From the NCBI RefSeq assembly GCF_030124325.1, contig NZ_JASKLR010000008.1:172914-236913 (forward strand): a stretch of 64,000 nucleotides of DNA. The letters are read 5' to 3'. The DNA is from Sinorhizobium sp. 8-89. GTDB lineage: Bacteria; Pseudomonadota; Alphaproteobacteria; Rhizobiales; Rhizobiaceae. Position 1 is the stretch's first letter. Each line of letters starts with the position of its first letter. The position numbers and the translations under genes were made by a program. Positions 1 through 64,000 of the stretch are shown here, one piece after another. The notes beneath the pieces are model-generated. The model was given only the letters and a program-made list of their open reading frames with translations, did no database searches and was not told where the DNA came from.

Positions 1-1515
1 GGCGAGTGCTATGCGCTGCCGCTGCCCCGCCGAAAGGCTCGCGCCCCGATAGCCGACGATGGTGTTGTACCCTTCGGGCAGCTTCTCCACGAAGCTGTAC
101 GCCTCGGCCAGCTTGGCCGCCCGCTCCACGTCGGCGATCGTCGCGTTCTCGCCGTAGGTGATGTTCTCGAAGATGCTACCGTCGACCAGTTCGAGATCCT
201 GGCTGGCGACGGCGATCTGCCGCCGCCACTGAGAAGGATCTATCTGATCGAGCGGCACACCATCGATGAGAATGCGTCCCTCATCGGGCTCCACAAATCG
301 GCACAGGAGATTGACGATCGTGGTCTTGCCAGCGCCCGAACGTCCGATGATTGCCGTCGAACGGCCGCTGCGGATTTCGAATCCCGCGGATTGCAGCACG
401 ACAGGGCGAGCCTCCGAGCCCGGATATCTGAAAGTCACCTGTTCGAATTTGATGCGCTCGCGCAAACCGTCGACCGGCTCCTGGCCCGTGGGTGGCCGCG
501 GCTTGTCCGACGAATCCAGGAGCCACCGCACCTCTTCGAGCGATCCGCTCCAGCCCTGAATCTGACTCCAGGACATTTGCAGAGCCCGCATGTGCGGCTG
601 CAGACGGTAGAGCAGCACGACAAAGGCGACGATCACCGGAAAGCTCACGCCGACAAACCAGGCGCTGACAACCGCCGCCAGGAAAAGAGCGGAATGGAGC
701 ACCTCGGTGAGTGGCGGCAAAGCGCCCTGGCGGCTCTGTAGGACGAAGCCGGCTCGGCGAACGGCGTCCGAAGCCGCAGCGAATACCGCCTTTTCGCGCT
801 CTTCCTGACCGAACACGCGGATCAGTCGCCCGGCATGCACGAGATGAAGCATCCTGGCGGCGAGCTCGCTGTTGAAGGACGTCACCTCGCGGCTCGGGCC
901 TTTGAGGGTGGCCGACAAGGCGGCATGCGCAAGTTGGACAAGGACGAGGCCAAGCGCGACGAACAGCGTCATCTGCCAGGACAGCAGCAGGAGAAACGCG
1001 AGCAGGATGACCGCCGCAGAGCCGTGTACCAGCGCCGCGAGCACCGTCTGTATCGCATCGGAAGCGCGCCATGACTCGTTGGAGATGATGTTGAGCAGCC
1101 GACCGGGACTTTGCTGCAGGAAGAATGGATAGCCTATCCTTAAGAGCTGGTCCGAGAGAGCGCTTCGGATTGCGTGGCTCGCCTTCCCGTAGATGAAGGT
1201 CGTCAGCAGTGTGTTCGCGAAAGCCAGAATGTTCTTGAGCGTAATCAGAGCAAGAACAGCGGCTGTGATCGCCAGCAACCTTTGACCGTCGTCGAGCCCC
1301 GCCCCCACCTGCTGGAAGGCCGCGGAGATCCCGTTCAATCCGGCGGCATCCTGACTTCCGGCAATAATACCCAGCATAGGGATGATGAGCCCGATGCCCG
1401 CGCCTTCGAGCGCGGCGCTGGCAAGCCCCAGAATCACGACGGCGGGAAGCAGGCGCATTTGCCGCCCCAGCGCGTCATGCAGTACCTGCAGGCCCGGCAA
1501 TAGGAATCGCAACAT
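1..1515 (-). CDS. msbA2: ABC exporter, fused permease/ATPase (MsbA2-like), 3' end outside the window
   Basis: Reading from the ATG at 1515, 505 codons stay open to the window edge. The N-terminal half has several hydrophobic membrane segments typical of a type I ABC exporter. The C-terminal half has Walker A GRSGAGKT and ends just after the signature LSAGQRQR, so Walker B and the tail lie to the left of the window. The half-transporter layout matches the MsbA/lipid-glycan flippase family, acting in the inner membrane as a homodimer. It is last in a tight minus-strand operon with two glycosyltransferases and an acyltransferase, 8 bp after the preceding gene. That suggests export of a glycan or glycolipid. 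Its neighbours match those I remember for S. meliloti msbA2, which is required for symbiosis. The symbol rests on that synteny. Confidence 0.85.
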   Translation of the reverse strand, partial: MLRFLLPGLQVLHDALGRQMRLLPAVVILGLASAALEGAGIGLIIPMLGIIAGSQDAAGLNGISAAFQQVGAGLDDGQRLLAITAAVLALITLKNILAFANTLLTTFIYGKASHAIRSALSDQLLRIGYPFFLQQSPGRLLNIISNESWRASDAIQTVLAALVHGSAAVILLAFLLLLSWQMTLFVALGLVLVQLAHAALSATLKGPSREVTSFNSELAARMLHLVHAGRLIRVFGQEEREKAVFAAASDAVRRAGFVLQSRQGALPPLTEVLHSALFLAAVVSAWFVGVSFPVIVAFVVLLYRLQPHMRALQMSWSQIQGWSGSLEEVRWLLDSSDKPRPPTGQEPVDGLRERIKFEQVTFRYPGSEARPVVLQSAGFEIRSGRSTAIIGRSGAGKTTIVNLLCRFVEPDEGRILIDGVPLDQIDPSQWRRQIAVASQDLELVDGSIFENITYGENATIADVERAAKLAEAYSFVEKLPEGYNTIVGYRGASLSAGQRQRIALA

Positions 1516-1523
1516 GACGGCTC

Positions 1524-2576
1524 TCACCTCAATTTTGGCGCCGTCTGGTCAATCTGGCGCAGCTCTTGCGGCGGCGTCGGATTGGTCAGGGCGAGGCGCG
1601 CGAACCTTGCAGCGCCGAGCAGATTCATCGACACAATCGGCCAATGGGATAGCTGGAGTTCCGGATCGAACCTGGCGCCGCCAAGACTTTCTCCGCAAGC
1701 TGATCTGACGGTCCAGCAGAAGTGCCTGAGCAGCCATGGCGCCTTGAAGAGATGCTTCAGACAAAGACCACCATTGCCGAGGCTATAGCTGCGGTGAAGC
1801 TTTTCGATGGCTTCGCGGGCCTTCCGTCCGTGATGGTGGTAGACGGTCATGTCGGGGACGTATTCGACAGGGATATCGAGCTGAAAGGCGCGCACGAGAT
1901 AGTCGGTATCCTCCGCCGATTGCAGGGGTGCGCCGGCCCCGAAACGCTCGTCGAAAGGCCCGACGAGCGTCGCCACGTCGCGGTGCATCGTCATGTTGCA
2001 CCCGAGCACGAAACCGCCGGGATGGACGTCTCGGCTCAATCGCGCAGCAACGCTCGATCGCTTGATCGTGAATGGCAGATCCGACGTGTCGCCGAGTTCG
2101 ACGCGACCGCCACGGATGACGCGCCGTTCACCATCAGCGTAATGCCGCTCGAGATCGCCGAGATAGCCGCCGTCGACTTCGCAGTCGTCATCGACGAAAA
2201 CGAGAATCCGGCCGCGCGCCCGTGCCATTCCCGCATTGCGCGCGGCCGCAAGGCCCGGGCGCGGCTCGGCCACCAGCGTGATGGCGATGGGGGACGCCGC
2301 CGCTATTCGAACCAGCTCGTCGGGCGTCCCGTCTGTCGAGCCGTTGTCGACGACGACGAGTTCGCTCGTGACGGCGGCTCGTGCAAGACATGCGGTCTCG
2401 ATCGATCGGATGCAGGCGGCAAGCGCCTGAACGCGATTGCGCGTACAGACGATGAAGCTCGCGAACGGCCGCAGCCGACCGGAAATTGAAGTGGTGGTGG
2501 TCGGCCGTGCGGCCGCTGCGCCGGGATGCTGCTGCGCTGTTGCAGAACGTTCTGGCGCCATCTCAGGCCAAGCCAT
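1524..2576 (-). CDS. Glycosyltransferase family 2
   Basis: A 350-residue GT-A glycosyltransferase that should transfer a sugar from a nucleotide donor at the cytoplasmic face of the membrane. The N-terminal core begins FIVCTRNR, followed by VVDNGSTDG, the metal-binding VDDDCE motif and a downstream ED pair (SAEDTDYL), all typical of GT2. No clear membrane anchor is seen. The start overlaps the upstream glycosyltransferase by 14 bp. An alternative ATG five codons in (2561) follows that gene's stop by one base, giving near-perfect coupling. It lies between another GT2 and the MsbA2-like exporter, so it probably adds one residue of the same glycan. Donor and acceptor cannot be read from sequence. 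Confidence 0.88.
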   Translation of the reverse strand: MAWPEMAPERSATAQQHPGAAAARPTTTTSISGRLRPFASFIVCTRNRVQALAACIRSIETACLARAAVTSELVVVDNGSTDGTPDELVRIAAASPIAITLVAEPRPGLAAARNAGMARARGRILVFVDDDCEVDGGYLGDLERHYADGERRVIRGGRVELGDTSDLPFTIKRSSVAARLSRDVHPGGFVLGCNMTMHRDVATLVGPFDERFGAGAPLQSAEDTDYLVRAFQLDIPVEYVPDMTVYHHHGRKAREAIEKLHRSYSLGNGGLCLKHLFKAPWLLRHFCWTVRSACGESLGGARFDPELQLSHWPIVSMNLLGAARFARLALTNPTPPQELRQIDQTAPKLR

Positions 2577-3666
2577 TCTGATGAAGAACAGTCGCAGCGG
2601 GTACCGACTGCAGGTACCGCGCCAGCCAGTCCACCCGCCTCGTGGCGGCGAGCGAAACGCGGCTGCACCACGGCGCGCGTGCCCCCGCGAGCAAGCCGTA
2701 TCGTTCGCGACGCCGGATCAGCCCCCATTTTCGGGTCCAGGTCAGGAACGCATGCGTCAGCTCCGGTCGCTCTTCGTCGGCTATGAGCTGATACAGAAAA
2801 TAGAAGAAACACTGGGCCCCGTCTTCGTAGGCCCGGCGCACATCCGGCGGTCGAGAGGAAATTTGCCGTTCGAGCGCAAGGACAAATTCGGCAGCATTTC
2901 GAACCGTGTCCGATGTGACCGCTGCACCGATCTCGCCGAGGGCGCTCGTATCGCTGACAAGACGGTCCCGCTCGAGGTTTTCGGCCACGATCTTCAGATG
3001 CGTCTGGCGCATCTGGCGCTTGTGCTTGCTCGTGACGCTGTCGCCATGAATGCGATAGGCGACCAGTGCTTCATCGATCATCATTGCGGGGAAGCGATCT
3101 GTAATTCGTCTGAACAGATCGAAATCCTCCGCATGCACGTAGCTCGCGTCATAAACGAGCATCTCCTGCGGCATCACGTTTCGATTATAGATCACCGTCG
3201 AGTGCATGAAGATCGTGAAGAACCTCGACAATGTGCCGAGGCTTTCCGACCGATAGATCGGATTGGGCGTACCGCGGAGAAGGCGGTTACCGATCAGCGT
3301 GTCGATTCCCGTACCGCAAAGCGCGAGCTCGGGCCGTTTTTGGAACAGTGAAACCTGGCGGGAAAAGCGAGACGGATAGGAAACATCGTCGGCGTCCATC
3401 CTTGCAACAAGATCGCCCCTGGCAAGCACCAAGCCCTCGTTCAGCGTCGCGATAAGGCCGCGGTTTTCGCGCGAGACGATTTGGATGCGACCGTCATCTT
3501 TCCGATGCCGCTCCAGGATCTCCAGCGAACGATCCGTAGACCCGTCGTCTATGGCGATGATTTCCAGATGCCCGTAATCCTGACGCAGGATGCTTTCGAG
3601 CGCCGCGGGAAGATAGGGTTCCGCGTTGTAGACGGGCAGCAGGACAGAGACCAGTGGCGTGGGCAT
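2563..3666 (-). CDS. Glycosyltransferase family 2
   Basis: A 367-residue GT2 enzyme. It starts PTPLVSVLLPVYNAEPYL, has the IDDGSTD donor-binding motif and the RMDADD metal-binding motif at about residues 90-95, as in classical family-2 inverting transferases. The C-terminal third is family-specific and of unknown acceptor specificity. It follows the acyltransferase gene by 15 bp and overlaps the next glycosyltransferase, so all four genes are almost certainly one transcript. Role inferred: assembly of a cell-surface or periplasmic glycan later exported by the adjacent ABC protein. Confidence 0.88.
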   Translation of the reverse strand: MPTPLVSVLLPVYNAEPYLPAALESILRQDYGHLEIIAIDDGSTDRSLEILERHRKDDGRIQIVSRENRGLIATLNEGLVLARGDLVARMDADDVSYPSRFSRQVSLFQKRPELALCGTGIDTLIGNRLLRGTPNPIYRSESLGTLSRFFTIFMHSTVIYNRNVMPQEMLVYDASYVHAEDFDLFRRITDRFPAMMIDEALVAYRIHGDSVTSKHKRQMRQTHLKIVAENLERDRLVSDTSALGEIGAAVTSDTVRNAAEFVLALERQISSRPPDVRRAYEDGAQCFFYFLYQLIADEERPELTHAFLTWTRKWGLIRRRERYGLLAGARAPWCSRVSLAATRRVDWLARYLQSVPAATVLHQNGLA

Positions 3667-3681
3667 TGTTCAGCTCGCGTA

Positions 3682-4869
3682 TTATTGAAGATCTGAAGTC
3701 TGAAGGAATTTGGCTTCGCGCAGATAAGCCGGGTACTCGCCGTCCCTTGTTCCGTGAATGGCTCCGATCCGATCGCCCGCGGTCGTGAAAGCAGGAACAT
3801 CTTTCGGTAGCGTCGGGCGGACGTATGGGAAATGACGCTTCAGTGCGTTTAGCGGCTTTTCGAAGGCGATCCAGGAGATCGACGCGATCAGCAACGTGGC
3901 TGCGCCTGCAACCACGAACCGCCCAACGCCCTGCTCGGAGACATTGACCGGAATCCAGGGTTGAGCCTCGACGACCAACGCAAGCACAATCGCATGAAAA
4001 AGATAGACACCGTAGCTGATGCGCCCGAGAGCCGTCAGGGGTGGAAGCTCGGCCAGCTTGCCGAGATGGCCGTCTATCCCTCTCGAACAATTGCCCACCA
4101 GCATCGTCAGCGGCAAAAGGGGAAAAATTTCGAGCCCGATCCAGGCCAACCACTCCAGCATCGGCGTCAACGACACGGGCCTGAGCCAAAACAGGAAAAC
4201 GGATGCACCCAGGAGCGGCATCCAACTCAATCTCGCCCAGTGAGACCAGGCAACGCTCTTCGATCGATAGACGGCCAATAGAGCGCCGGAGGCAAGCGCG
4301 TCCATTGACGCTGGCGGAAGCAGGTCGCGAGCCAGGGACGGTGTGCCCGTAAACGGCCAATAGAAACGGTAGGCGACGGAGCAGGCAATGACGCCGATGC
4401 AAATTCCCGCCATCGAGCGCCGCGGGGCGATCAGGACGATCAGCGGCCAGACGACATAGAACTGCTCTTCAATGCTCAGGCTCCAGGTGTGACAGAGGAC
4501 CCACGGCGTCCACTCGCCCAGCATCGCGTACCAGAAATTCGAAAGGTAGAGCGCGTGCCACGCCAACACCTCCTTGGAGCTTTCCAGATCGATTAACCAG
4601 ACAATGCCCAGGACGCCAAAATAAGGTGGAAAGATGCGCAGCGCCCGGCGTGCATAAAACGATTTCAGTGCCGTAGCCGGTTCGAAACTGGCATCTGCGC
4701 GCGCTTCGAGCAGCAGCCGCGTAATCAGGAAGCCACTCAGCACGAAGAACAGCCTTACGCCGATATGCCCCCAATAGGACCCATCGGCCGCGAAAAAATG
4801 TCCGTACAGCACCATGGTGACAGCGATGGCACGTAGCCCATCCAACTGCCGGTCGCGTGCAATCCGCAT
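3682..4869 (-). CDS. Acyltransferase family 3 (O-acetylase type) membrane protein
   Basis: A 395-residue polytopic inner-membrane protein of the acyltransferase-3 family (OafA/NodX/ExoZ relatives), which transfers acetyl or other acyl groups to sugar hydroxyls. The N terminus has the family block RQLDGLRAIAV, then a His-containing YGHFF segment and RLFFVLSGFLITRLLL. About ten hydrophobic helices follow. It is the first gene of the minus-strand glycan operon, with a non-coding region upstream that should hold the promoter. Together with two glycosyltransferases and an MsbA2-like exporter it points to an acylated surface or periplasmic glycan. Substrate unknown. Confidence 0.88.
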   Translation of the reverse strand: MRIARDRQLDGLRAIAVTMVLYGHFFAADGSYWGHIGVRLFFVLSGFLITRLLLEARADASFEPATALKSFYARRALRIFPPYFGVLGIVWLIDLESSKEVLAWHALYLSNFWYAMLGEWTPWVLCHTWSLSIEEQFYVVWPLIVLIAPRRSMAGICIGVIACSVAYRFYWPFTGTPSLARDLLPPASMDALASGALLAVYRSKSVAWSHWARLSWMPLLGASVFLFWLRPVSLTPMLEWLAWIGLEIFPLLPLTMLVGNCSRGIDGHLGKLAELPPLTALGRISYGVYLFHAIVLALVVEAQPWIPVNVSEQGVGRFVVAGAATLLIASISWIAFEKPLNALKRHFPYVRPTLPKDVPAFTTAGDRIGAIHGTRDGEYPAYLREAKFLQTSDLQ

Positions 4870-5267
4870 CGAACATCCCCCTCCGAGTTCAAATCTTTGC
4901 GGGATACTCTCCTGGTGGCACCAGCTCCCTACGCAATTATGATTTTTTTCGCCGGTTTCGGTGATGGCCCTGTCGCAAGAGCCCGTGATTTTAAGCAGGT
5001 AAACAAATAGTTAAGGGGCGGTGCAGGCGACTGTAGAAGCGAATAGGGCTAAACTTTGGCAGGGCGGCACCAAGGATAACGCATCGACCGGCGAGAAATC
5101 CGCAGTGTGTCGCGACAGCAATACCCCTCGAACGTCCAGTTAGACCTCAGATCGAGGGCAATCGCGGCGATTTTAGTTGCAAAAATTTCGGCAATACAGC
5201 CAGGAAGCGGCAGGCCGGATGGAAAGATTTTAATTTAACTTTTCCTCGTAAGTCTCGGCTGAACCAA
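4870..5267. other. Non-coding region upstream of the glycan operon
   Basis: About 400 bp with no convincing gene on either strand. It lies upstream of the minus-strand acyltransferase operon and downstream of the GABA regulator gene. A 7-bp inverted repeat (5125-5131 with 5152-5158, 20-nt spacer) and A/T-rich stretches near 4935 and 5220-5270 are visible. None is a clear terminator or promoter. It presumably carries the glycan operon promoter. Confidence 0.5.
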
Positions 5268-6092
5268 TTAAAACGTCGGCGGCGTATTGATCCACAGCAG
5301 AACGGTCTCACCGTCGTGGCGATTGGACCAGGCATGCCGGCGCCGGCTCTCGAAATAGAGCGAGTCGCCTGGATGCAGATCGTAGAACTGATCGGAGTCC
5401 AATATGAATTCGACGCGGCCGGAAAGCACATAGACGAATTCCTCGCCATCGTGGCGATATGCGCCCTCGCTCGACGCGCCCGGTTCCAGCACGAAGCGAT
5501 GGCAATCCATCTGGTTCTTGCCTTCGGCGAGCAATTGGACTGTCACGCCCGGCGTCGTGCGCGGCCAGTTGCGCCACTCGCCGGCCCTGACGAGCGCGCG
5601 CGCCTCAGGCTCCTCTTCCCCGGAGAGGCTGGAAACCGTCGTACCGAAATATTCCGCAAGATTATGGAGAACGGCGACAGAGACACCCTGCGAGGTCCGC
5701 TCCAAGGTGGAAAGCACCGATGCCGCGATGCCTATATCGCTTGCCACCTGCTCCAGCGTCTTGCCCGCGGCATGTCTGAGGCTCCGCAATTTCCGGCCGA
5801 CCTGGAGATCGACGTTGCTTTCCGGTGCCACAGCCGAACTGGCATCGTCATTCGCGCCCTCTGCTTCCAAGGCTTCGCGAATGGCGGCGGGGTTCAGGCC
5901 GCGCTCGGCACGAAACCAGGAAATGCGTTTCAGCCGCGCGAGGTCTGCCTCGGTATATTGCCGATGCCCCGTGGCAGATCGCTCCGGCACGACGAGCCCC
6001 TGCGTTTCCCACAACCGCAGCGTGGACGGCGACACACCGGCCAGCCTTGCTGCCTCGGCGACCTTGTAGCGTACATTGCCGGTCCCGCTCAT
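5268..6092 (-). CDS. MerR-XRE-cupin three-domain transcriptional regulator of the gab genes
   Basis: A 274-residue regulator with three recognisable modules. The first is a MerR-type winged helix near the N terminus (YKVAEAARLAGVSPSTLRLW, then the wing with GHRQYTEADLARL). The second is an XRE/HTH_3 helix-turn-helix at about residues 98-155 (KTLEQVASDIGIAASVLSTL). The third is a C-terminal cupin at about residues 185-270 (HDGEEFVYVLSGRVEF and PGDSLYF). XRE-cupin proteins usually sense small polar metabolites; a MerR module in front is less common. The ATG at 6092 is chosen because AGAGAGGG lies just upstream; 6131 and 6110 are possible longer starts. It is divergent from gabT with a palindrome between them, so it probably controls gabT-gabD. 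GABA as ligand is inference. Confidence 0.85.
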   Translation of the reverse strand: MSGTGNVRYKVAEAARLAGVSPSTLRLWETQGLVVPERSATGHRQYTEADLARLKRISWFRAERGLNPAAIREALEAEGANDDASSAVAPESNVDLQVGRKLRSLRHAAGKTLEQVASDIGIAASVLSTLERTSQGVSVAVLHNLAEYFGTTVSSLSGEEEPEARALVRAGEWRNWPRTTPGVTVQLLAEGKNQMDCHRFVLEPGASSEGAYRHDGEEFVYVLSGRVEFILDSDQFYDLHPGDSLYFESRRRHAWSNRHDGETVLLWINTPPTF

Positions 6093-6264
6093 CGACCCTC
6101 TCTCTGGCATCGCAGCTCGCAGCGATTCCAAGCCATCGGCGCTGCCGGCAATCTAGCCGCCGGGCGCATGGATTTACAAGAAGCGCCCATCAGTGGACGT
6201 GTTGTCTCGATCAGCAAATTTGATTTGCAATCGATCGGAAAAGATGTACCACTTCCGGAGAAAA

Positions 6265-6283
6265 GTTGCAGAAAAAATGCAAC
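6265..6283. promoter_or_regulatory. Perfect inverted repeat upstream of gabT, candidate operator
   Basis: GTTGCA and TGCAAC arms separated by seven bases, centred about 38 bp before the gabT start and between two divergent genes. Its size and symmetry suit a dimeric HTH regulator, most simply the adjacent MerR-XRE-cupin protein. Its function is inferred from position. Confidence 0.6.
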
Positions 6284-6311
6284 ATATTACTTCTCTAACG
6301 GGACAACGACG

Positions 6312-7580
6312 ATGACCAGCCTCACCGATCGCAAGAATGCAGCCATTTCCCGCGGTGTCGGGATGACCACGCAGATCTACGCTGACCGCGCCGAAAATGC
6401 AGAGATCTGGGACAAGGAAGGCAACCGCTACATCGACTTCGCCTCGGGCATCGCCGTCGTCAACACCGGTCATCGCCACCCGAAGGTGATTGCGGCCGTC
6501 AAAGCCCAGCTCGACCGCTTCACCCACACCTGCCACCAGGTCGTGCCTTACGAGAATTACGTCCATCTCGCCGAGCGCCTGAACGCGCTCGCCCCCGGCA
6601 AGTTCGCCAAGAAGACGATCTTCGTGACGACCGGCGCCGAGGCAGTCGAAAACGCGGTGAAGATCGCCCGCGCCGCAACCGGTCGACAGGCCATCGTCGC
6701 CTTCGGCGGCGGCTTCCACGGGCGCACCTTCATGGGCATGGCGCTGACCGGCAAGGTCGTGCCGTATAAGGTCGGCTTCGGCGCGATGCCGGCGGACGTG
6801 TTCCATGCGCCCTTCCCGATCCAACTGCACGGCGTCAGCGTCGAGCAGTCGCTGGCAGCGCTGAAGAAACTCTTCGCGGCCGACGTCGATCCGGCCCGCG
6901 TCGCTGCAATCATCATCGAACCGGTGCAGGGCGAAGGCGGATTCTATCCTGTCCCGACCGCTTTCATGAAGGCGCTCCGCGAGATTTGCGACCAGCACGG
7001 CATCCTGCTGATCGCCGATGAGGTTCAAACCGGCTTTGCTCGCACCGGCAAGCTGTTCGCCATGGAGCACCACGACGTAGCTCCGGACCTGATGACGATG
7101 GCGAAGAGTCTTGCCGGTGGCTTCCCGCTTGCCGCCGTAACCGGCCGCGCGGAAATCATGGACGCTCCCGGACCGGGTGGCCTCGGCGGCACCTATGGCG
7201 GCAACCCGCTCGGCATCGCCGCCGCCCACGCGGTTCTTGACGTTATCGCCGAGGAAAAGCTGTGCGAGCGCGCGGACCAGCTTGGGGCTCGCCTGAAGCA
7301 GCGTCTCGCTGCAATCCGCGAAAAGGCGCCGGAGATCGTCGATATTCGCGGTCCGGGCTTCATGAACGCGGTCGAATTCAACGACGTGAAAACCAATCTG
7401 CCGAGCGCCGATTTCGCCAACAGGGTCCGCCTCATTGCATTGGAAAAGGGCCTGATCCTTTTGACCTGCGGTGTGCACGGCAACGTCATCCGCTTCCTGG
7501 CGCCGATCACGATCCAGGACGAGGTCTTCGCGGAAGCACTCGATATCCTCGAAACGTCGATCCTCGAAGCGCGCGGTTGA
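6312..7580 (+). CDS. gabT: 4-aminobutyrate aminotransferase
   Basis: A 422-residue class III PLP-dependent aminotransferase converting GABA and 2-oxoglutarate to succinic semialdehyde and glutamate in the cytoplasm. It shows the N-terminal block YIDFASGIAVVNTGHRHP, the substrate/PLP contacts TTGAEAVENAVK and GGFHGRT, the cofactor Asp in IADEVQTGFARTG, and the Schiff-base Lys in MAKSLAGGFPL. The length is normal. The frame is open far upstream, but the ATG at 6312 begins the conserved protein (MTSLTDRKNAAISRG). It is followed 128 bp later by gabD, forming the two-step GABA shunt. Other amino-acid 4-aminotransferases are close relatives, so the exact amino donor is not proven. Confidence 0.93.
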   Translation: MTSLTDRKNAAISRGVGMTTQIYADRAENAEIWDKEGNRYIDFASGIAVVNTGHRHPKVIAAVKAQLDRFTHTCHQVVPYENYVHLAERLNALAPGKFAKKTIFVTTGAEAVENAVKIARAATGRQAIVAFGGGFHGRTFMGMALTGKVVPYKVGFGAMPADVFHAPFPIQLHGVSVEQSLAALKKLFAADVDPARVAAIIIEPVQGEGGFYPVPTAFMKALREICDQHGILLIADEVQTGFARTGKLFAMEHHDVAPDLMTMAKSLAGGFPLAAVTGRAEIMDAPGPGGLGGTYGGNPLGIAAAHAVLDVIAEEKLCERADQLGARLKQRLAAIREKAPEIVDIRGPGFMNAVEFNDVKTNLPSADFANRVRLIALEKGLILLTCGVHGNVIRFLAPITIQDEVFAEALDILETSILEARG

Positions 7581-7592
7581 CCTCACCCCGAG

Positions 7593-7610
7593 CGCCCGCT
7601 ATCGCGGGCG
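7593..7610. repeat. Short GC-rich hairpin in the gabT-gabD spacer
   Basis: CGCCCGC, four bases (TATC), then GCGGGCG: a perfect 7-bp stem just after the gabT stop. No T-run follows, so it is not a classical terminator. It could protect gabT mRNA or be part of a dispersed palindromic element. Confidence 0.5.
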
Positions 7611-7708
7611 TCCGGCCAACGATCCGGCTCGGGGCGCGCGACCGGCGCTCCGCAGAAAACGAAGCGAGGCTCGGCCCGACCGCGGCAGGCCTCGCCGGAG
7701 GATGCGCT

Positions 7709-9184
7709 ATGGGATTGACAGCCGCACTTACCAAGCACCTTCGCGCGGGCGAGCTGTTTGCCGCGCTGGAAAGTGTAACCCGCCCTTCCGCCAAGTGGAC
7801 CGGCACGACATTCGACGTCTTCAATCCGTCGACCGGAGAATTGCTCGCAACGCTGCCCGACATGGGAGTCGACGAGGCGCATGCCGCGATCGATGCTGCG
7901 GCCGAGGCGCAGAGCCTCTGGGCCGCCAAGCCGGCGAAAGACCGAAGCACGATCCTGCGTCGCTGGCATGATCTGATCGTCGAGCATGTCGATGATCTCG
8001 CCGCCATTCTCACCGCCGAAATGGGCAAACCGCTAGCCGAAGCGAAAGGCGAGGTTCTTCACGCGGCATCCTATGTCGAGTGGTATGCAGAGGAAGCCAA
8101 GCGCATCTATGGCGAAACCTTCCCAGCACCAGCCAACGACCGCCGCATGCTCGTCATCAAGCAGCCCGTCGGCGTCGTCGGCACCATCACGCCCTGGAAC
8201 TTCCCGGCCTCCATGGTGGCGCGCAAAATCTCGCCGGCGCTCGCCGCCGGCTGCGCGGTTCTGCTAAAGCCCGCGGAACAGACGCCACTCGTGGCCGGCG
8301 CGATGTTCGTGCTTGCGGAAAAGGCCGGCTTTCCGAAAGGCGTCGTCAACCTGCTTTACGCCGCTGAAGGCGCCCCGATCGGCCGCGAACTCTGCAGCAA
8401 TCCCAAGGTTCGCAAGATCAGCTTCACCGGCTCCACCGAGGTCGGACGGCTCCTGATGCGGCAATGTTCCGACCAGATCAAGAAAGTCAGCCTCGAACTC
8501 GGCGGCAACGCGCCCTTCATCGTTTTCGACGACGCCGATATTGACGAGGCGGTCGACGGCGCCGTGCAGGCCAAGTTCCGCAATGCCGGCCAGACCTGCG
8601 TTTCGGCCAATCGCATCTATGTGCAATCCGCCGTACACGACGCCTTCGCTGGAAAATTTGTTGCCCGGGTGCGTGAACTCACTGTCGGCGACGGGTTTTC
8701 TGCCGGAGTCGCGATCGGGCCTATGATCGACAGCCATGCGATCGAGAAAATCGAGGCGCATGTCGCCGATGCCTTGGCCAAGGGCGGAGAAGTACGATGC
8801 GGCGGCAGGCGGATCGGCACCAACGGCACATTCTTCGAGCCGACGGTTCTGACCGGCATTTCACATGCTATGCGTGTCGCCCAGGAGGAGACCTTCGGTC
8901 CGATCGCGCCGATCATCCGTTTCGAAACGGCCGAGCAGGTGGTGGCCGAAGCCAACGACACGATCTATGGCCTCGCCGCCTATTTCTACGCTGAGAACCT
9001 GAAGCGCGTCTGGCATGTGGCCGAAGCGCTCGAATATGGCATGGTCGGCATCAATACCGGGCGGATGTCTTCGGAAGCGGCGCCCTTCGGCGGCATCAAG
9101 CAGTCCGGCATCGGCCGGGAAGGCTCCCGCCACGGTCTCGAGGACTATCTGGAGATGAAGTATCTCTGCATGGGCAACATCTGA
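7709..9184 (+). CDS. gabD: Succinate-semialdehyde dehydrogenase
   Basis: A 491-residue aldehyde dehydrogenase oxidising succinic semialdehyde to succinate with NAD(P)+. Family motifs are intact: TPWNFPASM, KPAEQTPL, the Rossmann FTGSTEVGR, the general-base Glu in LELGGNAPF, the catalytic Cys in NAGQTCVSANR, and the C-terminal FGGIKQSGIGREG. The ATG at 7709 has CCGGAGGA upstream and begins MGLTAALTKHL, the normal start region of GabD. It lies downstream of gabT in the same direction and completes the GABA-to-succinate route. Closely related enzymes act on glutarate semialdehyde, which would also fit the glutaryl-CoA genes a few kb away. Confidence 0.93.
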   Translation: MGLTAALTKHLRAGELFAALESVTRPSAKWTGTTFDVFNPSTGELLATLPDMGVDEAHAAIDAAAEAQSLWAAKPAKDRSTILRRWHDLIVEHVDDLAAILTAEMGKPLAEAKGEVLHAASYVEWYAEEAKRIYGETFPAPANDRRMLVIKQPVGVVGTITPWNFPASMVARKISPALAAGCAVLLKPAEQTPLVAGAMFVLAEKAGFPKGVVNLLYAAEGAPIGRELCSNPKVRKISFTGSTEVGRLLMRQCSDQIKKVSLELGGNAPFIVFDDADIDEAVDGAVQAKFRNAGQTCVSANRIYVQSAVHDAFAGKFVARVRELTVGDGFSAGVAIGPMIDSHAIEKIEAHVADALAKGGEVRCGGRRIGTNGTFFEPTVLTGISHAMRVAQEETFGPIAPIIRFETAEQVVAEANDTIYGLAAYFYAENLKRVWHVAEALEYGMVGINTGRMSSEAAPFGGIKQSGIGREGSRHGLEDYLEMKYLCMGNI

Positions 9185-9205
9185 GCAAACAGCAGCCTGG
9201 CCAAA

Positions 9206-10384
9206 TCAGGCCGCATGCTTATTGACGAGCGCAAGCGTATGGCGCGCGATCATCAGTTCCTCGTCGGTCGGCATAACGTGCAGGGCAACGCGGCTTTTAG
9301 CCGTTGAGATCAATGCGGCGCCCGCCTCGTTCGCCGACGGATCGAGCTCCGCCCCGACCCAGCGGAGGCCTTCGACGATTCGTGCTCGGATCGGGGCAGA
9401 GTTCTCGCCTACGCCTGCCGTGAAGACGAAGGCATCGACCCCTCCCAGCGCCGCCGCGAGCATCCCCGTATTGAGCACACACCGATAAACGAAATGAGCG
9501 ACGGCGAGCGCGGTATTCGGGTCGGCGCTCGCCAGAAGTTCGCGCATGTCGCTCGACAGACCGGACAACCCCTTGAGCCCGGCGTCATGGTAGAGCAGGT
9601 CCGACACTTTCTCGGCGCTCATGCCCTTATGGGTGATCAGATAGAGGACGACGCCCGGATCGAGCTGACCCGGCCGGGTTCCCATCGGCAGACCGTCGAG
9701 GGCGGTGAAGCCCATCGTGCTCTCGATGCTGCGACCGTCTCGCAGCGCGCACATCGAAGCACCGCTGCCGAGGTGGGCGACGATGACGCGGGCTGCTTTC
9801 GGCGCTACCTCCCGCAGCCGCTCGGCGACGTATTCGTATGAAAGTCCGTGAAAGCCGTAGCGCCGAATGCCCTGATCATAGAAGTCCCTTGGCAGGGCGT
9901 AGCAATCAGTGTGCTCGGCGTGGCCACGGTGAAAGGCAGTGTCGAAGCAGGCGACCTGCGGCACATCCGGGTTGATCTCCATCGCCAGCCGGATCGGTGC
10001 CAGGTTGTTCGGCTGATGCAGAGGAGCAAGGTCCTGATAGCTTGCCAGCCGGTCCAATACCGTTGCATCAATCAGGACCGGCCGCGCGTAGTCCGGGCCG
10101 CCATGCACGACCCGGTGGCCGATCGCGCGCAGATCGAAGCCGTCCAGCGTCGAGAGCCAGCGTCTAGCCTCGGCAATGGCGGTCGGAAGGTCGCGGACAT
10201 CGGCCGCGTCATAGGTCCGATCGATGAGCTGGCTGCCGTCGCCCGCAATCGCCCGCAGACGCGGCCGCGTCCCGATGGCGTCGATCTTCCCCCGAATATG
10301 GCGCTTCAGGTCCGTGTCGACGATGCCGAAGACCTGGAACTTCAGGCTCGATGAGCCGGCGTTGATGACGAGGATCGCGTCCAT
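9206..10384 (-). CDS. ackA: Acetate kinase
   Basis: A 392-residue acetate/propionate kinase interconverting acetyl phosphate + ADP and acetate + ATP. It carries the N-terminal phosphate-binding NAGSSSLKF, the HRVVHGG and FDTAFH blocks, [14 protein letters not shown], and the C-terminal [13 protein letters not shown], all diagnostic of AckA. It starts 4 bp after the pta stop, so the two are translationally close and co-transcribed. It is convergent with gabD with only about 20 bp between stops. A possible shared weak hairpin (GCCTG/CAGGC) lies there. Confidence 0.95.
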
Positions 10385-10388
10385 GGCG

Positions 10389-11345
10389 CTATACCGCTAT
10401 CACCTGCGCCGCTCGTCGCCGCGCCGCATAGAGCGCGGCGACGGCGCAGGAAGCGAGGCGGGTGCGGATCGAGTCCGCTCGCGAGGTGAGCACTATCGGC
10501 ACACGTGCGCCAAGGACGATGCCGGCGGCGTCGGCATGGGTGAGAAAAGTCAGGTTCTTGGCGAGCATGTTCCCGGCTTCGAGATCCGGCACGACGAGGA
10601 TTTGAGCGCGGCCGGCCACCGGCGAATTGATACTCTTGATGCGCGCCGATTCCGGATCGATCGCATTGTCGAATGCGAGTGGCCCTTCAAGCAGGCCGCC
10701 CGTGATCTGGCCGCGTTCCGCCATCTTGCAAAGCGCGGCGGCCTCGATCGTCGAAGGAATCTTGGTCGTCACGGTCTCCACCGCCGAAAGAATGGCGACG
10801 CGCGGCTCGCCGAGGCCGATGGTGACCCACAAATCTATCGCGTTCTGGACGATGTCGCGCTTGGCTTCGAGGTTCGGAAAGATGTTGATCGCGGCGTCAG
10901 TGATAAAGAGCGTGTCGGCGTGGCCGGGGACGTCCATCACGAAGACGTGGCTGATCCGCCGCTCGGTTCGAAGACCGGTGGCGGAGGCGGCGACTTCATG
11001 CATCAGTTCGTCGGTATGCAAGCTGCCCTTCATCAGGAGCTCGCCCCTGCCTTCGCGGATCAGTGCGACGGCCTTGGCGGCTGCAGCGTGGCTGTGCGGC
11101 ACATCGACGATCTCCCGCCGGCCGAGATCGAGCCGGTGTTCCGCCGCCACTTTGCGGATCTTGGCTTCCGGTCCGACCAATACCGGCACGATAAGCCCGA
11201 TGTCTGCGGCTTCAATCGCGCCGCGCAGCGAGGTTTCGTCGCAAGGATGCGCGACGACAGTGGCTGCCGGCTTCTCGGCCTGCGCGGCGGCGATCAACCG
11301 GTCGTATTTGGACGGCTGGGCCGTTAACGCGGTCACCTCGGACAT
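10389..11345 (-). CDS. pta: Phosphate acetyltransferase (short, Ptb-like type)
   Basis: A 318-residue phosphate acetyl/butyryltransferase-fold enzyme making acetyl phosphate from acetyl-CoA and phosphate. It has the family core [34 protein letters not shown] and [10 protein letters not shown], and is the short catalytic-only form. The ATG at 11345 is preferred over the upstream one because a GGAG motif precedes it at suitable spacing and the extra 16 residues are not family-like. It forms an operon with ackA: acetyl-CoA to acetate with ATP gain, typical of overflow or oxygen-limited metabolism. A TTGA-N6-TCAA site lies about 137 bp upstream. No Pho box was recognisable. Confidence 0.9.
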
Positions 11346-11481
11346 TCCGGAACTCCTTCGCCGACCAGAAGGCGTTGCGGTGCCTCCTTCCATCGAGCTT
11401 CAGCGATGGGGCCACTCCTTGTCGCGACCAAGACCGGCCGCTTCCCTGATTGCCGATAAAAGCAACGCGGCCTCTGGAGCG

Positions 11482-11495
11482 TTGATTTGCGTCAA
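11482..11495. promoter_or_regulatory. FNR/FixK-type box (TTGA-N6-TCAA)
   Basis: TTGATTTGCGTCAA sits in the 327-bp divergent gap between pta and htpG. It has both conserved half-sites (TTGA and TCAA) of the rhizobial FixK/FNR consensus, with one deviation (G for A) in the extended consensus TTGAT-N4-ATCAA. It is 137 bp from the pta start and about 178 bp from htpG. Oxygen-limited induction of pta-ackA is the simpler reading. Confidence 0.5.
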
Positions 11496-11611
11496 AGAAG
11501 AAGGCGGCGCGGCAGCGGCATTCGAAGCGGCAGAGCCCGCTGCGCTTCACAGGGTCGGCCTCTATCAGCTCAGGCAGGATTGCACCGAAACGTACCCTCG
11601 GCAAGACAACC

Positions 11612-11640
11612 CTTGAAAATCGGCGCACGGCTTGCCAATT
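11612..11640 (+). promoter_or_regulatory. RpoH (sigma-32)-type heat-shock promoter of htpG
   Basis: CCCTTGAA with its CTTGAA core at 11612-11617, a 17-base spacer, then CCAATT at 11635-11640. This closely matches the alphaproteobacterial RpoH pattern CTTGAA-N17-CCANAT, with one mismatch in the -10 element. Transcription would begin near 11647, a few bases before the AAGGAGGT ribosome site (11655-11662) and the htpG ATG at 11673. Confidence 0.7.
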
Positions 11641-11672
11641 GGGGCAAACCAATCAAGGAGGTTTGCAACGCG

Positions 11673-13562
11673 ATGAGTGAAGTCGAAATGTCCGTCGAAA
11701 AACATGTCTTCGAAGCCGATGTGGCGCGGTTGCTCCATTTGATGGTGCACTCGGTCTACTCGGACAAGAACATCTTCCTTCGCGAACTGATTTCGAATGC
11801 GGCAGATGCCTGCGAGAAGCTGCGTTACGAGGCGATCGTTGCGCCCGAGCTGCTCGGCAACGATCCCGCGCCACGCATCACGTTGACGCTGAACGAGGAA
11901 AAGGCCCGCCTCGTCGTCGAGGACAACGGCATTGGTATGAGCCGCGACGAACTGGTCGAATCCCTCGGCACTATCGCCCGTTCCGGCACGCGCGCCTTCA
12001 TGGAGCGAATCGAAGCCGCTCAGGGCAAGGAAGGCGCGCAGCTCATCGGACAGTTTGGCGTCGGCTTCTACTCCGCCTTCATGGTCGCCGACAATGTCGA
12101 AGTCGTTTCTCGCCGTGCCGGCTCGGACAAGGCCTGGCATTGGACGTCCGACGGCAAGGGCAGCTATACGGTTTCCGCGGTCGAGCTCGCCGATGCGCCG
12201 GCGCGCGGCACACGGATCACGCTGCATCTCATGGATGACGCCAAGACGTACACGTCGCGCTGGACTGTCGAGCGGATCGTCAAGGATCAGTCCGGCCACG
12301 TGCCCGTGCCGATCTCGATCGTCGAGAAACCCGGCGACGAGCCCGCCCAGGTGGCCGACGGCACCGCGCTCTGGACCAAGCAGAAGAGCGAGATTTCCAA
12401 GGAAGACTATGCGGATTTCTACCGCAGCGTCGCCGGCCAGTATGACGAGCCGGCCGTGACCGTTCACTTCCGTGCCGAAGGGCGCCACGAATATACGGCA
12501 CTCGCTTTCGTCCCGGGCTCCAAGCCTTTCGATCTTTTCGACCCGGACCGCAAAGGACGGATGAAGCTCTACGTCAAGCGCGTCTTCATCACTGACGAGG
12601 CGGAATTGCTGCCGCGCTACCTGCGCTTCGTGCGAGGGCTTATCGATACGGCCGATCTGCCGCTCAACGTCTCGCGTGAGATGATCCAGGAGAGCCCGCT
12701 GCTTGCCAGCATCCGCAAGGGGCTGACGAACCGGATTCTGACCAGCATCGAGAAGCTCGCGGAAAGCGAGCCGGAAGCCTTCGCCAAGGTTTGGGAAGAC
12801 TTCGGCAGCGTCATAAAGGAAGGCATCTACGAGGATTTCGAACGGCGGGCACAGCTCATCGCGCTCTCACGCTTCCGCACCACCGCTTCGGACGACAAGC
12901 CGCGCGCCTTGGGCGACTACGTCAAGGACATGAAGGAAGGGCAGACGGCAATCTACTATCTCGCCGGCGACAACCTTGCGCAGCTGAAGGCATCGCCGCA
13001 GCTTGAAGGATTCCGTGCCCGCGGCGTCGAAGTGCTACTGCTCACCGATCCGGTCGACAGCTTCTGGGTGACCTCGGCGCCGGATTTCGAAGGCAAGCCG
13101 TTCAAGTCGATCACGCAAGGGGCCGCCGATCTCGCCGGTATCGCGAAGCAAGTGGCCGACGATACGACCTCCGAGGAGACGAGCCAGACCGTCGCCGATT
13201 TCGTGACCTTTGCCAAGGCGGCGCTCGGCGACGCGGTCTCTGACGTGAGGACCTCGGAGCGGCTGACGGAAAGCGCGGTCTGCCTTGTTGCGCCGGAGCA
13301 CGGACCGGATCGCCAGCTTGAGAAAATGCTGCAGGGAGCCGGCCGCATCGACAGCGCGGCAAGACCGATCCTGGAGATCAATCCCGGCCACGCGCTGATC
13401 ACGGCCCTTGCCGCCTGCCCGACTGAGGACGGGGTCTTCCGCGAAGATGCGGTGAAGCTTCTGCTCGACCAGGCACGCGTGCTCGACGGCGACAAGCCGG
13501 AGGATCCGCGCGCCTTTGCTGAGCGGCTCTCACGCGTCTTCAGCCGAGCTTTGAAGAGTTAA
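11673..13562 (+). CDS. htpG: Molecular chaperone HtpG (Hsp90)
   Basis: A 629-residue bacterial Hsp90, an ATP-dependent cytosolic chaperone dimer. The GHKL ATPase domain is intact at the N terminus: NIFLRELISNAADACEKLR with the catalytic Glu and magnesium Asn, DNGIGM, and IGQFGVGFYSAFMVAD. The middle domain (PLNVSREMIQES) and the C-terminal dimerisation domain are present and the length is normal. The ATG at 11673 follows a strong AAGGAGGT. An RpoH-type promoter immediately upstream predicts heat induction. It is divergent from pta-ackA. Confidence 0.97.
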   Translation: MSEVEMSVEKHVFEADVARLLHLMVHSVYSDKNIFLRELISNAADACEKLRYEAIVAPELLGNDPAPRITLTLNEEKARLVVEDNGIGMSRDELVESLGTIARSGTRAFMERIEAAQGKEGAQLIGQFGVGFYSAFMVADNVEVVSRRAGSDKAWHWTSDGKGSYTVSAVELADAPARGTRITLHLMDDAKTYTSRWTVERIVKDQSGHVPVPISIVEKPGDEPAQVADGTALWTKQKSEISKEDYADFYRSVAGQYDEPAVTVHFRAEGRHEYTALAFVPGSKPFDLFDPDRKGRMKLYVKRVFITDEAELLPRYLRFVRGLIDTADLPLNVSREMIQESPLLASIRKGLTNRILTSIEKLAESEPEAFAKVWEDFGSVIKEGIYEDFERRAQLIALSRFRTTASDDKPRALGDYVKDMKEGQTAIYYLAGDNLAQLKASPQLEGFRARGVEVLLLTDPVDSFWVTSAPDFEGKPFKSITQGAADLAGIAKQVADDTTSEETSQTVADFVTFAKAALGDAVSDVRTSERLTESAVCLVAPEHGPDRQLEKMLQGAGRIDSAARPILEINPGHALITALAACPTEDGVFREDAVKLLLDQARVLDGDKPEDPRAFAERLSRVFSRALKS

Positions 13563-13578
13563 GAAACTTAGCGGTTAT

Positions 13579-13697
13579 GCCCCTCATCCGGCCTGCCAGC
13601 CACCCTTCTCCCGTAAGCAGGGCGAAGGGCCCCGCGGCAGCGCCAGCGCCAAAAATCCCCTCGCCCCGCTTGCGGGGAGAGGGCTAGGGTGAGGGGC
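13579..13697. repeat. Palindromic intergenic repeat of rhizobial type
   Basis: A 119-bp element bounded by inverted ends (GCCCCTCA at 13579 and TGAGGGGC ending at 13697). It contains two nested hairpins: CCCTTC/GAAGGG around 13603-13629, and CCCCGC-TT-GCGGGG at 13664-13677. Elements with this CCCCTC...GAGGGG composition are abundant between rhizobial genes. It sits between the convergent htpG and CoA-transferase genes and may also act as a bidirectional terminator. Confidence 0.75.
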
Positions 13698-13734
13698 AAA
13701 AGCCGCAAACCCGCAACGTGAAGCCGAGTCGGTC

Positions 13735-14922
13735 TCAGCCTTTTGCTTTCGGGACGGCCATGCCAATCTCGGCCAGCACTTCCGTCGTGTGCTCCCCAAG
13801 CCGGGGCACGCCGCGCTCAAGCGAGAGCGACGCGCCTGAGAAGCGAAGCGGCGTCCTGACGCCCGGCGAAGTACCGGCCGCCGCGCCGGCATGCGGCGTG
13901 TCCACCCGCATCTGGCGATGGAGGATCTGGGGATCGGCGAAGACGTCGGCGACCGTGTTGATCGGGCCGCCCGGCACGCCCATGGCTTCGAGCTTGGCCA
14001 GAAGCGCATCCCGCGTAAACTTCGCCGTTTCCGCAGCCAAATCCGGCGTAAGGCTGTCGCGATGATGAACCCTGCCAGCGTTGGTCAGGTAACGCGGGTC
14101 TGTCGCAAGCTCGGGGCGGCCGAGCACGTCGCAGAACTTGACGAATTGCCGGTCGTTTCCGACCGCGACGATCAAATGGCCGTCAGCGGTCGGAAAGACC
14201 TGGTAGGGCGCGATGTTCGGATGGGCGTTGCCGAGGCGACGCGGCGCCTTGCCGGAGACGAGAAAATTCAGCGCCTGATTGGCAAGCACGCCGGTCATGC
14301 AATCGAGCAATGCCATGTCGATCTGCTGCCCCTCGCCCGTGCGTTCGCGCTGCGCGAGTGCCGCCTGCACCGCGATTACACCGTAGAGCCCGGTAAAGAT
14401 GTCGGCAAAGGCGACGCCGATCTTCTGCGGTTCGCCATCCGGCTCACCGGTCAGATCCATGATGCCGCTCATGCCCTGAACGATGTAGTCGTAACCGGCG
14501 CGGTGAGCATAGGGCCCATCCTGGCCGAAACCGGTCACTGAACAATAGATGAGCCGCGGATTGATCTTTCGGAGGCTCTCGTAGTCGAGCCCGTATTTGG
14601 CGAGACCGCCTACCTTGAAGTTTTCGAGGAGGACGTCGGATTGCGCCGCCAGCCGGCGCACCGCCTCCTGCCCTTCCTCCGTCGTGAAGTCGAGCACGAC
14701 CGATCGCTTGCCCCGGTTGCAGGCATGAAAATAGGCGGCGTCGAGCTTCTCGCCACCCTCGCCCTCCACAAAGGGCGGCCCCCAGGTTCGCGTATCGTCG
14801 CCGGCCGGGCTCTCGACCTTGATCACGTCGGCTCCAAGATCGGCGAGCGTCTGGCCGATCCAGGGGCCAGCCAGAATGCGGGCGAGTTCGAGAACGCGAA
14901 TGCCCTTCAGTGGGGTTTCCAT
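13735..14922 (-). CDS. CaiB/BaiF family (class III) CoA-transferase
   Basis: A 395-residue family III CoA-transferase. It begins [17 protein letters not shown], has the [11 protein letters not shown] block and the catalytic Asp in [10 protein letters not shown], followed by the small-domain motifs NVAP-like NIAPYQVF and RHxD-type RVHHRDSL. It transfers CoA between carboxylic acids. It lies 11 bp downstream of glutaryl-CoA dehydrogenase in the same transcript. In other proteobacteria this pairing (gcdH-gcdG with a LysR regulator) activates glutarate as glutaryl-CoA, using succinyl-CoA as donor. Glutarate is therefore the likeliest substrate, inferred from context. Confidence 0.9.
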
Positions 14923-14933
14923 GGCGGCAACGC

Positions 14934-16121
14934 TCAGAAGAAGGCCTGGAGCCCGGTCTGGGCGCGGCCGAGGATCAGGGCGTGGACGTCGTGCGTGCCC
15001 TCGTAGGTGTTGACCGTTTCCAGGTTCAGCATATGGCGCATGACCTGATACTCCTCGGAAATTCCGTTGCCGCCGTGCATGTCGCGCGCCATGCGGGCGA
15101 TATCCAGCGCCTTGCCGCAGTTGTTGCGCTTGACGATCGAGATCATCTCCGGAGCCATCCGGCCCTCGTCCATCAGCCGGCCGACACGGAGCGATCCCTG
15201 CAGACCCAACGTAATCTCGGTCTGCATGTCCGCGAGCTTCTTCTGGAAGAGCTGGGTCTGCGCTAGCGGGCGGTTGAACTGCTTGCGGTCGAGCCCGTAT
15301 TGACGCGCCGCGTGCCAGCAGAATTCGGCGGCACCCAACGCTCCCCAGGAGATGCCGTAGCGGGCGCGATTAAGGCAGCCGAAGGGACCCTTGAGCCCAT
15401 CGACGTTCGGCAGCAGCGCGTCCTCGCCAACCTCGACATTGTCGAGAACGATCTCACCCGTGATCGATGCGCGAAGCGAAAGCTTGCCAGCGATCTTCGG
15501 TGCCGAGAGCCCCTTCCTGCCCTTTTCCAGCACGAAGCCGCGGATCGCGTTTCCATGAGCCTCCGACTTCGCCCAGACGACGAAGACGTCAGCGAGCGGA
15601 GCGTTGGAAATCCACATCTTCGAGCCGATCAGCCGATAGCCGCCATCGGTCTTTATCGCCCGTGTCTTCATGCCAGCCGGATCGGAACCCGCATCCGGCT
15701 CCGTCAGACCGAAGCAGCCGATCCATTCGCCGCTGATAAGCTTCGGCAGATATTCCTGCTTCTGATCCTCGGAGCCGTAGGCGAAGATCGGATAGATGAC
15801 GAGCGACGATTGGACGCTCATCATCGAACGATAGCCGGAATCGACGCGCTCGATTTCGCGGGCGACGAGGCCGTAGGAGACGTAGGAGGCGCCGACGCCG
15901 CCATAGGTGTCCGGCACGGTGACGCCGAGCAGGCCGAGTTCACCCATCTCCCGGAAGATCGTTGGGTCGGTCTTCTCCTCCCGATAGGCCTCGATCACAC
16001 GCGGCTGCAGCTTCTCCTGAGCGTAGGCGCGTGCCGTATCGCGGATCATCCGCTCGTCCTCGCTCAATTGGTCCTCGAGCAGGAACGGATCGTCCCATTG
16101 GAACTGGATCTTTTCGGCCAT
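14934..16121 (-). CDS. gcdH: Glutaryl-CoA dehydrogenase
   Basis: A 395-residue acyl-CoA dehydrogenase of the glutaryl-CoA type, an FAD enzyme that oxidises and decarboxylates glutaryl-CoA to crotonyl-CoA, passing electrons to ETF. Visible are [13 protein letters not shown] (FAD/substrate block), [30 protein letters not shown] and the catalytic Glu in [10 protein letters not shown]. The frame is open further upstream, but [13 protein letters not shown] at 16121 is the conserved start, preceded by GGGAGAGAG. It is divergent from a LysR gene and followed by a CoA-transferase, giving a lysine/tryptophan-to-glutarate degradation module. Confidence 0.93.
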
Positions 16122-16287
16122 GTCTCTCTCCCGTCGTATTTTTCCGCCTGTGGTTATGGCAAGCGGGATCATCGGTTTCAAACGAAATTGAGACACTGAC
16201 TCATGCGCCTGCGGAATGGACCTTGCGTCCGAGGCGGTTCTGCTGATTATTCGCAAACGCGATACAGAGCTCGACACCCCCGCCGCC

Positions 16288-17244
16288 ATGACCAACAATC
16301 GCCTCGAACGTTTTGCCCATAATCTCGATTGGAATCTGCTGCGCACCTTCGTCGTCGTCGTCGAGGAGGGCAGCATCACGGCAGCGGCCAACCGGCTGCT
16401 TCTGCAGCAGCCGGCCGTCAGCATGGCGTTGAAGCGGCTGGAACAGACCGTCGGGCAGAAACTGATCGACCGTCGACCGGGCCGGTTCGATCTCACCGAA
16501 GCAGGCGAGAAATTGCACGGCCAGTGCCGGGACATCTTTGCGGCGGTGATCCGCCTGCCAAATGTTCTGGAGACCGCTGGGGAAGAGGTGACCGGTCATC
16601 TCAACATTCATGCGGTAAGCCATGCGCATAATCCGGCCTGGGATCGGAAGCTCGAAACTTTTTTCCGCCTGCATCCGAAAGTGACGATCTCGATCACTAT
16701 AGCGACGACCGTCGATGTGCTCAGCGCCGTCGAGCGCAACATTGCGACCATGGGCCTTTGCGACGGGGTGATCCCCGACGGATTGAACAAGAGCTTCCAT
16801 ATTCGCGAGCGCTACGCACTTTATTGCGGACGCGGACATCCGCTGTTCGGCGTTGAAGGCATCGATTTCAACGACCTGCGCGGCAACCCGTATATTGCTT
16901 TCATTGCCGACGTGCTGGGCGGGCAGCACATGAATTCGGTGACCGCCGTTCGCGCGATCGGCTCCTTCGGCCAGCAGGTTCGGGGCGTTTCCTGCAATGT
17001 CGAGGAGGTCATGCGGCTGATTTCGGCGAATGTCGGTATCGGCATGCTGCCCGTTCACCTCGCAGGCCCGGGAGTCAAGGCCGGGCAGCTGTGGCAGTTG
17101 CCGCCCTACAGCGACCTTCCCACAACGGATGTCTTTCGTATCTCGAACCCGAACTCGATACTTAATCCGGCGGAAGCCGCCTTTCTCGCCCATGTCTCGG
17201 ACACTGAACCGCTGGATCACTGCCTACCGCATCATCAGGATTGA
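16288..17244 (+). CDS. LysR-family regulator divergent from gcdH
   Basis: A 318-residue LysR regulator with an N-terminal winged HTH ([21 protein letters not shown] and [15 protein letters not shown]) and a periplasmic-binding-like effector domain. The start at 16288 (MTNNRLERF) places the HTH at the usual distance; a longer frame begins at 16216, and neither has a strong ribosome site. It is divergent from gcdH across about 170 bp, the standard arrangement for a LysR activator of that operon. It probably corresponds to GcdR-type glutarate sensors, but the effector is inferred from context only. Confidence 0.9.
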
Positions 17245-17325
17245 TAACGGCATTTCCCGCTATAAATTTGAACGCCGCTTCTAGCCTCCTTATGGTCCGC
17301 GCGAAGGACGTGAGGAGCCGGAAAT

Positions 17326-18453
17326 ATGCGGAAATACGATGTCGTTATCATCGGCGGCGGAATTGCGGGATTGTCGCTTGCCTATTTCCTTAGCCCGCAT
17401 CGCTCGGCTGCCGTCATCGAACGGGAAGACGCGCTCGGTTACCACAGCACCGGTCGCTCAGCCGCAGAATTCGTACTGAGGTACAACGCGCCGGAAGTGT
17501 GCGCGCTGGCGGGGATTTCCAAGGTCTTCTTCGACCGGCCGCCGCAGGGCTTCACGGACGTGCCGCTCTTGAAGCAGCGCGGCGGCGTCATGATCGCGAG
17601 CGCCGACAAAGTCGAACGGTTCGAAACAGTTCTGGCCGCGGAACGCGCGTTCACGCCGGAAATCGAACGCGTGACCCCCGCGGAGGCAATCGCTCGCGTC
17701 CCGATCCTCAAGCCTGATTATGTCGCTGCCGCTTACTTTGACCCGAACTTCTGGGACATCGAGGTGGAGAACCTGCTCCAGGGCTACGTCAAGGGCGCCC
17801 GCCGCAACGGATGCGACATCCTGGAACGCCATGAAGTCTTGTCGGCCGAACGCGATGGAACTGCCTGGGTCCTCACGACGTCCGCTGGTGAAATCAGCGC
17901 AAAAGTTGTGGTCAACGCCGCCGGCGCCTGGGCCGATCCGGTCGCCGCGCTCTTCGGGGTCGACCCGATCGGCATTCTCCCGCATCGGCGTACCGCCATC
18001 ACCGTCGATCTTCCGGATGGCGTCGACGCGGGAACCTTGCCGGAAATCAACGAGATAGACGAGGATTTTTACATGAAGCCGGAAGGCGGCCGACTGCTCG
18101 CCTCTCCTGCTGACGCCACGCCTTGCGAGCCATCCGATGTCCAGCCGGAGGAGATCGACGTTGCCTGGGCAGCACACTACGTGGAAGAAGCCACTACCAT
18201 CTCCGTTCGACGGATCGCCAAGAGCTGGGCGGGCCTGCGCAGTTTTTCCGCCGACAAGCTGCCCGTCGTCGGTTTTGCATCAGGGCGTTCGGACTTCTTC
18301 TGGCTTGCCGGCCAGGGCGGCTACGGTATTCTCACCTCGCCGGCGCTCGGAGCGCTCGCTGCCAGCCAACTCGCGGGCGCCCCCCTGCTCGAAGAGTTCA
18401 GGATCGAAGCGCTTGATCCTCGGGCTTTCTCCCCCGCCCGCTTCCCTAAGTAG
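17326..18453 (+). CDS. FAD-dependent oxidoreductase (DAO/DadA type)
   Basis: A 375-residue flavoprotein of the D-amino-acid oxidase superfamily. It has an N-terminal dinucleotide fold (VVIIGGGIAGLSLAYFL), a central VVNAAGAWADPVAALFG block, and a C-terminal FAD-contact region (FFWLAGQGGYGILTSPALG). Such enzymes oxidise D-amino acids, glycine derivatives or 2-hydroxy acids. A good ribosome site (GAGGAGCC) precedes the ATG. It lies 81 bp after the gcdH regulator in the same direction and is convergent with a second LysR gene. The substrate cannot be fixed; an oxidase in the lysine/glutarate route is possible but unproven. Confidence 0.87.
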   Translation: MRKYDVVIIGGGIAGLSLAYFLSPHRSAAVIEREDALGYHSTGRSAAEFVLRYNAPEVCALAGISKVFFDRPPQGFTDVPLLKQRGGVMIASADKVERFETVLAAERAFTPEIERVTPAEAIARVPILKPDYVAAAYFDPNFWDIEVENLLQGYVKGARRNGCDILERHEVLSAERDGTAWVLTTSAGEISAKVVVNAAGAWADPVAALFGVDPIGILPHRRTAITVDLPDGVDAGTLPEINEIDEDFYMKPEGGRLLASPADATPCEPSDVQPEEIDVAWAAHYVEEATTISVRRIAKSWAGLRSFSADKLPVVGFASGRSDFFWLAGQGGYGILTSPALGALAASQLAGAPLLEEFRIEALDPRAFSPARFPK

Positions 18454-18558
18454 GCGCATAAACGGGAAAGCCGCGGGAGGGTATGCGCGGCAACAGTGTG
18501 GTCGCAGCGATGTTGTACAAAGAACGCGTTTATCTGCAATGCGCATCGTTTCGGCATG

Positions 18559-18614
18559 TTTTGAAGCGCGCGATCCGGGCCGGAAAACCGTTGCGCACGT
18601 TGTCTGGAATTGCT
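18559..18614 (-). repeat. Dispersed rhizobial intergenic repeat, copy 1
   Basis: Read on the minus strand it runs AGCAATTCCAG ... AACGGTTTTCCG ... GCTTCAAA. The same ordered blocks occur at 27539-27595 on the plus strand. The two copies share exact 11-12 bp blocks with diverged spacers, as expected of a dispersed repeat and not of a gene. It lies between the convergent FAD-oxidoreductase and LysR genes. Confidence 0.65.
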
Positions 18615-19544
18615 TCAGATGTCGGAAAGCCCCTCTTCTTCGACGTCGTTGGCGCCCAGCGCCACAAATTGATCCAACAACCACGAAGCGGCCGGTCCCG
18701 GCGGCGTGTCGCGCCGCCAGACGCCGGCGAAGCGATAGATTCCACCCTTGTGATCAGGCATATCGAGCCGCAAGAGCGTACCGCTTTCCAGGTCGGGCCG
18801 GACCAGAGGCAGGGGCATGTTGCCCCAGCCGATCCTCTGGCGTAGCAGCGCATGCTTGGCGCCGAGGTCGGCGAGCCGCCAGGTCCGAGGACTGAGCACG
18901 GCAAAATCCTGCCCCTCGGTGAAGAGTGAACGATCAGTCAAGACGAGTTGGACGTGATTTCGCGCCTCTCCTGGCTCGATCCTTTCCATGCGCCCGAGCG
19001 GATGGTCGGGCGCGGCCACCGGAATCATGGGCACCGACCCGGCTGCGATGCACTCCACTCCCTCGACGCCCACCGCCAGCGGGCCGGAAATCCCGATCAC
19101 CGCCTTGCGCTCAAGCACGGCCGCGGTGACCGCGCCGAGGGCTTCGACATGCAGGCACAGCGACACCGTGCGAAACGTTTCGGCAAAGGCGTGCAATACC
19201 TTTCCGAGCCTTTCCGCTGGCAGCATCACGTCGACCGCGATGTCCACCTCCGCCTCCAAACCGTCGAGCAGTCCCTTCACCTTGGCGCGCAGGCCGTCGA
19301 GGCCGTGCGCGAGTGCCCGCGCTTCCGCGAGCACGGTTCGCCCTGCGGCCATCAATTTGGGCTTGCGCGTGCCTTCGCGCTCGAACAACTCGATGCCGAG
19401 TTGCGCCTCCAGATTGGCGATGCCGTAGCTGATGACGGAGACGGCACGGTTGAGCCGACGGGCTGCGCCCGCAAAACTTCCGGCATCGACCACGGCCAGG
19501 AACACCCGAAGCTGCTCGAAAGTCGGTGTGCCGGGATTAGACAT
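18615..19544 (-). CDS. LysR-family transcriptional regulator
   Basis: A 309-residue LysR protein. The N-terminal HTH is clear (FEQLRVFLAVVDAGSFAGAARRLNRAVSVISYGIANLE), followed by a co-inducer domain. The C terminus is distinctive (FVALGANDVEEEGLSDI) and a closely similar tail is preserved as a fragment at 35379-35470. It is convergent with the FAD oxidoreductase and its 5' side faces a 400-bp gap before the next plus-strand gene. The regulated target is not obvious; it could be the plus-strand AraC gene or a lost neighbour. Confidence 0.9.
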   Translation of the reverse strand: MSNPGTPTFEQLRVFLAVVDAGSFAGAARRLNRAVSVISYGIANLEAQLGIELFEREGTRKPKLMAAGRTVLAEARALAHGLDGLRAKVKGLLDGLEAEVDIAVDVMLPAERLGKVLHAFAETFRTVSLCLHVEALGAVTAAVLERKAVIGISGPLAVGVEGVECIAAGSVPMIPVAAPDHPLGRMERIEPGEARNHVQLVLTDRSLFTEGQDFAVLSPRTWRLADLGAKHALLRQRIGWGNMPLPLVRPDLESGTLLRLDMPDHKGGIYRFAGVWRRDTPPGPAASWLLDQFVALGANDVEEEGLSDI

Positions 19545-19673
19545 AGTTCAACTTTCTCGAACAAATATGTCTCAAATATCCCACTATCTAAGCAAGCCCA
19601 CGAGCCTGTATACACGGTCCACGATGGCGAGGCGGCGAGAAAACAGCAGCGCCGGAGCATAAGGAGATCTGTC

Positions 19674-19823
19674 GTGATCGCGCTGAGACCCTCCGCTGGT
19701 TACCACCGCAAAGGCTTCCGGCCGCACCCCCACCCCAATCGCGAATGCGCGATGACGGACGACGTGCGGGTGGTAACCGCCTGTGTCTTCGCCGCGTATT
19801 CGGACCTCAACCCGAAGGGGTAA
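19674..19823 (+). CDS. Possible small protein (49 aa), unrecognised
   Basis: A GTG-initiated frame of 49 codons preceded by AAGGAGATCT at good spacing (19661-19670), in an otherwise empty 403-bp gap. It is His/Arg/Pro-rich in the first half (KGFRPHPHPNREC), with no signal peptide or membrane segment. I do not recognise it. The strong ribosome site is the main support. A 10-bp inverted repeat is embedded in it, so it may instead be a structured non-coding region. Confidence 0.3.
   Translation: MIALRPSAGYHRKGFRPHPHPNRECAMTDDVRVVTACVFAAYSDLNPKG
19698..19778. repeat. 10-bp perfect inverted repeat, 61-bp spacer
   Basis: GGTTACCACC at 19698-19707 and GGTGGTAACC at 19769-19778 are exact reverse complements. 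They could form a long-range hairpin or be paired regulator half-sites between the LysR and AraC genes. No function is assigned. Confidence 0.5.
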
Positions 19824-19947
19824 CGGGGAAGCCCTTCCAGATCCTGATCATCTCCACCCGCCATGAAGAGGCGCAGCGCTGCGCAACCGCTCGCAGCTAG
19901 CTTTGTCGCTGGGCTCCGGTGGCGCTGACAAAAAAAGGAGGAAACTC

Positions 19948-20793
19948 ATGCCAATCGGACCGCAAGTGACCGTACTTCGATCAGAATCCATGTCGGTTGC
20001 CCATGTTCGGAGCGATCACGTCGGCAAGCATGAGAGCATCGCAATCCCGAATTCGGACTCATTCAGCACCATCGTTCAACTTCGCCCGTTCAAGGATCAC
20101 CGTTTGTGGCGAAACGGGCGGCTGGTGCATGATGGAGGCCACGCGCAGGGGGCATTGTCGATCACAGATCTTGCCGAGGACTGGCGCTGCGAGCACCGCT
20201 CACAATTCGACAACATGCGATTTGCGATCGATCGCAAGGTCCTGCAGGCGTTTTTGCGGGATAACGGAAAAGGCGGGCTCGCCCGCCTCAAATGCGAGCC
20301 CGGCCAGATCGACCCGGTGGTGCACCATCTTGCCCAAGCGCTCCTGCCTGCTCTTTCAGATCCGCAGAACGCCGACAGCCTGTATGTAGACCACGCCCTG
20401 CTTGCCTTGCAGGCCCATCTCGTAAGCCGCTACGGCGGCGTCGACCTCGCCTCCGTTCAGCCGCACGGCCTTTCCAAACATCAACTGACTGCCGCGACGG
20501 CCTATCTTGCGGAGCATGCGTCACGCAAAATCGCGATGACGGAGATCGCATCGATCTGCGGCCTGTCCACAAGCCACTTCATTCGGGCATTCAAGAAATC
20601 GACCGGGCGCACGCCGCATCGCTGGCTGACCGAACACCGAATCCAAAAAGCGAAAAGCCTGCTCCTGGGAGAGACACCCATAGCAGAGATCGCCGTCAGT
20701 TGCGGGTTTGCGGATCAAAGCCATCTGACCCACGTATTCTCGGCCATCTGCGATGTTTCGCCAGCCGCTTGGCGACGCATGCAGCGCAAATGA
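19948..20793 (+). CDS. AraC-family transcriptional regulator
   Basis: A 281-residue regulator. The C-terminal ~100 residues hold two AraC-type helix-turn-helices (KIAMTEIASICGLSTSHFIRAF and IAEIAVSCGFADQSHLTHVF) and the closing SPAAWRRMQ. The N-terminal ~170 residues form a ligand- or partner-binding domain that I do not recognise. The ATG at 19948 is chosen for the AAAAAAGGAGGAAAC ribosome site; a longer frame to 19903 lacks one. It is convergent with the minus-strand dehydrogenase/transporter operon. The DNA-binding part resembles the short AraC protein at 38334-39029. Confidence 0.9.
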   Translation: MPIGPQVTVLRSESMSVAHVRSDHVGKHESIAIPNSDSFSTIVQLRPFKDHRLWRNGRLVHDGGHAQGALSITDLAEDWRCEHRSQFDNMRFAIDRKVLQAFLRDNGKGGLARLKCEPGQIDPVVHHLAQALLPALSDPQNADSLYVDHALLALQAHLVSRYGGVDLASVQPHGLSKHQLTAATAYLAEHASRKIAMTEIASICGLSTSHFIRAFKKSTGRTPHRWLTEHRIQKAKSLLLGETPIAEIAVSCGFADQSHLTHVFSAICDVSPAAWRRMQRK

Positions 20794-20933
20794 CGTTCAC
20801 CCGTTCGGCGATCTCTTATCCTCTTGTCATGCCGAGAACGGTCAAGATGCCATATGAGTTTTGCGCCGGAGGCGTCTCCGAACCGGCTGCCCGCTGAGCT
20901 GCGTTCTCCCGCCCCCTCCTCGATCGTCGGAGC

Positions 20934-21257
20934 CTAGTCTTGGCTAAGCTCGAACACATGGTGATGGATGTGTCCGTCGAACATCTCCAGCAGGCCCTTG
21001 GTCATCTCACGGCTCTGGTAGCGCACAGGTGATTCCAGAGCCTGCGCCAGAGCTTCGCGATCATCGTAGGCGGTGGAAAGGATCATCGCGAACGGCGTCG
21101 CTCCCGCATCGCGCTCCACGGCATGGAGAACCCGGACTTCCCGAACGCCCGGAAAGGCCTCCCAAAGCGGCATCAGCTTCTCGGCCACGTAGGCACGGAA
21201 TGCCCCTTCCTGGCCAGGATGAACCGCGCCCTCGAAAAGGGCTTGACGAACAATCAT
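20934..21257 (-). CDS. Dimeric alpha-beta barrel small protein
   Basis: A 107-residue protein beginning MIVRQALFEGAVHPGQEGAF, with the alternating strand/helix pattern of EthD/ABM-type dimeric alpha-beta barrels (VREVRVLHAVERDAGATPFAM). Members include small monooxygenases, EthD-like proteins and stress-response barrel proteins. It ends FDGHIHHHVFELSQD, a His-rich tail. It is the last gene of the LacI-controlled transporter operon, 13 bp after the 2-hydroxyacid dehydrogenase. Presumably it acts on, or protects from, an intermediate of the imported compound. The reaction is unknown. Confidence 0.75.
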   Translation of the reverse strand: MIVRQALFEGAVHPGQEGAFRAYVAEKLMPLWEAFPGVREVRVLHAVERDAGATPFAMILSTAYDDREALAQALESPVRYQSREMTKGLLEMFDGHIHHHVFELSQD

Positions 21258-21270
21258 GATGGTCCCCGCT

Positions 21271-22209
21271 TCAGTTGACGATATTCGGCGATTTTCCGCC
21301 GGCGAAATGGGCGGCGAGATTCGCAAGCACGAGTTGCCCCATGGCTATGCGCGTCTCGACCGTCGCGCTGCCCTGATGCGGCATGAGCACGGTATTCGGC
21401 GTCGAATAGAATTCGCTGCGGATCTTCGGCTCGTTGACGAAGACGTCGAGCCCCGCGCCCGCGATCGTTCCGGACCGCAGCGCCCCGATCAAGGCGTCCT
21501 CGTCGATGACGCTGCCGCGCGCGACGTTTATGACGATGCCCTGGCGGCCGAGTGCTTCAAGCACGGAGGCGTCGACGATGTTCTGGGTTGCGGCACTCGC
21601 CGCCACGCAGACGGCGAGCACATCGCTGTCGCGGGCGAGATCGACTGGGCTTTGATGAGCCACCCACTTGACGTTGGTCAGCCTGGAGCGGTTCCAGTAG
21701 CGCACCGACATGCCGAAGGCCTCCGCGCGGAACGCCAATGCGCGCCCGATCTGCCCAAGGCCGAGCACGCCGATCCGCTTGCCTTTCGGGCTATGGCCGA
21801 GCGGCAATTGTTCGCCCGCCGCCCAGCGGCCTTCCCGCACCAGCCTGTCACCTTCGCCGAGCCGGCGCAGGACCGCAAGCGTCAGCGCGATACCCAAGTC
21901 CGCAACGTCGTCGGTGAGCACACCCGGCGTCGTCGTTACATCGATGTTGCGGCTGCGCGCATAGGCAAGATCCACCTTGTCTGTGCCGACCCCGTTGATC
22001 GCGATGATCCCAAGTGAAGGAAGCTTCTCGATCCAGTCATTGGACAGACCCGAACCGCCGCCGGTGGCAACCGCGCGAATGGAAGAAAGCGCGGCGTCGA
22101 GCGCCGGCCGGTCGCTGGCCTCATAGAGCCTGTGGACCGTATAATCCCGGTAAAGCTCCTCCATGACGAGCGGCATCATTGGCTCTACGAGCAACAAGTC
22201 TGGTTTCAC
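21271..22209 (-). CDS. D-isomer-specific 2-hydroxyacid dehydrogenase
   Basis: A 312-residue NAD(P)-dependent 2-hydroxyacid dehydrogenase. It has the Rossmann motif GVLGLGQIGRALA, the catalytic Arg region INVARGSVIDEDAL, the VNEP Glu, and the catalytic His in MPHQGSATVETR. It would reduce a 2-keto acid (hydroxypyruvate/glyoxylate-like) or oxidise the D-2-hydroxy acid. The GTG at 22209 is preferred as start because GGAG lies 7 nt upstream; an in-frame ATG at 22269 is further out and lacks a site. It sits in the transporter operon, so the imported substrate may be a hydroxy- or amino acid feeding this step. Confidence 0.9.
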   Translation of the reverse strand: MKPDLLLVEPMMPLVMEELYRDYTVHRLYEASDRPALDAALSSIRAVATGGGSGLSNDWIEKLPSLGIIAINGVGTDKVDLAYARSRNIDVTTTPGVLTDDVADLGIALTLAVLRRLGEGDRLVREGRWAAGEQLPLGHSPKGKRIGVLGLGQIGRALAFRAEAFGMSVRYWNRSRLTNVKWVAHQSPVDLARDSDVLAVCVAASAATQNIVDASVLEALGRQGIVINVARGSVIDEDALIGALRSGTIAGAGLDVFVNEPKIRSEFYSTPNTVLMPHQGSATVETRIAMGQLVLANLAAHFAGGKSPNIVN

Positions 22210-22342
22210 GTCTAAACTCCAACTATTGCATGTCGCCAAAAAGCCCGCATCGCTTCGGCCCAACAACATGCATTGAAAACAAAGACTTGAAGCGCGTCGA
22301 ATTCGCTTGAATGCGACCCGCTTCAGCTGAGTGCGCCGTCCG

Positions 22343-23122
22343 TCAGGAGATCTGGCCGAGGAAGAATCGTGTGCGCTCGTGTTGCGGGGCGCTGAAGAAA
22401 GTATCGGGCGTTGCGACTTCGAGGATTTCGCCGCGATCCATGAACACGACGCGATCGGCTACGCTTCGCGCGAAGCCCATCTCATGCGTCACGCACAGCA
22501 TGGTCATGCCTTCGTTCGCGAGATCCACCATGGTGTCCAGTACTTCCTTCACCATTTCCGGATCGAGCGCCGAAGTCGGCTCGTCGAAAAGCATGATCTT
22601 CGGATTCATGCAGAGCGCTCGCGCGATCGCCACGCGCTGCTGCTGTCCGCCTGAAAGCTGAGCCGGATATTTCGCCGCCTGCTCGGGGATGCGCACGCGC
22701 CTGAGAAATTTCATGGCAGTCTCTTCGGCTTCGGCTTTCGTGATGCCGCGCACTTTCATCGGAGCGAGCGTGCAGTTCTCGAGTACCGTCATATGGGGAA
22801 ACAGATTGAACTGCTGAAAGACCATGCCGGTCTCCTGGCGGATCAGATCGACATTCTTTCCACCGGCGGTCAGGTTATGTCCATCGACGACGATCCTGCC
22901 CGAATGAATGGTCTCGAGCTGGTTGATGCAGCGGATCATCGTCGACTTGCCGGAGCCCGAAGGTCCGCAAATGACGATCCGTTCGCCACGGCCAACGGTC
23001 AGGTTGACGTTCTTCAGGGCATGAAAGGACCCATACCACTTGTTCACGTCCTCCATGCGCACGGCCGGATCAGAAGCCCCGCGCGCACCGGGGGAGGAGG
23101 CGATTTCGCTTACCATGTTCAT
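22343..23122 (-). CDS. Polar amino-acid-type ABC transporter ATPase
   Basis: A 259-residue ATPase of the GlnQ/HisP/AapP family. It shows Walker [10 protein letters not shown]-loop FQQFNLFPH, signature LSGGQQQR, Walker B IMLFDEP and the switch His in CVTHEMGFA. It energises the two permeases encoded upstream in the operon. The ATG at 23122 ([10 protein letters not shown]) is chosen over 23188 because the extra residues overlap the preceding gene's end and are not family-like. It follows the binding-protein gene by 20 bp. Confidence 0.93.
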
Positions 23123-23142
23123 CGCGAGGGGCTCCCGTTTTC

Positions 23143-23940
23143 TTATTTCGCTTTGGTCACGAAGTCCGGCAGCGGAGAACCAAGCCATTTCTGGTGGATG
23201 GCGTTGAGCTGACCGTCCGTCTTAACCTTATCGAGGAAGGCGTTGACGAAGCTCAGCATCTCGCTCGATCCCTTGCGGACGGCGATGCCCTGAACCTGCT
23301 GATTCAAGATGAGCTTCTGGTTGAACCGCCCGGGAGCGGCCGCCTCGATCTGCTGGGCGACGACATTGGACACGCCGATCAGCTCGACCTGGCCGGAAAG
23401 CAATGCCTGCACCGCACTGGCATCGTCGTCAAAACGCTGGATGTTCGCGTCCGACGGCGCGATCTTGGTGACCGCCGTGTCCTGCGTGCTGGCGCGCGCC
23501 ACGCCGATCGTCTTGCCGGCCAGATCTTCCGGTTTTGCGACCGCCTGATCCTGGGCGCCGAACACGCCGATCGAGATGCCGGCGTAAGGTTGGGAGAAAT
23601 CGACGTTCTTGGCACGCTCTTCGGTGATGCCCAGTGAAGCGACGAGCAGGTCCACCTGATTGCTCTGCAGATAGGGGATGCGGTTCGGGCCGGTCACGGG
23701 CACGATCGTCACTTCGACCCCGAGTTCCTTGGCAAGCAATTTCGCGACGTCCGCGTCATAGCCGTCCGGATTGTTGCTCGCGTCCATAATCCCGAACGGC
23801 GGAAAATCGACCAGCATTCCGACCTTGACCGTCCCGGCCGACTTGATGGCCTCCACCGTCTGCGCGGCAGCGGGGGACACGAAACCGGCAAGAAGTGCAG
23901 CGCCAAGAACCGACATTGCCATGCGTCTCGATATATTCAT
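23143..23940 (-). CDS. Periplasmic substrate-binding protein (SBP family 3)
   Basis: A 265-residue exported protein. The signal peptide [20 protein letters not shown] ends near the AAA-Q cleavage site at about residue 26. The mature protein has the family-3 pattern [45 protein letters not shown] and FSQPY. It captures an amino-acid-like solute in the periplasm for the ABC permeases on either side of the operon. Specificity is not readable. It is encoded between the permease and ATPase genes. Confidence 0.92.
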
Positions 23941-23985
23941 TCTTCCTTCCCTTTCACATGCCGGCCCTCCCGCCGGTGGGGCCCG

Positions 23986-24640
23986 TCAACGTGCCGTTGC
24001 GCGGGAAAAACGGGTTTCCATGCGACGTGCGACCAGCGACAACGGCCAACACAAGAGGAAATAGATAGCAGCCACCGTGCCGAAGACGAGAAATGGGCTG
24101 AACGTCGCATTGTTGATGATCTGCCCTTGCCGGGTCAGTTCGGTGAAGCCGATGATCGACGCGAGCGACGTGCCCTTTATCAGCTGGACCAGGAAGCCGA
24201 CGGTCGGCGCGACCGCGATGCGGCTTGCTTGGGGCAGGATCACGTGGCGCATGGAATGATAATAGCGCAGGCCAAGCGCCGTCGCGGCCTCGCCCTGCCC
24301 TTTCGGCACGGCCTCGATGCAGCCGCGCCAGATCTCGCCGAGAAAGGCGCTGGCGTGAAGCGCGAGCGCTATCGTCGCGGCGATCCAGGGATTGATCGCA
24401 AAGCCGAATATTCATGCCAAAGAACACCAGGAAAAGCTGCATCAGCAGCGGCGTTCCCTGGAAGACACGGATGAAACCAGTGGCGAAGAGACGGAATGCG
24501 CGTATGTCGGCCACACGCATCAACGCCACCAAAAGCCCGCCGATGCTGCCGCCTGCAAAGGCGATTGCGGAAAGCGCAATCGTCCATTGCGCCGCCATAA
24601 CAATCACAAGGAACTCGTTCCAGCCGAAGACTCTGATCAT
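23986..24640 (-). pseudogene. Amino-acid-type ABC permease, interrupted by a frameshift near 24410
   Basis: The N-terminal part (from the ATG at 24640) gives a normal His/Glu/Gln-family permease start through FQGTPLLMQLFLVFFGMNI. The frame then changes. The continuation FGFAINPWIAATIALALHAS..., with the EAA-loop region EAVPKGQGEAATALGL, is preserved in another frame and ends at 23986. Re-inserting two bases in the AATATTC tract (an AT dinucleotide) gives an uninterrupted 218-residue protein of normal length. Everything else looks conserved, so this is either a very recent mutation or a sequence error. The partner permease gene is intact. Confidence 0.85.
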
Positions 24641-24651
24641 GGCAGCGCTCC

Positions 24652-25320
24652 TCAGCGGCTGAGCGGGTATTTGAAGGCCATTTTCTCGACCGCGTAAAAC
24701 AGCACGGAGAAGCCGACCGACAAAGCGAGATAGATCAAGGTGACCGCGATATAGACCTCGAAGCTCGCGAAGCTCGCGGACTGGAGGTCGTTTCCGGCGG
24801 CGGCCAAGTCATCCGCGGAGATGACAGACACGACACTGGTATTCAGCATCAGGTAGATGAACTGGCTGGTGAGCGCAGGATAGACGGTCCGCAAGGCCGG
24901 CTTCATGATGACGTAGCGAAAGATCTGCGCCCTCGACAGGCCCAAGGCCCACCCCGCCTCCACTTGGCCCTTGTGAATCGACTCGATGCCGGCACGGATG
25001 ATCTCCGTGCCATAGGCGCCGAAATTGACGACGAGCGCCAAGAGCGCCGCACTGTTCGGCGACAGCCTCAGACCAAGCGACGGCATGCCGAAGAAGATGA
25101 AGAAGATCTGCACGAGGAAAGGCGTATTGCGGATGATCTCGATATAGCCGTCGATTACGGTACGCAGGATCTTCGGCCCGGACGTCTTTCCCCAAGCGCA
25201 GGCGATGGAGACGACAAGACCGATCAGCATGGCGGCGCACGACAGGCGGACCGTCAGCCAGGCACCGACGAGCAACTGGTCGAAGGACGCCAGGACAGGT
25301 GTGAAATTGAATTCGTACAT
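24652..25320 (-). CDS. Amino-acid-type ABC transporter permease
   Basis: A 222-residue inner-membrane permease (HisM/GlnP family, about five membrane helices). It starts MYEFNFTPVLASFDQLLVGA, has the EIIRNTPFLVQIFFIFFG block and the EAA loop EAGWALGLSRAQIFRYVI that contacts the ATPase. The ATG at 25320 has GGGAGGAGGT upstream; the 18-residue longer frame is rejected. It is the first gene of the transporter operon, with a 14-bp palindromic LacI-type operator 60 bp upstream. It pairs with the frameshifted permease 11 bp downstream. Confidence 0.92.
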   Translation of the reverse strand: MYEFNFTPVLASFDQLLVGAWLTVRLSCAAMLIGLVVSIACAWGKTSGPKILRTVIDGYIEIIRNTPFLVQIFFIFFGMPSLGLRLSPNSAALLALVVNFGAYGTEIIRAGIESIHKGQVEAGWALGLSRAQIFRYVIMKPALRTVYPALTSQFIYLMLNTSVVSVISADDLAAAGNDLQSASFASFEVYIAVTLIYLALSVGFSVLFYAVEKMAFKYPLSR

Positions 25321-25379
25321 GCCGGGACCTCCTCCCAAACCACCGAGACGGACGTCGCGCCTCCCCGCGTTCACGTCAC

Positions 25380-25393
25380 TTAGATCGATCTAA
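25380..25393. promoter_or_regulatory. LacI-type palindromic operator before the transporter operon
   Basis: TTAGATCGATCTAA is a perfect 14-bp palindrome with the central CG typical of LacI/GalR operators. It lies between the LacI-family gene and the first permease gene, 60 bp before the permease start. Repression of the transporter/dehydrogenase operon by the adjacent LacI protein is the natural inference. Confidence 0.75.
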
Positions 25394-25435
25394 AATGTTT
25401 CCCGGCGGGCGTCAACCGCGGTGATCGTCAAATTT

Positions 25436-26458
25436 TCAGGTGGGTCGGCCGCAGGATTGGCGGATGTGCAAGGTCGTGTCGTTCACCACACGGCGCGGCG
25501 GCAGGGCCGGATCGGCGATCCGTTCGACGAGGAGTCGTGCCGCCATTTCGCCGATGGCGACGGGGCCGGTCGAAACCGAAGTAAGTCTTGGGCGGATCGC
25601 CTCGGCGTCCGCCACGTCGTCGAAGCCGATCAGGGACAGGTCGCGGCCGATCGTCAGTCCACAATCCTGAAGTCCCGCAGAAAGCCCCAGGGCCACAAGG
25701 TGATTGAAGCATATCACGGCGGTCGGCCGTGTCGCCCGGTCAAAAAGAAGATGGGTCGCCTTGGCGATTTCACCGAGCTGCGTCGGAAAGCGGATCAGGA
25801 CGCGCGGATCGAGACCACGCGACAGCATGGCGTCGCGAAATCCATCCACGCGTTCCTGATAGGCCGAGTGAACAGGGCCATGGACGGCAAAGGCAATTCT
25901 CTCGTGGCCGAGCGAGGCGAGATAGTCCACCGCCTGGCGCATCCCTGTTGCGTAGTCGGCTCCAACATAATCCATATCGAAGGAGATGTGGCGCAGCACT
26001 TGCACCACCGGCATGCCCCAATCGGCTATCTGCTCGGAGAGCGTCGATTCGGTGCGGGCGGCAGGGCAGAGAATGACCCCGTCCACGCCGTGTTCACGCA
26101 TGCGCCGCAGCAGCATTTCCTGTTGTTCGACTCGATCCCCGCTTTTGGCGAGAATGACCACCTTGCCGGTCGCGCCGATGATTTCCTCGATGCCCGACAG
26201 GAGCTCCGCGAAGAAGGGATTGGTTAGATTTGGGACGATGGCGCCGATGATCTGGCTGCGTTCGACGCGCAGGCGAGCGGCGCCGATATTGTAGACATAA
26301 CCCAGGTCACGCATCGCCTCTTCGACGCGCATGCGCGTCTCGCTGCCGACCAGCGGGCTCTTGCGAAGGACCAGAGAGGCGGTCGCGCGGGAGACGTTTG
26401 CATGTCGCGCAACATCGAGGAGCGTAACGCGAGTTTTTTTTCGTTCTTCGGAAGACAT
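25436..26458 (-). CDS. LacI-family transcriptional regulator
   Basis: A 340-residue LacI/GalR regulator. The N-terminal HTH with hinge is clear (VTLLDVARHANVSRATASLVL...LGYVYNIGAARLR), followed by a periplasmic-binding-protein-like sensor domain (IIGAIVPNLTNPFFAELL, DGVILCPAA, ICFNHLVALGL, SLIGFDDVADAEAIRP). The start at 26458 (MSSEERKK) gives the standard spacing to the HTH; the longer frame to 26563 is unlikely. It is transcribed toward the ABC transporter operon. The palindrome at 25380-25393 between them makes it the probable local repressor. Confidence 0.93.
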   Translation of the reverse strand: MSSEERKKTRVTLLDVARHANVSRATASLVLRKSPLVGSETRMRVEEAMRDLGYVYNIGAARLRVERSQIIGAIVPNLTNPFFAELLSGIEEIIGATGKVVILAKSGDRVEQQEMLLRRMREHGVDGVILCPAARTESTLSEQIADWGMPVVQVLRHISFDMDYVGADYATGMRQAVDYLASLGHERIAFAVHGPVHSAYQERVDGFRDAMLSRGLDPRVLIRFPTQLGEIAKATHLLFDRATRPTAVICFNHLVALGLSAGLQDCGLTIGRDLSLIGFDDVADAEAIRPRLTSVSTGPVAIGEMAARLLVERIADPALPPRRVVNDTTLHIRQSCGRPT

Positions 26459-26860
26459 TGAATACCGATGGGAAAGGAATGCGTGGAGAGGACTATAGGT
26501 GGACAACGAGGACCGGGCAAACGCTGTTCGATTTCCAGCAAATGGGAAGCGCTCGCCGCACATCGCGTTTCAAGAGATATCGCCTTGATCGGGGAGGAAA
26601 TTCGCCGCGCGTGCCAATAGCTGCAACGTGCACGGCCATCGTCGTGTCGGTACTCTGATAGCTCCACCCGGTCGCGAACACATCTCCTTCCCGGGCGTCT
26701 TTGACTTGTCATGCTAAGCTATTTGAATGAGCTGTGCGAAGGTCAATGAAGAAACATCACCCGGCCGAGCAATTTTCGACAATGAGCGCAGTGATCTACA
26801 ATCCGCATCCTCTCGCACGTACTAGGTTGTGCCCAGTCCGGTAACTTTATGGAGGTCTCT
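26459..26860. other. Divergent regulatory gap between LacI and isochorismatase genes
   Basis: About 400 bp without a convincing gene. It must contain the promoters of the LacI gene (minus) and the isochorismatase/XapX cluster (plus). A TTGACT at 26701-26706 could be a -35 element, but no convincing -10 follows at the right distance. No strong palindrome was seen. Confidence 0.4.
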
Positions 26861-27517
26861 ATGCCGACGAACGCCACGCCGACTCCTGGTTCTCTTCTGA
26901 TATCACCGAATGATCACACGCTGATCATGATCGATTTTCAGTCGCAAATGGCCTTTGCGACGAAATCGATCGACGCGGTATTGCTGCGTAACAACGCCGC
27001 GCTCGTGGCGCATGCCGCTGCCGGCTTTGGTGTATCCACCATTTTGACGACCGTCGCCGAGAAAACCTTCTCGGGCCCGATGTTCGGCGAGATCACCGAT
27101 GCCTTTCCGGGCCAGGCGCTGCTCGACCGCACCTCGATGAATACCTGGGAGGACGCGGCTGTCATCAACGAGGTCAATGCCATCGGCAAGCAGCGGCTGG
27201 TCTTCTGCGGACTGTGGACCTCCGTCTGCATTGTCGGACCGACGCTCTCGGCGCTTGACCAGGGCTTCGAGGTCTATGTGATCGCCGATGCCTGCGGCGA
27301 CGTTTCGGATGAAGCGCACGAGCGCGCCATGGATCGCATGGTTCAGGCTGGCGTCCGGCCGATGACCTCGCTGCAATACATGCTGGAACTGCAACGCGAT
27401 TGGGCCCGCACCGAGACCTACGAGATGACGACCGGCATCGCCAAGAAGTTCGGCGGCTCCTATGGCCTTGGCATCATCTACGCCAAGAGCATGTTCGGCG
27501 CGTCCGAAGGCCACTGA
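26861..27517 (+). CDS. Isochorismatase-fold hydrolase (YcaC-like)
   Basis: A 218-residue cysteine hydrolase of the isochorismatase superfamily. The catalytic Asp lies in LIMIDFQSQM (about residue 25) and the nucleophile Cys in FCGLWTSVCIVG (Cys123). The C-terminal block SLQYMLELQRDW is a family marker and recurs in two damaged copies at 34713-35338 and 35471-35700. The ATG at 26861 is chosen because GGAGGT lies 5 bases upstream. The substrate is unknown in the YcaC group (amides, N-carbamoyl compounds and others are candidates). It is the first gene of the XapX/amidohydrolase cluster. Confidence 0.92.
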   Translation: MPTNATPTPGSLLISPNDHTLIMIDFQSQMAFATKSIDAVLLRNNAALVAHAAAGFGVSTILTTVAEKTFSGPMFGEITDAFPGQALLDRTSMNTWEDAAVINEVNAIGKQRLVFCGLWTSVCIVGPTLSALDQGFEVYVIADACGDVSDEAHERAMDRMVQAGVRPMTSLQYMLELQRDWARTETYEMTTGIAKKFGGSYGLGIIYAKSMFGASEGH

Positions 27518-27534
27518 AGCCTTCCAGAACCAGG

Positions 27535-27628
27535 CTAGAGCAATTCCAGGAAGAGCGTGTAACGGTTTTCCGTCCGGAATTGCGCAGCTTCAAAGAGTCA
27601 GAGCCGTTCCGTCCGCGCGCGGAACGGC
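27535..27628 (+). repeat. Dispersed rhizobial intergenic repeat, copy 2, with hairpin
   Basis: It contains AGCAATTCCAG, AACGGTTTTCCG and GCTTCAAA in the same order as the inverted copy at 18559-18614. It is followed by a 9-bp stem GCCGTTCCG/CGGAACGGC (27603-27611 with 27620-27628). It fills the space between the isochorismatase and XapX genes and could attenuate transcription between them. Confidence 0.65.
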
Positions 27629-27647
27629 GCCTCTCGCGGAAAGGACC

Positions 27648-27938
27648 ATGCCTTTGAAAATGTACCTGCTGTCGCTTGGCGCCGGGGTGCTCGTGGGCGT
27701 CATTTACGGCCTGCTCAACGTTCGCTCGCCGGCCCCGCCGGTTATCGCGCTGGTGGGCCTCCTGGGCATCCTCATCGGCGAACAGGCCGTCCCAGTCGTC
27801 AAACGCCTGATATCGGGCAATCCCGTGAACGTTTCCTGGTTCAACAGCCGCTGTGTCCCGCACCTTTTCGGGGAACTGCCGACCGGGGTCGATCATAAGG
27901 GTGTGCCCGATCAGCCGCCGACGCGGGGGATTGGCTGA
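27648..27938 (+). CDS. XapX-domain (DUF1427) small membrane protein
   Basis: A 96-residue protein whose first ~55 residues are an XapX domain with two hydrophobic segments (LLSLGAGVLVGVIYGLLNV and PPVIALVGLLGILIGEQAV). The cytoplasmic-looking tail ends near VSWFNSRCVPHLFGELPT. XapX proteins have no known biochemical function and are often encoded beside isochorismatase-like hydrolases and amidohydrolases, as here. The ATG at 27648 follows GCGGAAAGGACC. The stop overlaps the start of the amidohydrolase gene (TGATG), so translation is coupled. Confidence 0.85.
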   Translation: MPLKMYLLSLGAGVLVGVIYGLLNVRSPAPPVIALVGLLGILIGEQAVPVVKRLISGNPVNVSWFNSRCVPHLFGELPTGVDHKGVPDQPPTRGIG

Positions 27939-29923
27939 TGCCGACCCGGCGCGGCTTTCTGGGAGCAGCCTCAGCCCTCGCGCTCCCCAACCTGTTTTCG
28001 CCGGCGCGCGCCGCCGATTCCGCTTCGATATCAGGAGACAAGCCAATGAGCGCCGATCTGATCCTATACAACGGTTTGCTGACAACGCTCGACCGCACGA
28101 ATCCGAACGCGACGGCCGCCGCGATCCAGGACGGCAAGTTCCTCGCCGTCGGGCAGGATGCGGAGGTGATGGCGCTTGCCGGGCCTGACACCAAGGTCGT
28201 CAATCTCAAGGGCAAGCGCGTGCTGCCGGGTCTGAATGATAATCACACCCACGTCGTGCGCGGTGGCCTGAACTATAATATGGAGCTGCGCTGGGACGGC
28301 GTGCGCTCGCTCGCCGATGCGATGAGCATGCTGAAGCGGCAGGTTGCGATCACGCCGCCGCCGCAATGGGTGCGCGTCGTCGGAGGTTTCACCGAGCACC
28401 AGTTCGCTGAAAAACGGCTGCCGACGATCGAAGAGATCAACGCGATCGCCCCCGATACACCGGTATTCCTGCTGCATCTCTACGACCGCGCCCTGCTCAA
28501 CGCCGCCGCACTTCGCGCGGTAGGCTTCAACAAGGAGACGCCGAACCCTCCGGGCGGCGAGATCACTCGTGATGCCAAGGGCAATCCCACGGGTCTCCTG
28601 CTCGCCAAACCGAATGCGGGCATTCTCTATTCGACGCTTGCCAAGGGGCCGAAGCTCCCCTTCGAGTATCAGGTCAATTCGACGCGCCGCTTCATGCGGG
28701 AGCTCAACCGCCTCGGGGTCACCAGCGTCATCGATGCGGGCGGCGGCTTCCAGAATTACCCCGATGACTACGCCGTCATCCAGAAGCTCGCCGACGAAGG
28801 GCAGATGACGGTGCGGCTTGCCTACAATCTGTTCACGCAGAAGCCGAAGGAGGAGAAGGAGGACTTCCTCAAATGGACGTCATCCGTCAAATACAAGCAG
28901 GGCGACGACTTCTTCCGGCACAATGGTGCGGGCGAGATGCTGGTCTTCTCGGCCGCCGACTTCGAGGATTTCCGCGAGCCACGCCCCGACTTGCCGCCCG
29001 AAATGGAAGGCGAGCTCGAGGAGGTGGTGCGGATACTCGCCCAGAACCGCTGGCCGTGGCGGCTGCACGCCACCTATGACGAGACGATCAGCCGCGCGCT
29101 CGATGTCTTCGAGAAGGTCAACCAGGACATTCCGCTTTCCGGCATCAACTGGTTCTTCGATCACGCCGAGACGATCTCCGACCAGTCGATCGACCGGATC
29201 GCGGCACTCGGCGGCGGCATCGCCGTGCAGCACCGCATGGCCTATCAGGGCGAATATTTTGTCGAGCGCTATGGCCACGGCGCCGCGGAAGCGACACCGC
29301 CGGTGGCAAAGATGCTCGAAAAGGGCGTGAATGTCTCGGCCGGTACGGATGCGACGCGCGTCGCCTCCTACAATCCCTGGGTCTCGCTCTCGTGGATGGT
29401 GACCGGCAAGACCGTCGGCGGCATGCAGCTCTATCCGCGCCAGAATTGCCTCGACCGCGAAACGGCACTCCGCATGTGGACCGAGAAGGTGCAATGGTTC
29501 TCCAACGAGGAGGGCAAGAAGGGCCGCATCGAGAAGGGCCAATTCGCTGACCTGATCGTGCCGAGCAAGGACTATTTCACCTGCGCGGAGGATGAGATTT
29601 CGTTCCTCACCTCAGAGCTTACCATGGTTGCCGGGAAGATCGTCTACGCGGCGGGTGATTTCGCGCGCCACGACGAAAGCCCGGTGCCGCCGGCGATGCC
29701 CGAGTGGTCGCCGGTCAGGACCTTCGGCGGCTATGCGGCCTGGGGCGAGCCGGATGGCGCTGGCAGGAACTCCCTACGGCGAGCCGCGATCAGCTCTTGC
29801 GGTTGCTCCAGCAGTTGCGGCGTGCATGGCCACGACCATGCCGGCGCTTGGACGTCACGCCTGCCCGTCGCCGACCTCAAGGGCTTCTTCGGCGCTCTCG
29901 GTTGCTCGTGCTGGGCCGTGTGA
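27938..29923 (+). CDS. Tat-exported amidohydrolase (YtcJ-like, amidohydrolase family 3)
   Basis: A 661-residue metal-dependent hydrolase. It begins with a twin-arginine signal (TRRGFLGAASALALP, cleavage near ARA-A), so it is probably exported folded. The catalytic part has the metal-binding HTHV of LNDNHTHVVRGG, a central HLYDRALLNAAALRAVG, and late motifs HRMAYQGEYF and SAGTDATRVASYNPW typical of the YtcJ group. The C terminus carries a Cys-rich segment (CGCSSSCGVHGH) and ends ALGCSCWAV, which I recall as characteristic of this subfamily. Its start overlaps the XapX stop by one base. Substrate unknown. Confidence 0.9.
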   Translation: MPTRRGFLGAASALALPNLFSPARAADSASISGDKPMSADLILYNGLLTTLDRTNPNATAAAIQDGKFLAVGQDAEVMALAGPDTKVVNLKGKRVLPGLNDNHTHVVRGGLNYNMELRWDGVRSLADAMSMLKRQVAITPPPQWVRVVGGFTEHQFAEKRLPTIEEINAIAPDTPVFLLHLYDRALLNAAALRAVGFNKETPNPPGGEITRDAKGNPTGLLLAKPNAGILYSTLAKGPKLPFEYQVNSTRRFMRELNRLGVTSVIDAGGGFQNYPDDYAVIQKLADEGQMTVRLAYNLFTQKPKEEKEDFLKWTSSVKYKQGDDFFRHNGAGEMLVFSAADFEDFREPRPDLPPEMEGELEEVVRILAQNRWPWRLHATYDETISRALDVFEKVNQDIPLSGINWFFDHAETISDQSIDRIAALGGGIAVQHRMAYQGEYFVERYGHGAAEATPPVAKMLEKGVNVSAGTDATRVASYNPWVSLSWMVTGKTVGGMQLYPRQNCLDRETALRMWTEKVQWFSNEEGKKGRIEKGQFADLIVPSKDYFTCAEDEISFLTSELTMVAGKIVYAAGDFARHDESPVPPAMPEWSPVRTFGGYAAWGEPDGAGRNSLRRAAISSCGCSSSCGVHGHDHAGAWTSRLPVADLKGFFGALGCSCWAV

Positions 29924-29971
29924 AGAGAGGGAAAGGGACTTCATGTCACCAAGGTGCCGTAAGGATCAAAA

Positions 29972-30199
29972 ATGAAGAACATCGCCAGTGCAGCCGCGAT
30001 AACGGCAGTCTCAATCTCAATCAGCTCATCGATCGCTCTCGGCCATGACCTGGCCCAATCAAGGGCCAGTCCCCGCCACCCGTGGGCGAAAGTCGTCGTG
30101 AACCATCCGCTGCCGAAGCATGGCGCCTATTACAAAGGGGTATCCCGGACAGCCCTACACAAAATTGAAAGGCTGCTCGAGAAGGAGCCCAGACGATGA
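29972..30199 (+). CDS. Small exported protein, unrecognised
   Basis: A 75-residue protein with a Sec-type signal (MKNIASAAAITAVSISISSS, cleavage near ALG-H). The basic mature part contains NHPLPKHGAYYKG and a C-terminal amphipathic stretch (ALHKIERLLEKEPRR). I do not recognise a family. TAAGGATC precedes the ATG. The stop overlaps the DoxX start (ATGA), which strongly supports it being a real, co-translated gene of the cluster. Confidence 0.65.
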   Translation: MKNIASAAAITAVSISISSSIALGHDLAQSRASPRHPWAKVVVNHPLPKHGAYYKGVSRTALHKIERLLEKEPRR

Positions 30200-30654
30200 G
30201 CCTGTCTTCCCTCGAGAACCATCTGACCGCCCGCTTTCGGCCGGGCCTCCCCGGCAGACGGATCCTGTTCGTCGGCCTGCTGGCGCTCTGCTCGGCCTAT
30301 ATCCAGGGACCGCTGACGAAGATATTCGACTTTCCGGGTGCGGTCGCCGAAATGGAGCATTTCGGCCTGCATCCGGCGCCGCTTTTCGCCGTCGGCGTGA
30401 TCGTCTTCGAGCTGTCGATGTCCGCATTCATCCTTGCCGGCATCTTGCGCTGGGCGGCCGCGCTTGCGCTTGCCGTCTTCACGCTCGCCGCGACCTTCAT
30501 CGCGCTTCGCTTCTGGGAATTGCCGCCGGGCATGGAACGCTCGATGGCGATGAACGGCTTCTTCGAACACATCGGGCTCGTTGGCGCGTTCACTCTGGTG
30601 GCATGGCACGACCTGCGTGAACATGGCGCATCCGGAAAGGGACGGACTTCATGA
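30196..30654 (+). CDS. DoxX-family membrane protein
   Basis: A 152-residue protein with about four hydrophobic helices and the DoxX-type arrangement: first helix ILFVGLLALCSAYIQGPLTK, then MEHFGLHPAPLFAVGVIVFE and AGILRWAAALALAVFTLAATF. DoxX proteins act in membrane redox contexts (thiosulfate:quinone oxidoreductase subunits, oxidative-stress complexes), but most are uncharacterised. Both ends overlap neighbours by ATGA, giving tight coupling to the small exported protein and the MFS transporter. Confidence 0.85.
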   Translation: MSLSSLENHLTARFRPGLPGRRILFVGLLALCSAYIQGPLTKIFDFPGAVAEMEHFGLHPAPLFAVGVIVFELSMSAFILAGILRWAAALALAVFTLAATFIALRFWELPPGMERSMAMNGFFEHIGLVGAFTLVAWHDLREHGASGKGRTS

Positions 30655-32261
30655 GTTCTCCATCTGCAACCCCGACGGCTGGCGGGTTCACGCCGCTACG
30701 CCAGAAGACCTTTGCCATTCTCTGGGTGGCGACCATTGTCGGCAACACTGGCAGCTTCATCCGCGATGTCGCAAGCTCATGGCTCGTCACCGACCTCTCG
30801 AACGCACCCGCCGCCGTCGCGGCGGTGCAGGCGGCGGGAACGCTTCCGATCTTCCTCCTCGCGATCCCTGCAGGGGTACTGTCGGACATTCTCGACCGCC
30901 GCAAGTTCTTGATCATCATCCAGCTCCTGCTGGCCGCAGCCAGCGTCTGCCTCATGTTGCTGTCTGCGATGGGGCTGCAGACTGTCACGTCTCTGATTGC
31001 GCTCACCTTCGTCGGCGGTATTGGAGCGGCGCTGATGGCGCCGACCTGGCAGGCCATCGTTCCCGAACTCGTCCCAAAGCAGGATCTCAAAGGTGCCGTA
31101 GCGCTCAACTCGCTCGGCATCAACATCTCCCGGGCGATCGGCCCGGCAGTCGGTGGCCTTCTGCTTGCCTGGTTCGGCGCTGCCTTTACCTACGGCGTGG
31201 ACGTCATCAGCTATATTTTCGTAATCGCAGCCCTCGTTTGGTGGAGGCGCGCGCCCGATGTCGACGACGGCTTGTCCGAACGCTTCTTCGGCGCTTTCCG
31301 CGCTGGTCTGCGCTATGCGAGGGCGAGCAGAGAGCTGCATGTCGTACTTCTCCGGGCGGCTGCATTCTTCGCTTTCTCGAGTTCTGTCTGGGCGCTCCTG
31401 CCGCTGGTCGCGCGAAATCTTCTCCACGGAGACGCCGGTTTCTACGGTGTCTTGCTTGGCGCGGTCGGCGCCGGTGCCATCGGCGGTGCGCTCGTCATGC
31501 CGAAACTTCGCGCAAGGCTCGATGCGGACGCGCTGATGCTCGGTTCGGCGCTCGTCACGGCTGCCGTGATGGCTGGCTTGTCCTTCGCGCCGCCTCGGTC
31601 GGTCGCGATTCTGGCCCTGCTTGCGCTGGGAGCCGCCTGGATCACTGCGCTGACAACACTGAACGGGGCCGCACAATCGATCCTGCCGAACTGGGTTCGG
31701 GGACGTTCGCTCGCCGTCTATCTCACGGTATTCAACGGTGCGATGACGGCCGGAAGCCTCGCCTGGGGTGCCATCGCGGAGATCGCCGGCGTTCCGACGA
31801 CCCTTGTCCTCGGCGCCGTCGGACTTTCCCTGGCCGGCCTCATGTTTCATCTCGTCAAGCTGCCAAAGGGCGAGGTGGACCTGGTGGCGTCCAACCACTG
31901 GCCGGAACCTCTCACGGCGGCTTCCGTCGAACATGATCGCGGTCCCGTGCTCGTTACGATCGAATATCAGGTCGACAAAGACGACCGGAGCGACTTTCTG
32001 AAGGCGCTCGCCGAGCTATCTGGAGAGCGTCGCCGCGATGGCGCCTATGGCTGGGGCGTCACCGAGGACGCCGCCGATCCAGATAGAATCGTCGAGTGGT
32101 TCATGGTCGAATCCTGGGCCGAGCACCTTCGCCAGCACCGGCGCGTCTCGAAAGCCGATGCCGACGTTCAGCAGGAGGTCCGCCGCTTCCACAAGGGGCT
32201 CAAGGCGCCCGTGGTGAACCATTTGTTGGCGATAAATCTTCCCCATCTCGGCCGCACCTGA
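30651..32261 (+). CDS. MFS exporter (MFS_3/EntS type) with C-terminal DABB-like domain
   Basis: A 536-residue protein. Residues ~15-410 form a 12-helix major facilitator of the EntS/MFS_3 type (FAILWVATIVGNTGSFIRDVASSWLV, SDILDRRKFLI). After a short linker, residues ~425-530 form a soluble domain with the pattern of an antibiotic-biosynthesis-monooxygenase/dimeric alpha-beta barrel (VLVTIEYQVDKDDRSDFLKAL, VEWFMVESWAEHLRQH). This fusion recurs in MFS_3 proteins, but its purpose is unknown. It probably exports a small molecule produced or modified by the cluster enzymes. The start overlaps the DoxX stop. Confidence 0.9.
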   Translation: MSSPSATPTAGGFTPLRQKTFAILWVATIVGNTGSFIRDVASSWLVTDLSNAPAAVAAVQAAGTLPIFLLAIPAGVLSDILDRRKFLIIIQLLLAAASVCLMLLSAMGLQTVTSLIALTFVGGIGAALMAPTWQAIVPELVPKQDLKGAVALNSLGINISRAIGPAVGGLLLAWFGAAFTYGVDVISYIFVIAALVWWRRAPDVDDGLSERFFGAFRAGLRYARASRELHVVLLRAAAFFAFSSSVWALLPLVARNLLHGDAGFYGVLLGAVGAGAIGGALVMPKLRARLDADALMLGSALVTAAVMAGLSFAPPRSVAILALLALGAAWITALTTLNGAAQSILPNWVRGRSLAVYLTVFNGAMTAGSLAWGAIAEIAGVPTTLVLGAVGLSLAGLMFHLVKLPKGEVDLVASNHWPEPLTAASVEHDRGPVLVTIEYQVDKDDRSDFLKALAELSGERRRDGAYGWGVTEDAADPDRIVEWFMVESWAEHLRQHRRVSKADADVQQEVRRFHKGLKAPVVNHLLAINLPHLGRT

Positions 32262-32433
32262 ACGCGCGCATCGTACGCGGCGCGGACGCTTTATCCAAAA
32301 GACAAACGGAACCGACAAGATGGATCGGGAGCAGCCCTTTAGGTTTTGAGCTGCGATGGATGACGGGCAGAGCGCCACTACCACCGTGGTCTAGCCCGCG
32401 TCCGCATCGCTTCAATAATGGCTAGGAGAGAGA

Positions 32434-33411
32434 ATGATGACCACTCGCAGATCGGTACTCAAGGGCACGCTTTCCCTCATGCTGGCCGCGTCAGCGATGA
32501 CGACGCTTGCGCCGCTCGGCGCGGCGGCGAAGGCGCCGCAAGTCAAGACCGCTGCCCCAGGCTACTACCGCATGATGCTGGGCGACTTCGAAATCACCGC
32601 GCTTTCCGACGGGACGGCGAAGTTTCCGGCAGAGACCCTCTATATTGGTGCCAAAGACCAGATCGCCGCCATGCTCACGAAGGCGTTTCTCGACTCGCCA
32701 GTCGAGCTGTCGGTCAATGTCTTTCTGGTCAACACAAATGAGCGGTTGGTGATGATCGATGCAGGCACCGGTGACTTCTTTGGCCCGACGCTCGGTAAGC
32801 TCATTCCGAACCTCGTCGCCGCTGGCTACCAGCCAGAGCAGATCGACGACATCATCCTGACCCACGCCCACGTGGATCACCTGGGCGGTCTCGTGGCAGG
32901 CGACAGGATCGTCTTCCCCAATGCCACGGTCCACCTCAACAGTCGCGACGCCGATTTCTGGCTGAGTGCCGCCAACCGCGACGCCGCGCCGGAGGCGAAA
33001 AAGGACTTGTTCTCCGCTGCCGTCAAGGCACTTGCGCCCTACCGCAATGCCGGCCGACTGAAGACCTTTGCGGACGGGGCCGAACCGGTGCCGGGCTTCA
33101 AGTCGACCCTGCGTGCCGGCCACACTCTAGGCCACAGCGCCATCACCGTCGAAAGCAAGGGCCAGAAGCTGGTGTTCTGGGGCGATATCACCCATGGCGA
33201 CGTCGTCCAATTCGACGAACCGGACGTGACGATCGGCTTCGATGAGGACCCGGCGGCGGCCGCAAGCGCGCGCGATGCCGCCTTCGCCGAAGCCGTCAAG
33301 GAGGGCTACCTTGTTGCTGGCGCCCATATTCGTTTCCCCGGCATCGGCCATGTCGGCACGGACAGCGACAATTTCGACTGGGTCCCTCTGAATTATAGCG
33401 TGACACCCTGA
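32434..33411 (+). CDS. Tat-exported metallo-beta-lactamase-fold hydrolase
   Basis: A 325-residue MBL-fold enzyme. The N terminus is a twin-arginine signal (TTRRSVLKGTLSLMLAAS...GAAAKA). The zinc-binding motif THAHVDHLGG is complete (His144, His146, Asp148, His149), with the later His ligands in GHTLGHSA and VAGAHIRFPGIGHV. Relatives include lactonases and periplasmic hydrolases. With the amidohydrolase it makes two Tat-exported hydrolases in one cluster. A 172-bp gap separates it from the MFS gene, so it may have its own promoter. Confidence 0.92.
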   Translation: MMTTRRSVLKGTLSLMLAASAMTTLAPLGAAAKAPQVKTAAPGYYRMMLGDFEITALSDGTAKFPAETLYIGAKDQIAAMLTKAFLDSPVELSVNVFLVNTNERLVMIDAGTGDFFGPTLGKLIPNLVAAGYQPEQIDDIILTHAHVDHLGGLVAGDRIVFPNATVHLNSRDADFWLSAANRDAAPEAKKDLFSAAVKALAPYRNAGRLKTFADGAEPVPGFKSTLRAGHTLGHSAITVESKGQKLVFWGDITHGDVVQFDEPDVTIGFDEDPAAAASARDAAFAEAVKEGYLVAGAHIRFPGIGHVGTDSDNFDWVPLNYSVTP

Positions 33412-33544
33412 TCCGCGGCTTTGGCGCCGCCGCTTCCGGACGCGCGCCGAAAGAGCCTCTGTATTTCTCCCATGATCGCGATCGCGGCCGGCGCCTTCGC
33501 GGCGGAAAACCTCTACCTCGAACCAAAGCAAAGGAACGGTTGCC

Positions 33545-34375
33545 ATGACTCAGAACTTCATCAGGACAGAAGACGGCGTCGAGATCTTCTACAAGGATTG
33601 GGGCTCGGGCCAGCCCATTGTGTTCCACCACGGGTGGCCGCTTACGTCCGACGACTGGGACGCGCAGATGCTCTACTTCGTGAGCAAGGGTTATCGCGTG
33701 ATTGCCCATGACCGCCGCGGACACGGTCGCTCGACCCAGGTCAGCGACGGCCATGACATCGCCCACTATGCGGCGGACGTCGCCGCGCTTGCGAAGCAAC
33801 TCGATCTGCGTGATGCCATTCACATCGGCCACTCGACGGGCGGCGGCGAGGCGCTGGCCTATGTCGCCCGACACGGCGCCGGCCGGGTCGCCAAGCTGGT
33901 GATGGTCGGCGCCGTGCCGCCAATCATGCTCAAGACGGAAGCCTATCCCGCCGGGCTTCCGATCGAGGTGTTCGACGGTCTGCGCGCCCAGCTCGCGGCC
34001 AACCGGTCCCAGTTCTTCCTCGATCTGCCGAGCGGTCTGTTCTACGGATTCAACCGTCCCGATGCGAAGGTCTCGACCGGCGCGATCCAGAACTGGTGGC
34101 GGCAGGGCATGATGGGCAGCGCCAAGGCCCATTACGACGGCATCAAGGCCTTCTCCGAAACCGACTTCACCGAGGACTTGAAGAAGGTCGAAGTGCCGAC
34201 CCTGGTCATGCACGGAGACGACGACCAGATCGTGCCGATCGACAGTTCCGCGCGGTTGGCCGTGAAGCTGCTGAAGAACGGCACGCTCAAGGTCTATGAG
34301 GGCTACTCGCACGGCATGCTGACGACCCATGCCGATGTGATCAATCCTGACCTGCTCGACTTTATCAGGGCTTGA
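33545..34375 (+). CDS. Alpha/beta hydrolase (chloroperoxidase/arylesterase type)
   Basis: A 276-residue cofactor-free haloperoxidase/arylesterase-type alpha/beta hydrolase. The nucleophile elbow is GHSTGGG with Ser97; the acid is the Asp in MHGDDDQIVP and the catalytic His is in GYSHGML. The oxyanion region is FHHGWPLTSDDWD. It acts on esters or lactones and may support perhydrolysis. No signal peptide is seen, so it is probably cytoplasmic. It follows the MBL hydrolase by 133 bp in the same direction and is the last intact gene of the cluster. Confidence 0.92.
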   Translation: MTQNFIRTEDGVEIFYKDWGSGQPIVFHHGWPLTSDDWDAQMLYFVSKGYRVIAHDRRGHGRSTQVSDGHDIAHYAADVAALAKQLDLRDAIHIGHSTGGGEALAYVARHGAGRVAKLVMVGAVPPIMLKTEAYPAGLPIEVFDGLRAQLAANRSQFFLDLPSGLFYGFNRPDAKVSTGAIQNWWRQGMMGSAKAHYDGIKAFSETDFTEDLKKVEVPTLVMHGDDDQIVPIDSSARLAVKLLKNGTLKVYEGYSHGMLTTHADVINPDLLDFIRA

Positions 34376-34712
34376 TAGTCCGCGGGGTGGATGCGAACGC
34401 CGCCGGCGGAAGACTATGCCCGGCAGAGGCACACGGCCCCCCTCCCAACGACGCTACGTCGTTTCGTCCATGCGGACGGAACGACCTTCCCTGTGGATGG
34501 ATGGGCCGGTGCCACAATCCTCTAATATCGCGCCAGGCTCTCCCTCGCGACCGAGACCATCGCGATCGTTGCATTGACATTGGCCACTTTGATCGTCGCC
34601 GCGATCACGGTCCGGACCGTTCTACACATCGTCAACGGGAAAGCATCTCGCGAGGACTTATGCGAGAATCCGACCAACAGGGGCTAGTGCCCCAAATCAA
34701 GGAGAACTTTCG
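34376..34712. other. Gap with a possible remnant of a membrane-protein gene
   Basis: About 340 bp with no convincing complete gene. One plus-strand frame ending at a TAG at 34685-34687 reads as a hydrophobic helix plus tail (ETIAIVALTLATLIVAAITV...). It is bounded upstream by a stop with no plausible start or ribosome site, so it could be the eroded end of a membrane-protein gene. Otherwise nothing was recognised. Confidence 0.35.
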
Positions 34713-35338
34713 ATGATTGATCCGAAACCGCTTCTGACGTCGACCGATTGCGCGCTGCTTCTGGTCGACCATCAAGCCGGACTTGCCTTTGCCGTCGAAT
34801 CGATCGACCGTCAGACGCTCCTGAACAACACCATCGCGCTAACGAGGACCGCGTCCGTTTTCGGGATCCCGATCATTGTCTCGACGTCCGCGACCGGGTC
34901 TACAGTGGTCCGTTGATGCCCGCGATTCAGAAAGTGATCCCCGACGTTCCGGTGATCGACAGGCGCAACATGAACGTCTGGGAACATGAGCCAGCCCGCC
35001 AGGCAGTAGAAGGCACCGGACGTCGCCGCCTGCTCGTTTCCGGTCTGCTCACGGAAGCGTGCGTTTCGTTTCCCGTTCTTTCTGCCCTTTCGGAAGGTTA
35101 CGAGGTCTTCGTCGTCGGCGACGCCTGCGGGGGGCTTGCCACTGCAAGCCACGAACTCGCTCTTCGTCGCATGGAGGCAGCAGGAGCGCATATGACATCG
35201 TGGATCCAAGTGCTGTTGGAATTACAGCGGGACTGGACCCGTCTCGAGACCTATGATGGAGCTCGATCGATCATCGAGACATATGGAGGAGGCTACGGTA
35301 TTGGCCTCAACTATGCGCGGGATATCATAAAGCCTTAA
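34713..35338 (+). pseudogene. Second isochorismatase-fold hydrolase, one-base frameshift near 34895
   Basis: AAGGAGA precedes the ATG at 34713. The first frame encodes the family start (CALLLVDHQAGLAFAVES with the catalytic Asp) through PIIVSTSA and then stops at 34916. The rest (RVYSGPLMPAIQKVIPDVPV..., the Cys nucleophile region SGLLTEACVSF, and the marker LELQRDW) continues in the next frame to 35338. Restoring one G in the GCGACCGGG tract gives a continuous 208-residue protein, the normal YcaC length. The protein is otherwise well conserved, so this is a recent lesion or a sequencing error. It is a paralogue of 26861-27517. Confidence 0.85.
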
Positions 35339-35367
35339 ACTTGCGCCGCTTGTTCCAACCCGGACCG

Positions 35368-35388
35368 CGACATTTGGGCTAAATGTCG
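35368..35388. terminator. 8-bp perfect stem-loop after the second isochorismatase
   Basis: CGACATTT, five-base loop GGGCT, AAATGTCG. It lies 30 bp past the stop at 35338 and is followed by a T/C-rich run (GGTCCTTCTTCTTC). It could terminate the plus-strand cluster, although the tail is not a pure T-run. It coincides with the stop codon of the LysR-tail remnant on the other strand. Confidence 0.45.
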
Positions 35389-35470
35389 GCAGGTCCTTCT
35401 TCTTCGATGCCATTGTCGAGCGCCACGAACAGGTCAAAGTAGGACGAAACGGGCGCGGTGGCGGGCCGGC
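35379..35470 (-). pseudogene. Remnant of a LysR-regulator C terminus
   Basis: The minus strand reads RRPATAPVSSYFDLFVALDN then GIEEEGPADI and a stop at 35379. This aligns with the last ~28 residues of the intact LysR at 18615-19544 (RRDTPP...FVALGANDVEEEGLSDI). No HTH or body remains. Upstream it joins directly to an isochorismatase fragment, so two gene ends have been fused by deletion. It may be all that is left of the cluster's own regulator (inference). Confidence 0.6.
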
Positions 35471-35700
35471 GCCTGGGCCGAACTTCTTGGCGATGCCGCT
35501 CGTCACACCGTGGGCCCCCGTGCCCGCAGCATCGATCTGCAACTCAAGCATGTATTGAAGGGAGGCCTGTCGGTCACCCGGATGGACCGTACGCTTCATC
35601 GCGTTTATGCGGCTTCTCCGGCCCCATGCGCAGACCGCACGTTGATGAAAACCTGGCAGTCGGCACGCTTGTCGAAGAGAGGAGATGCCGAACGCGCTCA
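35471..35700 (-). pseudogene. Decayed third isochorismatase-fold gene fragment
   Basis: On the minus strand, SLQYMLELQ and TSGIAKKFG match the C-terminal third of the intact hydrolase at 26861-27517. Fainter matches in other frames lie upstream (QVFINVRSAHG against EVYVIADACG). Stops and frame changes are frequent, so it is non-functional. It is opposite in direction to the other two copies, indicating a rearrangement at this end of the cluster. Confidence 0.65.
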
Positions 35701-35718
35701 GACTCACCAGTAGGAATT

Positions 35719-36933
35719 TTACTGTCGTTCAGCGAGAATGGGCGTTACGGGAGTTCCTCGAAGCCATCGGTTTGCAAGCCCAGCACGATAACCTTCATCG
35801 AAAAGCTTACGCATGTATTCGATGTCAAATTCTGATCTCGGCTTAACACCGAAGTCGCTGGAGATCGCAGCATAGAACAATCGGGCGTGACCCTTGTTAG
35901 CCAAACCCTCGAGACGATTAAGGTCGGCAACCCCTTGATATTTGGTCAAGGTCTCTATCGCTCGCTGCGCAACAGAAATCGTTTTCTCGGTGGTCGATTC
36001 GTATGCCGGATTCAGTTGGCCGTTGCGGATCACGTAAAGACTTCTTGATCGAGCATGACCAAACTCCTTCCGTTCGAAGTTGGACAAGCCGATCTCAGGC
36101 GGGGCGAAGAATACTTGTGCGGACACGCCGCCGTCGACATGCAGTTCTTCATAGACCTCTCCCTCAGCGGTTTGCACAGGGAGCCGAACCGGAGGAAACA
36201 CGGCCGGTATCGAAGCGGACGCCAGCAAGACATTCACGATCAGGTCTCGGCGATCTTGGCGCTCGCTCGCGCTGATCGCCGAAATATCCCAGACGACGGG
36301 ACGTTGGGCGTCGATGTTCGTCGTCTGGACAAGAAGGCGCCGCCCAATTCGATACTCCGCTGCAATTGCGTCCACAACATCGTCGGTAACGTAGTTGGAG
36401 ATGAGTGCGCGAAGCGGGGCATTATCGTAGAGTGCCGAACCAAAGACACCGAATATGCCGCGACTGAGCATTATATCCCGGTCACCATAAACCGTGTAGA
36501 TTTTCTCCAATTCGGTGTCGTACTTTGTGCCGAGGAATATAAACGGGGCGGCCAAAGCGCCCGTGCTCACCCCTGTGACGACTTCGAATTCCGGACGATT
36601 TCCGCGCTTGCTCCAGCCTTTAAGAAATCCAGCCCCGAACGCTCCATTGGCGCCGCCCCCCGAAATAGCAAGATAGTCCGCGCGCTTCAGGGAGGCGGGG
36701 CGAACTCCACGCGACGCCGCGGCTTTGATTTGGCGGTATTGGTTCGTGACCAGGCTTCTCAATTCGGGCGTTACCTCGTCGCCCCAGAATCGGGCGAGGG
36801 CAGGGTCGCTGATGAAAGCGGCTTTCTGTTGGGCCTTGGACATCACCACCCGCGAGGCGGGCGCGACACAAGCCGACAAGCAGGCGGCGGAAACGAAGAG
36901 TGAAAAATAGGAGAGAGATCTTAAGACAGTCAT
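35719..36933 (-). CDS. Patatin-like phospholipase lipoprotein
   Basis: A 404-residue patatin-family protein. The N terminus is a lipoprotein signal with lipobox LSAC (Cys22), so the protein should be lipid-anchored. The patatin active site is complete: oxyanion glycine loop SGGGANGAFGAG (92-102), nucleophile GVSTG with Ser123, and the dyad Asp in HVDGGVS. Expected activity is phospholipid or lysophospholipid acyl hydrolysis. It is transcribed away from the cluster debris, downstream of two response-regulator genes on the same strand. Codon choice looks slightly more A/T-rich than in the catabolic genes. A membrane-remodelling output of the signalling block is conceivable. Confidence 0.9.
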   Translation of the reverse strand: MTVLRSLSYFSLFVSAACLSACVAPASRVVMSKAQQKAAFISDPALARFWGDEVTPELRSLVTNQYRQIKAAASRGVRPASLKRADYLAISGGGANGAFGAGFLKGWSKRGNRPEFEVVTGVSTGALAAPFIFLGTKYDTELEKIYTVYGDRDIMLSRGIFGVFGSALYDNAPLRALISNYVTDDVVDAIAAEYRIGRRLLVQTTNIDAQRPVVWDISAISASERQDRRDLIVNVLLASASIPAVFPPVRLPVQTAEGEVYEELHVDGGVSAQVFFAPPEIGLSNFERKEFGHARSRSLYVIRNGQLNPAYESTTEKTISVAQRAIETLTKYQGVADLNRLEGLANKGHARLFYAAISSDFGVKPRSEFDIEYMRKLFDEGYRAGLANRWLRGTPVTPILAERQ

Positions 36934-37050
36934 TTGAAATTACATGCCTTCCTAGTCGCAACCCCCTCGCTGATCAGCTTGTTTCCTTCGAGCGTGACCA
37001 TTGGAGGTTGCGCAACATGACGGACGCTTCGATTTCCGACCGAAGCGTCG

Positions 37051-37416
37051 TCATGTCCGGGCAATGGCTTCCCGGATGCAAGCTGCGAGACGGTCCGCCT
37101 GGAAGGGTTTTTGGAGGATGTGAACCCCGTCGCCGACACGCTGGCGGACAGTCTGTTCCGAAAGGGCGGTGATAAAGATGAAGGGGAGGGGCTCGTTGCG
37201 CGCTCGGAGTTTCTCGTACAGATCGATTCCGCTCATTCCCGGCATATGCACGTCCGACACGACGCACGCGCAGCTTTCGATGTCACCGGAGTTCAGGAAT
37301 TCCTCCGCGGACACATAGGTCTTCACCAAGAAGCCGAGCGAGCGCAGGAGGCTGCTCGTCCCACGCCGAACAGTAACTTCATCATCAATGATCGAGACAA
37401 CATGACGTGTTGGCAC
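37051..37416 (-). CDS. Single-domain response regulator (FixJ-like receiver)
   Basis: A 121-residue lone receiver. The acidic pocket is IIDDE (Asp11/Asp12), the phosphoacceptor is Asp55 in VVSDVHMPGMSG, the switch Thr is in FIFITAL, and the Lys103 loop is LQKPF. No output domain is present, so it acts as a phosphate sink, relay or protein-interaction switch. It follows the FixJ-type regulator gene by about 90 bp on the same strand. Its partner kinase is probably the 1706-residue hybrid protein at 39155-44275. Confidence 0.92.
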   Translation of the reverse strand: MPTRHVVSIIDDEVTVRRGTSSLLRSLGFLVKTYVSAEEFLNSGDIESCACVVSDVHMPGMSGIDLYEKLRARNEPLPFIFITALSEQTVRQRVGDGVHILQKPFQADRLAACIREAIART

Positions 37417-37505
37417 CGAGTCTTACCGATCTCCGGTTCAACCGGGTCATGACATTGGAAGGACACTTTGCCAAGCTTACCCGCCAAAGGAAAGTATACA
37501 GTGGT

Positions 37506-38138
37506 TTACTCGCTACGAGAGCCGGCCGCGGAGATGCCGAGCAGTTCCGCCATCTTGACGAGGTCGGCGAAGGTCTTTGCCATCATTTTCCGGCTGACTT
37601 TTCCGCGGTGAATCTTGACGGTGATCTCGCTGAGCTCGAGCTCTCCGGCGATCTGCTTGTTCATCAGGCCGGACGTCGCCATCGCCATGACCTGCCTCTC
37701 GCGCGCGGAGAGCGTCTCGTAGCGCGAACGAAGCTCCTGAAGCCGATTCTCCGCGCTTCGCGCGGTCTGGCTCTGCTTGACGGCTGCGTGTACGGCATCG
37801 AGCATGTCCTGGTCGCGGAAAGGTTTGGCGAGAAAATCGCGCGCGCCTGCCTTCATAGCTTTGACGGACATGGGAATATCCCCGTGACCTGTGACGAAGA
37901 TGACCGGAATGGCAATTCCTCTTTCATTTAGTCGACGCTGAAAGTCCAGTCCGCTCGTTATTGGCAGCCGGATGTCCAGGACCAAGCAGTCGGCACGACC
38001 GAGGTCTGGGTCGGCGTATGCATCCTCAGTCAAGCCATAGGTCTTGACGTGGTACCCGACGGACCGCAACAGAGAGCTGAGTGCCTGGCGTACCAGAAGT
38101 TCGTCATCAACGATGAATACGAGCGGACTGTCCGACAT
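37506..38138 (-). CDS. FixJ/NarL-family response regulator
   Basis: A 210-residue two-domain regulator. The receiver holds Asp11/12, phosphoacceptor Asp55 (CLVLDIRLPITSG) and Lys105 (FLAKPF). The C-terminal LuxR/GerE HTH is at about residues 140-200 (LSARERQVMAMATSGLMNKQIAGEL and ITVKIHRGKVSRKM). Phosphorylation should promote dimerisation and DNA binding. It is divergent from the AraC and hybrid-kinase genes across about 195 bp. Rhizobial hybrid kinases of the neighbouring type are commonly encoded beside FixJ-like regulators. Confidence 0.93.
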   Translation of the reverse strand: MSDSPLVFIVDDELLVRQALSSLLRSVGYHVKTYGLTEDAYADPDLGRADCLVLDIRLPITSGLDFQRRLNERGIAIPVIFVTGHGDIPMSVKAMKAGARDFLAKPFRDQDMLDAVHAAVKQSQTARSAENRLQELRSRYETLSARERQVMAMATSGLMNKQIAGELELSEITVKIHRGKVSRKMMAKTFADLVKMAELLGISAAGSRSE

Positions 38139-38333
38139 TTAGATGCTTTCTCTGGCCATATCTGGCCTGCCGCAGTTTAGACCGATCAAGATACTTACGG
38201 AATAACCGGGACATGGGACAACCATACCGGGGTATAACTTGGCAAGACGCAAGTCTGACGAAATCCGATCATGGTTCGATTTCCCCGGCGGGGATGTGGC
38301 CGCATGTTGGATGCCCATCGAACGGAGCAAGCC

Positions 38334-39029
38334 ATGTCAGCGACTGTAATAGCAGCATCTCGGGACAATGCGAAAACAAGATGCAGGATTGAGGATGGAG
38401 ACGATCAAACGTCTCAAATCGTTCGGCTGTTGTTACGAGCCGCCCGATATCGCAACTGCAATGAGGATGCAGCTCTTGAATTCGTAAGGCGTGCGACGGA
38501 ACTTCTTGATCAACACGTCAACACATCGGACGGACCCGCACCAACAGGGGGAGGCTTGGCGCCCTGGCAGGTTAAACGACTGAAGTTGCATATCGAGAAC
38601 TCAATTTCGCGGCCGATTGCCCTGCATGAGCTGGCCGCTCTCAGCCGGCTGAGCACCAGCCGTTTTTCTGCGGCGTTCAAAATAAGTTTTGGCCTTCCTC
38701 CGCATGCCTACCTGATCGAGCGGAGGGTCGCTTTTGCAAAGACCCGAATGCTGACGAGTGATGCACCGCTGTGCGAAATCGCACTGGATTGCGGATTGGC
38801 GGACCAGGCGCATCTTTCCCGAGTCTTTCGGCGGGTCACCGGAACGCCTCCGAGCGTCTGGCGCCGTTCGCGACGCGAAGCATCCGGCGACGGTGGGGGC
38901 AGAATAATCCCAAACAGCGTTGAGGCTGGCTCCAGCGAATATCTGTCGCTTGCACAGCACGGTATCAAACCGAAATCTGCAGGTATGCCCGAGGAGTCTG
39001 GTGCTCCTCCAGACAGATCTTGGCGATGA
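38334..39029 (+). CDS. Short AraC-family regulator without a recognisable sensor domain
   Basis: A 231-residue protein. The AraC DNA-binding unit is in the middle (ALHELAALSRLSTSRFSAAFKISFG and LCEIALDCGLADQAHLSRVF, then PPSVWRR). The first ~95 residues and the last ~45 are low in conserved features. The ATG at 38334 has ACGGAGC upstream; a frame opening at 38271 is possible. It lies between the divergent FixJ regulator and the hybrid kinase. The HTH block is clearly related to the AraC protein at 19948-20793. Confidence 0.85.
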   Translation: MSATVIAASRDNAKTRCRIEDGDDQTSQIVRLLLRAARYRNCNEDAALEFVRRATELLDQHVNTSDGPAPTGGGLAPWQVKRLKLHIENSISRPIALHELAALSRLSTSRFSAAFKISFGLPPHAYLIERRVAFAKTRMLTSDAPLCEIALDCGLADQAHLSRVFRRVTGTPPSVWRRSRREASGDGGGRIIPNSVEAGSSEYLSLAQHGIKPKSAGMPEESGAPPDRSWR

Positions 39030-39127
39030 CATAGCGCCTTCGATTCTCGACGCCGAACCGACCGCTAGTTACGCGTCTTGGAAAATCGAATATGAGGGTT
39101 CAGCCTGTCGCATAGTCGGTCTATAAA

Positions 39128-39145
39128 CCCAAAGACTGTTTTGGG
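39128..39145. other. Short hairpin before the hybrid-kinase gene
   Basis: CCCAAA, six-base loop, TTTGGG, ten bases before the proposed TTG start. It could terminate readthrough from the AraC gene or modulate initiation of the kinase gene. Confidence 0.4.
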
Positions 39146-39154
39146 AATGCGACT

Positions 39155-42100
39155 TTGATTGACTTCGACGCTGCTTGGTTGAAATCCTGTGTTCGTGAGG
39201 CGCATAGCCGATACCAGCATATGGAGTTCTGCAAATTAAAAGAGCCTGACTCGGGCCGGACATGGGAGGCCGCATCTGTTCCACGCACGTCGGCTGCTGC
39301 GAAATCCCGCCTTGAGGCTGATTTCCAATTCGGCGTTGAGCGCTTGGCCAATTGGCAGGATCCTCCGGTCGGCCTGATCCAGACACCGGATGAGATTGTG
39401 CTCATCTACGCCCACGCAAGCGCAGCGCACTTATTCGATCGACCGGGCGGCCAGCCTCTGGATGCTTTCCTCCGCTTTGCTCTATCCGCTGCCACGGCTA
39501 TCGGTGAGGCTCACCGTGCGGGATATGTACATTGCTCGCTCAGTCCTGCGTACTTGGCACTTGATTGTTCCGGCGACATCCGACTGAGAGGGTTCGGCAC
39601 TGCCGTCCACGGGAGCCAGCTACCAGGAAAACGGCTCCTTGCAGTTGAGCCGCCGTCTCACGACGAGATCATCTATCGCGCTCCCGAGCAGCTACTCCCG
39701 AGCAATGCGTATGTTGATACAAGAAGCGACCTATATTCGCTGGGCGTACTGCTCTTTCAACTCCTCACAGGACGCCTTCCGCTGCAATCATCGACAGTAT
39801 CCGGATGGAGGCATGCGCACCTTGCCGTCGAACCCTATGCCGTTGAAGATTTTCGCGGCGATGTCCCCGATGTCGTTGGCAAGATCTTGCTGCGCCTGCT
39901 CAGAAAAGATCCTGGCGCGCGCTATCAGAGTGCAAAAGCGCTACAGTTTGATCTTACGCGTTGCCAGGAGGAGTGGGCCTCCCGCGGCGCGATCGAAAGC
40001 TTTGAGCTCGGCCTCGTCGATGCTCCCATTCGTCGTGGTGGTCCGCAACCGCTCTTCGGCCGAGCATACGAAGAAGCGCACCTGGCCGACATCCTGAAGC
40101 AATTCGATGCCAGTCGAGAGGGAGCGTTTGTCACCATCTCCGGGCCCCCCGGCATCGGAAAATCAGCCCTTTTCCATTCGTTGAGTGGCAAGTTGGCATC
40201 CTCGGCCATTTTTGCGCAGGGGAAAAGCGATCAGCAGCAGCGGGACATCCCCTATGCGCCGCTGGTGCAGGTCCTGCGCTCTGTCGTCGATCAGGCCATG
40301 CGCAGGGGCGAACATAGTCTGCGGGACATCCGGGAAAGTCTCCTCGAGCGACTGGACGGCCACGGCAAGGTGGTAACCGATCTCGTTCCGACGATGGAAC
40401 TCATCGTGGGACCTCAACCCCCACTTGCCGAAGTGCCGGCGCATCTGGCCCAGACCCGGGTGCAGAGAGCGATCCTGAATACCTTCGTGGCCTTCGCGTC
40501 CGCCCTTTCCCCGCTAGTGCTTTTCCTCGATGATCTCCAGTGGACCGACGAACCGACCCTCTCGGTACTGAAGCTCCTGTCTGCCGAACGCTTCGAGAAT
40601 CTACTTTGTGTCGGAGCCTATCGGGAAGAAGAGGCGCAGGCGCTCTTCGCATCGGACGGCCTGATCGACACATGGCGTCGCTCGGCCACACCGCTGACAG
40701 AGATCTCGCTTAGGTCTCTTTCGGTTGAAGCGGTCCAGGAAATCATCGCCACCGTATTGCGCAACGAGCCCGCAGCCGTCGCCTCCATAGCCGAGATCAT
40801 CCACGACAAGACGGCCGGGAACCCATTTTTCGTCAAGCAGTTGCTTCAGGCCCTTTTCGAAGAGGGCGCTATTGTCTTCAGCGTCGCGGCACGCACCTGG
40901 ACCTGGAAAACCATCGATCTCCTCCAATATCCGTACGCCGACAACGTCGTGGATTTCATGATACGCCGGCTCGATCAGACAGGGCCGGATGCCCGCGAAA
41001 TGCTCCGGCTCATGGCCTGTATCGGGCCTCAGGTCGATGGAAAGCTGCTTTCCGCACTGCTGGAGGTCGATTTCGCGGAACTGCACAAGATTGCAAACCC
41101 TCTGATCGCCTCCGGCCTGCTGACACGGCGCCACGATCTTTTCTGTTTTGCCCACGACCGCGTCCAGGAAGCAGCCTATGCGCTTTCGACACCGGCGCAA
41201 AGGGCAGCCGACCACGCGCGCATCGCGCATCTCATGATTGACCTCACCGGCTTTGAAACCAGCGAAACGGCCTTCGCCGTCGCCAGCCAGGTCGAAGGTT
41301 GCGATTCCGAGCAGCTATCGTTTTCTGCGAGGAAGCTGTTCGTGGAGGTGCTGGTCACAGCTCTTATCCACGCGAGGAGCGCTGCCGCCGTCGAACAGGC
41401 CGCCCGGTACGGGAGGACCGCTTGCGGCCTGATGGATGAGGACTGGTGGTCGCAATGCTATCACCTGGCCTTTCGTGCGCACCTTCTTTGGTGTGAATGC
41501 CTTCTGGCAACCGCCGCGCTCGACGAAGCAGCAGCAACCGTTGATCAACTTCTGGTTCGAGCTGCATCGGCAACCGAAAAGGCGTCAGCTTACCGTTTGC
41601 GCGCGAACCTCCTGACCCTGCGATCCGATTATGAAGGCGCCATCACAGCAGCTCTCCTGGGCCTCGACCTGCTCGGGATCGGCCTGAAGCGCGGCGCAAG
41701 CCGGGCGGAACTCGACCAGGCCTACGAGGAGGTGAAACGAACTCTCGGCGGCCGGAACATTCTGGAATTGCGTGACCTTCCTGTCATGACCGATCCGCGG
41801 ATCAAGGGCGCGATGGCCTTGCTTGCAACGCTGATCTCCTCGATCTTTACGAAGGACGGCCTCCGCTTTCTTCACATGGCAAAGATGGTGGAGCTGACGC
41901 TCACACACGGCACCACCTCTGAATCAGCCTATGGGTTGAGCTGGTTCGGCGTCATGATCGCCTCGCTCTATGACGACTACCACGACGGCTTTGCCTATGG
42001 TCAGGCAGCATTGGCGCTTGTCGAGCGGCACGGATACGAGGAACAGCATACCGCGACGCTGGTGGCGGTCGACCAGATCAGCGCCTGGACACAACCGATG

Positions 42101-44275
42101 TCCTATTCACTCGACCGGGTGCGAGACGCGATCAGAATCGGCCACGCGGCTGGGGACGTTGGCATGACATGCTACGCGCGCAATCATCTTGTCTCCGACC
42201 TCATCATCATCGGCGAAGATCTCTCCCTCGTCGCGGCGGAGGCAGCCGATGCGATCAAACTTACGCGTGCGCTCGGCTACCAGGACATTGAACACCTCCT
42301 TACAGCTCAGTTGAACCTGGTGATGACCTTGGCTGGTGGAGATGCCAATGGAGGACGGCAGTCAGTGAACTGGGATTTCGAGGGTGGTAAGATCGTTGCC
42401 ACCTCGACGTTGTTCTGGGTACAGCTTTACAAGGGAATTTCGCTCTATTTTGATGGAGCCAATGACGGTGCTATTCCTCCTCTGACGGCGGCTTCCGACC
42501 TCATTCCCCTGATGGCAGCGCATATCGATACGTCGTATTGCACTCTGTTTCTGGCTCTCGCGCTCGCCGGTGCGTCTGACGACTGGCAGCAAGGATCGCC
42601 GGTTGCCCAAACCCTGGAGGCAATCCACTCTCGCTTCGCCATGTGGGCTTCGATCAATCCCGGCACATTCAAAAACAAGGTGCATTTGATCGAAGCGGAA
42701 ATAGCGCGCTTGCAGTCGAAGAACGAGCAGGCGTCGACCCTCTTTGACCAGTCGATCCAGGAGGCGCAGTCGGCAAACTTTTTGCATGAGCAGGCTCTGG
42801 CTCTCGAACTTGCCGGCAGGCATTGCAGAAAACGAAGTTTGAAAGTCAGCACTCATCATTTCCTGAAGTCCTCCTATGATCTTTATCGACGCTGGGGGGC
42901 GAACCGTAAGGCACAGAGATTGGCGGAAGAGTTTCCGGAAATCTTCGTGTCCGAAACGGCGGGATCGATCGCAACGCCCCACTCGTCGCTTGATCTGGAA
43001 ACGGTTGTTGAGGCATCGCAGACGCTTTCTAAGGAAATGGATCTGGATCGCCTCGTCGAAACTCTTATGAAAAGCATGCTGGTCCACGCAGGTGCAAACC
43101 ACGGCGTGCTCCTGTTGATGGAAAACGGTGAAGTGAGGGTTCACGCGTCAGCGGCGACCAAAGGGAAGGAGGTGGTAATTTCCATCTCTCCGACCGCTGC
43201 ACCCGAAAGATTGGTGCCCTATGCTGTCATCGACACCGTGATGGCGACGCGTCAGCCGCTCGTTGTCACGGACGCCACTGTTGACTTGCAGGAGCCATGT
43301 CAACCGGAATTGGGCGGACCTGCCCACTCCGTGCTCTGCGTGCCACTAATCCGGCGCGGCAATCTGATTGGCTTCATCTACCTGGAAAACACCCTGCTTG
43401 GCGGTGTCTTCACGGAAAGCAGAGCCACGACGATCAAGCTGCTGGCAACGCAAGCAGCCATCTCTCTCGACAACGCGAGGCTGTACGCCAATCTGATGCG
43501 AGAGAATGAGCTACGTTCGCGCAGCGAAGCGGCGCTGAGAAACGCGCGGGCGGAACTGGAGCGTACTTCTAAGCTGACCATTCTTGGCGGTATTGCGGCT
43601 TCGATTACTCACGAAATCGGCCAGCCCTTGTCGGCGATTGCCGCCCATTCGGGGGCGGCTATTCGATGGCTTGAGCGCCCGGAACCGGACATGGCCGAGG
43701 CGGTCGAATGTCTGACATCCATCGATCAGAGTGTTAGGCGGATCAATGAGATCATCCGCGCCTTGCGCGCCCTTTCCAAGCAATCGCCCGCGGTGCATCT
43801 GCCGATATCTATCGATGCGGTGCTCGCGGAAGTCATCCAGATCGCGCAATCTGAGATCGAGGCCAGTCATGTCAAAATCGTTCTCGACCTCAACACGCAA
43901 GATGCGATAATCCGAGGTGACGCAACGCAGCTTAAACAGGTCGTCTTGAACCTGCTCACCAACGCCATGGAGGCTATGGACAAGCTTCCCCTGGAGCAGC
44001 GGCGAATCGATATCACGTCAAGGGTCATCGACGAGAAGGCTGTATCAGTGAGTGTGCGAGATTACGGCGAAGGAGTATCGGCGGCGGTTCTCCCGCAGGT
44101 TTTTAATCCCTTGTTCACGACCAAGCAGACAGGGATGGGTATGGGCCTGGCGATTTGCAAATCGATCGTCGAGGCACATGGTGGTCCGCTGACAATTCAA
44201 TCTGCTGAGATAGGCACGGTTCTCCAGTTCTCAATTGCTATCGATCGATCAGCTTCTTCGGAGATTCACCCTTAA
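39155..44275 (+). CDS. Giant hybrid: pseudokinase / AAA ATPase / GAF / histidine kinase
   Basis: A 1706-residue signalling protein. In order: a Ser/Thr-kinase-like domain (~60-275, with YRAPEQ and SDLYSLGVLLFQLLTG), an AAA/STAND ATPase (Walker A GPPGIGKS at ~330, Walker B FLDDLQWTD at ~457), a long helical-repeat region (~600-1270), a GAF domain (~1290-1445), a phosphoacceptor region (His1486 in ITHEIGQPL) and a HATPase (LNLLTNAMEAM, DYGEGV, GMGMGLAI). The kinase-like domain has lost both catalytic Asp residues: HRD-K is replaced by HCSLSP at ~126, and DFG by GFG. No VAIK lysine is evident, so it is a pseudokinase. The start is TTG 39155 or ATG 39221, undecided. It probably phosphorylates the two receivers encoded upstream. 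Confidence 0.92.
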   Translation: MIDFDAAWLKSCVREAHSRYQHMEFCKLKEPDSGRTWEAASVPRTSAAAKSRLEADFQFGVERLANWQDPPVGLIQTPDEIVLIYAHASAAHLFDRPGGQPLDAFLRFALSAATAIGEAHRAGYVHCSLSPAYLALDCSGDIRLRGFGTAVHGSQLPGKRLLAVEPPSHDEIIYRAPEQLLPSNAYVDTRSDLYSLGVLLFQLLTGRLPLQSSTVSGWRHAHLAVEPYAVEDFRGDVPDVVGKILLRLLRKDPGARYQSAKALQFDLTRCQEEWASRGAIESFELGLVDAPIRRGGPQPLFGRAYEEAHLADILKQFDASREGAFVTISGPPGIGKSALFHSLSGKLASSAIFAQGKSDQQQRDIPYAPLVQVLRSVVDQAMRRGEHSLRDIRESLLERLDGHGKVVTDLVPTMELIVGPQPPLAEVPAHLAQTRVQRAILNTFVAFASALSPLVLFLDDLQWTDEPTLSVLKLLSAERFENLLCVGAYREEEAQALFASDGLIDTWRRSATPLTEISLRSLSVEAVQEIIATVLRNEPAAVASIAEIIHDKTAGNPFFVKQLLQALFEEGAIVFSVAARTWTWKTIDLLQYPYADNVVDFMIRRLDQTGPDAREMLRLMACIGPQVDGKLLSALLEVDFAELHKIANPLIASGLLTRRHDLFCFAHDRVQEAAYALSTPAQRAADHARIAHLMIDLTGFETSETAFAVASQVEGCDSEQLSFSARKLFVEVLVTALIHARSAAAVEQAARYGRTACGLMDEDWWSQCYHLAFRAHLLWCECLLATAALDEAAATVDQLLVRAASATEKASAYRLRANLLTLRSDYEGAITAALLGLDLLGIGLKRGASRAELDQAYEEVKRTLGGRNILELRDLPVMTDPRIKGAMALLATLISSIFTKDGLRFLHMAKMVELTLTHGTTSESAYGLSWFGVMIASLYDDYHDGFAYGQAALALVERHGYEEQHTATLVAVDQISAWTQPMSYSLDRVRDAIRIGHAAGDVGMTCYARNHLVSDLIIIGEDLSLVAAEAADAIKLTRALGYQDIEHLLTAQLNLVMTLAGGDANGGRQSVNWDFEGGKIVATSTLFWVQLYKGISLYFDGANDGAIPPLTAASDLIPLMAAHIDTSYCTLFLALALAGASDDWQQGSPVAQTLEAIHSRFAMWASINPGTFKNKVHLIEAEIARLQSKNEQASTLFDQSIQEAQSANFLHEQALALELAGRHCRKRSLKVSTHHFLKSSYDLYRRWGANRKAQRLAEEFPEIFVSETAGSIATPHSSLDLETVVEASQTLSKEMDLDRLVETLMKSMLVHAGANHGVLLLMENGEVRVHASAATKGKEVVISISPTAAPERLVPYAVIDTVMATRQPLVVTDATVDLQEPCQPELGGPAHSVLCVPLIRRGNLIGFIYLENTLLGGVFTESRATTIKLLATQAAISLDNARLYANLMRENELRSRSEAALRNARAELERTSKLTILGGIAASITHEIGQPLSAIAAHSGAAIRWLERPEPDMAEAVECLTSIDQSVRRINEIIRALRALSKQSPAVHLPISIDAVLAEVIQIAQSEIEASHVKIVLDLNTQDAIIRGDATQLKQVVLNLLTNAMEAMDKLPLEQRRIDITSRVIDEKAVSVSVRDYGEGVSAAVLPQVFNPLFTTKQTGMGMGLAICKSIVEAHGGPLTIQSAEIGTVLQFSIAIDRSASSEIHP

Positions 44276-44759
44276 CTTTGTGGAAGTCTAGCTCAGGTGA
44301 GCACCTGTTGTGATAAGCGCGACATGTGGTCGGCGATCGAAGGTGACATGGTGGCCAGCAAGATCGATGGGAGGGAATGCGCCGGCGATTCGTCCCGGCC
44401 CGGCTTAAACCTCGGCCGGCCGTTCCTGCTTTGGACGCCCTAGATCAGATCACGGGACAGAAGCTCGAACAAGACAAGAGCTTCGGCTTTCCAAGCTTCA
44501 GGTTGGCGGTTTCTTCCTTCACGAAAGCCAATCATGCGGAATCGATAGGACTCCAGGATGGCCGCACAGGCTCGGCTCTTCGCGTTCCTGTAGGCCTAGC
44601 CAGGGTGGGGAGTTGCCGTTCGGCTCGTCTGCGAACACGTTCGCCGCAAGCAGACGTTCCCGACGCAGGCCATGCGGTCCTCTTGCTTGAGTCGTGCGGC
44701 TTAGAGACTTCTGGAGTATGCTGAAGAACCTTGCACTCCGAGCAGACGGAGGAGGAGCC
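44276..44759. other. Gene-free gap between the two giant signalling genes
   Basis: About 480 bp. Open frames exist on both strands (the longest at 44377-44724 plus), but they lack ribosome sites and family features. No repeat ends or terminator were seen. Together with the empty 900 bp after the cyclase gene, it isolates that gene from its neighbours. Confidence 0.45.
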
Positions 44760-47700
44760 ATGGACGTCGGTGCCTGGCTGCGCGATCAAGGGCTGGGACA
44801 GTACGAAGAAGCGTTCCGCCAAAACGACATCGATCCTGAAGTCCTAAGAGATCTTACGGCCGAGGACCTGATTGGGCTTGGCGTCGCCTCAGTAGGGCAC
44901 CGTCGTAAACTGCTTGCTGCCATCGCCGCACTGCGTGAGGTCGCTCAACAACCGAGCGGCCAAGCTGGGGTTGGCGGGACACCTGTAATCCTGCCTGAGC
45001 CGGAGCGCCGCCAGCTCACCGTGATGTTCGTCGACCTTGTCGACTCGACCAGGCTTTCCTCACGACTCGATCCAGAGGAGATGAGCGAACTGCTGCGAGG
45101 CTATCAGGGTGCAGTGGCGGGCGCTATAGCTCGACTCGAAGGCCATGTTGCCAAGTACATGGGCGATGGCGTGCTCGCTTACTTTGGCTATCCGCGCGCT
45201 CACGAGGATGAGGCCGAACGAGCGGTGCGAGCGGGGCTTGCAGCCATCGACGCAGTGGCGAACCTGCAACCACCGCATGGGGAGACGCTGCAAGCTCGCG
45301 TCGGCATCGCGACCGGCTTGGTTGTTGTCGGCGAACTGATCGGCGAAGGTGCTGCGCGTGAGGAGACGGTAATCGGCGAGACGCCCAATTTAGCGGCACG
45401 ACTGCAAAGTGCCGCCGAACCGGGAACTGTGGTGGTGGCATCCACCACCCGGCAGCTGATCGGCGGCCTGTTCGATCTCGCCGAGCTCGGTTTCCACCCG
45501 TTGAAGGGCTTTCCTGGTTCAGTACCCGCTTGGCGCGTGCTCGGTGAAAGCTCCGCGGAGAGCCGTTTCGAAGCCCTGCACGGGGCAAGCCTGACCCCGC
45601 TCGTCGGTCGCGAGCACGAGATAGGACTCCTGCTTAAGCGCTGGGAAGCGGTCAAAGAAGGGGAAGGTCGCGTGGTGTTGCTAGCAGGCGAGCCAGGCAT
45701 CGGCAAGTCGCGCCTTGTTCGTGCCCTGCGTCGGCGTTTGGAAGGCGAGCCGCATACCACTGTAAGTCACTACTGCTCGCCCTATCATCAGACCAGCCCG
45801 CTTCATCCGGTTATCCGCCTTCTGGAGCGGGCAGCTGGCTTCGCCGCGCAGGATCCCCCCGCAATGAAACTGAGCAAGCTCGAGGCGCTGCTCACGCAAT
45901 CGACCGAAGACGTCGCCGACGCGGCCCCGCTGCTCGCGGCGTTGCTGTCGGTTCCAGCGGACGGTCGCTATCTGCCGTTGGAGTTGAGCCCGCACCGGCA
46001 GAAGAAGCGGACGCTGGAGGTACTCGTCGATCAGCTCATCGGGCTCGCGGCACGTCGGCCCGTCCTGGCAGTATACGAGGACGTGCATTGGGCAGATCCG
46101 ACCTCGCTGGAACTGCTGGATCTTGTTGTTGACCGCGTGCAAGACTCGCCAGTGCTGGTGCTCATCACATTCCGCTCCGAGTTTCTCCCACCGTGGATGC
46201 GCTATCCCCACGTCACCGCATTGACGCTTAGTCGTTTGAGCCGTCGGCAAGGCGCAGATATGGTCGAGAGCCTGACCGGCGGCAGGGCTCTGCCTACCGA
46301 AGTGCTCAACCAGATCGTCGGACAGACAGACGGCGTGCCGCTCTTCGTCGAAGAGCTGACGCGCGCGATATTGGAGACGAGCTTGCTTAAAGACGAGGGC
46401 GATCACTACGTTCTCGCAAGTCCCCTGTCGGCAATCGCAATTCCAGCTACGCTTCAGGAATCGTTATTGGCCCGGCTTGACCGACTTGCGCCCGCCAGGG
46501 AGGTCGCGCAGGTGGCGGCCGCAATCGGTCGAGAATTCTCGCATGAGTTGCTCGTGACCGCCGCGCCGTTGCAGACGAGCGAGGTAGAGGAAGCACTGGA
46601 CGACCTCATTGCTTCGGGATTGGTGTTCCGCCACGGGACTCCGCCGCAGGTAACCTACAGCTTCAAGCACGCGCTCGTACGCGACGCCGCCTACGCGACC
46701 CTTGTGCGCACGAAACGACAACGGTTGCACGCGGCGATAGCCACAGCGATCGAGCAACGCTTCCCCGAAACGGTCCAGACGCAGCCCGAGCTTCTGGCCC
46801 AACACTATGCGGAGGCGGGGCGGCTAGAAAGTGCCGTCAATTACTGTCTCAGGGCCGGGCAAGCAGAGATTGCGCGCTCCGCAACGGCCGAAGCGATGAC
46901 CCATCTGACAAGAGGGCTGGAGTTGCTTGAAGGACTGCCTGATGATGCTGCGCGATGGCGGCAGGAACTCGAATTGCAGGTCGCTCTCAGCGTTGCCCTG
47001 ATGACTGCCAAGGGTTGGGCAGCGCCAGAGGTCGGCCGGGCCAACGCGCGAGCACGCGAATTATGCGAGCGGATCGGGGATAAAGGCAGGCTCTTCCCTG
47101 TCCTCTACGGGGAGTGGGTCTTCCACGTCGTTCGCGCTGAACTGGAGGCGGGGAGGAAGGCGGGAGAGGAGCTGCTCCGACGCGCGCAGGAAGAACAGGA
47201 GGCGTCCGGTGAGACCGTCGGCAATCGCATCGCCGGAACCGATGCCTTCCTTCGCGGCGAGATCGCTACTGCCCGTGAATATCTGGAACGGTCGCTCGCC
47301 CTTTATGACCCGCAGCAACACCGCTCCCTCGCATTCCTGTTCGCCCAGGACCCTCGGGTGGCGGGACTGTCGGTCCTCTCCTGGACCCTCTTCGCTCTTG
47401 GGTATCCTGAGCAGGCCCAGGCCAGGAGCAACGAGGCATTGGCGGACGCAAGGGAACTTTCCCACCGCAACACGCTCGGTTACGCCCTGCTTTACGGCTG
47501 CATCCTGTCGCAGCTTCGCGGCGACTGGCGAGAAGCCCGAGATCGGGCGGATTCACTGATCACGCTCGCAAGAGCGCAGGGCTCTCCGCACTTCCTCGGC
47601 GCAGGTGCAATGGTTCGAGGCTGGACGCTAGCAGAGACGGGTGAATTGCCGGCGGCCCTCACACAGGTTCGAGAAGGCTTGGCGTCGTGGCAGATGACTG

Positions 47701-48149
47701 GAGCGAGATTCCTGGTTCCATTCTTTTTGAGCTTGCTCGCGCGCCTCGAGACGCATGCCGGGGGAGCAAAGCGAGGATTGGATTTGCTGACCGACGCGCT
47801 GGACCGAGCGGGCGCAACGGGCGAGCGGTGGTTCGAGGCGGAATTGCATCGGCTGACGGGCGAGCTGATGCTGCAGCTGCCCGCGTTTGATCGTGCCGAG
47901 GCGGAAGCACGACTCCGGCACGCGGCCGAGGTAGCGCGAGGGCAAAGCGCTGACTTATGGGAGTTGCGCGCGGCGACAAGCCTAGCCCGACTATGGATCG
48001 TGCAGAACCGGTTCGGCGACGCTCATCACCTGCTTGCGCCCCTCTGCGGCAGGTTTACGGAGGGATTCGCGACATCGGATCTGCAATCGGCCCAACGGGT
48101 GCTTCGCGAGACAGCCGGTGTCAATGGCGCGACCAAGTCATCCGACTAG
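44760..48149 (+). CDS. SAM / class III nucleotide cyclase / AAA ATPase / helical-repeat protein
   Basis: A 1129-residue protein. The N-terminal SAM domain (~1-62, WLRDQGLGQYEEAFRQNDID) is followed by a class III adenylate/guanylate cyclase domain (~80-250). Both metal Asp are present (FVDLVDST at ~91, with GDGVLAYFG at ~135), plus IGETPNLAARLQ. Next come an AAA/STAND ATPase (Walker A GEPGIGKS at ~310, Walker B VYEDVHWAD) and TPR-like repeats to the end. The product is probably cAMP; the ATPase/repeat part likely gates activity. The ATG at 44760 follows GGAGGAG. It shares the ATPase-plus-repeats plan with the preceding kinase. Arginine-rich, long gene between two empty gaps: possible horizontal acquisition (inference). 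Confidence 0.92.
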   Translation: MDVGAWLRDQGLGQYEEAFRQNDIDPEVLRDLTAEDLIGLGVASVGHRRKLLAAIAALREVAQQPSGQAGVGGTPVILPEPERRQLTVMFVDLVDSTRLSSRLDPEEMSELLRGYQGAVAGAIARLEGHVAKYMGDGVLAYFGYPRAHEDEAERAVRAGLAAIDAVANLQPPHGETLQARVGIATGLVVVGELIGEGAAREETVIGETPNLAARLQSAAEPGTVVVASTTRQLIGGLFDLAELGFHPLKGFPGSVPAWRVLGESSAESRFEALHGASLTPLVGREHEIGLLLKRWEAVKEGEGRVVLLAGEPGIGKSRLVRALRRRLEGEPHTTVSHYCSPYHQTSPLHPVIRLLERAAGFAAQDPPAMKLSKLEALLTQSTEDVADAAPLLAALLSVPADGRYLPLELSPHRQKKRTLEVLVDQLIGLAARRPVLAVYEDVHWADPTSLELLDLVVDRVQDSPVLVLITFRSEFLPPWMRYPHVTALTLSRLSRRQGADMVESLTGGRALPTEVLNQIVGQTDGVPLFVEELTRAILETSLLKDEGDHYVLASPLSAIAIPATLQESLLARLDRLAPAREVAQVAAAIGREFSHELLVTAAPLQTSEVEEALDDLIASGLVFRHGTPPQVTYSFKHALVRDAAYATLVRTKRQRLHAAIATAIEQRFPETVQTQPELLAQHYAEAGRLESAVNYCLRAGQAEIARSATAEAMTHLTRGLELLEGLPDDAARWRQELELQVALSVALMTAKGWAAPEVGRANARARELCERIGDKGRLFPVLYGEWVFHVVRAELEAGRKAGEELLRRAQEEQEASGETVGNRIAGTDAFLRGEIATAREYLERSLALYDPQQHRSLAFLFAQDPRVAGLSVLSWTLFALGYPEQAQARSNEALADARELSHRNTLGYALLYGCILSQLRGDWREARDRADSLITLARAQGSPHFLGAGAMVRGWTLAETGELPAALTQVREGLASWQMTGARFLVPFFLSLLARLETHAGGAKRGLDLLTDALDRAGATGERWFEAELHRLTGELMLQLPAFDRAEAEARLRHAAEVARGQSADLWELRAATSLARLWIVQNRFGDAHHLLAPLCGRFTEGFATSDLQSAQRVLRETAGVNGATKSSD

Positions 48150-49057
48150 TCAGCCGAGTTGCAATGTTCTACGCCAAACCGCGCTGACAGCACTGTCGGC
48201 CGGCAAGGGTGTGATGGAGCGTCACCGAGTCAGTAGTCGTCCGCTTTTCCGGCAACGAATTGGAGCTCTTGGTTGTCCGATCCGGGGTCAAGACCTGACG
48301 GTTCTGCTTGCTGAGGGAGCGACCCTGAGGGTCGAAGGGACCCATTCTTCACGAGCCCTGTGCACGGCTTGTTGCGAGGATGTTCACGTTCTGGGCTAAG
48401 ATCACATAATGCATCGTGTGGAACGCCGTCGCCCTTAACCGACTATTTCGGCTTTCTGCCGGCCTTCAGCGGGTCTGGAGGCTGGGGCGATTCCACTGGG
48501 GTGGCAAAAACAGCTTTGAGATATCGGCCAAGACGCCATCCAACCAGATGTATGGCTGGGATCTCGTCGATTTCGCTGCTGAATCGCAGTATGTTCTCGC
48601 CGCCCCTCGGGGTCCGCAGCATTCGGAGCATCTCCGGTACGGCCCGCCGACGAGGGCTACTCCGGCAAGCACTGCTGGTCGCGGCGGCAGAACTGCGGAT
48701 CGCTGAACTAAGGCAGGCTCCTCCACTCCGCAGCGACGGCTCGTCGCGATGTGGAATAATTGCGCCGAGCACTCTGAAACGCCACAGACCCGTCGCAACA
48801 GCAGAATGCGCGCTGTGTCGGCCGGCGATGTCCGGGTTCCACCGTGGCTGGCTTCCTCGTCGACGAGTTGTTCTCTCTGAAGCGTCCATCTGAAAATAAG
48901 CGCAGGCTCGGCAATCCATATCATTCCCATGAATTGACATTTGCTAATATCGCTTGTAGTTCTAAAAGGGAACATCGTTCCGCATAAAGGAACATCGCGA
49001 AACCCGTGGGACGGAGAGAGCGGGATTGGCACTTTTCGCTTAGCAGGAGGAGAAAAT
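48150..49057. other. 900-bp region without a recognised gene
   Basis: Several overlapping open frames on both strands, none with a ribosome site, family motif or convincing codon pattern. A 7-bp perfect hairpin CGACCCT-G-AGGGTCG lies at 48320-48334. The last ~90 bp contain the operator-like repeats of the next operon. It is probably eroded DNA. The longest minus-strand frame (48443-48940) was examined and not recognised. Confidence 0.5.
48969..48997. promoter_or_regulatory. IclR-like operator: GGAAC/GTTCC repeats before the ABC operon
   Basis: GGAACATCG occurs twice exactly 20 bp apart (48969 and 48989). Between them GTTCC-N7-GGAAC (48977-48993) forms an inverted repeat, and GGAAC-ATC-GTTCC (48969-48981) forms another. 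Such TTCC...GGAA arms are typical of IclR-family sites. The cluster lies 61-89 bp before the binding-protein start. No IclR gene is in the window. Confidence 0.55.
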
Positions 49058-50095
49058 ATGAAGGGACTCGTTTGGAGCGCCGCCGTCACGGCATCGGTTA
49101 TTTTGGGCTGTCTGCCAGCCAGCGCGGCTGAGACGGTCACCGTCAACATCGGCATCGTCAATTCGACCAGTGACGTCGCCTTTTTCATCGCCGACAAGAA
49201 GGGTTACTTCCGGGAAGAAGGTATCGACGCAAAATTCGTTCCGTTCGACTCCGGCGCAAAGATGGTGGCACCCCTTGGCGCCGGCCAGCTCGACGTGGCA
49301 GGCGGCTCGCCTTCGGCAGGCCTTTATAACGCCGTCGCGCGCGGCATCGGGATCAAGATCGTCGCCGACAAGGGCTCGACGCCTCCGGGCTATGGTTACC
49401 AGCCACTGCTGATCCGCAAGGACCTCATCGACAGCGGCAAGTTCACGAGCCTTGCCGATCTGAAGGGGATGAAGGTCGCAGGCAGCGCCAACGGCAGCGC
49501 CTCGACCTCCACGATGAACGAAGCCCTGAAGAAGGGGGGCCTCAACCCCGCCGACGTCGAGCGTCTCTACCTCTCCTTCCCGCAGCATGTGCTTGCGCTC
49601 GAAAACAAGGCGGTCGACGCCGCGCTGACGACCGAGCCCTCGGCGACCGAGGCTGTACGCCGCGGTGCCGCGGTACGCTTCATGGGCGACGATGAAATCT
49701 ATCCCAACCACCAGCTCGCCGTAGTGCTCTATTCCAGCGCTTTTTCCGAGCAGCATCGCGACGCGGCGGAAGCCTTCATGCGCGCTTATGTCCGCGCCGC
49801 GCGCGACTACAACAATGCACTTTTGAACGGCAAGCTAGCCGGTCCCAACGCCGCCGAGGTCATCTCGATCCTAACAGAATACACCTCGGTCAAAGATCCG
49901 GAGATCTTCCGCGCGATCGTTCCCCAGGGCATTAATCCGGACGGCAAGCTGAACGTGGCGAGTCTGCAGACGGATCTCGGCTACTTCCGGTCGGAAGGTC
50001 TGATGGAGGGGGAGGTCGCGTTGGACCAGGTCGTTGACACGTCCTTCGCCGAAGCTGCCGTCAAGAAGCTCGGCCCCTATCAGCCGCAGAAGTAG
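49058..50095 (+). CDS. NitT/TauT-type (NMT1/THI5-like) periplasmic binding protein
   Basis: A 345-residue exported protein with a signal peptide (MKGLVWSAAVTASVILGCLP, cleavage near ASA-A). The mature part matches the SsuA/NMT1 family: SDVAFFIADKKGYFREEGID, a GAGQLDVAGGSPSAGLYN pocket and ADVERLYLSFPQHVLAL. Substrates in this family range from sulfonates and thiamine precursors to aromatic acids. A strong AGGAGGAG site precedes the ATG at 49058. First gene of an ABC operon that also includes a class II aldolase. Confidence 0.92.
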   Translation: MKGLVWSAAVTASVILGCLPASAAETVTVNIGIVNSTSDVAFFIADKKGYFREEGIDAKFVPFDSGAKMVAPLGAGQLDVAGGSPSAGLYNAVARGIGIKIVADKGSTPPGYGYQPLLIRKDLIDSGKFTSLADLKGMKVAGSANGSASTSTMNEALKKGGLNPADVERLYLSFPQHVLALENKAVDAALTTEPSATEAVRRGAAVRFMGDDEIYPNHQLAVVLYSSAFSEQHRDAAEAFMRAYVRAARDYNNALLNGKLAGPNAAEVISILTEYTSVKDPEIFRAIVPQGINPDGKLNVASLQTDLGYFRSEGLMEGEVALDQVVDTSFAEAAVKKLGPYQPQK

Positions 50096-50106
50096 AGGAC
50101 AGCGAC

Positions 50107-50952
50107 ATGGCGAGATCATCTCATCATCTGCGCAGCGTACCTGACGAGTCTCACGAGGCGGCAAAGATACGGCTGCGGAACCTCACCAAGTCCTTCGAAA
50201 CGCCGGCGGGCACAATGACTGCGCTCGACAACGTCTCGCTCGACATCGCCGAAGGCTGTTTTTTCATGATTGTCGGTCCGAGCGGCTGCGGCAAGACGAC
50301 CTTGCTCCGCATCCTCGCCAATTTAGAGACCGCTACCTCAGGCAGCGTCGAGGTCAGCGCACCAGCGCAGAACCGCCCCAGCAACTCGATGGTCTTCCAG
50401 GGGGATTCTCTGTTTCCGTGGATGACAGTCTGGGACAACGCTTCCTACGGATTACGCCTGCGACACGTGCCTAAGGGCCAGATCAACGAGGTCGTCGGAC
50501 ATTATCTGGAGCGTACGGGGCTCACGCGCTTCGCGCAGGCCTACCCGCACCAGCTCTCCGGGGGCATGCGTCAACGTGTGTCGATCGCCCGTGCCTTCGC
50601 CAACGATCCAGACATCCTGTTGATGGACGAGCCGTTCTCGGCGCTGGACGAGCAGAACAAACTCCTTCTGCAGGAAGAGCTGCTGCGCATCTGGGAGGAA
50701 ACCCGAAAGACGGTGCTCTTCATCACCCATAGTGTCGATGAGGCCGTGACCCTCGGCGACCGAGTGATGATCATGTCGGCCCAGCCCGGCCGCGCCAAGG
50801 AGATCATGGACGTTCCCTTCGAGCGCCCACGCTCCGTTTTGGAACTGCGCTCGCGCCCGGCCTATGGCGAATTCGTCTACTCGATCTTGGGCCAGCTTCG
50901 CGAGGAAGTCCAGCGCGCGCGTTCACGCGATCTTGGGGAGACAAAGGCATGA
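50107..50952 (+). CDS. NitT/TauT-type ABC transporter ATPase
   Basis: A 281-residue ATPase of the SsuB/TauB family. Walker A GPSGCGKTT, Q-loop FQGDSLFPWMTV, signature LSGGMRQR, Walker B ILLMDEPFSALDEQ and the switch His in FITHSVDEAV are present. It is 11 bp after the binding-protein gene and overlaps the permease start by 4 bp (ATGA). It drives uptake through the adjacent permease. Confidence 0.94.
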   Translation: MARSSHHLRSVPDESHEAAKIRLRNLTKSFETPAGTMTALDNVSLDIAEGCFFMIVGPSGCGKTTLLRILANLETATSGSVEVSAPAQNRPSNSMVFQGDSLFPWMTVWDNASYGLRLRHVPKGQINEVVGHYLERTGLTRFAQAYPHQLSGGMRQRVSIARAFANDPDILLMDEPFSALDEQNKLLLQEELLRIWEETRKTVLFITHSVDEAVTLGDRVMIMSAQPGRAKEIMDVPFERPRSVLELRSRPAYGEFVYSILGQLREEVQRARSRDLGETKA

Positions 50953-51770
50953 GCATCGCACCGAACGTCACACAGACGGCAGCGGCCGTCCGCCCCAAGA
51001 AGAGGCTTTTCGCCGGCGACAACCGCGACCGGATCATCAGCATCGCGTCGCCGCTTATGCTTCTGCTTGTCTGGCAAATCGCGGCGCAGGCCGGTTTGAT
51101 CGACCAGCGCTTTTTCCCGGCGCCGTCAAAGGTTTTCTCGACCTTGCTGTCCCTAGTCGCAGATGGTTCGCTCTGGAGCAACACCTGGGCAACGCTGCAG
51201 CGGCTCTTCTGGGGCACTCTCGTCGGCGGCATCCCCGCTCTCCTTCTCGGCGTGGCGATCGGCCTGTCGCGGCCGTTGAGGGCCATGATCGATCCTCTGA
51301 TCTCGGCCACCTACCCGGTGCCGAAGAGCGCTATCTTCCCGTTGCTGCTGTTGATCTGCGGGCGTGGAGAGGCTTCCAAGATCGCCATGGTGGCAATTGG
51401 CGTCTTCTATCCATTGCTGATCAATTCGGCGACCGGCGTTCTTGAAATCAATAAGATCTACCTCGATGTCGGGCGCAACTACGGTGCTAACCGCTGGCAG
51501 GTCTTTTCTACCATCGCCCTGCCTGGTGCCGTGCCGCACATCATGAGCGGCCTCAAGCTCGGTCTCGGTCTCGGTCTGATGCTGATTGCGATCGCCGAAA
51601 TGATCGGCTCGAAGAGCGGTCTCGGTTACATGATCTGGAATGCCTGGGAGCTGCTGTCGGTTGAACAAATATACGTGGGCCTACTGGTCGTTGCCTTTCT
51701 TGGCTATGTCATCTCAGTCATCCCCGAACTCGAGCGTAAGCTGGTGCCCTGGAAGAAAACCGCCCGATAG
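50949..51770 (+). CDS. NitT/TauT-type ABC transporter permease
   Basis: A 273-residue inner-membrane permease (SsuC/TauC family, about six helices). It has the family block ATLQRLFWGTLVGGIPALLLG, YPVPKSAIFPLLLLICG and the ATPase-contact loop region DVGRNYGANRWQVFSTIALPGAVPH. Its start is coupled to the ATPase stop. It completes the importer. The aldolase gene follows after about 90 bp. Confidence 0.93.
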   Translation: MSIAPNVTQTAAAVRPKKRLFAGDNRDRIISIASPLMLLLVWQIAAQAGLIDQRFFPAPSKVFSTLLSLVADGSLWSNTWATLQRLFWGTLVGGIPALLLGVAIGLSRPLRAMIDPLISATYPVPKSAIFPLLLLICGRGEASKIAMVAIGVFYPLLINSATGVLEINKIYLDVGRNYGANRWQVFSTIALPGAVPHIMSGLKLGLGLGLMLIAIAEMIGSKSGLGYMIWNAWELLSVEQIYVGLLVVAFLGYVISVIPELERKLVPWKKTAR

Positions 51771-51861
51771 TTTCTCAAACCTGACCGTAGAGAAGCGGCC
51801 GTCATCGGGGCGGCCGCAACTCTTTCGGGCAATCGCGCCCCATATCATCGGACTGCAATCC

Positions 51862-52562
51862 ATGATCGGAGACCACGAAGAAAGGCAGACCCTCGCGCGC
51901 TCGATCCTGATGCTCGAACGTGCCGGCATCATCGACTTCAACGGCCATGCCAGCATACGCCTGCCCGGCTACGGGATGCTCATCAATTCCGGCGTGTCCG
52001 TGCGCAGCGCTCTCACCGCGAACGACATCGTCGCCATCGACTTCGACGGGAGGCCGATCGAAGACGGTCCTGCACCACCAAGGGAATTCCACATCCATTC
52101 GGAAATCTACCGCCGCCGGCCCGACGTCAACGCCGTCATCCATGCCCACCCCTTCTGGTCGACGCTCTTCAGTTCGACCGGAAAGGCGGTCAGGCCCGTG
52201 ACCATGCAGGCTGCCGTGCTCGGCGAGATCCGGGAGTTCCCCGCCATAGCCTCGATCAATACCAAGCCGCTCGGCGAGGAGCTTGCCGCGACGCTCGGCG
52301 ATCATCATATGGCGCTGCTGAAATCCCACGGCGCGGTGATCGCCGCCGGCAGCATCCTCGAAGCCTTCGTGCTTGCGGTCTATCTAGAAGAGAATGCGGA
52401 GCGGCAGTACCGCGCCGAGCAGATCGGCGACCGGCCGTATTGACGAGCGAGCAAATCGCCGTGCTCTCCGGCAATCTCTGGAGGCCCAACCTGCTGCAGA
52501 AGGTCTGGGATTATCACGCGTCCAAGCTGGGGTCAGAACGGGAACTGCTCCCGAAGGGGTAA
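51862..52562 (+). pseudogene. Class II aldolase/adducin-family protein, one-base frameshift near 52437
   Basis: From the ATG at 51862 the protein shows the family core FNGHASIRLPG and the zinc ligands HIHSEIYRRRPDVNAVIHAHPFW, then LGDHHMALLKSHGAV. The frame stops at 52443. The natural C terminus (LTSEQIAVLSGNLWRP, NLLQKVWDYHASKLG) is intact in the adjacent frame to a TAA at 52562. Adding one base near 52437 yields 233 residues, a normal length. The family includes sugar-phosphate aldolases and dihydroxyphthalate-type decarboxylases. It lies at the end of the NitT/TauT transporter operon and presumably acts on the imported solute. No clear ribosome site is seen. Confidence 0.85.
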
Positions 52563-52591
52563 GGGGGGGCATCGCGCGAGCCGCCAATCCG

Positions 52592-52610
52592 ATCCCCCGC
52601 TCAGAAATTT
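52592..52610 (+). repeat. 19-bp direct repeat, first copy (second at 52952-52970)
   Basis: ATCCCCCGCTCAGAAATTT occurs identically at 52592-52610 and 52952-52970, exactly 360 bp apart, each time followed by a CCAAACATT-type block. Each copy precedes a copy of the same small gene, so this marks a tandem duplication of a promoter-plus-gene unit. Confidence 0.85.
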
Positions 52611-52714
52611 TCTGCCAAACATTCCGGGCGCCTCCTTAAGCGGCCCTTTTGAGGGAACTGACCGGCGTCCGATGCGTTCCGGACTGACAAGAAGAACTAG
52701 GGAGGGAAACTCCC

Positions 52715-52921
52715 ATGCACAATCCAAGATATCGCGTGAGGCATGAACAGGACGGGACCTGGACGGTCTACGACGTCTTCACGGGAATGCCTGCCGTCAT
52801 CGGCCGCGACAAGGTCTCCTGCAAGCTCAACCCTGAACAAGCGGATGAAATCGTTGGCCTTATGAACATGCTGGATGCTCTTAGGCGGAACATTTTGCAT
52901 GGGCCTGACACGATCCACTGA
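52715..52921 (+). CDS. Small hypothetical protein (68 aa), intact member of a tandem duplication
   Basis: A 68-residue soluble protein. The N-terminal two thirds reads as a short beta-rich unit (GTWTVYDVFTGMPAVIG), the C-terminal third as a helix (EQADEIVGLMNMLDALRR). The ATG follows GGGAGGGAAACTCCC directly; that segment can form a 5-bp hairpin (GGGAG/CTCCC) covering the ribosome site, suggesting translational control. I do not recognise the family, but a decayed second copy 290 bp downstream preserves the same motifs, which shows the reading frame was once under selection. Confidence 0.7.
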   Translation: MHNPRYRVRHEQDGTWTVYDVFTGMPAVIGRDKVSCKLNPEQADEIVGLMNMLDALRRNILHGPDTIH

Positions 52922-53004
52922 ATGGCAGCTGTGCGCCGAGATGGATAGCTCATCCCCCGCTCAGAAATTTGTACCAAACATTTAGGCCTCGCATTATCTC
53001 CGCC

Positions 53005-53180
53005 ATGCAACACCCGGTACAGATTCCGGCAGGAGCTTAATCGAACGTGGACGGTGTTCGACGTCTTCACCGGAATGCCTGTCGTATTTGGCAACCAAGG
53101 CGCTGCGGTCGGCTATACCCAAGGGAAGCCGAGGACCGGGCCCACCTCCTGAACGTTCACGACAGCCTGAAAGCGGCGTC
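53005..53180 (+). pseudogene. Decayed duplicate of the 68-aa protein gene
   Basis: After the second copy of the 19-bp repeat, pieces of the same protein can be read in three frames. These are MQHP, then RYRFRQELNRTWTVFDVFTG (against RYRVRHEQDGTWTVYDVFTG), then LYPREAEDRAHLLNVHDSLK (against LNPEQADEIVGLMNMLDALR). At least two frameshifts separate them, so the copy is dead. Confidence 0.8.
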
Positions 53181-53186
53181 TCGTTC

Positions 53187-53447
53187 CTACCCAGAAAGCG
53201 CAGGACCCAGCTCAGGACGACGCTCATGGCCACCACGGAACACCTGTTCAACACCCACGAGCTTAGGCCGGTCCTCCATGTTGTGCCTCAGGCCGTGCAC
53301 AACCAACTTCTCGTCGTCGGTGATCTTACGAACATGCTTCATCAGCGCAGCGCTGGCGACAACAGGCAGACGTTCTCGATCAGTGCTTTGGAAATCGCAT
53401 GATGTGTCACCGGGACCTCCATCCCAGAGTTCCTGCTCCCGGGTCAT
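53187..53447 (-). pseudogene. Tyrosine-recombinase (integrase) C-terminal remnant
   Basis: The minus strand contains ALMKHVRKITDDEKLVVHGL followed by RHNMEDRPKLVGVE. This has the HxLRH box and following helix of phage/ICE-type tyrosine recombinases (usual pattern HGLRHSxEDRL). There is no start region, and the final His/Tyr nucleophile segment is replaced by unrelated residues before a stop at 53187. It marks a former integration event next to the duplicated small genes. Confidence 0.7.
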
Positions 53448-53450
53448 CCT

Positions 53451-54347
53451 CTACCTCAATGCGCGCAAGAACCGTAGAACATCCTCAGTGAACTGTTGTG
53501 GGGCCTGCAAAAGAGAGAAGTGACTGACTTCAGGCTGGATCAGCAGCCCCGAGTTCGGAATATTGTCGGCGATGAATAGGGTGTCTTTGCGCCTGATGAC
53601 TTCTTCGTGGTCCCCGTCTGCAACCCAGACGGGGATCCGAATGCTGCGAAGATCTCTCTTGGTCATGTATGGCTGTGAGGACCACATGGCTTCCATCTGA
53701 TGCAAAAACTCATTGTACTCACCTGGTGTGGCGGACAAATCCTTATACTCATCGGGAGTCCGCTGAAGGTATTGGTCAAAAACGATGCTGTCGGACAGAT
53801 CGTACATTCCAGATGGGTCGCTATTGGCGCCGAACGCGAACACGCCGCTGACTCGGTCCGGATTGCGCATCGCCAGCTTAAGCCCGATGATCGCACCATC
53901 GCTCCAGCCTATGATGGCACCCTTTGAAACGCGCAAATGATCCATAACCGCGATAACGTCGGATCTCATGAGGTCGTAGCTAAAGGCCTGCTTATCCCGC
54001 GTGCTGCGCCCGTGGCCACGGCTGTCCATAACGATGACTTGATAGAGCTTGGCAAGTTCCGGAACCTGGTGCCCCCAATAATTGGAATTGGCGAGACCAC
54101 CATGCAACATGATTACAGGCTCGCCTGAACCGTAGATCGCGTACCAAATCTTAGCACCCTTAACCGCTACGAACCCTTGCTCGTTAGTCGCCGGGAGCTC
54201 CGGAGTATCCGGAAGCGTTCGCCACCTAGGCTTTTCCGAGGCCATTGCTGTATTGATGGACCAAACAGCTGCTAGTACGCAGAACAAAATTAGTGACCGA
54301 AGAGAACACCGGTGTCTGCATGGAAAGGATGTTGCGGCCTTCGCCAT
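53451..54347 (-). CDS. Exported alpha/beta hydrolase
   Basis: A 298-residue hydrolase with an N-terminal signal or anchor (SLRSLILFCVLAAVWSINTAMAS). The oxyanion region is MLHGGLANSNYWG, the nucleophile elbow GWSDG, the acid Asp is in WVADGDHEEV and the catalytic His in EVSHFSLL. The family covers esterases, lipases and related hydrolases; no substrate is indicated. The ATG at 54347 is chosen because GAGAGGGA lies 7 bases upstream; frames open to 54416. It stands alone on the minus strand beside the integrase remnant. Confidence 0.88.
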   Translation of the reverse strand: MAKAATSFPCRHRCSLRSLILFCVLAAVWSINTAMASEKPRWRTLPDTPELPATNEQGFVAVKGAKIWYAIYGSGEPVIMLHGGLANSNYWGHQVPELAKLYQVIVMDSRGHGRSTRDKQAFSYDLMRSDVIAVMDHLRVSKGAIIGWSDGAIIGLKLAMRNPDRVSGVFAFGANSDPSGMYDLSDSIVFDQYLQRTPDEYKDLSATPGEYNEFLHQMEAMWSSQPYMTKRDLRSIRIPVWVADGDHEEVIRRKDTLFIADNIPNSGLLIQPEVSHFSLLQAPQQFTEDVLRFLRALR

Positions 54348-54551
54348 CGCTGTCCCTCTCTCCATTTCAGTTCTAGTCTGGAGGATCGCTATACCGGGCG
54401 GCGCCTCGGATAACATTCGACTAGAACGTCATTTTCTATAATAGCTTAGGTTGTAGTATACGCGAGATTCTCGCGACGGCTAATCACCCAATTGGATGAG
54501 GACGGGTGATTGCCGCTATCGGCTGTGATCTGCTTTCGGGATATCGGCAAT

Positions 54552-54644
54552 ATGGAGCTGCGCCAGCTGAACTATTTCGTTGCGGTGGCCGAGGAGCTGT
54601 TCCGCCGATCGCCGTGCGATAGATTAAGCCGCTGGACGGCTTGA
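54552..54644 (+). pseudogene. Truncated LysR-regulator start
   Basis: ATG GAG CTG... encodes MELRQLNYFVAVAEEL, the hallmark N terminus of LysR regulators, then runs into unrelated sequence and stops after 30 codons. The rest of the HTH and the sensor domain are gone. The surrounding 380 bp (54348-54727) hold nothing else recognised. Confidence 0.75.
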
Positions 54645-54727
54645 GAGCCGACCCCATGAGAGCCGACCCTATGTAACGATCGCATCGTTGAGGCGTTACC
54701 GTCGAAAGATGCTGCGGAGCAATCGAC

Positions 54728-55318
54728 ATGTGCAATGACTATGAACAACACATCCGGTATGCCGAATACTGCAAGATGATGCAGGAGTTGGCGCTCGGCA
54801 TGCCCGCACCTCAAGGCGAGGCTGACCTGCCGCAGGCCGATGACATCAGGATTGGTGACCTCGGTCCGGTGATGCGGGCGAGCGGCAATGTAATCGAACT
54901 CACCCAGATGCGGTTCGGCTTTCCGCCTAAAGGCCGTGGCGGTCCGGTTTTCAATTTTCGCTCCGAGGGCCGGGATTTTTCCGACAGCAGGCGTTGTCTG
55001 ATCCCGGCGAGTGCCTTTTTCGAGTTCACGGGCAAGAAATATCCCAAGGCCAAGCATCGTTTTACGTTTGCGGATCACCCGATAATGGCGATTGCCGGCC
55101 TGTGGCGCGACGGCGAAGCAAACCAGCCGCCCTCCTTCACGATGCTGACGACCGAGCCGGGGCCTGACGTGGCGCCGATCCATGACCGGCAGGTCGTCGT
55201 CGTCCCACCTCAGCGATGGGCGGACTGGATTTATCTTTCAAGACCGGAGAGCGAATTGCTGGCACCTTGTCCAGCCGGGAGTCTTCGCGTCGAACAGGTC
55301 CGGGCCGGCAGCGATTGA
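54728..55318 (+). CDS. SRAP-family protein (SOS response-associated, YedK/HMCES-like)
   Basis: A 196-residue SRAP protein. In this family Cys2 forms a thiazolidine crosslink with abasic sites in single-stranded DNA. Conserved residues are visible: Cys2 (MCNDYE), Asn/Arg in FNFRSEG, the Glu in CLIPASAFFEF and His in PIHDRQ. It is slightly shorter than E. coli YedK, and the N terminus is MCND in place of the usual MCGR. It starts about 84 bp after the LysR stub and is followed 4 bp later by a metallophosphoesterase gene, so the two form an operon. Confidence 0.88.
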   Translation: MCNDYEQHIRYAEYCKMMQELALGMPAPQGEADLPQADDIRIGDLGPVMRASGNVIELTQMRFGFPPKGRGGPVFNFRSEGRDFSDSRRCLIPASAFFEFTGKKYPKAKHRFTFADHPIMAIAGLWRDGEANQPPSFTMLTTEPGPDVAPIHDRQVVVVPPQRWADWIYLSRPESELLAPCPAGSLRVEQVRAGSD

Positions 55319-55322
55319 AACG

Positions 55323-55823
55323 ATGATCTATTTCACCAGCGACACGCATTTCGGCGAATCCCGGGTGCTGCGTATCGACCGCCGGCCTTTCGCCAACATG
55401 GTCGAGCATGACGCCGCGCTGATTGCGAATTGGAACCGTGTTGTTTCGGCCGAGGACGAGGTTTGGCATCTCGGCGATTTTGCGGCGCGGCGCGCCGGCT
55501 TTGCCGAGCATCTGCTCTCGCAGCTGAACGGCCGCAAACATCTCATCATCGGCAATAACGATCCCCGCGAAACCACCGGCGCATACGGCTGGTCGAGCAT
55601 TCAGCATTATGCCGAGCTGACGCTAGACGGACATCTTCTGATCCTCTGCCACTATCCGTTGCGCACCTGGAACCAGATGGGCAAGAGATCGATCAATCTC
55701 CATGGTCATTCGCATGGGCGGCTGAAACCGATGCCGCGACAGTTCGATGTCGGCGTCGACCGACGCCAACTTCAGCCAATCACATTGGACGAGATACTTG
55801 CGAAGCCGCGTTCGAAATCCTGA
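55323..55823 (+). CDS. Calcineurin-like metallophosphoesterase
   Basis: A 166-residue phosphoesterase of the YfcE/MJ0936-like small type. All metal-binding motifs are present in order: DTHFG, GDF, GNND, CHYP and HGHSHG. It hydrolyses phosphodiesters or phosphomonoesters with two metal ions; the substrate is unknown. It starts 4 bp after the SRAP gene, suggesting a shared role, possibly in nucleic-acid end processing (inference). Confidence 0.9.
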   Translation: MIYFTSDTHFGESRVLRIDRRPFANMVEHDAALIANWNRVVSAEDEVWHLGDFAARRAGFAEHLLSQLNGRKHLIIGNNDPRETTGAYGWSSIQHYAELTLDGHLLILCHYPLRTWNQMGKRSINLHGHSHGRLKPMPRQFDVGVDRRQLQPITLDEILAKPRSKS

Positions 55824-55853
55824 CGCATCAGCGTGATTGCCCTGTGTACCGGA

Positions 55854-56006
55854 TCAACGCGGAGTTACCGCCACAGAGGGATTGTCTTGCACCCCCTCCA
55901 CGGCTGTGATTGCCGAGCCGAGCAAGAGCACCGGCAAAGCGAGCGCGCCTAGGAATTTCAGCATCTGCAAGCGCCGCGTGCGTCGTCCTTCCCAATCATA
56001 AACCAT
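55854..56006 (-). CDS. Small membrane protein (50 aa)
   Basis: The ATG at 56006 opens MVYDWEGRRTRRLQMLKFLG, followed by one hydrophobic helix (ALALPVLLLGSAITAVEG) and a short tail, with a basic cytoplasmic N terminus. A GGCGGA-type site lies 8 bases upstream. I do not recognise the family. It is divergent from the SDR gene and convergent with the phosphoesterase gene. A longer frame reaches 56078 but lacks a better site. Confidence 0.5.
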   Translation of the reverse strand: MVYDWEGRRTRRLQMLKFLGALALPVLLLGSAITAVEGVQDNPSVAVTPR

Positions 56007-56127
56007 CTGCTGTCCGCCTTGAGTGCGATCGAAGAACAAACGTCGGCTATAGCATGCGATCGAGCAGACCTCGTCCAAACCTTTTGGCCTCGCCGACGTT
56101 TTACCTCCTCAATCGAAGGAGGTTCCA

Positions 56128-57081
56128 ATGAAATCCGAAACCGGCCAGAAGCAGCGCGAAATCCAGAAGCAGGTTGAAGCGGCCGACAAGAAGGAAAAGC
56201 CGAAGGCCTCCGGAGCCATGCAGGCGGGCGCTCGCCGTTATCCAGAGCCGCCGTTTCCAAAGGTGCATCAGGACAAGCCGGGCTCAGAGGCAGATCTTCC
56301 TCTCGCGCCAATGTATGATGCCCCCTTTTACAAGGGTTCAGACAAACTGAAGGACAAGGTGGCGCTTATCACGGGGGGCGACTCCGGCATTGGTCGGTCG
56401 GTGGCGATCCTCTTCGCTCGGGAAGGGGCAGACGTCGCAATCGTGCATCTCGATGAACCTCAGGACGCAGAGGACACAAAGGCTGCTGTTGAGAACGAGG
56501 GACGCAAGTGCCTTGTGATCAAAGGCGACGTCAAGGATGCGAGCTTTTGCCAAAAGGCGGTCGAAAAGACGGTGATGCAGCTTGGCCGCCTCGACATCCT
56601 CGTCAACAACGCCGCCTTCCAGGTTCACACGCACGATATTCAGGACCTGACTGACGAGCACTTCGACGAAACGCTAAAGACGAACCTCTACGGCTACTTC
56701 TACATGGCAAAGGCTGCTGTTCCTCATTTGAAGAACGGCTCGGCAATCATCAATACTGGATCCGTCACGGGCCTCACCGGCTCGAAGGAGCTTCTCGACT
56801 ACTCCATGACCAAGGGCGGCATTCATGCCTTCACCCGGGCTCTATCGGGCCATCTCATACCCAAAGGTATCCGCGTGAACGCCGTTGCCCCCGGCCCGGT
56901 CTGGACGCCTCTCAATCCCTCGGACAAAGAGGCTGAAGATGTGGAGAAGTTCGGCTCCCAAACGCCGATGAAGCGGGCTGCCCAGCCAGAGGAGATTGCT
57001 CCGGCCTACGTCTTTCTCGCCTCTTCGCAGATGTCGAGCTACATAACGGGGGAGATCCTGCCGATCGTCGGCGGGTACTGA
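56128..57081 (+). CDS. Short-chain dehydrogenase/reductase (YghA-like)
   Basis: A 317-residue SDR with a ~50-residue N-terminal extension rich in Lys/Glu/Pro, as in the YghA/general-stress subgroup. The cofactor motif is TGGDSGIG, followed by VNNAA, the catalytic Ser in NTGSVTG and YSMTKGG with Tyr and Lys. The C-terminal EILPIVGGY closes the fold. Probable NAD(P)-dependent oxidation or reduction of a carbonyl/alcohol. CGAAGGAGGTTCC gives a strong ribosome site. Members are often osmotic- or stationary-phase-induced; no such promoter was identified here. Confidence 0.92.
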   Translation: MKSETGQKQREIQKQVEAADKKEKPKASGAMQAGARRYPEPPFPKVHQDKPGSEADLPLAPMYDAPFYKGSDKLKDKVALITGGDSGIGRSVAILFAREGADVAIVHLDEPQDAEDTKAAVENEGRKCLVIKGDVKDASFCQKAVEKTVMQLGRLDILVNNAAFQVHTHDIQDLTDEHFDETLKTNLYGYFYMAKAAVPHLKNGSAIINTGSVTGLTGSKELLDYSMTKGGIHAFTRALSGHLIPKGIRVNAVAPGPVWTPLNPSDKEAEDVEKFGSQTPMKRAAQPEEIAPAYVFLASSQMSSYITGEILPIVGGY

Positions 57082-57132
57082 TCCTGCCTGTGGGACGCGG
57101 GCAAGGGGCTTGCGGGCATGGCGCGAGGAAGT

Positions 57133-58275
57133 TCACCTCAAATTGCTCTTCGGAAACAGCACGCGATCGGGTTTTGCATTCATTCGCGCCAGCATCTCCT
57201 TGATCAAGCGTGTCTTGGTGCGCCCCGCTTCCTTCGGCGGCACGAGGTAACGCACGATGGCCTCGAGCCAGGTGTTTTCACTGACGCGAAAATGAACCAC
57301 GGGATGCTCCTTCACTTCGAGTTCGTCCACCGGCGTTTTCGATAGGATGTGCTTATAGACCTTCACCTTCTGGCTCATGATATCGCCGACCTGCTCTTCC
57401 ACGACCTCTCTCATGGTTTGCGCCACGAATTCCAGATCGCTTTCATAGGCGAGCTGAAACTTGATTTCGTTCCAGACATAGGGAAACAGCGGCCAGGAAT
57501 AGTTGAAGACCGGCGTGTCAAACACAGTGGAGTTCGGAAACTTGATGATGCGTCCGCTCGGATGATCGGTCCAAAGATATTCGCCGCCGAATTCCCATAA
57601 CGTCGTATCGAGATAGCTGACGTCGATAACATCGCCATGGGCATCGCCGATGCGAATGCGGTCGCCAACGCGATAAGGCGCCCTGGCCAGGATATAAATC
57701 CAAGCGATGAAACTGGAAATCGGCATTTGCAGCGCAAAGCCCAGAATCAGTGAAATCAGGCCGAGCGAAACAACCGCCGTGTACCAGTTCACAAACAAGA
57801 CTGAAATCGCCACGAAGACAATGGCGACGACCACAACCAGTCGAAAAATACGTTGCAGGTTGAAACGCGAGACACGATTGGGAATTCGGCCAATAAGAAA
57901 GACTTCGATAACATTTGCCACACTCAGCATGACGAAAATGAGAATGCCGCCCCTGACGTAATTCAGCATGCGAGCGCGAAAAGGCGCGTCAAGCCATTCC
58001 GGGCGCCAATTGATCAGGACTTCGACGCCAAAAAGCAGCAAGGCAGCAGCAGCGAAGCCAACCGTCCACCAGACGTCTTCCTTACGAAGGCTGAAGCGAA
58101 ATTTTTCCTCGGGCTTCTTCGCCTTCTGTTGCATGGATTTTGGACTGGCAGTCTGTTGCGCGGCTCGTTCAAGCCGGGAAAGGTTCTCCTGTTCCTTGTC
58201 GCGTCGTTCCATGGGATTCACCCCAATGTGGCCATCCACGCCCAGCCAGTGCTCTCGCTTCTTCGGCGGCGGCAT
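57133..58275 (-). CDS. MscS-family mechanosensitive ion channel
   Basis: A 380-residue membrane protein. After a charged N-terminal segment come three to four hydrophobic helices. The pore-helix region (VSLGLISLILGFALQMPISS) leads into the MscS beta domain (YRVGDRIRIGDAHGDVIDVS and IKFPNSTVF) and a cytoplasmic C-terminal domain. It should open under membrane tension to release solutes. The first ATG (58275) and the one at 58212 (MERRDKEQ) are both plausible; the latter follows GGGGTGAATCCC. It is convergent with the SDR gene. Confidence 0.9.
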   Translation of the reverse strand: MPPPKKREHWLGVDGHIGVNPMERRDKEQENLSRLERAAQQTASPKSMQQKAKKPEEKFRFSLRKEDVWWTVGFAAAALLLFGVEVLINWRPEWLDAPFRARMLNYVRGGILIFVMLSVANVIEVFLIGRIPNRVSRFNLQRIFRLVVVVAIVFVAISVLFVNWYTAVVSLGLISLILGFALQMPISSFIAWIYILARAPYRVGDRIRIGDAHGDVIDVSYLDTTLWEFGGEYLWTDHPSGRIIKFPNSTVFDTPVFNYSWPLFPYVWNEIKFQLAYESDLEFVAQTMREVVEEQVGDIMSQKVKVYKHILSKTPVDELEVKEHPVVHFRVSENTWLEAIVRYLVPPKEAGRTKTRLIKEMLARMNAKPDRVLFPKSNLR

Positions 58276-58622
58276 TCCGGTGATGTCTCGCCATATAGCA
58301 AGATTTCAACCTGCAGTTCGGGCGAGCCCGTCGTCGCGTGGTCAATTGGTCCACCGGCCTAAGACTGCGAGTAAACTATTATATCCCATCAACACCAAAT
58401 ATGGGCACTTGCCCGCACGCATCCATCCGCAGGTATTTTCATTCCTTATCGGGCAGGATGCGACGATCTCGCCGAGATCGGCGGTGTTGGCGAGCGCGAA
58501 AGTCAGGCTGCTGGTGTACGACCGACATCAAGGCTCTTTTCGCAATCGCGTGGCACCGATCTGATTGGCAGATATTTATTCGTTAAGACGGAACAGATAC
58601 GAGAGAGAGCGAGGTTACCCGA
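58276..58622. other. Divergent gap between the MscS and GGDEF-EAL genes
   Basis: About 350 bp without a gene I can support. Open frames crossing it on the plus strand are tails of frames antisense to mscS. Promoters for both flanking genes must lie here, but no clear boxes were identified. Confidence 0.45.
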
Positions 58623-60812
58623 ATGAACTACGAAAAACTTGCTCTTCTTCTGAATTCGATCCTGCCCTTGGCAATCGCGTTAAGCCTGGTCAGCGCTGTG
58701 TACTTGGCACTTCTTTGGTCGGCACAGCAGTCCGACGCGGTGGCTATCGCGCGACAGAAGCAGCTGATCGAGCTTGTCGTTTCGAAAATGCAAAGCAGCA
58801 TTGCCCATGATCAGGAGAGTGCAACGGTCTGGGATGATGCCGTCAGAAAAGTAACGAAAGATTGGGATCGTACGTGGGTCGATTCGAACCTCGGCAGCTG
58901 GATGCACAGCTATTTCCGGCATGACGGCGCTTTCGTGATCAGCGCGGATCTTAGGCTGTTGTACGCGTATCTCGCCGGAGAGGCGGAAGAGGAAAAGGCC
59001 TTCAGCCGGGTCGAGCCGCAAGCAATGCCGCTTATACTCAGGCTGCAGAAGAGGCTTTCGGAAGGAAATCAGGAAGGAACGAATGATCAGGTTCTCTCAA
59101 TCGGCGAAAGTGATCTTGTTCGCCTTGAGGGCCGCCCGGCCATTGTCAGTGTAAAGCCGATCGTGTCGGATACAGGAGATATAGAACAGGAGCCCGGCAG
59201 GGAATTCCTGCACCTAGCGATCCGGTTCCTGGATGGCGATTTCCTGACCGAGATAAGCGACGAGTACCTCTTTGAAGACATGCGGTTTTCCGTCGTGACG
59301 GATCTGGGGGAAACGCGTTCGTACGTGCCGTTGGCCTCCGCTTCCGGTGAAGTCATAGGATACTTCTCCTGGCTTCCGTTCAGGCCCGGTTCCAACGTCA
59401 TGGCGGCGGCAACGCCGGTGCTTCTTGTTTCCGGATTGTGCCTTCTTGTACTCACGACCGTGTTGAGCGCTATTCTCAGGAGGCGATCAAGACGCCTCCA
59501 GGCGAGCCAGGCGCAACTCACCCATCTGGCGCTGCACGATCCTTTGACAGGGCTGGCAAACCGTGCGTCCTTTAACAGTCAGCTGTCGCGGGTGGTCGAC
59601 ACTGCCGCCGCAGATCAGGCGATTGCGCTTCTGTATCTGGACCTCGATCGTTTCAAGCAGGTGAACGACACTCTCGGTCATCCGGTGGGCGACAGGCTCA
59701 TGGTCGAGGTCGCCCGCAGATTAAAGGATACCGCCGCTCACGCAACTGTTATCGCACGGCTTGGTGGCGACGAGTTTACGATCGTACTTCAGCGGATACC
59801 GCAGGACGAAGTGGAGCGACTCTGCGGCGCGCTGATCGCGGCGGTGCGAAGACCTTTCGAAATAGACGGGCAGCCCGTCCTCATCGGCCTCACAATCGGC
59901 GTGGCACTGGCTAACGGGGATGCCGCCGATCCGGTGGAAATCACGCGTAAGGCTGATATCGCCCTTTATCACGCCAAGTCCGCGGGAAAAAACCGTTACG
60001 CGATCTTTGGTCCCCAGATGGATGAGCTTGTGCAGATGAGGCGCGATCTCGAACGTGACTTGCGTTCTGCACTGGATGGCGGCCGTCAGCTCGAAGTCTT
60101 TTATCAGCCCGTCTACTCCGCGGTTTCGCGCGCGATCGTCTCGCTCGAAGCTTTGCTTCGGTGGCGGCATCCGACGAAGGGTATGATAACTCCAGATGCA
60201 TTTATTCCTCTTGCAGAGGAAGCCGGGTTGATAGATCGCCTCGGCTCCTTCGTTCTGAGAGAGGCCTGTTCAACGGCCCGCGACCTCCCGGGCTTGAGCG
60301 TCGCCGTGAACGTTTCTGCAATTGAATTGAAACAGGAAAGCTACGCCCGGCAAGTGCTTTCGATACTCCGTCAGTACGATATCCAGCCAACGGCGTTGGA
60401 ACTTGAGATCACAGAGACGACGCTCATGGACGACGCCGGCATCTGTGAGAGGAATATCGCTGCGTTACGGCAAGCCGGTGTTCGCTTCGCGCTCGATGAT
60501 TTCGGCACGGGGTTCTCTTCCTTCGGCCGATTGCAAAGCCTGGAGGTGGATCGCATCAAGATCGATCGCTGTTTCGTTGAGGGCTTCGGCAGTGCGGCAG
60601 GAAGCGAAGCGATCGTGAGATCGATCATCAGCTTGGCCCACGCGAAGGGACTGCGCACCACTGCCGAAGGTGTTGAAACTGACGAGCAAAGCCAGACGCT
60701 GCAGGACTTCGGTTGTGATGAGCTGCAAGGCTACCTGCTTTCCAAACCAATGCCCAAGAAGTCGCTCATCGAACTGCTCGGTACTGTGAGGGGGCAAACA
60801 AGCACTGGTTGA
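58623..60812 (+). CDS. CHASE4-GGDEF-EAL cyclic-di-GMP protein
   Basis: A 729-residue inner-membrane protein. A first membrane helix (~5-32) is followed by a periplasmic CHASE4-type sensor (~40-255, with ATVWDDAV and WMHSYF), a second helix (~265-285), GGDEF (motif intact at ~381-385) and EAL (EALLRW at ~508). EAL catalytic residues are present (VNVSA, EITET, DDFGTGFSS, IKIDR, AEGVET). The RxxD product-inhibition site before GGDEF is absent. It may make and degrade c-di-GMP, with the balance set by a periplasmic signal. The ribosome site is weak (GAGCGAGGT). Confidence 0.93.
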   Translation: MNYEKLALLLNSILPLAIALSLVSAVYLALLWSAQQSDAVAIARQKQLIELVVSKMQSSIAHDQESATVWDDAVRKVTKDWDRTWVDSNLGSWMHSYFRHDGAFVISADLRLLYAYLAGEAEEEKAFSRVEPQAMPLILRLQKRLSEGNQEGTNDQVLSIGESDLVRLEGRPAIVSVKPIVSDTGDIEQEPGREFLHLAIRFLDGDFLTEISDEYLFEDMRFSVVTDLGETRSYVPLASASGEVIGYFSWLPFRPGSNVMAAATPVLLVSGLCLLVLTTVLSAILRRRSRRLQASQAQLTHLALHDPLTGLANRASFNSQLSRVVDTAAADQAIALLYLDLDRFKQVNDTLGHPVGDRLMVEVARRLKDTAAHATVIARLGGDEFTIVLQRIPQDEVERLCGALIAAVRRPFEIDGQPVLIGLTIGVALANGDAADPVEITRKADIALYHAKSAGKNRYAIFGPQMDELVQMRRDLERDLRSALDGGRQLEVFYQPVYSAVSRAIVSLEALLRWRHPTKGMITPDAFIPLAEEAGLIDRLGSFVLREACSTARDLPGLSVAVNVSAIELKQESYARQVLSILRQYDIQPTALELEITETTLMDDAGICERNIAALRQAGVRFALDDFGTGFSSFGRLQSLEVDRIKIDRCFVEGFGSAAGSEAIVRSIISLAHAKGLRTTAEGVETDEQSQTLQDFGCDELQGYLLSKPMPKKSLIELLGTVRGQTSTG

Positions 60813-60838
60813 TCCGCAACCAAGCCCCTTACCGCCCT

Positions 60839-60979
60839 TCAGAGGAGGCAGCGCCGACGGTCGCGTTTCCCTTTGAACAGCGCGCCAGGCATTGGTCGAG
60901 GCAGAGAATTTAGTTCTTCAAGCCGGTGGATCGCTTCGTCAGAGCCGAAGGTCTTCAACATTCCCCGGATCTGCGTCAT
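60839..60979 (-). CDS. Possible small protein (46 aa), unrecognised
   Basis: The ATG at 60979 opens MTQIRGMLKTFGSDEAIHRL, continuing to a basic C terminus (KGKRDRRRCLL). Codon use is gene-like and it predicts an amphipathic helix, but only a weak GAG lies upstream. A longer frame reaches 61138. It occupies most of an otherwise empty 338-bp gap (60813-61150). Confidence 0.3.
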   Translation of the reverse strand: MTQIRGMLKTFGSDEAIHRLEELNSLPRPMPGALFKGKRDRRRCLL

Positions 60980-61150
60980 CACTTCAACTCGCAGGCAACA
61001 AGTTTCCCTTGTGGCGCGTCGCAGTCGGGTTTGACTTCCTGGTCTCCGTTTCGTTTGTGTCCACTTGCCGCCGTTCGAGATGCGTATTTTCTCCAGCCGA
61101 GTGGAGAGCGGATCTGAAGATGTACCGCCGTGGAGCATATACAGAGTTCG

Positions 61151-61537
61151 TTATATCGTGGTCTCCCGACAGACTCTGTCTCGCCCGTCAGCTTCCTCTT
61201 CGAGCCGCTCCACTGCCGCCGCAATGTGCTCTGGCTGTTCGTGCTCGAGCCCAACTACCTCGTTCCGGGTCTCACGCATTGACACAATGATCTCGTCGAG
61301 CTTGGCATGGATTGCCGCCGTATCGCGATAGTTTTGGATCAAAACGACGCTGGTAATGATTATTGCTACTACTGACAGTGCATAGGTGACGACGTTCGTG
61401 AAGCCGAAAGGCACCAGGGCGGTGCTGCCAATCAGTGCCACGATCACAAAATAGAAGCCGGGAGGGCGAGAAAGAAAATCAGCCATTCGAAAAAGAAAGA
61501 GATTCACTGTCAGTTCTCCGCAGATCGGCGCTCTCAT
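61151..61537 (-). CDS. Low-affinity iron permease-family membrane protein
   Basis: A 128-residue protein with two membrane helices (FYFVIVALIGSTALVPFG and VVTYALSVVAIIITSVVLIQ), then the family tail RDTAAIHAKLDEIIVSMRETRNEV with GLEHEQPEHIAAAVERLEEE. This matches PF04120-type low-affinity iron permease-like proteins, many of which have no proven transport role. The ATG at 61537 has TGGAGCG upstream; a GTG at 61504 with CGGAGAA and an ATG at 61486 (MADFLSR) are alternatives. Confidence 0.75.
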   Translation of the reverse strand: MRAPICGELTVNLFLFRMADFLSRPPGFYFVIVALIGSTALVPFGFTNVVTYALSVVAIIITSVVLIQNYRDTAAIHAKLDEIIVSMRETRNEVVGLEHEQPEHIAAAVERLEEEADGRDRVCRETTI

Positions 61538-61649
61538 TAACGCTCCAGTTCAGATCTTCTTCGGATTAGGTAGCTTTGAATCTCGCTCCAAGGTGAACGC
61601 GTGTGCAATCAGATGGAGCCAAAGCCCACTGAGATCGCGGAGTGACCAG

Positions 61650-61832
61650 ATGGACCGTGTTCGACCGAACTGCACCGCCGAGGAAATCGCCGACGAAGTT
61701 GTTTTTTGCAACCGCAATCAGGCCGCTTTGGTTGAAAGCTGCGAGAGAAAGACCGGTCCAGGCACGTATTGTCAGACGCCAAGCTTCTCCCGCTCCGCCA
61801 TCCGCCAGGTCCGCGGCGTGGTCCCGAGGTGA
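61650..61832 (+). CDS. Doubtful small ORF overlapping the pobR-like gene end
   Basis: 60 codons starting MDRVRPNCTAEEIADEVVFC, with GCGGAGTG eight bases upstream. The first ~35 residues look protein-like, but the last 20 codons overlap the minus-strand AraC gene and appear to be antisense. It may be a remnant. No family recognised. Confidence 0.2.
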   Translation: MDRVRPNCTAEEIADEVVFCNRNQAALVESCERKTGPGTYCQTPSFSRSAIRQVRGVVPR

Positions 61833-62659
61833 CGAACGAAGAAGCGTGAGAAATATGCCGCGTCTGAAAAGCCTAGGCGGAAGCTAATCTCCTGGACGCT
61901 CGCGCGGGTGAAGACAAGCTCACGACGCGCGGCATTCAGGAGCCTTTGTGCGATGACCTCGTGAACGCTCTGCCCGGTCATCGCCCGAACCACGCGGTTT
62001 AGATGAGTCGGCGACAGCCCGAGTTCACGCGCATAGAACGCAGCCGGCTGGTGGGTTAGGCAATGCTGCCTCAGCAGAGCGTTGAAGCGCTCCATCCGCC
62101 GCTCGTTCTCGCTTTCCACCGCGGCCGCGTCGACGCGCGGCGCTTCTGCGAGCCGCGCCGTCAGCGCCAGTACCGTCGAGAGATAGGCGTCGAGCAGGCC
62201 CGTGCGGTGATTGCGCCGCGCTGCCCATTCCTCCGCCAGGCGCTGCAAGGTCTCGGCGATATAGCAGCCGTCTTCGCTTTCGCCGAGCGGCGTCAGGCAA
62301 GGTTTCGACAGCCATGTGCCCATTCTGCTGCGGCCGCCCGGGGCAGCCGGCAGGTGTGATGCGAGGATCGTGAAGACGAAACCGTCGACGTCGCGGGAAA
62401 AGCGGAAACCATGGCTGACGGTGGGCGGGATGGTGATGACGACCGGGGGAGAAATCGCCTGCGACGTCTCGCCGAATACGGCGTCGCCCGAGCCCTCGGC
62501 GATGTACAGGATCTGAAAGAAACTCTGATGACGGTGAAGGCCAATTTCCCAGTGGTGCAGGCTGCTGCGCGAGGGGATCGTCTCGCAATGCAGCCAGAAA
62601 TCCGGGCGTTCTCCGGACTCCTCACCGTAAAGCTCATATGTCGGGACCGCCCGCGTCAT
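61772..62659 (-). CDS. pobR: AraC-family regulator divergent from pobA (PobR-like)
   Basis: A 295-residue regulator. The N-terminal ~160 residues form a cupin-like sensor (HHWEIGLHRHQSFFQILYIAEG). The C-terminal AraC domain has two HTHs (FYARELGLSPTHLNRVVRAMTG and VQEISFRLGFSDAAYFSRFF, then TPRTWR). The ATG at 62659 (MTRAVPTYELYGEES) follows AAGGTGGGAAGG; frames open to 62899 would run into pobA. The divergent position across 183 bp from pobA is the usual arrangement of the AraC-type activator responding to 4-hydroxybenzoate. The symbol rests on that context. Confidence 0.88.
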   Translation of the reverse strand: MTRAVPTYELYGEESGERPDFWLHCETIPSRSSLHHWEIGLHRHQSFFQILYIAEGSGDAVFGETSQAISPPVVITIPPTVSHGFRFSRDVDGFVFTILASHLPAAPGGRSRMGTWLSKPCLTPLGESEDGCYIAETLQRLAEEWAARRNHRTGLLDAYLSTVLALTARLAEAPRVDAAAVESENERRMERFNALLRQHCLTHQPAAFYARELGLSPTHLNRVVRAMTGQSVHEVIAQRLLNAARRELVFTRASVQEISFRLGFSDAAYFSRFFVRHLGTTPRTWRMAEREKLGV

Positions 62660-62749
62660 CCTTCCCACCTTACGCCAATGTTCAATAAGTGCAATTTCTT
62701 GGCTGGAATGTCCATTGAGAACCGCCCGGGCGGCGCGCAAACTTCCTGA

Positions 62750-64000
<1,251 letters not shown>

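Follow-up and report, generated by a model that had tools for sequence, protein, structure and literature searches.

Organization of the locus

The window, by which we refer to the whole 64 kb stretch of DNA that was analysed, harbours eight genes that are arranged in the same direction between positions 26861 and 34375 (Table 1), all of which were found at the coordinates given in the first-pass annotation. The overlaps that had been described between these genes are equally present, with a TGATG read in the sequence at the junction of xapX and the amidohydrolase gene, and two ATGA-type overlaps evident from ORF coordinates between the genes of the small exported protein and DoxX and between those of DoxX and the MFS transporter. 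The spacing is looser between the latter and the MBL gene (172 bases) and between the MBL gene and abh (133 bases).

Table 1. Genes and sequence features of the locus (positions in the window; scores refer to family profiles).
Feature	Position	Strand	Family match
iso, YcaC-type isochorismatase-fold hydrolase, 218 aa	26861-27517	+	PF00857, 89 bits
Dispersed repeat copy, ~70 bases, between iso and xapX	27532-27602
xapX, XapX/DUF1427, small protein, 96 aa	27648-27938	+	PF07235, 135 bits; TIGR03510, 72 bits
Amidohydrolase (Amidohydro_3), 661 aa, Tat signal	27938-29923	+	PF07969, 443 bits
Internal start in amidohydrolase	Shine-Dalgarno 28033-28037; in-frame ATG 28046-28048	+
Cys/His tail of amidohydrolase, residues 621-661	29798-29920	+
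Small protein, 75 aa, predicted to be secreted, with a single hydrophobic segment at the N-terminus	29972-30199	+	none
doxX, DoxX-family membrane protein	30196-30654	+	PF07681, 57 bits
MFS transporter (MFS_3), 536 residues	30651-32261	+	PF05977, 769 bits, residues 11-529
MBL-fold hydrolase, Tat-like N-terminus (sequence inspection)	32434-33411	+	PF00753, 74 bits
abh, alpha/beta hydrolase	33545-34375	+	PF00561, 112 bits
Extra YcaC-like gene with frame change, degraded duplicate	~34713-35338	+

For the repeat downstream of iso, at least 35 other short matches were counted across the genome (at query positions of about 833-903, with 40 of 253 candidates scored). Direct neighbours of the core in the window are a divergently oriented LacI regulator and an ABC transporter. 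Two further contigs of the same genome carry related pieces, with C51 containing iso, xapX and the start of an amidohydrolase and C57 the remainder of an amidohydrolase, doxX and the MFS gene, which together probably constitute a single second copy of the cluster that was split by the assembly. An Rfam search of the region 26500-34700 found no RNA element at gathering scores. Anti-phage defence was considered as function and set aside, since PADLOC returned no match for seven of the eight proteins and weak matches of at most 25 bits for the MBL protein.

Conservation of a five-gene core

Around orthologs of the amidohydrolase, the order iso-xapX-amidohydrolase-doxX-MFS (I-X-A-D-M) recurs in alpha-, beta- and gammaproteobacteria. 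Among 80 named amidohydrolase loci, a YcaC-type hydrolase is found at 75, XapX at 70, DoxX at 61 and the MFS transporter at 54, and none of the five core families was detected in 40 hand-placed control stretches, which were taken from the genomes of a set of 21 loci. With its presence at 35 of the 80 loci and in one of the 40 control stretches, abh is a frequent partner, and conservation comprises iso-xapX-amidohydrolase-doxX-MFS(-abh). The gene of the MBL protein (5/80) and the small exported protein, for which tblastn provided a match at 2/80 loci, are local extras. The recurrence of the core across genomes combined with its absence from control stretches clearly dispels the concern, voiced in the first-pass annotation, that these genes might lack conserved co-occurrence. 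This holds for the core but not for the eight genes as a whole, as the MBL gene and the exported protein lie outside of it.

The set of 21 loci was drawn from 32 stretches around XapX matches, with the C51 contig of the same genome (L032) and ten stretches where no amidohydrolase was found (L052, L054-L057, L059-L063) being left out of the neighbourhood counts, which for that reason describe amidohydrolase loci; two stretches containing XapX but no amidohydrolase (L034, L038) were retained. Matches also include 382 plasmid records (102 from Rhizobium and 83 from Sinorhizobium). In a 2005 census, DUF1427 was confined to plant-associated Proteobacteria, according to an excerpt of the study (PMC554113), a clue that is weakened by the many bacteria without known plant association among the loci found here.

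Properties of iso, XapX and DoxX

In iso, the residues D25, R90 and C123 align with D19, R84 and C118 of E. coli YcaC, positions that we take to be catalytic in YcaC-like cysteine hydrolases. Although both proteins share the fold family and these residues, iso is a relative rather than YcaC itself, as its score of 123 bits remains below the cut-off of 310 bits of the YcaC equivalog NF041461. The assignment of xapX to the XapX/DUF1427 family is secure with respect to the PF07235 cut-off of 27.1 bits, and its product contains two hydrophobic segments with peaks at residues 7-25 and 32-50. Eleven genomes, including L135, where the sequence is cut at the start, and some metagenome bins, do not carry xapX beside the amidohydrolase gene, and 8 of these 11 contain no PF07235 match anywhere. 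We have thus rejected the view of XapX as an obligatory partner and regard it as usual yet seemingly dispensable. DoxX shows a weak relationship to YqjF, with five matches at 27-35% identity.

A conserved second start and a Cys/His tail in the amidohydrolase

The amidohydrolase combines its Amidohydro_3 score with the preservation of candidate metal ligands. H103, H105, E333, H377, H409 and D471, which likely coordinate the metal, are invariant in alignments of 20 and of 62 sequences. An internal start with its Shine-Dalgarno sequence is kept in 36 of 45 Tat-bearing orthologs, compared to 4.4 expected under synonymous recoding (L129, whose signal was not convincing, was excluded from this set). 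This second start predicts a cytoplasmic form devoid of the Tat signal besides the exported form. By the rule applied, 54 of 100 orthologs show no Tat signal, including one whose start is truncated. The division into two periplasmic and two cytoplasmic hydrolases proposed in the first-pass annotation is thus too simple, and the amidohydrolase probably occupies both compartments in many species.

Both parts of the pattern defining the C-terminal Cys/His tail are matched by 96 of 100 orthologs, and the residues C627, H630, C656 and C658 are invariant in the 62 aligned sequences. A structured tail is disfavoured by AlphaFold2 models, where the pLDDT drops below 50 at residues 600-661 (20 sequences) and 609-661 (62 sequences). 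A Foldseek search with the model obtained from 20 sequences identified 3igh and 3icj as best PDB matches, both of which are uncharacterised proteins and thus do not name a function. The conserved tail and the conserved second start of the amidohydrolase are new here.

Accessory hydrolases

The MBL protein, with a HxHxDH motif at residue 144, finds its PDB matches in the methyl parathion/dihydrocoumarin hydrolase family (5hif, 355 bits; 1p9e, 324 bits), and its score of 204 bits for the quorum-quenching lactonase AidB (NF047979) stays below the cut-off of 360 bits. The protein encoded by abh contains a GHSTGG motif at residue 95 and resembles cofactor-free chloroperoxidases/arylesterases (1zoi, 420 bits; 1a88, 411 bits). 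Judged by these matches, both accessory hydrolases found in the window are members of families acting on aromatic esters or lactones.

Neighbours and regulators in relatives

In flanks of about 10 kb on each side of the core, relatives contain an MhqO-type ring-cleaving dioxygenase at 26 of 102 loci and a pirin at 27 of 102, which share the gene run with the amidohydrolase at 12/100 and 21/100 loci, respectively. A representative dioxygenase matches B. subtilis MhqO (3oaj, 248 bits) and a dichlorohydroquinone dioxygenase (4huz, 140 bits), and a representative pirin matches quercetinase/YhhW (176 bits). In 45 genomes, which were chosen from the 80 named loci after their neighbourhoods were known, a pirin is located near the core at 17 loci compared to 0.63 expected (with all pirins of each genome checked), and an MhqD-like esterase at 5 loci compared to 0.07 expected (based on 20 matches of at least 88 bits). 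For the 21 loci, the only ones whose controls come from their own genomes, neither the pirin (2/21 loci, 2/40 controls) nor the dioxygenase (2/21 loci, 0/40 controls) shows a significant difference.

The type of regulator varies between loci and includes LysR, AraC and NarL proteins. In a tree whose E. coli references were limited to YhaJ, PunR, AllS and YcaN, a LysR of the YhaJ clade is found at 13 of 102 loci, 8 of which also contain a pirin. Among these four references, the larger LysR group has YcaN as nearest reference in 51 of 51 cases; among the LysR2 proteins the best match is YhaJ for 8 and PunR for 5, with PunR scores being nearly equal. A ycaN mutant showed lower expression of ycaC, with no function given in the excerpt of the respective study (PMC9068703). 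The 64 kb window and the contigs C51 and C57 contain no match to MhqO at an E-value of 1e-6 and none to pirin or MhqD-like proteins. No LysR of the YhaJ clade adjoins the operon in the window, where the LacI regulator is divergent. The closest counterparts of the cluster regulators lie 6-8 kb upstream and comprise an AraC protein (20146-20778) with 41% identity and, at a distance of more than 7 kb, a LysR (18765-19523) with 32% identity to a representative cluster LysR. No convincing shared operator upstream of iso emerged from an alignment of eight close relatives or from 7-mer enrichment in 95 stretches.

Relation to known systems

PA2693 is presumably the P. aeruginosa locus number, as deduced from the order of accessions. 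No functional study of the cluster was found in the literature searched (for XapX, DUF1427, combinations of families, locus tags and mhq), and it seems to be unstudied as a unit. In excerpts of two papers, PA2693 is merely listed (PMC4552174) and a XapX protein appears in a table (PMC13268207).

Besides YcaC, three known systems bear resemblance to the cluster or its relatives. In E. coli, the induction of yqjF, which is annotated as a DoxX family member, by hydroquinone, catechol and related compounds requires the LysR regulator YhaJ, and mutation of the YhaJ box weakens the hydroquinone induction of yhaK, ybiJ, ygiD and yhhW (excerpt of PMC5031710). As in some relatives of the cluster, the LysR of this regulon (yhaJ/yhaK, yqjF, yhhW, ygiD) adjoins a pirin-like protein and a DoxX protein is part of it, whereas a YcaC-XapX-amidohydrolase-MFS core is neither named in the excerpt nor annotated beside yhaJ; in the window, conversely, the core has no adjoining LysR or pirin. 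The mhq modules, comprising the dioxygenase MhqO, the hydrolase MhqD and an MFS transporter, find their counterpart in the MhqO-type and MhqD-like proteins near the core in some relatives, but the Paenibacillus cluster employs a MarR-type regulator, and XapX, the amidohydrolase and a YcaC-type hydrolase are not reported in the excerpt of PMC12673573. The same text calls its MhqP an azoreductase, and we have therefore set aside a classification of B. subtilis MhqP as DoxX protein. Finally, in the BexR-controlled PA1202 operon of P. aeruginosa, a hydrolase under LysR control is accompanied by redox proteins and a homolog of pirin, whereas an amidohydrolase, XapX and MFS_3 are not named in the excerpt of PMC2796861; control of this operon is bistable, a property not known for the cluster described here.

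Discussion

We tentatively favour, with a probability of about 0.4, the view that the five-gene core, often joined by a chloroperoxidase-type hydrolase, acts as an inducible unit guarding the cell against reactive aromatics, namely hydroquinones and quinones, polyphenols and the products of their ring cleavage or conjugation. The detoxification of an electrophile proposed in the first-pass annotation is favoured by the MhqO-type, MhqD-like, pirin and YhaJ-like LysR proteins near the core in some relatives, on which the assignment to quinones and phenolics is based, but gains no support from the locus in the window, where these partners are missing. In the favoured mechanism, the amidohydrolase, located in the cytoplasm and in many species also exported by the Tat pathway, and the cytoplasmic YcaC-type hydrolase would cleave amide- or ester-like intermediates, the MFS_3 pump would export the product or the parent compound, DoxX and XapX would provide support in the inner membrane, and a local aromatic esterase or lactonase would widen the range of compounds. 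The analysis demonstrates the conservation of the genes, the catalytic residues, the tail and the conserved second start. The class of substrate, in contrast, is deduced from what lies near the core in relatives, and deductions are likewise the division of labour between the enzymes, the way in which the transporter works and what XapX, DoxX and the tail contribute.

Alternatively, the cluster could be a catabolic module, where an amide- or ester-linked aromatic compound from plants or soil is taken up by a porin and the MFS transporter and hydrolysed as nutrient. The predominance of hydrolases, the many copies on rhizobial plasmids and the presence in the gene run of an Alginate_exp-type porin at 25 and of a DUF1275 protein at 22 of 100 amidohydrolase loci would fit such a role. 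We nevertheless consider it unlikely, since the MFS protein bears likeness to profiles of exporters (86 bits for EntS, with a cut-off of 324), making uptake not its likeliest role, the dioxygenase is the sole ring-degradation gene noticed among the recurrent ORF clusters that were named, and the regulators differ in type. We see a very slim chance for the destruction or recycling of a lactone or amide quorum signal, as suggested in the first-pass annotation: despite the resemblance of the MBL protein to AidB and the predicted export of the amidohydrolase in many species, the MBL gene is confined to few loci and its product is closer to methyl parathion and dihydrocoumarin hydrolases, and we know of no AHL acylase from the families of the core.

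The chloroperoxidase-type family of abh and the pirin and AraC/LysR regulators near some loci could also point to a defence against reactive chlorine or N-halogenated compounds, which appears improbable in light of the large distance of the cluster AraC from RclR (38 bits, cut-off 400) and the absence of an RclA-like reductase among the named recurrent ORF clusters. A unit for metal handling or the maturation of a metallo-enzyme, centred on the Cys/His tail, would account for the conservation of the latter and might involve the two small membrane proteins of the core, but neither model shows an ordered tail and the named recurrent ORF clusters include neither a metal regulator nor a metal pump, leaving little likelihood for this explanation.

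Beyond protection from reactive aromatics as such, it is a rather doubtful extension that I-X-A-D-M represents an undescribed, widespread system of phenolic and quinone stress, with a two-start, two-compartment amidohydrolase whose tail responds to electrophiles or metals and with XapX as usual membrane partner. XapX/DUF1427, for which the literature searched offers no function, now gains the context of an operon and a testable hypothesis, and the analysis predicts a dual-localised amidohydrolase bearing a striking conserved tail. Should the extension hold, this unrecognised system would be shared by many Proteobacteria, both free-living and associated with plants, and the handling of plant phenolics by rhizobia and other soil bacteria would be tied to one common module.

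Conservation of the gene core

All eight genes described in the first-pass annotation were found, sharing one direction on the + strand (see table). Five constitute a core with the order iso (a YcaC-type hydrolase), xapX (DUF1427), amidohydrolase, doxX and MFS (an MFS_3 exporter), with the chloroperoxidase-type alpha/beta hydrolase abh as frequent partner and an MBL gene and a 75-aa small exported protein as local extras. The annotation had proposed a candidate new system, to be checked by a search of gene neighbourhoods, and we analyzed neighbourhoods using XapX and the amidohydrolase as two separate anchors. Of 398 genomes sampled from the phylum, 38 contain a match to PF07235, 30 of them with a score above the curated cut-off; 14 control genomes contain none. 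Orthologs of the window's amidohydrolase are present in 18 of 20 stretches around XapX hits of at least 85.9 bits, including an incomplete ortholog on contig C51 from the window's own genome, and in 2 of 12 stretches around weaker hits. From a genome scan with the amidohydrolase alignment, which yielded at least 579 confirmed relatives, the best 80 were kept. In this set, which is skewed towards close relatives of the query and whose loci are not independent, tblastn (E 1e-4, match anywhere within the stretch) detected the core genes iso, xapX, doxX and MFS in 75, 70, 61 and 54 loci, respectively, abh in 35, and the two local extras, MBL and the small exported protein, in 5 and 2.

Pooling the window, these 80 loci and 21 XapX-derived loci resulted in 102 loci, 100 of which contain the amidohydrolase. 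Its gene run, defined by the same strand and gaps below 350 bases, is shared by iso in 88, xapX in 83, doxX in 71, MFS in 59 and abh in 32 of these 100. By our own ORF calls, 42 of 83 adjacent xapX-amidohydrolase pairs overlap at the amidohydrolase start, and 31 of 38 doxX-MFS pairs overlap as well. The lack of conserved co-occurrence that the annotation named as a refutation is not borne out: the core recurs in the 102 loci, and none of the five core families was found in 40 control stretches of 20 kb from elsewhere in genomes of the 21-locus set (E 1e-10, 35% identity, half of the query). These stretches contained abh once and pirin twice. Within the 21-locus set, iso, xapX and the amidohydrolase are each found at 19 loci and doxX, MFS and abh at 11 each. 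Partial amidohydrolase-like stretches on the Escherichia albertii plasmids CP043253.1 and CP043249.1 (query residues 163-489, about 86% identity) are possibly remnants.

The genome holding the window comprises 7.06 Mb, and the closest amidohydrolase relatives among the matches listed are from Sinorhizobium/Ensifer. The upstream regulator and permease look unrelated to the cluster, and the two YcaC-like pieces adjoining it are decayed duplicates. The repeat between iso and xapX, which resembles rhizobial intergenic elements, has at least 35 genomic matches elsewhere. Contigs C51 and C57 carry pieces of a second iso-xapX-amidohydrolase-doxX-MFS set, probably a single copy cut by contig ends within the amidohydrolase. 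Over the last 99 bases before the C51 end, the sequence does not differ from the window copy, which is probably why the assembly breaks there.

Features of the window and of related loci (L-numbers denote stretches around loci of relatives, except L032 and L203, which belong to the window's own genome)
Feature	Position	Strand	Remark
ABC-transporter permease	24652-25374	other	upstream of cluster
LacI-family regulator	25436-26563	other	upstream of cluster
Eight-gene cluster	26861-34375	+	
Repeat, ~70 bases	27532-27602		between iso and xapX
Upstream amidohydrolase ATG	27938		overlaps xapX stop, opens Tat signal
AGGAG	28033-28037		
Second amidohydrolase ATG	28046		directly ahead of mature domain
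YcaC-like gene with frame change	~34713-35338	+	downstream of cluster
Short YcaC-like fragment	35480-35602	other	
C51 piece	L032:1-1150		
C57 piece	L203:6108-9865		
Protein with signal-like N-terminus	L099:3277-4188		
1870-aa ORF	L045:10712-16324		near XapX
'AAA family ATPase' (Pantoea)	L196:570-6493		beside response regulators, flanking XapX

Features of the core proteins

The iso protein retains the residues aligning with D19, R84 and C118 of YcaC, reaches 123 bits where the YcaC cut-off is 310, and occurs in two versions that replace one another among the loci (about 70-96% vs 39-49% identity to the window's iso). XapX contains two hydrophobic segments and PF05977 spans nearly the full MFS protein. 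At the limits used, sequence searches found no solved relatives of XapX or MFS, and the sole solved-structure match of DoxX is at chance level. In the amidohydrolase, H103, H105, E333, H377, H409 and D471 are kept in all 62 aligned sequences, and the best PDB matches of its first model are two uncharacterised metal-dependent hydrolases.

The amidohydrolase ends in a Cys/His tail, which is disordered in both structure models and for which metal binding or thiol chemistry would be candidate roles. Its first part reads C-x(2-4)-C-x-[VML]-H-x-H-x-H, in most cases preceded by an extra C-x, and its second part, at the extreme C-terminus, [FW]-G-x-[LMF]-G-C-x-C-[WF]. Both parts are matched in 96 of 100 orthologs and one part in the other four, with C627, H630, C656 and C658 invariant in the 62 aligned sequences. 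Since these include the xapX-less loci L088, L096, L124, L126 and L138, the tail does not need XapX. A more distant amidohydrolase on a Streptomyces plasmid (L197, NZ_CP108988.1) is without the tail. In this actinobacterium it is found side by side with a hydrolase and a YoaK/DUF1275 protein, which may stand in for XapX, as no XapX is annotated beside them.

Two potential starts of the amidohydrolase

In the window, the amidohydrolase has two potential starts (see table). A simple rule assigns a Tat signal to 46 of 100 orthologs. In 45 of them, a start codon lies no more than 12 codons away from the mature domain, and in 37 of the 46 it comes with a Shine-Dalgarno-like motif, which is equally frequent in Tat-less orthologs (42/54). 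The motif is far rarer at other internal ATGs (67/1406), a slightly generous comparison because any of ATG, GTG and TTG could serve as the near start, with the best candidate chosen where there were several. We applied one rule to observed and expected counts, recoding the preceding codons synonymously and dropping one doubtful Tat member, and found the motif in 36 of 45 sequences compared to 4.4 expected (the highest count in 20,000 simulations was 13). When the set is reduced to 13 sequences that share less than 85% identity, 8 have the motif against 1.7 expected. On this sequence evidence, we read the second start as kept by selection for a cytoplasmic form of the amidohydrolase. A start left over from a signal-less ancestor fits less well with this conservation of the motif.

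Possible function of the core

The strongest functional clue comes from genes near the core in relatives. A cluster of VOC proteins, found at 26 of 102 loci and sharing the amidohydrolase's run at 12 of 100, is of the MhqO type, its representative scoring 248 bits against B. subtilis MhqO and 140 against a chlorinated-hydroquinone dioxygenase. Pirins, with a representative of the quercetinase (YhhW) type, are found at 27 of 102 loci (same run in 21 of 100). At 45 loci of the 80-locus set, chosen with their neighbourhoods already known, pirin is found at 17 against 0.63 expected (171 pirins in 269 Mb) and an MhqD-like esterase (representative 127 bits, below the MhqD cut-off of 325) at 5 against 0.07 expected from 20 strong matches. 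LysR regulators form two groups, at 49 and 13 of 102 loci. Compared with YhaJ, PunR, AllS and YcaN only, the first is nearest YcaN in 51 of 51 cases. The second joins E. coli YhaJ in a tree, apart from the other three (support 100/98, with long-branch warnings), and BLAST places 5 of its 13 members nearer to PunR; pirin is found at 8 of these 13 YhaJ-clade loci. In the portion of the E. coli study drawn on here, YhaJ is required for hydroquinone, catechol and similar compounds to induce yqjF, mutation of the YhaJ box lowers the hydroquinone induction of yhaK, ybiJ, ygiD and yhhW, and the pirin YhhW is described as having quercetinase activity (PMC5031710). The annotation of yqjF is DoxX family; the similarity of the core DoxX to YqjF is weak, which counts against the reading proposed below.

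Two other neighbours recur: relatives of the L099 protein, whose representative has no match in Pfam or NCBIfam, share the gene run at 17 of 100 amidohydrolase loci, usually beside an Alginate_exp porin, and the cluster of the L045 ORF is found at 13 of 102 loci.

The dioxygenase, pirin, MhqD-like and LysR neighbours point to a module for the detoxification of quinones or phenolics, to which we tentatively assign a probability of about 0.42. An excerpt of a 2005 census places DUF1427 in plant-associated Proteobacteria only and suggests a role in that lifestyle (PMC554113); many hosts in the 80-locus set are not known for plants, which counts against the reading. Searches with the dioxygenase, pirin and MhqD-like representatives found no match in the window, C51 or C57, and the nearest cluster-type regulators to the window's core, AraC (41%) and LysR (32%), are located 6-8 kb upstream. 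The majority of loci are without both dioxygenase and pirin, and in same-genome controls neither pirin (2/21 vs 2/40) nor dioxygenase (2/21 vs 0/40) differs significantly. Regulators near the core are of several types (LysR, AraC, NarL), and a search for a common operator upstream of it found none. In favour of the reading, the window's own extras are of an aromatic-ester or lactone kind: abh is of the chloroperoxidase/arylesterase type, and the closest matches of the MBL protein are a reconstructed lactonase/dihydrocoumarin hydrolase, at 355 bits, and, at 324 bits, methyl parathion hydrolase. It is in view of the counter-evidence that the detoxification reading is put at this level and that catabolism of aromatic amides or esters, which we consider rather unlikely, is kept as its main rival.

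In the open-licence PMC literature, we found no description of a module of this composition. Its component families are already known, and we liken the core to LysR/AraC-linked aromatic stress modules rather than regarding it as categorically new; what is new is that its amidohydrolase combines a dual start with a Cys/His tail.
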